Positions 1 through 11,348 of a stretch of DNA of 11,348 nucleotides are shown here, piece by piece. The notes under the pieces are model-generated. The model saw only the letters and a list, made by a program, of their open reading frames with translations. It had not been told where the DNA came from and did no database searches. This DNA is from an uncultured Erysipelotrichaceae bacterium (GTDB taxonomy: Bacteria; Bacillota_I; Bacilli_A; Erysipelotrichales; Erysipelotrichaceae). Position 1 is the stretch's first letter. Every line of letters begins with the position of its first letter. The stretch lies in contig CACXEN010000173.1 of the NCBI GenBank assembly GCA_902766675.1, positions 1 through 11,348 on the forward strand, written 5' to 3'. The position numbers and the translations under genes are program-made.

Positions 1-2
1 AC

Positions 3-182
3 ATGAATCAACAAGTGCTTGACAATATTGATGTTGTTTCAGCAAAATTCAACGAAACATACATTACTGCCATTCAGGAAGCCGCTAGGAATCTGCCAAA
101 TCCGAGAGAAGCAACAATGTTTATTCAGAAATTTATATCTGAGTTTAAGGCGTTTGAAAAGCAGATTAAATCATCATTTTAA
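3..182 (+). CDS. C-terminal end of an upstream protein, or a small 59-aa helical protein
   Basis: An open frame runs from the window edge to a TAA at 180-182. The first ATG is at base 3, so I cannot see whether it is a true start with an SD or an internal Met of a longer protein; I treat the gene as probably 5'-truncated. The visible 59 residues look helical, with heptad-like hydrophobic spacing and many Gln, Glu and Lys, and end in QIKSSF. I recognise no family. It lies upstream of the 642-aa gene in the same direction, with a 55-base gap holding an SD and a perfect hairpin and no clear promoter, so it is probably the preceding cistron of the same operon. Confidence 0.6.
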   Translation: MNQQVLDNIDVVSAKFNETYITAIQEAARNLPNPREATMFIQKFISEFKAFEKQIKSSF

Positions 183-193
183 CTATTGAATTT

Positions 194-199
194 AGGAGG
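194..199 (+). promoter_or_regulatory. AGGAGG Shine-Dalgarno, unusually far from its start codon
   Basis: This consensus AGGAGG ends 38 bases before the ATG at 238, too far for direct use. A perfect hairpin (200-230) fills nearly all of the interval. If it folds, the SD lies 7 unpaired bases (231-237) from the ATG, a normal spacing. The other candidate start, TTG at 214, is 14 bases away and sits inside the hairpin loop. Confidence 0.6.
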
Positions 200-230
200 A
201 TGGTAGGCTTTATTTGATAAAGCCTACCAT
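200..230 (+). repeat. Perfect 13-bp inverted repeat (hairpin) in the leader of the 642-aa gene
   Basis: Bases 200-212 and 218-230 are perfect reverse complements (stem ATGGTAGGCTTTA, loop TTTGA). A T-A pair inside the loop could extend it to 14 bp with a 3-base loop. It begins directly after AGGAGG and ends 7 bases before ATG 238. The downstream tract is ATTATTT, not a good U-run, so a strong intrinsic terminator is doubtful, though partial attenuation between cistrons is possible. A structure that brings the SD to the start codon, or otherwise gates translation, fits the geometry better. Confidence 0.8.
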
Positions 231-237
231 ATTATTT

Positions 238-2166
238 ATGAAGGAAAACAGGATAAATGATACCATAAAAAACGCAATCGAGTTAATAAATAAAGAGACA
301 ATTGCAAATGCAGCTCCAAATGCGCCGTTGAATCCTTGTTTATTAGTTTATTTGGATTCGCGTTCATGTGGTTTTGTGTCTACAGTGAATCAGAGTTTAG
401 TTACTTACTGGGGAAAATATGCTAGTTATATTCCTAATCTTTTCTATGATCATTCCTCTGAAGTGTTTATGGTTTTAGATGATTATGGAAACATTACAGA
501 TAGCGTTGATATTATAGATGTTCTAGAGAATCTCCGTGGTTTAGATGAGAATATCTTTACTGCTAAGTCGAAAATGAGGATTTACTTTATTGTTGATACA
601 ACCGAAATATCTAACATGGATATTTTTGTAAAGATGTATGATGTAATAAAGGTATTCAAAGATATTAATCTAAGGTTTTCAACAATGTTGTTTTTCATGG
701 AGGATTCCTCAATTAGACGAGATCATGTAAATCTGAGAACTGAAATGAAAAAGCATTTGTGCCGATTGGATGAAAATTCAAAGTACGATTCTATAGTAGT
801 TTTAAGTAGTCAGCTATATGGAGATGGAGGAAGCTTAGTCGGCGATAATGAAAAAAGTAATTATTCATTGTTATCAAGTATTATAATGCTTTCCAATAAT
901 GATGATATAAATGTGGGGAATCGGCAATCACTTTTTTATTATGCATCTGATGAAAACAGAATAGCATTAACAGCTGCATATAAAATAGTAAAGAAACCCA
1001 TCAGTGAAATAGTTAGTGTATCATTTTATTCTATTATTTCCTGTGTTGTTGATAAACTATTTAGCATTGATGATGACTACGAAATACCTAAAGAAGAATT
1101 ATTGGAAACACTTGAACTTAATAGAGCTACAGGTTATGAATTCATTAACAGAAGTATAGGCAAATTGCTTCAGGAAAACCTTCCTTCAATTAAAGATTTA
1201 AAAGTGTTGCCTAATATGCCACAAGGTGGTTTATCAATTAGAGGTGCAGGAAATGCATATATAACCCCCAAAGAGGTTTTTGATTATTTAAACAAAACGA
1301 CAAAAGGGTGTTGGAATGCTTTCTATAAGACATATTATTTAAATACGATTGGTGATTTGTTAAAGAATGAAATTGATAATGGACATATTAAAGAAAGAAT
1401 GTCTATTAACTTGAAGCAAAAATTTACATATGCTCAATTAAGTAGATTGTTAGAGTCAAAATCACTATCATTGATTGAGTCATCTACACCGGAATACCCA
1501 ACGATTCGCGCAATAAATAATTATAATGAATTAAATAACTTTATTATCGATTGCCTAAAGGCTGAAGTGTTTAAGGAAGTTAAGCCAGTCATAATTGATG
1601 TAATAAGACAAATAGACGAAGAAGCAGAGCGATATATTGCAATGCTAAATGAAATAAAGGCTGAGTTTGAAAGTATTTCAAAAATAAAAGCGAAAGATAT
1701 GAAAGCTAATATCCCTCAGTTTTACGGTCAAATTATTCAAGACTACCTTATGAACGCAGATAATAAACAGTTTGTAATAAAAAAGTTTGATGATTATGAG
1801 AATTCAGAATCTATGTTATTATCAAATCTGTTTGAATTATTTAAACAGATTGTTGAATGTTATGAGGTGTACAGGTGTTCGTTTGAAAATGAACTGAATC
1901 AAAGATTAAATACTCTTTCACCAGGTGCTATTGATCAGTTGATTACATCTTCTTTGCTAGACAATCCAGATGATGCGATAAGACTGTCATCACCACTCAA
2001 ACCGAGGTTTTTAAAACAATTCTTTTTAATCAATGAAAAGGCAAATTATGCATCCATGATGCGTGTGGATGAGCAGGGAGAGATTATTAATACTGGTTCA
2101 AGTAGTTTTGCTGAGAACATTATTCTATATCTTTGTAAATCAAGCCATTTAGTAATCGATAAGTAA
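238..2166 (+). CDS. 642-aa protein of unknown family; alpha/beta N-half, helical C-half
   Basis: I place the start at ATG 238 (MKENRINDTI), using the AGGAGG at 194-199 across the hairpin; an extended TTG start at 214 would lie in the hairpin loop. I do not recognise the family with confidence. Residues 30-220 alternate hydrophobic strands and helices: CLLVYLD (34-40), EVFMVLD (75-81), RIYFIVD (114-120), FSTMLFFMED (147-156) and SIVVLS (185-190), followed by LYGDGG and SIIMLS. This suggests a Rossmann-like or tubulin-like core. I see no P-loop and no GGTGSG tubulin motif, so nucleotide binding is not supported. The C-terminal half is mostly helical, with a charged stretch near 460-510. As the first complete gene of the cluster it may be a large scaffold or sensor. 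A degenerate tubulin-like protein, of the kind sometimes found near GAP1/GTPase genes, is a low-confidence alternative. Confidence 0.85.
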   Translation: MKENRINDTIKNAIELINKETIANAAPNAPLNPCLLVYLDSRSCGFVSTVNQSLVTYWGKYASYIPNLFYDHSSEVFMVLDDYGNITDSVDIIDVLENLRGLDENIFTAKSKMRIYFIVDTTEISNMDIFVKMYDVIKVFKDINLRFSTMLFFMEDSSIRRDHVNLRTEMKKHLCRLDENSKYDSIVVLSSQLYGDGGSLVGDNEKSNYSLLSSIIMLSNNDDINVGNRQSLFYYASDENRIALTAAYKIVKKPISEIVSVSFYSIISCVVDKLFSIDDDYEIPKEELLETLELNRATGYEFINRSIGKLLQENLPSIKDLKVLPNMPQGGLSIRGAGNAYITPKEVFDYLNKTTKGCWNAFYKTYYLNTIGDLLKNEIDNGHIKERMSINLKQKFTYAQLSRLLESKSLSLIESSTPEYPTIRAINNYNELNNFIIDCLKAEVFKEVKPVIIDVIRQIDEEAERYIAMLNEIKAEFESISKIKAKDMKANIPQFYGQIIQDYLMNADNKQFVIKKFDDYENSESMLLSNLFELFKQIVECYEVYRCSFENELNQRLNTLSPGAIDQLITSSLLDNPDDAIRLSSPLKPRFLKQFFLINEKANYASMMRVDEQGEIINTGSSSFAENIILYLCKSSHLVIDK

Positions 2167-2179
2167 GGGTGATAATCTA

Positions 2180-2926
2180 ATGGAAATTAATGTATTACCA
2201 AGAGATGTTAACCATTTTATTCTGGAAGTTAAAGAAAGGACAGATGATAATGGTAAGGCATATTTGACTTGGGATTATTTAAATGCAACACATTTTTTAA
2301 TACTTAAACGTTCAGTATCCGCTGATGATGCTGATTTATTTGATGAAACGTTTAGGAAAAACTTGTCGTTGCAGTTGAATGAGTTGTTTGACATAAGAGG
2401 GGAAGTAATAGGTTCTGATGTTGATTTAGCAGACGGAACAAAAGCATCTCTCTTATCCTTTAATGAGTATCGTAGAAAAAACAGGTGGCATTTCAACCCG
2501 ATGCCCATGAGAATAATTATCATTTGTTGTGAGAAAAAGGGAAACGAGTTCAACATCTTTATGCCGGATGATGTTGCCATTTGTGCTACGTTTATTCCAG
2601 AACGGATACATATTAAAGTATGGAAAGATGGAACCAATGTAATTCAAAGACGTGGTGGTTTAAGAAGATTATTTGGACAAAGGGAAGCACAGAGTTCAAG
2701 TATTACTTTCCATATAGAAATATCAAAAGTTAGCGAACAATACAAAGGTGGAATCTATTATAAGCTCTCAGGAAAGAATTACAGATTTCCCGTTCCAATA
2801 ACAAGGGAAATGACTGGAACTGCGTTTTCTGTTGTTGTGCCTAATGATATGAATATCGAATTTATAGCGGATACTAAGATTAAAAAGAACTATATTATTA
2901 GCCAAGAAGAAAAGCATTCTTCATAA
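2180..2926 (+). CDS. 248-aa beta-rich hypothetical protein
   Basis: The start is ATG 2180. Its SD, AAGGGTGA (2165-2172), overlaps the stop of the previous gene, implying coupled translation. I do not recognise the family. Residues 1-45 and 105-150 read as short alternating strands (FILEVKER, RIIIICCEKK, FNIFMPDD, RIHIKVWKDG), as in a beta-sandwich or similar domain. A basic, glycine-containing stretch follows at about 157-168 (RRGGLRRLFGQR), then more strand-like sequence (SITFHIEISK, YRFPVPI, FSVVVPND, IEFIAD). There is no signal peptide, membrane segment or obvious catalytic motif, so it is probably a soluble cytoplasmic protein. Its place between the 642-aa protein and the pseudokinase-GTPase suggests an adaptor or accessory subunit, which is inference. 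Confidence 0.85.
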   Translation: MEINVLPRDVNHFILEVKERTDDNGKAYLTWDYLNATHFLILKRSVSADDADLFDETFRKNLSLQLNELFDIRGEVIGSDVDLADGTKASLLSFNEYRRKNRWHFNPMPMRIIIICCEKKGNEFNIFMPDDVAICATFIPERIHIKVWKDGTNVIQRRGGLRRLFGQREAQSSSITFHIEISKVSEQYKGGIYYKLSGKNYRFPVPITREMTGTAFSVVVPNDMNIEFIADTKIKKNYIISQEEKHSS

Positions 2927-2962
2927 TATTCATTTATTATTCTGAATGAGGTGGAATTATGA

Positions 2963-5356
2963 ATGGAAAACCTTAAAGGAAAAAGAATAGATGGGCGATA
3001 CGATGTAAAACACTTGAAACGATTAGATGTTCTCTCAACAATTTATGTTTGTTATGATAATGATAGAGATAAAGAAGTAGAAATAAAAATTTTTAATGAT
3101 GATAAGATAACAACTAATAGTGCTTATCCTAGATTAAAAAACTTGCTGCATCAAATACATGGAATCAATGGAAACTGCATTTCAGTAGCTAATGATTATT
3201 CGTTTGGTGACAATTTTTCATACATTGTATGGGATGCCATAAAAGGGGAGTATCTTAGTACTTTTATGAGAAATCAACCGGCATTGGATTGGTATAGATC
3301 TGTTTCATTAATTGAACAGTTACTCAACGCATTGAAACTCATTCATGATAAAGGAGGTTCTCTTGGGAATATTAATCCGAATATGATTATTATTTCTAAT
3401 GGAAATACATTAACATTAACAGATTACTGTGATGTTAATTATCACGAGCTAAATGAATCTGCTTTTAGGTTGTTGGATAAAAACCTAGCATTTTATTATG
3501 CTCCAGAAGTTATCAATAATAATTTTGATTACCACGCAGACATTTACTCTGTTGGAGTTATTCTTTTTGAGTTGATTACTGGAAAACGCTTAACAATAGT
3601 TGACGATAGTTTTCAGACAATTTTAAGTACAAAATGCCGTAGGTGTCGTAAGCCAAGAGAAATTGTTTCAAGTATTCCGTTAGGGCTAGAACAAATTGTT
3701 ATAAAAGCATTATCTGTTGAACCCCAAAATAGGTTTAATTCCGCTGATGATTTTCTAAAACACTTAAAAGAAATAAAAGAAAACCCACAAAAAGTGTTTG
3801 ATTTAAAAACTAATAATACTAGACGAAGTTATTTTATTGATTTTCTAAAACCAATCAACAGGAGTGAAAATAAGATGGATTATAGGTTTAGGTGTCCTTA
3901 TTGTTTTGAAGAGATGGGACATGAAGAAGTCCTTTTCAGAGGGGTAACCACATTTCGACCAGAGGAATTTGATAAGACTGGGCAGGGACGACAAAAGTCG
4001 GATATCGAATTGATTGCAGACAATAAAACGAGAAATGAGTTACTGAAAGAATATGAAAGAAGGGAATTCTTTTCTCATAGATATGATGAAGTTTATCATA
4101 ATTGGTATCGAGATCATAATTTCGGAACTACATCGGAAAATCCAGGAGATGATGAATTTGCGATTTATGATAGACCAATTATAAAGCCTAATGATCATGG
4201 TACTAGTGGACTCATTTATGATGAAGATGGATTTGCGATAAAAATAAAAGACCCATGGGGTGAACCGACTATGGAAAGGGTTTGTAAGTTTTGTCACAAT
4301 CCTATTCCAATGGGATACGGTAAGTATCCTATAAAGTATATTAGTGTTATTGGTATTTCTGGTGCAGGAAAGACGGTTTATTTATCCAAATTAATACAGT
4401 ATATCAGGCAGTATACAGCGAATCTGGATCTTGATGCGACGCCTTCTCCTAGTGCGGAGGTTTTTGTAGAGAAAAACCTAATCCAAGAAAACAATGAACT
4501 ACCCGCATCAACTGTAGTAAAACATCTTGAACAACCTCTTTCTTATAATCTGAAATATGATGACAATAAAAATGAAACTTTTGTTATCTATGATATAGCA
4601 GGAGAAAACTGTACAAATGCAACAGAGTTATTAAAGTACGGAAAATTTGTCACTAACTCAAGCGGAATTATTTTGCTTATTGATCCAAAGAAAGAACTCG
4701 GTTTTGGTGAAACTGTTCCCGTCCATTCTCTTGATAAGGTTTTAGTTAACATTAATACCTTATTTGGCAAGGGTGGGTTAAATGATATTCCATTAGCTGT
4801 GTGTATCTCTAAAAGTGATTTAATGCATAATACATTAAGTGAGGTATTTTATGATCGTGTAACGACAGTAGGAGATCGATTTAATGCTGAAGAGTATAGC
4901 AGCATAAGTAGGGAGTTAAGTGAGTGGTTTCAAAGTAATGCTAGAGTTACAAAAAACACACTAAAGAGAAACTATAGTACATATAATTTCTTTGCATTTA
5001 CTACATTAGGATGTGCGACAAAAACAAAATTGATTATTGATTCGGATGGAAATGAGTATGAGAGAGATGTTCCCATTCAACCACCTAATCCCAAAAGAAT
5101 AGAAGAGCCATTATACTGGTTATTTAAGCAATTTGGATATATTAAAGCAACAGGGAGTATTTATACCCCAAAGAACGAGGATGCTTTGGCTAAAAGAGTT
5201 GAGCTTGTTGAGAAGATTAAAGAATTGCAGGCAAAGCTAAGTTCATTTGGCTTTTTTGGTCACAGAAGAGAAAGAAGAGAAATAGAAGAAGAAATCGCAA
5301 AATACCAAGCTGATATTAATCAATTGGACATTGAAATCAAAAAGTATGCACAGTAA
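2963..5356 (+). CDS. Pseudokinase / split zinc ribbon / TRAFAC-type GTPase fusion protein
   Basis: The ATG at 2963 is 8 bases after GAGGTGG (2948-2954). An earlier ATG at 2959 is out of frame and closes after five codons. Residues 8-275 have a Ser/Thr kinase fold: opening RIDGRYDV, a VAIK-like EIKIF with Lys42, an APE-like YYAPE (178-182), and DIYSVGVILFELITGK (193-208). The glycine loop is lost, HRD has become LGN (134-136), the catalytic-loop Asn is Met141 and DFG is DYC (154-156), so phosphotransfer is unlikely. Cys pairs at 311/314 and 441/444, separated by about 126 residues, form a split zinc ribbon. The GTPase has Walker A GISGAGKT (464-471), switch II VIYDIAGE (541-548, Asp544 and Gly547) and a G4-like SKSD (616-619). 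A charged coiled coil occupies about 740-797. A zinc ribbon followed by this P-loop resembles the double-GTPase (DO-GTPase2) type. It is probably the nucleotide switch of the operon, reading input through a dead kinase domain. Confidence 0.9.
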   Translation: MENLKGKRIDGRYDVKHLKRLDVLSTIYVCYDNDRDKEVEIKIFNDDKITTNSAYPRLKNLLHQIHGINGNCISVANDYSFGDNFSYIVWDAIKGEYLSTFMRNQPALDWYRSVSLIEQLLNALKLIHDKGGSLGNINPNMIIISNGNTLTLTDYCDVNYHELNESAFRLLDKNLAFYYAPEVINNNFDYHADIYSVGVILFELITGKRLTIVDDSFQTILSTKCRRCRKPREIVSSIPLGLEQIVIKALSVEPQNRFNSADDFLKHLKEIKENPQKVFDLKTNNTRRSYFIDFLKPINRSENKMDYRFRCPYCFEEMGHEEVLFRGVTTFRPEEFDKTGQGRQKSDIELIADNKTRNELLKEYERREFFSHRYDEVYHNWYRDHNFGTTSENPGDDEFAIYDRPIIKPNDHGTSGLIYDEDGFAIKIKDPWGEPTMERVCKFCHNPIPMGYGKYPIKYISVIGISGAGKTVYLSKLIQYIRQYTANLDLDATPSPSAEVFVEKNLIQENNELPASTVVKHLEQPLSYNLKYDDNKNETFVIYDIAGENCTNATELLKYGKFVTNSSGIILLIDPKKELGFGETVPVHSLDKVLVNINTLFGKGGLNDIPLAVCISKSDLMHNTLSEVFYDRVTTVGDRFNAEEYSSISRELSEWFQSNARVTKNTLKRNYSTYNFFAFTTLGCATKTKLIIDSDGNEYERDVPIQPPNPKRIEEPLYWLFKQFGYIKATGSIYTPKNEDALAKRVELVEKIKELQAKLSSFGFFGHRRERREIEEEIAKYQADINQLDIEIKKYAQ

Positions 5357-5362
5357 AGGTGA
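5355..5362 (+). promoter_or_regulatory. Shine-Dalgarno AAAGGTGA that sets the start of the GAP1-like gene
   Basis: AAAGGTGA overlaps the stop codon of the GTPase gene (5354-5356). It includes the alternative start GTG 5359 but lies 5 bases before ATG 5368, so ATG 5368 is the likelier start and the GTG is part of the SD. Confidence 0.7.
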
Positions 5363-5367
5363 AAGAT

Positions 5368-7707
5368 ATGGTAGAAAAATACTATAAGCTTACTTTAGCA
5401 AGATTAGGAAAACAAGAAAGCTGGGCAGGTTGGAAAATAGCTGGAAAGTCTCAAGATACACCGAAGCAAGTTATGGATAGCTTTGAGAGTTATCATAGTA
5501 GTAAAAACCAAGTAGCAGGTTCATTACGAAAAATGATGGACATGTACGAAGTATCTGAATATCGAGGCAACGTGTTTGTTTCAAAAATTAAATTCGGAAT
5601 AAAAGATATGCTTGGCAGACCAACTTTTTCTGTGAAAGGATTTGCTTTTCAGATATCAGAGAATACTGATATTTACACTCATCCAGAAGTTTTTATGAAC
5701 TTTATTTTTGAGGATTTTGATTTTTCATTAAAAAATCTTTATGATGAGAATAGGAACTTAAAAAGTGAGTATCTTTCGGGTAATGGTATTATTACCATAC
5801 ATGATGATGCTTGCCTTAAAACCAGGAAATTGGACTATAATGAGATAAAAGCAAAATGGTTTTCTGATGAATCTAAATACGAAACATTTGTAAGATCGAT
5901 TTACTGGGCAAGTAACAATAATCAAGTAGTATTACATATAAAAGTTCCAAATGACTTCAATGAATATTTTGAACTCATGTTTTTGATTTATAGTATTTTG
6001 CCTTTCGGAATTAGGAGAAGTTTTAGTTTTCGAAGCTCATATTTAAGAGGATTGTCAGGTGCCAAGATTGTATTTACCGATGATGCAGTTAGTGGAAAGT
6101 ATTTTGATTTAACATCTGGCTCAAATAATATATTTATAGATTCTAATATTTTGAATAATTCAAAAAAGTATTCTTTTGTGCAATACATTATCGATAATAA
6201 TGATGGAGCATTAAACGATTACTTTGAATTATTGCAAGATTCATTAGAAAGAATGGGACAATCAAAGACGACGGATCTTAATACTATTGAAATGGCGCAT
6301 AACATGTTATCGGAAGAGAATGATGATGAGGAAGAGTTAATTGACGAAGACGTATTGAAAAAATTTCAAGAGTATATATCACTGGATTATTCAAACGATT
6401 TAGTTGATGAAAATATCGTTAAGTATCTACGAATAATTATCGAGAAAAACATATACTTAAACGATACATTATTCTCAAAATTAGAGAATAGATTGTCGAT
6501 GACTAAGTATCAGCCCTTAATTGATATGGGATATTCATACAAAGCATCGCAAATTTTAGCTGAATACTCAAGAGATCCAGAAAAAGTATTTGAAAGTCTG
6601 TTTGAGTATGAGGAACATACAAATGACTTTCAGCAATTCATAACTAGATTGTTAAGTTTTTCTGAGGGTGCAGCTTTTCTTGATGATTATTATGCATCAT
6701 TCTATTTCAATGAGAAAGTCACTGATATGGAAAGCTTATCCGAGTTTTACCAAAAGACAAAAGAATTACCAGAAAGAGCTTGTATTTCCAAAGCAATTAG
6801 AAGCAAGGCGATGGAGTACTCAAATTCATTAGTGGAAAAGATGATTGATGAACACATCGATTTTGATTTGGATGAATATAAGGATTGCCTTTATTCAGGT
6901 TTTGGTTTGTCGAAAGAAAGTGTACAGCAAATAGTTGAACAAATGAAGCGGAGCTATTGGACAAGTTTTTTATTTAAGAAATTTACATTTAGTCGTATTG
7001 AAGACTATTTGAATTATTTACCATACTACAATTGGCAATTTAACTTGATAGAACATATTAATAAAGATGTACTTGAAAGACTTTCTTATCAAGACGCAAA
7101 AACCATTAGGACTTTTAGTAATCTAATATCTGGTCGAACATTGAAGGAAATTCGATTAACTACAGAAGAAGCAAAGCATATTACAAATTGTTTTCAAAAG
7201 TACTGTTTGGATTGTTCCCCAGATAAGAGTACGCATTTAGATTTTTGGTTTGAAGTTGCACACCTGGATAAGTTTAATTATATTGAGTTTATTTTTACTA
7301 ATCGAATTACAGTGTTTACCAATCCCGAATGTTTTTCGGAGGAGTTGGTAATTAGTGAATTGTATTTGAATAGAAATAAAGATATAACTTGTAATGTTAA
7401 ATACTCAATTTTTTGTACCAATCTATTATCATATATTGATTCTCATGGAGAATATGATGAGATTGGAAGAGTATTGGAACGAATCAAAGATCGTGAAAGG
7501 AAATCAAAAGAAATATATAGTTCTTCAAAAGAGAAACATCACACTGCCAAAGAAAAAGAAGTTGGTTCAAAGGGAAGAGAACATGATTCAAAAGACAAAG
7601 AACGCATTTCTAAAGGCAAGGAACGAGTTCCAAAAGAAAGAGAAGAGCCTGAAAAGAAGAATTTTTTGTCTAGATTTGGTGGTATTATAAAAAACAAGAA
7701 TAAATAA
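5368..7707 (+). CDS. GTPase-associated protein 1 (GAP1)-like protein with heptad-repeat tail
   Basis: Using ATG 5368 the product is 779 aa. The first 250 residues look like a GAP1 N-terminal region: YYKLTLARLGKQESWAGW (5-22), GWKIAGKSQDTPK (21-33), a strand followed by DMLGRPTFSVKGFAFQI (80-96), and LPFGIRRSFSFRSSYL (211-226). These match my memory of the GAP1 pattern of a GW(K/Q) opening, a D-x-x-GR-x-x-F segment and an LP...SF segment. GAP1 proteins are known mainly by linkage to TRAFAC GTPases, and the GTPase gene here is 11 bases upstream. Residues 270-705 are helical, with an acidic patch (EENDDEEELIDEDV) near 313-326. Residues 713-761 are seven tandem heptapeptides rich in Ser, Lys and Glu, followed by a basic end. 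It is probably a soluble regulator or partner of the GTPase. Membership is by pattern recall only; whether it stimulates GTP hydrolysis is unknown. Confidence 0.8.
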   Translation: MVEKYYKLTLARLGKQESWAGWKIAGKSQDTPKQVMDSFESYHSSKNQVAGSLRKMMDMYEVSEYRGNVFVSKIKFGIKDMLGRPTFSVKGFAFQISENTDIYTHPEVFMNFIFEDFDFSLKNLYDENRNLKSEYLSGNGIITIHDDACLKTRKLDYNEIKAKWFSDESKYETFVRSIYWASNNNQVVLHIKVPNDFNEYFELMFLIYSILPFGIRRSFSFRSSYLRGLSGAKIVFTDDAVSGKYFDLTSGSNNIFIDSNILNNSKKYSFVQYIIDNNDGALNDYFELLQDSLERMGQSKTTDLNTIEMAHNMLSEENDDEEELIDEDVLKKFQEYISLDYSNDLVDENIVKYLRIIIEKNIYLNDTLFSKLENRLSMTKYQPLIDMGYSYKASQILAEYSRDPEKVFESLFEYEEHTNDFQQFITRLLSFSEGAAFLDDYYASFYFNEKVTDMESLSEFYQKTKELPERACISKAIRSKAMEYSNSLVEKMIDEHIDFDLDEYKDCLYSGFGLSKESVQQIVEQMKRSYWTSFLFKKFTFSRIEDYLNYLPYYNWQFNLIEHINKDVLERLSYQDAKTIRTFSNLISGRTLKEIRLTTEEAKHITNCFQKYCLDCSPDKSTHLDFWFEVAHLDKFNYIEFIFTNRITVFTNPECFSEELVISELYLNRNKDITCNVKYSIFCTNLLSYIDSHGEYDEIGRVLERIKDRERKSKEIYSSSKEKHHTAKEKEVGSKGREHDSKDKERISKGKERVPKEREEPEKKNFLSRFGGIIKNKNK
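7504..7650 (+). repeat. Seven degenerate 21-bp tandem repeats encoding (S/A/P)K-x-x-x-x-x heptapeptides
   Basis: Seven in-frame 21-base units encode SKEIYSS, SKEKHHT, AKEKEVG, SKGREHD, SKDKERI, SKGKERV and PKEREEP. Each starts with Ser, Ala or Pro and then Lys, and most continue with Glu, Lys or Arg. The array sits just before the basic C-terminus of the GAP1-like protein. The units have diverged at the DNA level, so this is an old expansion by slippage or unequal exchange. The peptide is probably a disordered or single-helix charged tail. Confidence 0.85.
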
Positions 7708-7722
7708 TGTGGTGAATAACAA

Positions 7723-8709
7723 ATGAGTTATTATTTAAATAATAGTGAAATTCTTTTCAGTAGAATCTGCAGTGATAACATATATCGTGTTGCGGGAAAT
7801 TCACCATCGTTTGAAACAATGATGGGGGAAAACCTATTGATGGAGGTAGAACACATCAAAAGTAAAGAGAAATTTTTATGTTATCCATGTGGACATCAAC
7901 AAAGGAAAAGGACTGCTTTTGTTTTAAATGCTATTGCTACACCTATGTTAAAGGCATTTGTTTGGCCCAGCGATTTAGTGTCTTTAGGAAATAATGATTA
8001 TTGGTTATTTAAAAAGAAAATTGGACATAAAGATAACAAATTTGAAAACTTGATGCAGATAACAAGGGGAAAATCTTTTGATGGATTTGAAACACCAAGA
8101 ATTAAAGATATTGTTTTTAATTATTTGAATGCTTTAGATAATCTTTTTAAAAATGGTTATATATATAGGTACTGGGATGAAAGAATGATTTTTGTCGGAG
8201 TTGAAAAAAACGAAATCGTTTTTCAATTTCATACCTATCTATCGAAAAAAAACAACCAAATGCATTTGAAAGAGGAAGAATACTATTCAGAACTGACGGA
8301 TCCCTTTGCTTTCTATCATGGTAACAATTATGACTTCTATTCGGATATGTATTCTTACCAAACGGTTTTATTCAAGCTTTTAGTTGGCATGTATCCATTT
8401 GAGGGTAAAAACCTACTATATAAAAAGAATGATGATTCAATAAGTGGACATCAAGGATGGGTAATGCACTATATGAGAAATGTATATTTTGTTTTTGATG
8501 AAGATGATAGAAGAAATCGAATAGGGGTAATGGGTGAAGACATTCCTCGTGTGAAGCGTTGGGAGGCACTTCCTCAAAATATTCAAAATATGTTTAGAAA
8601 TGTATTTAAACGTTCGAATGTTTTAAGAGAGAACGAAACAATCATTTGCTATTCTCCTCAAGAGTGGATCAGAGAACTGCAGAAGTTTGATTTCAAGCTA
8701 AAAAAATAA
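7723..8709 (+). CDS. Second, highly degenerate pseudokinase (328 aa)
   Basis: The start is ATG 7723 with SD GGTGA (7711-7715), 7 bases upstream. Kinase ancestry shows in the C-lobe: SDMYSYQTVLFKLLVGMYPF (207-226) followed by EGK matches the alpha-F region ('SD.Y.....L..LL.G..PF.G'). Before it, GYIYRYWDERMIFV (145-158) occupies the catalytic loop and FQFH (167-170) the DFG position. Upstream, TPMLKAFVWPSDLVS (73-87) and DYWLFKKKIG (92-101) recall the 'aWP.dll ... GflM' stretch of kinase-like proteins of the YegI type, found in bacterial conflict operons with zinc ribbons or vWA proteins. HRD has become YRY, the loop Asn is Met, DFG is QFH and no glycine loop is visible, so it should be inactive. 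It lies between the GAP1-like gene and the Sel1-membrane gene and may bind ligand or partner rather than phosphorylate. Confidence 0.8.
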   Translation: MSYYLNNSEILFSRICSDNIYRVAGNSPSFETMMGENLLMEVEHIKSKEKFLCYPCGHQQRKRTAFVLNAIATPMLKAFVWPSDLVSLGNNDYWLFKKKIGHKDNKFENLMQITRGKSFDGFETPRIKDIVFNYLNALDNLFKNGYIYRYWDERMIFVGVEKNEIVFQFHTYLSKKNNQMHLKEEEYYSELTDPFAFYHGNNYDFYSDMYSYQTVLFKLLVGMYPFEGKNLLYKKNDDSISGHQGWVMHYMRNVYFVFDEDDRRNRIGVMGEDIPRVKRWEALPQNIQNMFRNVFKRSNVLRENETIICYSPQEWIRELQKFDFKLKK

Positions 8710-8710
8710 T

Positions 8711-8715
8711 GGAGG
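8711..8715 (+). promoter_or_regulatory. Shine-Dalgarno GGAGG in a TAATGGAGG junction
   Basis: The pseudokinase stop (TAA 8707-8709) overlaps ATG 8709 by one base. That ATG overlaps GGAGG (8711-8715), which is 5 bases before ATG 8721 and favours 8721 as the start of the Sel1-membrane gene. The same TAATGGAGG arrangement recurs at 9747-9755. Confidence 0.7.
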
Positions 8716-8720
8716 ATAAT

Positions 8721-9749
8721 ATGAGTTATAAATTGCAATCTCAGTTGAAAGAGTTTGTCCAAAAAGAAGGCAAGCAAGAACTGTTGAATGAGGTAAAACT
8801 ACTAACTTGTTTTGGCGATTCCATAAAATCGACTGAGTTACATCAACTTATATTAGTGTTATCATGTGACACAATAAAAGATTTTATTGTAAACTCTGAT
8901 AAGTATTCTAATCGTGTAGAGCTTAACAACCTTATAATGTCAGTTGTTAATGCTACCGGATTAAAGAATTCAGTGGCAAGAGATTATGTTGCTATGTTAT
9001 GTATAGTTATCGGCGTGAGTTTTAATCATGAAATTATTACTGCATATGATCCGGTTAACGAGTCATTTGTTCAAACAAGTAACACTTTAGAGCCAACAAT
9101 AGAGCGAAAGAAGTTGGATGCTGCACGACTGCAAAAGGATTCTGGAAATACTGATAAAGCTGCAGAAATCTATGAAGAGCTTGTAAAAGCAGGTTCAGCA
9201 ACGGCTATGTATGAGTTAGGTATGATTTATCTTGAAGAATTCAAAGCAGTATCTGAAAAAAACACTGTTTTGCCTAATCAATCTTTACAACTAAAAAAAG
9301 GCATAAAACTCTTAGAGATAGCAGCCGAAAACGGACATGTTAAGGCAAGAGTCGAATTAGGAAATTTCTATTATTTTTATGATATGCGACCAGATTCATT
9401 AAAAAGTGCTTTTGCGTATTACTCGTCTCCTGGAATACCTTCAACAGATCAGAATGTAAAGGACAGGTTAATTGGAATACTCAATCAAGAAAAAACTAAT
9501 TTGTTAGTAACAATATTAGGAGGAATTTGGACTGCAATCATTTGGGCTTTTCTTTTCGTTTGTGGACACTCCGTACATCATGATTCTGTATTAATTGGTT
9601 GGGGATTGGTGTTTACAATTATCCCAACCTTGATATATGGTGTGATGTGCTATTCGTTGGTCAAATATAAATACGCATATAATAAAATCTGCATGTTTGC
9701 TATGATGATAATATGGTTTGTTTATCCATTGATATTGGCAATAAATTAA
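8721..9749 (+). CDS. Helical-domain, Sel1/TPR-repeat protein with three C-terminal membrane helices
   Basis: Using ATG 8721 (SD GGAGG, 5 bases upstream) the product is 342 aa. Residues 1-100 are helical (QLKEFVQKEGKQELLNEVKL, then a FGD and a long helix set). They resemble a helical domain I recall from bacterial proteins with Sel1 repeats, but that link is weak. Residues 129-236 hold two Sel1/TPR-like units: DKAAEIYEELVKAG/SATAMYELGMIYLEE and KKGIKLLEIAAENG/HVKARVELGNFYY. Membrane helices are at about 260-281, 289-313 and 323-341, with the protein ending in LILAIN. No signal peptide is visible, so the N-terminal domains probably face the cytoplasm. The repeats would provide protein contacts, making this a candidate bridge between the GTPase/pseudokinase proteins and the membrane. 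It sits 11 bases after the pseudokinase and 14 before the polytopic gene, fitting a shared membrane module. Confidence 0.85.
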   Translation: MSYKLQSQLKEFVQKEGKQELLNEVKLLTCFGDSIKSTELHQLILVLSCDTIKDFIVNSDKYSNRVELNNLIMSVVNATGLKNSVARDYVAMLCIVIGVSFNHEIITAYDPVNESFVQTSNTLEPTIERKKLDAARLQKDSGNTDKAAEIYEELVKAGSATAMYELGMIYLEEFKAVSEKNTVLPNQSLQLKKGIKLLEIAAENGHVKARVELGNFYYFYDMRPDSLKSAFAYYSSPGIPSTDQNVKDRLIGILNQEKTNLLVTILGGIWTAIIWAFLFVCGHSVHHDSVLIGWGLVFTIIPTLIYGVMCYSLVKYKYAYNKICMFAMMIIWFVYPLILAIN

Positions 9750-9750
9750 T

Positions 9751-9758
9751 GGAGGTGG
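9751..9758 (+). promoter_or_regulatory. Shine-Dalgarno GGAGGTGG that sets a GTG start
   Basis: GGAGGTGG lies 5 bases before GTG 9764 and overlaps the end of the previous gene's TAATGG junction. It argues for GTG 9764 over the earlier in-frame ATG 9713, which would begin 36 bases inside the upstream gene and before its own SD. Confidence 0.65.
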
Positions 9759-9763
9759 CTTCA

Positions 9764-11131
9764 GTGACAGATAAAATGATAAAATTTGTATCAACGAATC
9801 TATGTGTAGTGATACTAATGCTAGTAGTCTTAATTTCCCATTACTCGTTAGTTGGATTAATATCATTTTTTGTTGGTTCAATATTGTTGTTCCTTGGAAC
9901 GTTACTTGATGATAAAAAAGCAAATTTTGGTGTTACGAGTAAGTTGTCATATATTGTGTTTATCGCGACATTAACACTATTTGGCATGTGGTTGCCTTTT
10001 GTCCTAAAAAATAAGATTCATTTTGAACCGATGGGGAAAGCTAATGTTTGGGGTATTATTATTTCGTTAGGATTAGCTTTTATATTCTTCATTATGTCGG
10101 GATCATCAAAGTTTAATCATTATCTTGTACGACGTTGTTTAAAGTACTCAGGACAGATACTGTTTCTTTTAGGCTTTTATTATTTTTGGGATTTACCACT
10201 TGTTACATTTCGTTATACTGTTATAACGGTAATTGTTTTTTTGCTTACGGATTTGTTTTCAACAAAGTATATAAAGTATAATACGAATGAATTCAAAGAC
10301 TCAAATAACGATAAAGCTTTTTGGATGGCTTTTTTGATTAATCTGTGCTTCGTTGCTCTTAATCTTTTTTACAGACAATATTTTATGAAGTTTGCAACAA
10401 AAGAAGCAATAACACAAAGACTTGAAGGGATTACATCAGGCTTTTATGTGCCGTTGTTTATAATTCTAATGGTGGTATTAACCGTTATATATGTTGTTTT
10501 GTATGAACGGGCAAAAGATTTTAATTATAGCATGATTGCAGATGCGTTTTTTACACTTTCGTTAGGAGGATTTGTTCTGCTGTTCAGGATATATGAATCC
10601 AATAGATCTATAGAATCATTTATCCTTCTTTCTGTATCTACACTATTATATTTAGTATTTCTATATTCAATTCCTTCTACGAATTCAGGCAGTAAGAAAA
10701 ACCCAGTATATTATTTGATTAGATTAGATGGAGATGCGCATATTTTTATTTCCTTAATCATTACAGTGTTATCAATACCAGGTATTATATTTGCGAAGAA
10801 AGGGTATATAATTCCTGTTGCTTTTTTGATTGCGTCTGCAATTATCGTTTCATTAGTGTTTATAAAGTGTCAAGGTTCTTGGGTGAAAAAGAGTATTCGT
10901 TGGCAAATTACCCTAATATGTATTCTTGCTTTTGTAATTAGCATTTCTGTTGTAAATTCAACATTAAATCACTCCTTATTATTACTGATTCTCTTGTGTT
11001 GTGTAAGTTCACTCGGAATTTGGACGATTGGTATTCGAGAAGATATTGTGAAGTATAATTATCAAGAAATAGTTCAGTGTATTACTTGTGTAGCATCTTG
11101 TGGTATAGGATTAATTGCTGTAGGAATATAA
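9764..11131 (+). CDS. Polytopic membrane protein, about 15 hydrophobic segments, family unknown
   Basis: I start it at GTG 9764 (M-T-D-K-M-I-K), 455 aa, because GGAGGTGG is 5 bases upstream; ATG 9776 is a possible alternative. Nearly the whole protein is hydrophobic segments of 17-21 residues, for example 8-26, 29-48, 61-81 and 94-110, continuing to the C-terminal CVASCGIGLIAVGI. Loops are short; the longest are charged (for example KYIKYNTNEFKDSNNDKAFW). I see no transporter signature, ATP-binding motif, rhomboid or protease motif, or acyltransferase motif, so a function cannot be named. As neighbour of the Sel1-membrane protein and a lipoprotein, it may be a membrane effector or anchor of the system. 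A generic integral membrane enzyme or flippase-like protein cannot be excluded. Confidence 0.85.
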   Translation: MTDKMIKFVSTNLCVVILMLVVLISHYSLVGLISFFVGSILLFLGTLLDDKKANFGVTSKLSYIVFIATLTLFGMWLPFVLKNKIHFEPMGKANVWGIIISLGLAFIFFIMSGSSKFNHYLVRRCLKYSGQILFLLGFYYFWDLPLVTFRYTVITVIVFLLTDLFSTKYIKYNTNEFKDSNNDKAFWMAFLINLCFVALNLFYRQYFMKFATKEAITQRLEGITSGFYVPLFIILMVVLTVIYVVLYERAKDFNYSMIADAFFTLSLGGFVLLFRIYESNRSIESFILLSVSTLLYLVFLYSIPSTNSGSKKNPVYYLIRLDGDAHIFISLIITVLSIPGIIFAKKGYIIPVAFLIASAIIVSLVFIKCQGSWVKKSIRWQITLICILAFVISISVVNSTLNHSLLLLILLCCVSSLGIWTIGIREDIVKYNYQEIVQCITCVASCGIGLIAVGI

Positions 11132-11144
11132 GGAGAATACATAA

Positions 11145-11348
11145 ATGAGAAACTTATCAAAAATAGTATTTGTTACTGTATTATTAATGCTAAGTGTTTT
11201 TTTTACTGCTTGTAGTAATTCTGAAAGTGGAAAAGATGAAATGCCAGCCGAAATAGGGAAATGGCACGCTGATTATAAATTGAGTGATATGGATAGTAGC
11301 GGTATGGCGGACGAAGATAAGGCTTTGTTCTCCATGTTAGCTGGAAAT
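11145..11348 (+). CDS. N-terminal part of a secreted lipoprotein (truncated by window end)
   Basis: The start is ATG 11145 with SD AAGGAGA (11130-11136), 8 bases upstream and overlapping the previous stop. The first 68 residues are visible. A short basic N-region (MRNLSK) leads into a hydrophobic core (IVFVTVLLMLSVFF) and a lipobox FTAC with Cys23, followed by SNSESGKDE, a polar tether. This is a typical type II (lipoprotein) signal peptide; Phe at -3 is less usual than Leu. The mature part continues GKWHADYKLSDMD, possibly the start of a small extracellular beta-barrel-type domain, but too little is seen to assign one. It would be anchored on the outer face of the cytoplasmic membrane. The frame is open to the window end. 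Confidence 0.85.
   Translation, partial: MRNLSKIVFVTVLLMLSVFFTACSNSESGKDEMPAEIGKWHADYKLSDMDSSGMADEDKALFSMLAGN

Follow-up and report, generated by a model that had tools for sequence, protein, structure and literature searches.

The window is an 11,348-nucleotide stretch that makes up one whole contig of an uncultured Erysipelotrichaceae bacterium (CACXEN010000173.1, assembly GCA_902766675.1), and it carries an operon truncated at both contig ends. From 2963 to 11348, six co-directional genes overlap or are spaced by at most 15 bases. The tight operon claimed in the preliminary description is thus present, but only its 3' part had been recognised: the operon also holds two genes for uncharacterised proteins, p642 and p248, a tubulin gene ending at 3-182, and a vWA-TM gene. 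A contig 99.7% identical in DNA to the window (L034/L048) adds two upstream genes: one for a transmembrane (TM) protein whose vWA domain faces outward, and one for an FtsZ-like tubulin (PF13809). The same order (tubulin, p642, p248, DO-GTPase, GAP1, pseudokinase, TPR/Sel1-TM protein) was found in all five loci examined, whose GC content ranges from 32 to 62%. The vWA-TM gene lies upstream in four of them, and the contig of the fifth begins within the tubulin gene. The flanks of two loci (L035 and L081), judged by eye, are housekeeping-like, as one would expect if the genes were neighbours by chance or made up an ordinary housekeeping operon, but the constancy of seven genes in one order over this range of GC and the absence of the operon from nearly all sampled relatives make such an explanation extremely improbable.

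All features of the window lie on the forward strand. The first are the last 59 codons of the FtsZ-like tubulin (Tubulin_2; 3-182), cut by the contig start; in L034 the corresponding residues 1079-1137 of the tubulin are 98% identical. The L034 tubulin matches PF13809 at 4.3e-50 (another operon tubulin does so at 6.7e-56) and keeps the motif GGGTGSG, which is present in four of the five tubulins adjoining p642; that of L081 has GGGTGAG. A second tubulin occurs in L081/L107 and, interrupted, in L048, and a second-type vWA gene in L083 only. The VWA family was matched in L035, and the vWA MIDAS motif of L048 and L050 is DSTNS instead of DxSxS. The repeat finder revealed an intergenic hairpin at 200-230 with a perfect 14-bp stem and a 3-nt loop (dG -19.8 kcal/mol, z -4.9). 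This tubulin/p642 junction has a hairpin in all five loci, ranking among the two strongest of the operon in four, and it is a newly noted feature of this operon type. No Rfam family was matched within the window.

The uncharacterised core protein p642 (238-2166; start ATG at 238, alternatively TTG at 214) has relatives at the equivalent position in all five loci, including the held-out L083 (4e-34). It matched no Pfam family above chance, a search for relatives with four p642 sequences returned only the window's own, and its AlphaFold model, built on a two-sequence alignment, was unusable (pLDDT 39.8). The small uncharacterised core protein p248 (2180-2926) also keeps its position in the five loci (3.2e-9 in the held-out L083). 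Six of its eight matches in the PDB are antibody light chains, none of them significant (E 0.19-1.9), and p248 is perhaps a beta-sandwich.

The next gene (2963-5356) encodes a fusion of 797 aa, identified by Pfam and motifs, of a pseudokinase, a zinc ribbon (CxxC pairs at residues 311 and 441) and a DO-GTPase. The kinase part matches PF00069 at 5e-17, and its domain K1 (3035-3763) clusters with PknB (SH-aLRT/UFBoot 92.4/93). K1 keeps the VAIK lysine and is probably catalytically dead, because its HRD motif reads LGN and its DFG motif DYC; the HRD aspartate is missing from all three fused kinases. The DO-GTPase domain (4337-4900) has the motifs GISGAGKT, DIAGE and SKSD and scores 28.6 bits with PF19993 and 27.1 with PF19975, at or just above the cut-off of 27 for each. 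P-loop and Walker-B motifs are present in the GTPases of all five loci. The fused kinase is absent from three of the loci and decayed to a remnant in L035. This GTPase-fused PknB-like pseudokinase is limited to the small clade of the window and is new here.

The gene at 5359-7707 encodes GAP1 (GTPase-associated protein 1, N2 type), with a highly polar C-terminal tail: 73% of the last 60 residues are polar in the window and 53-73% across the five loci. The protein of the window has no Pfam match of its own at E <= 1 (12.0 bits to GAP1-M, below the cut-off), and we assigned it through its relatives in L081-L083 and L084-L087. It matches the GAP1 of L082 by blastp at 1.5e-22, and that of L083 at 2.6e-13. 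L082 scores 26.6 with GAP1-M and L083 33.5 with GAP1-N2, both above the cut-off of 24. Comparison with the proteins at the GAP1 position of other DO-GTPase loci gave an alignment of 218 columns (hhalign 95%, 3.9e-8); the one of L084, the only one of L084-L087 scanned, has a weak Pfam match to GAP1-N2 (E 0.089). A search with the single GAP1 sequence, scoring the 7998 candidates sharing most words, returned seven proteins including itself, and no homologue was found in the other 144 genomes of a 145-genome family sample. That this is a very rare orphan was considered and overturned by the gene order and by the GTPase search (best 120 of 245 proteins).

The stand-alone pseudokinase psk2 (7723-8709) reaches only 17 bits in Pfam (cut-off 31.7), and a profile of four family members matches PDB kinases at 3.6e-9. 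Its catalytic motifs are broken in all five loci: none has a lysine at the aligned VAIK position, where the alignment is loose, and only L083 retains the HRD aspartate. Among 394 genomes of one order, its best matches outside the operon were TerY-P-like triad kinases in the five cases opened, and these group with psk2 apart from the remaining kinases (99.6/99). A stand-alone pseudokinase as core subunit, found in five of five loci and related to TerY-P-like triad kinases, is new here. The TerY-P triad consists of a kinase with a C-terminal ZnR or OB fold, the TerY vWA protein and a PP2C (PMC11090510), and TerY-P-like kinase/vWA/PP2C modules are reported to be antiphage in the same source, which cites Gao et al. 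2020. By shared ancestry psk2 is kin to the triad kinase, not a member of such a triad: the TerY-P-like kinases have the VAIK lysine, the HRD aspartate and the DFG-position aspartate in five of five cases and the following Asn in four, whereas psk2 is catalytically broken and shorter at the C-terminus (323-391 versus 433-454 residues). This kinship to kinases with retained catalytic residues, together with the VAIK lysine of the fused kinase and the HRD aspartate of the L083 protein, could suggest a phosphorylation-type, Ter-like stress response in which the kinase domains work unusually or read nucleotides. We consider it unlikely, given the residues lost from psk2 and from the fused kinases, and given that the ORF lists of the operon showed no recognisable PP2C gene. 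Matches of PADLOC to kinases in the window (PD-T4-6 and others) were rejected, as they reflect the kinase fold alone and no system.

The 3' end of the operon encodes a membrane module. A TPR/Sel1-type repeat protein with C-terminal TM helices (8709-9749), present in all five loci, matches TPR_16 at 1.2e-4; all its repeat matches are below the Pfam cut-offs, and it has three to four hydrophobic segments. It is followed by a polytopic membrane protein with about 13 TM segments (9713-11131), 69% identical in L035, which has a counterpart at the equivalent position in all five loci, with weak similarity to those of L081/L082 (E 0.001) and none to that of L083. The lipoprotein gene at 11145-11348 runs off the contig (its product has 185 aa in L034); a lipoprotein gene was seen at the 3' end of three of the five loci. 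A hydropathy scan found hydrophobic segments in the vWA, Sel1 and polytopic proteins. The preliminary description had named a pseudokinase-GTPase, a GAP1-like protein, a second pseudokinase and this three-gene membrane module, and all are borne out: the first by a kinase fold with broken motifs beside a Pfam-supported DO-GTPase, the second through the Pfam matches of its relatives, blastp and profile comparison, and the third by its family profile. Its pair of dead kinases is seen in the window, but the loss or decay of the fused one in four of the five loci leaves psk2 as the constant member.

The operon belongs with the DO-GTPase/GAP1-N2 "tubulin theme" and the vWA/FtsZl1 operons, as a pseudokinase-bearing subtype. 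The combination, which had not been recognised from the 3' genes, therefore belongs to a known kind when the tubulin and vWA genes are counted in, and the link then drawn between GTPase plus GAP1 pairs and predicted conflict systems was right (Kaur et al. 2020, PMC7159879). That paper makes the case that DO-GTPase/GAP1-N2 systems act in biological conflict. It describes DO-GTPases as TRAFAC GTPases with a Glu in Walker B and often zinc ribbons, GAP1 as encoded just 3' of the GTPase and composed of GAP1-N2 and GAP1-M domains, and the tubulin theme as having a tubulin with a C-terminal coiled coil, a TM vWA protein and a polar GAP1 tail. The window and its relatives share the zinc-ribbon DO-GTPase (by PF19993/PF19975, DIAGE and the CxxC pairs) directly 5' of GAP1 (recognised through relatives) with its polar tail, the tubulin gene (PF13809) and the TM protein with its vWA domain on the outside (VWA in L035). 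Compared with the parts of that paper available to us, they differ in the core pseudokinase, the TPR/Sel1-TM and polytopic module, the single GTPase gene per locus and the pseudokinase-GTPase fusion of one clade. Its kinase theme has an active kinase and a PP2C and is confined to actinobacteria, and its firmicutes tubulin theme has two tubulins and two vWA genes, one fused to YtkA. No YtkA match was found in the proteins scanned, and p642, considered as the second tubulin, gave no profile match to tubulins. The theme also includes a protein with rapidly evolving FNIII repeats, of which p248 could be a diverged form; FNIII was not matched at E <= 1 in the window genes, the vWA proteins or 10 proteins of the L051 system.

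This L051/L052 system, from the same taxonomic order, likewise combines DO-GTPases, a vWA-TM protein, a tubulin and a GAP1-position protein (GAP1-M E 0.002, below cut-off) in one operon, but it has two GTPases, a second vWA gene and a different gene order. Neither psk2 nor p642 was detected in it, thin-profile comparisons with the window genes gave no significant match, and p642 had no profile match to the 593-aa protein of L051 or the 646/657-aa proteins of L053/L054. The vWA/FtsZl1/GTPase/protein-kinase operons of Makarova and Koonin (2010, PMC2875224) share with ours vWA, FtsZ-like 1 (Tubulin_2; GGGTG(S/T)G in four of five tubulins adjoining p642), a diverged GTPase, kinase folds and many TM proteins, all in one operon. 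Here the kinases are broken and no OmpA family match was found in the proteins scanned, and the parts of that account available to us do not name GAP1 or p642/p248. GAP1, DO-GTPase and tubulin are not mentioned in PMC8195603.

The operon is rare. A close GTPase was found in four of the 394 genomes, a sample centred on G517, and in one of 395 genomes of the class of the window, which is the window's own. The four GTPase-bearing genomes are also the four with the best pseudokinase matches (three of them feed the psk2 profile, so that G749 is the sole independent match), and the next psk2 matches belong to a different kinase family. This co-occurrence and the five loci, in all of which the genes stand together, argue against the genes being mostly apart in related genomes, which the preliminary description had named as what would refute it. 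The MAG with the 99.7%-identical contig otherwise shows no more than 65-74% similarity, along parts of a single further contig, which fits transfer or mis-binning. GC content is 0.32 in the window, 0.33 in C100 and 0.29-0.32 in three further contigs of G000 (three of eight used; five reading as N were dropped), and in G516 it is 0.23-0.28 in the sampled contigs and 0.33 in the operon contigs. By these values the operon fits the genome of the window and looks foreign to, or mis-binned in, G516. At loci whose flanks were readable, no defence island, which had been suggested as a check, was recognised: of nine chosen flanking proteins, three had generic PADLOC matches (GlgB-like, LacI-like, weak RmrA) and six had none. 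Viral contigs and phages gave no relative of the operon, and plasmids gave one distant match.

From the gene content and order, family links, broken kinase motifs, and intact GTPase and (mostly) tubulin motifs, which are what was computed, we infer how the parts interact, which way signals run and a role in defence, for a system in which immunity is plausible. The outer vWA-TM protein (a lipoprotein in some loci) would relay an envelope signal into the cell, or p642/p248 would read an intracellular cue. The signal would switch the DO-GTPase, acting with its partner GAP1, and this switch would control whether the FtsZ-like tubulin assembles at the membrane. There, the psk2, TPR/Sel1-TM and polytopic proteins would provide a platform for docking and output, and the kinase folds would serve as scaffolds without phosphorylation. 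The output would most likely be containment, or self-inflicted membrane damage, upon invasion. We hold this reading, a pseudokinase subtype of the DO-GTPase/GAP1 tubulin theme, with about even confidence. It draws on the fixed gene order with its upstream vWA-TM gene, the family membership of GTPase and GAP1, the conflict role proposed in PMC7159879, the conserved GTPase and tubulin motifs, the hydrophobic segments, the kinship of psk2 to triad kinases with their reported antiphage modules, the rarity and perhaps transfer of the operon, and the closest pair of loci, where p642 (34%) and p248 (36%) have the lowest identity and the other seven genes have 49-78%. Against it stand the GGGTGAG and DSTNS variants, the results on flanks, viruses and plasmids, and the Pfam scan of the window, in which neither a nuclease or protease nor any known toxin domain appeared. 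Likewise, p642 (31%) and p248 (27%) are not more variable in the L081/L082 pair, where psk2, Sel1, polytopic protein and GAP1 have 26-32%, and the outer vWA is the best-conserved part of the closest pair (78%), unlike a phage-driven sensor. The literature searched held no experiment on any member of a tubulin/vWA/GTPase operon.

The many TM subunits, the conserved outer vWA, the housekeeping-like flanks and the 2010 proposal of membrane remodelling would also suit a machine for remodelling or maintaining the envelope without an immune role, in which an anchored, GTPase-switched tubulin shapes the membrane or builds vesicles and patchiness reflects the niche. We regard this as possible but rather doubtful, since the operon is rare and perhaps transferred, p642/p248 change faster in the closest pair, and GAP1 systems elsewhere have variable effectors (PMC7159879).

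Tubulin/vWA/GTPase operons have been predicted twice, as membrane-remodelling systems in 2010 and, with GAP1, as conflict systems in 2020. The subtype described here adds a TerY-P-like-related pseudokinase to a bacterial tubulin system; none was described in such a system in the literature searched, which included the 2020 paper apart from its supplements. It offers a small conserved gene set whose kinase fold is retained without catalysis, making the scaffold hypothesis directly testable. We tentatively suggest, at somewhat less than even confidence, that dead kinase scaffolds replaced signalling by phosphorylation and were recruited twice independently, once from TerY-P-like kinases as a constant subunit and once from PknB-like kinases as a GTPase fusion that is being lost. 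If true, the system would give prokaryotes an equivalent of the cytoskeletal or cell-death platforms that are gated by pseudokinases.

The window is a complete contig, one of 251 in a genome of 1.5 Mb, and every recognised gene lies on the forward strand. These are a tubulin gene of which the terminal 59 codons are present (3-182), the genes of two uncharacterised proteins, p642 (238-2166) and p248 (2180-2926), a fusion of a pseudokinase, a zinc ribbon and a DO-GTPase (2963-5356), GAP1 (GTPase-associated protein 1; 5359-7707), a second, stand-alone pseudokinase, psk2 (7723-8709), a protein of TPR/Sel1 type whose C-terminal part has TM helices (8709-9749), a polytopic membrane protein (9713-11131), and a lipoprotein gene truncated by the contig end (11145-11348). 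The genes named in the preliminary description were recovered, but p642, p248, the tubulin, and a vWA gene were missing from it. The latter two were recognised in two loci that emerged when the GAP1 alignment was run against genome contigs. L034 belongs to a MAG labelled 'uncultured Bacillales'; L035, whose GAP1 is 51% identical, belongs to one labelled 'uncultured Clostridia'. L048, a stretch of the L034 contig, matches the entire window with 99.7% DNA identity; there are 27 mismatches and a single gap in 11,348 bases. Upstream of p642, both L034 and L035 encode a tubulin-like protein (1137 and 1153 residues; PF13809, 4.3e-50 and 6.7e-56), and window positions 3-179 are its end (98% identity). 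It is preceded in both by a VWA-domain protein (VWA 1.8e-12 in L035), in which a hydropathy scan shows a signal-like segment at the N-terminus and a TM segment around residue 530.

The GTPase family was searched with an alignment of 28 sequences (A10) in 394 genomes of L035's order and 395 of the window's class. The order has matches at E <= 1e-10 in 6 genomes, 4 of them close (>500 bits), including G517, the genome at the centre of that sample; the class has 5, the only close one being the window's own. The close-GTPase loci are the window/L048, L035, L081 (genome G579, GC 55%), L082 (G825, 52%), and L083 (G749, 62%). The preliminary description had proposed looking for conserved co-occurrence, and this was found: tubulin, p642, p248, GTPase, GAP1, psk2, and TPR/Sel1-TM occur in the same order in all five. 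The profiles, built without L083, matched all seven of its genes, from 3.2e-9 (p248) to 7e-214 (tubulin). The other loci are backed independently by pairwise BLASTP, which is weakest for p642 (8e-5 to L082) and p248 (1.8e-6, 5.7e-5). A vWA-TM gene is upstream in four loci, with a second tubulin intervening in L081 and its companion stretch L107; the L083 contig begins within the tubulin gene and has a vWA gene downstream. Next in 5/5 loci is a polytopic protein, predicted to have 11-13 TM segments, with clear sequence similarity between the window and L035 only, weak similarity to L081/L082 (hhalign E 0.001), and none to L083. The lipoprotein was seen in three loci. Hence, the machine seems to consist of the first eight genes, while the last one or two vary.

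The window GAP1-like protein alone matches no Pfam family at E <= 1. Of seven close relatives, three give a weak GAP1-M match (best E 0.038); the L082 protein passes the GAP1-M cut-off, and the L083 protein that of GAP1-N2; the window protein matches these two by BLASTP at 1.5e-22 and 2.6e-13, respectively. In three whole genomes this gene is the single GAP1-M match at E <= 10 (E 0.24, 0.07, 0.007), a loose limit at which 5/14 control genomes also matched. Over residues 3-232, a five-sequence profile matched the proteins at the GAP1 position in four further DO-GTPase loci (95% probability, E 3.9e-8). The L082 and L083 cut-offs, the BLASTP matches to these two proteins, and this profile link the window protein firmly to GAP1 via its relatives. 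The gene was not found elsewhere in the family sample (144 further genomes).

The catalytic parts of the GTPase and tubulin look alive from their motifs. The GTPase has intact GxxxxGKT and D-I/V-AGE in all loci, and the tubulin adjoining p642 has GGGTGSG in four and GGGTGAG in L081. The latter carries tandem tubulins (13633-17061, and L107), with GGGTGSG kept in the upstream copy and GGGTGAG beside p642, perhaps an active/modified pair. L048 has a second tubulin gene (17942-20000), which an IS-like transposase interrupts (by eye, two ORFs). Upstream of it are a lipoprotein gene, a DUF1810 gene, and the gene of a short TM protein that looks like an ion-channel start (by eye). The vWA MIDAS motif is DASGS in L082 and L107, and DSTNS in L048 and in the further stretch L050.

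The two pseudokinases are unlike in age and origin. psk2 is present in 5/5 loci, and its four-sequence profile matches PDB kinases at 3.6e-9. It lacks the lysine at the aligned VAIK position in all five (the alignment is loose there) and the HRD aspartate in all except L083; its DFG triplet reads, by eye, QFH, QFN, DFS, DFT, and NYS, the motif alignment being one column off there. Among the 394 genomes, the four operon genomes, three of them represented in the profile, give the four best matches (4e-153 to 1e-31), and a further 33 reach E 1e-5 or better. Of the next six genomes, five were opened; they have kinase genes of 433-454 codons, with both a vWA and a PP2C-like gene alongside in four cases and just a PP2C-like gene in the remaining one. 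These neighbourhoods are TerY-P-like triads as described in the accessible part of PMC11090510, an assignment checked with Pfam in two of the five genomes. The VAIK lysine and the aspartates at HRD and DFG are intact in all five triad kinases. In a 19-sequence tree (IQ-TREE, read unrooted), psk2 and the triad kinases split from the nine remaining sequences at 99.6/99 (SH-aLRT/UFBoot), and psk2 from all others at 98.4/99. The fused kinase K1 groups with PknB in the same tree (92.4/93). Among the 120 GTPase relatives listed of 245, three have an annotated kinase domain (the window, P0009, P0011), and none of them keeps the HRD aspartate (LGN, LGN, HGS). In L035, the 535 bases (7949-8483) ahead of the intact DO-GTPase gene hold a kinase-domain remnant with stops (tblastn 2.7e-27, 88.6 bits; best of 200 shuffles 24.6). 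Considering its presence in three listed relatives and as this remnant, K1 is a one-clade feature and dispensable there.

A hairpin lies at the tubulin/p642 junction of all five loci (window 200-230; L035 about 5270-5304). It ranks first or second in strength within the operon in four and falls outside the top six in L082; the 50-base windows that fold equally well or better number 4/3378, 5/3121, 27/3302, 3/3163, and 2/3172, and the window hairpin occupies the longest intergenic gap, a kind that often holds hairpins. The stem sequence is unlike between distant loci, and the differences between the window and L035 preserve pairing. No T run follows, so this is no classical terminator. In the window and L035, a ribosome-site-like sequence directly precedes it and the p642 ATG is 7-8 bases after, as if the hairpin bridged the spacing between ribosome site and ATG.

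The preliminary description had also raised defence islands as a possible setting, which the flanks do not favour: those of L035, L081, and L082 resemble ordinary chromosomal genes (names by eye), and PADLOC gave no convincing match for nine chosen flanking proteins. Pieces of another contig of the window's genome, C100, are only 65-74% alike to the genome of L048 (G516), compared with 99.7% for the operon, so either the operon was transferred or one bin is contaminated.

We read the operon as a variant of a known system class, and its exact layout may be drawn in supplements. In the accessible part of Kaur et al. 2020 (PMC7159879), GAP1-N2-class kinases are active, PP2C-paired, and restricted to actinobacteria, and inactive kinases are reported for a different class, VMAP. 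In a genome of L035's order, the DO-GTPase system L084 (3085-11659, minus strand) has a kinase with intact motifs and a PP2C gene, a theme that Kaur et al. give as confined to actinobacteria. The FNIII component of Kaur et al. 2020 found no match in the window genes, the vWA proteins, or L051, a same-order system of other layout; p248 may be a diverged FNIII form. The vWA/FtsZl1/GTPase/kinase operons are read as membrane remodelling in the accessible part of Makarova and Koonin 2010 (PMC2875224). In two vWA-tubulin-large protein operons, L053 and L054, the GTPase profile detected no DO-GTPase in the fetched stretch. L049 (2579-6991, minus strand), which shares its MAG with L034 and its GC with the operon contig, encodes a protein of 1470 residues with protein kinase-NB-ARC-TPR architecture; close to it is a gene for a tubulin C-terminal half of the operon's family.

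In the closest locus pair, p642 (34%) and p248 (36%) are the least conserved, the other seven genes being at 49-78%. Their low conservation there would suit contact with an invader, whereas the L081/L082 pair shows no such contrast (p642 31% and p248 27%, within the 26-32% range of GAP1, Sel1, polytopic, and psk2). The DO-GTPase and GAP1 would form a switch, the tubulin a polymer, psk2 with the TPR/Sel1 and polytopic proteins a platform, and the outer vWA protein would be the sensor. With interactions that we infer between them, the parts fit a GTP-gated, membrane-tethered assembly.
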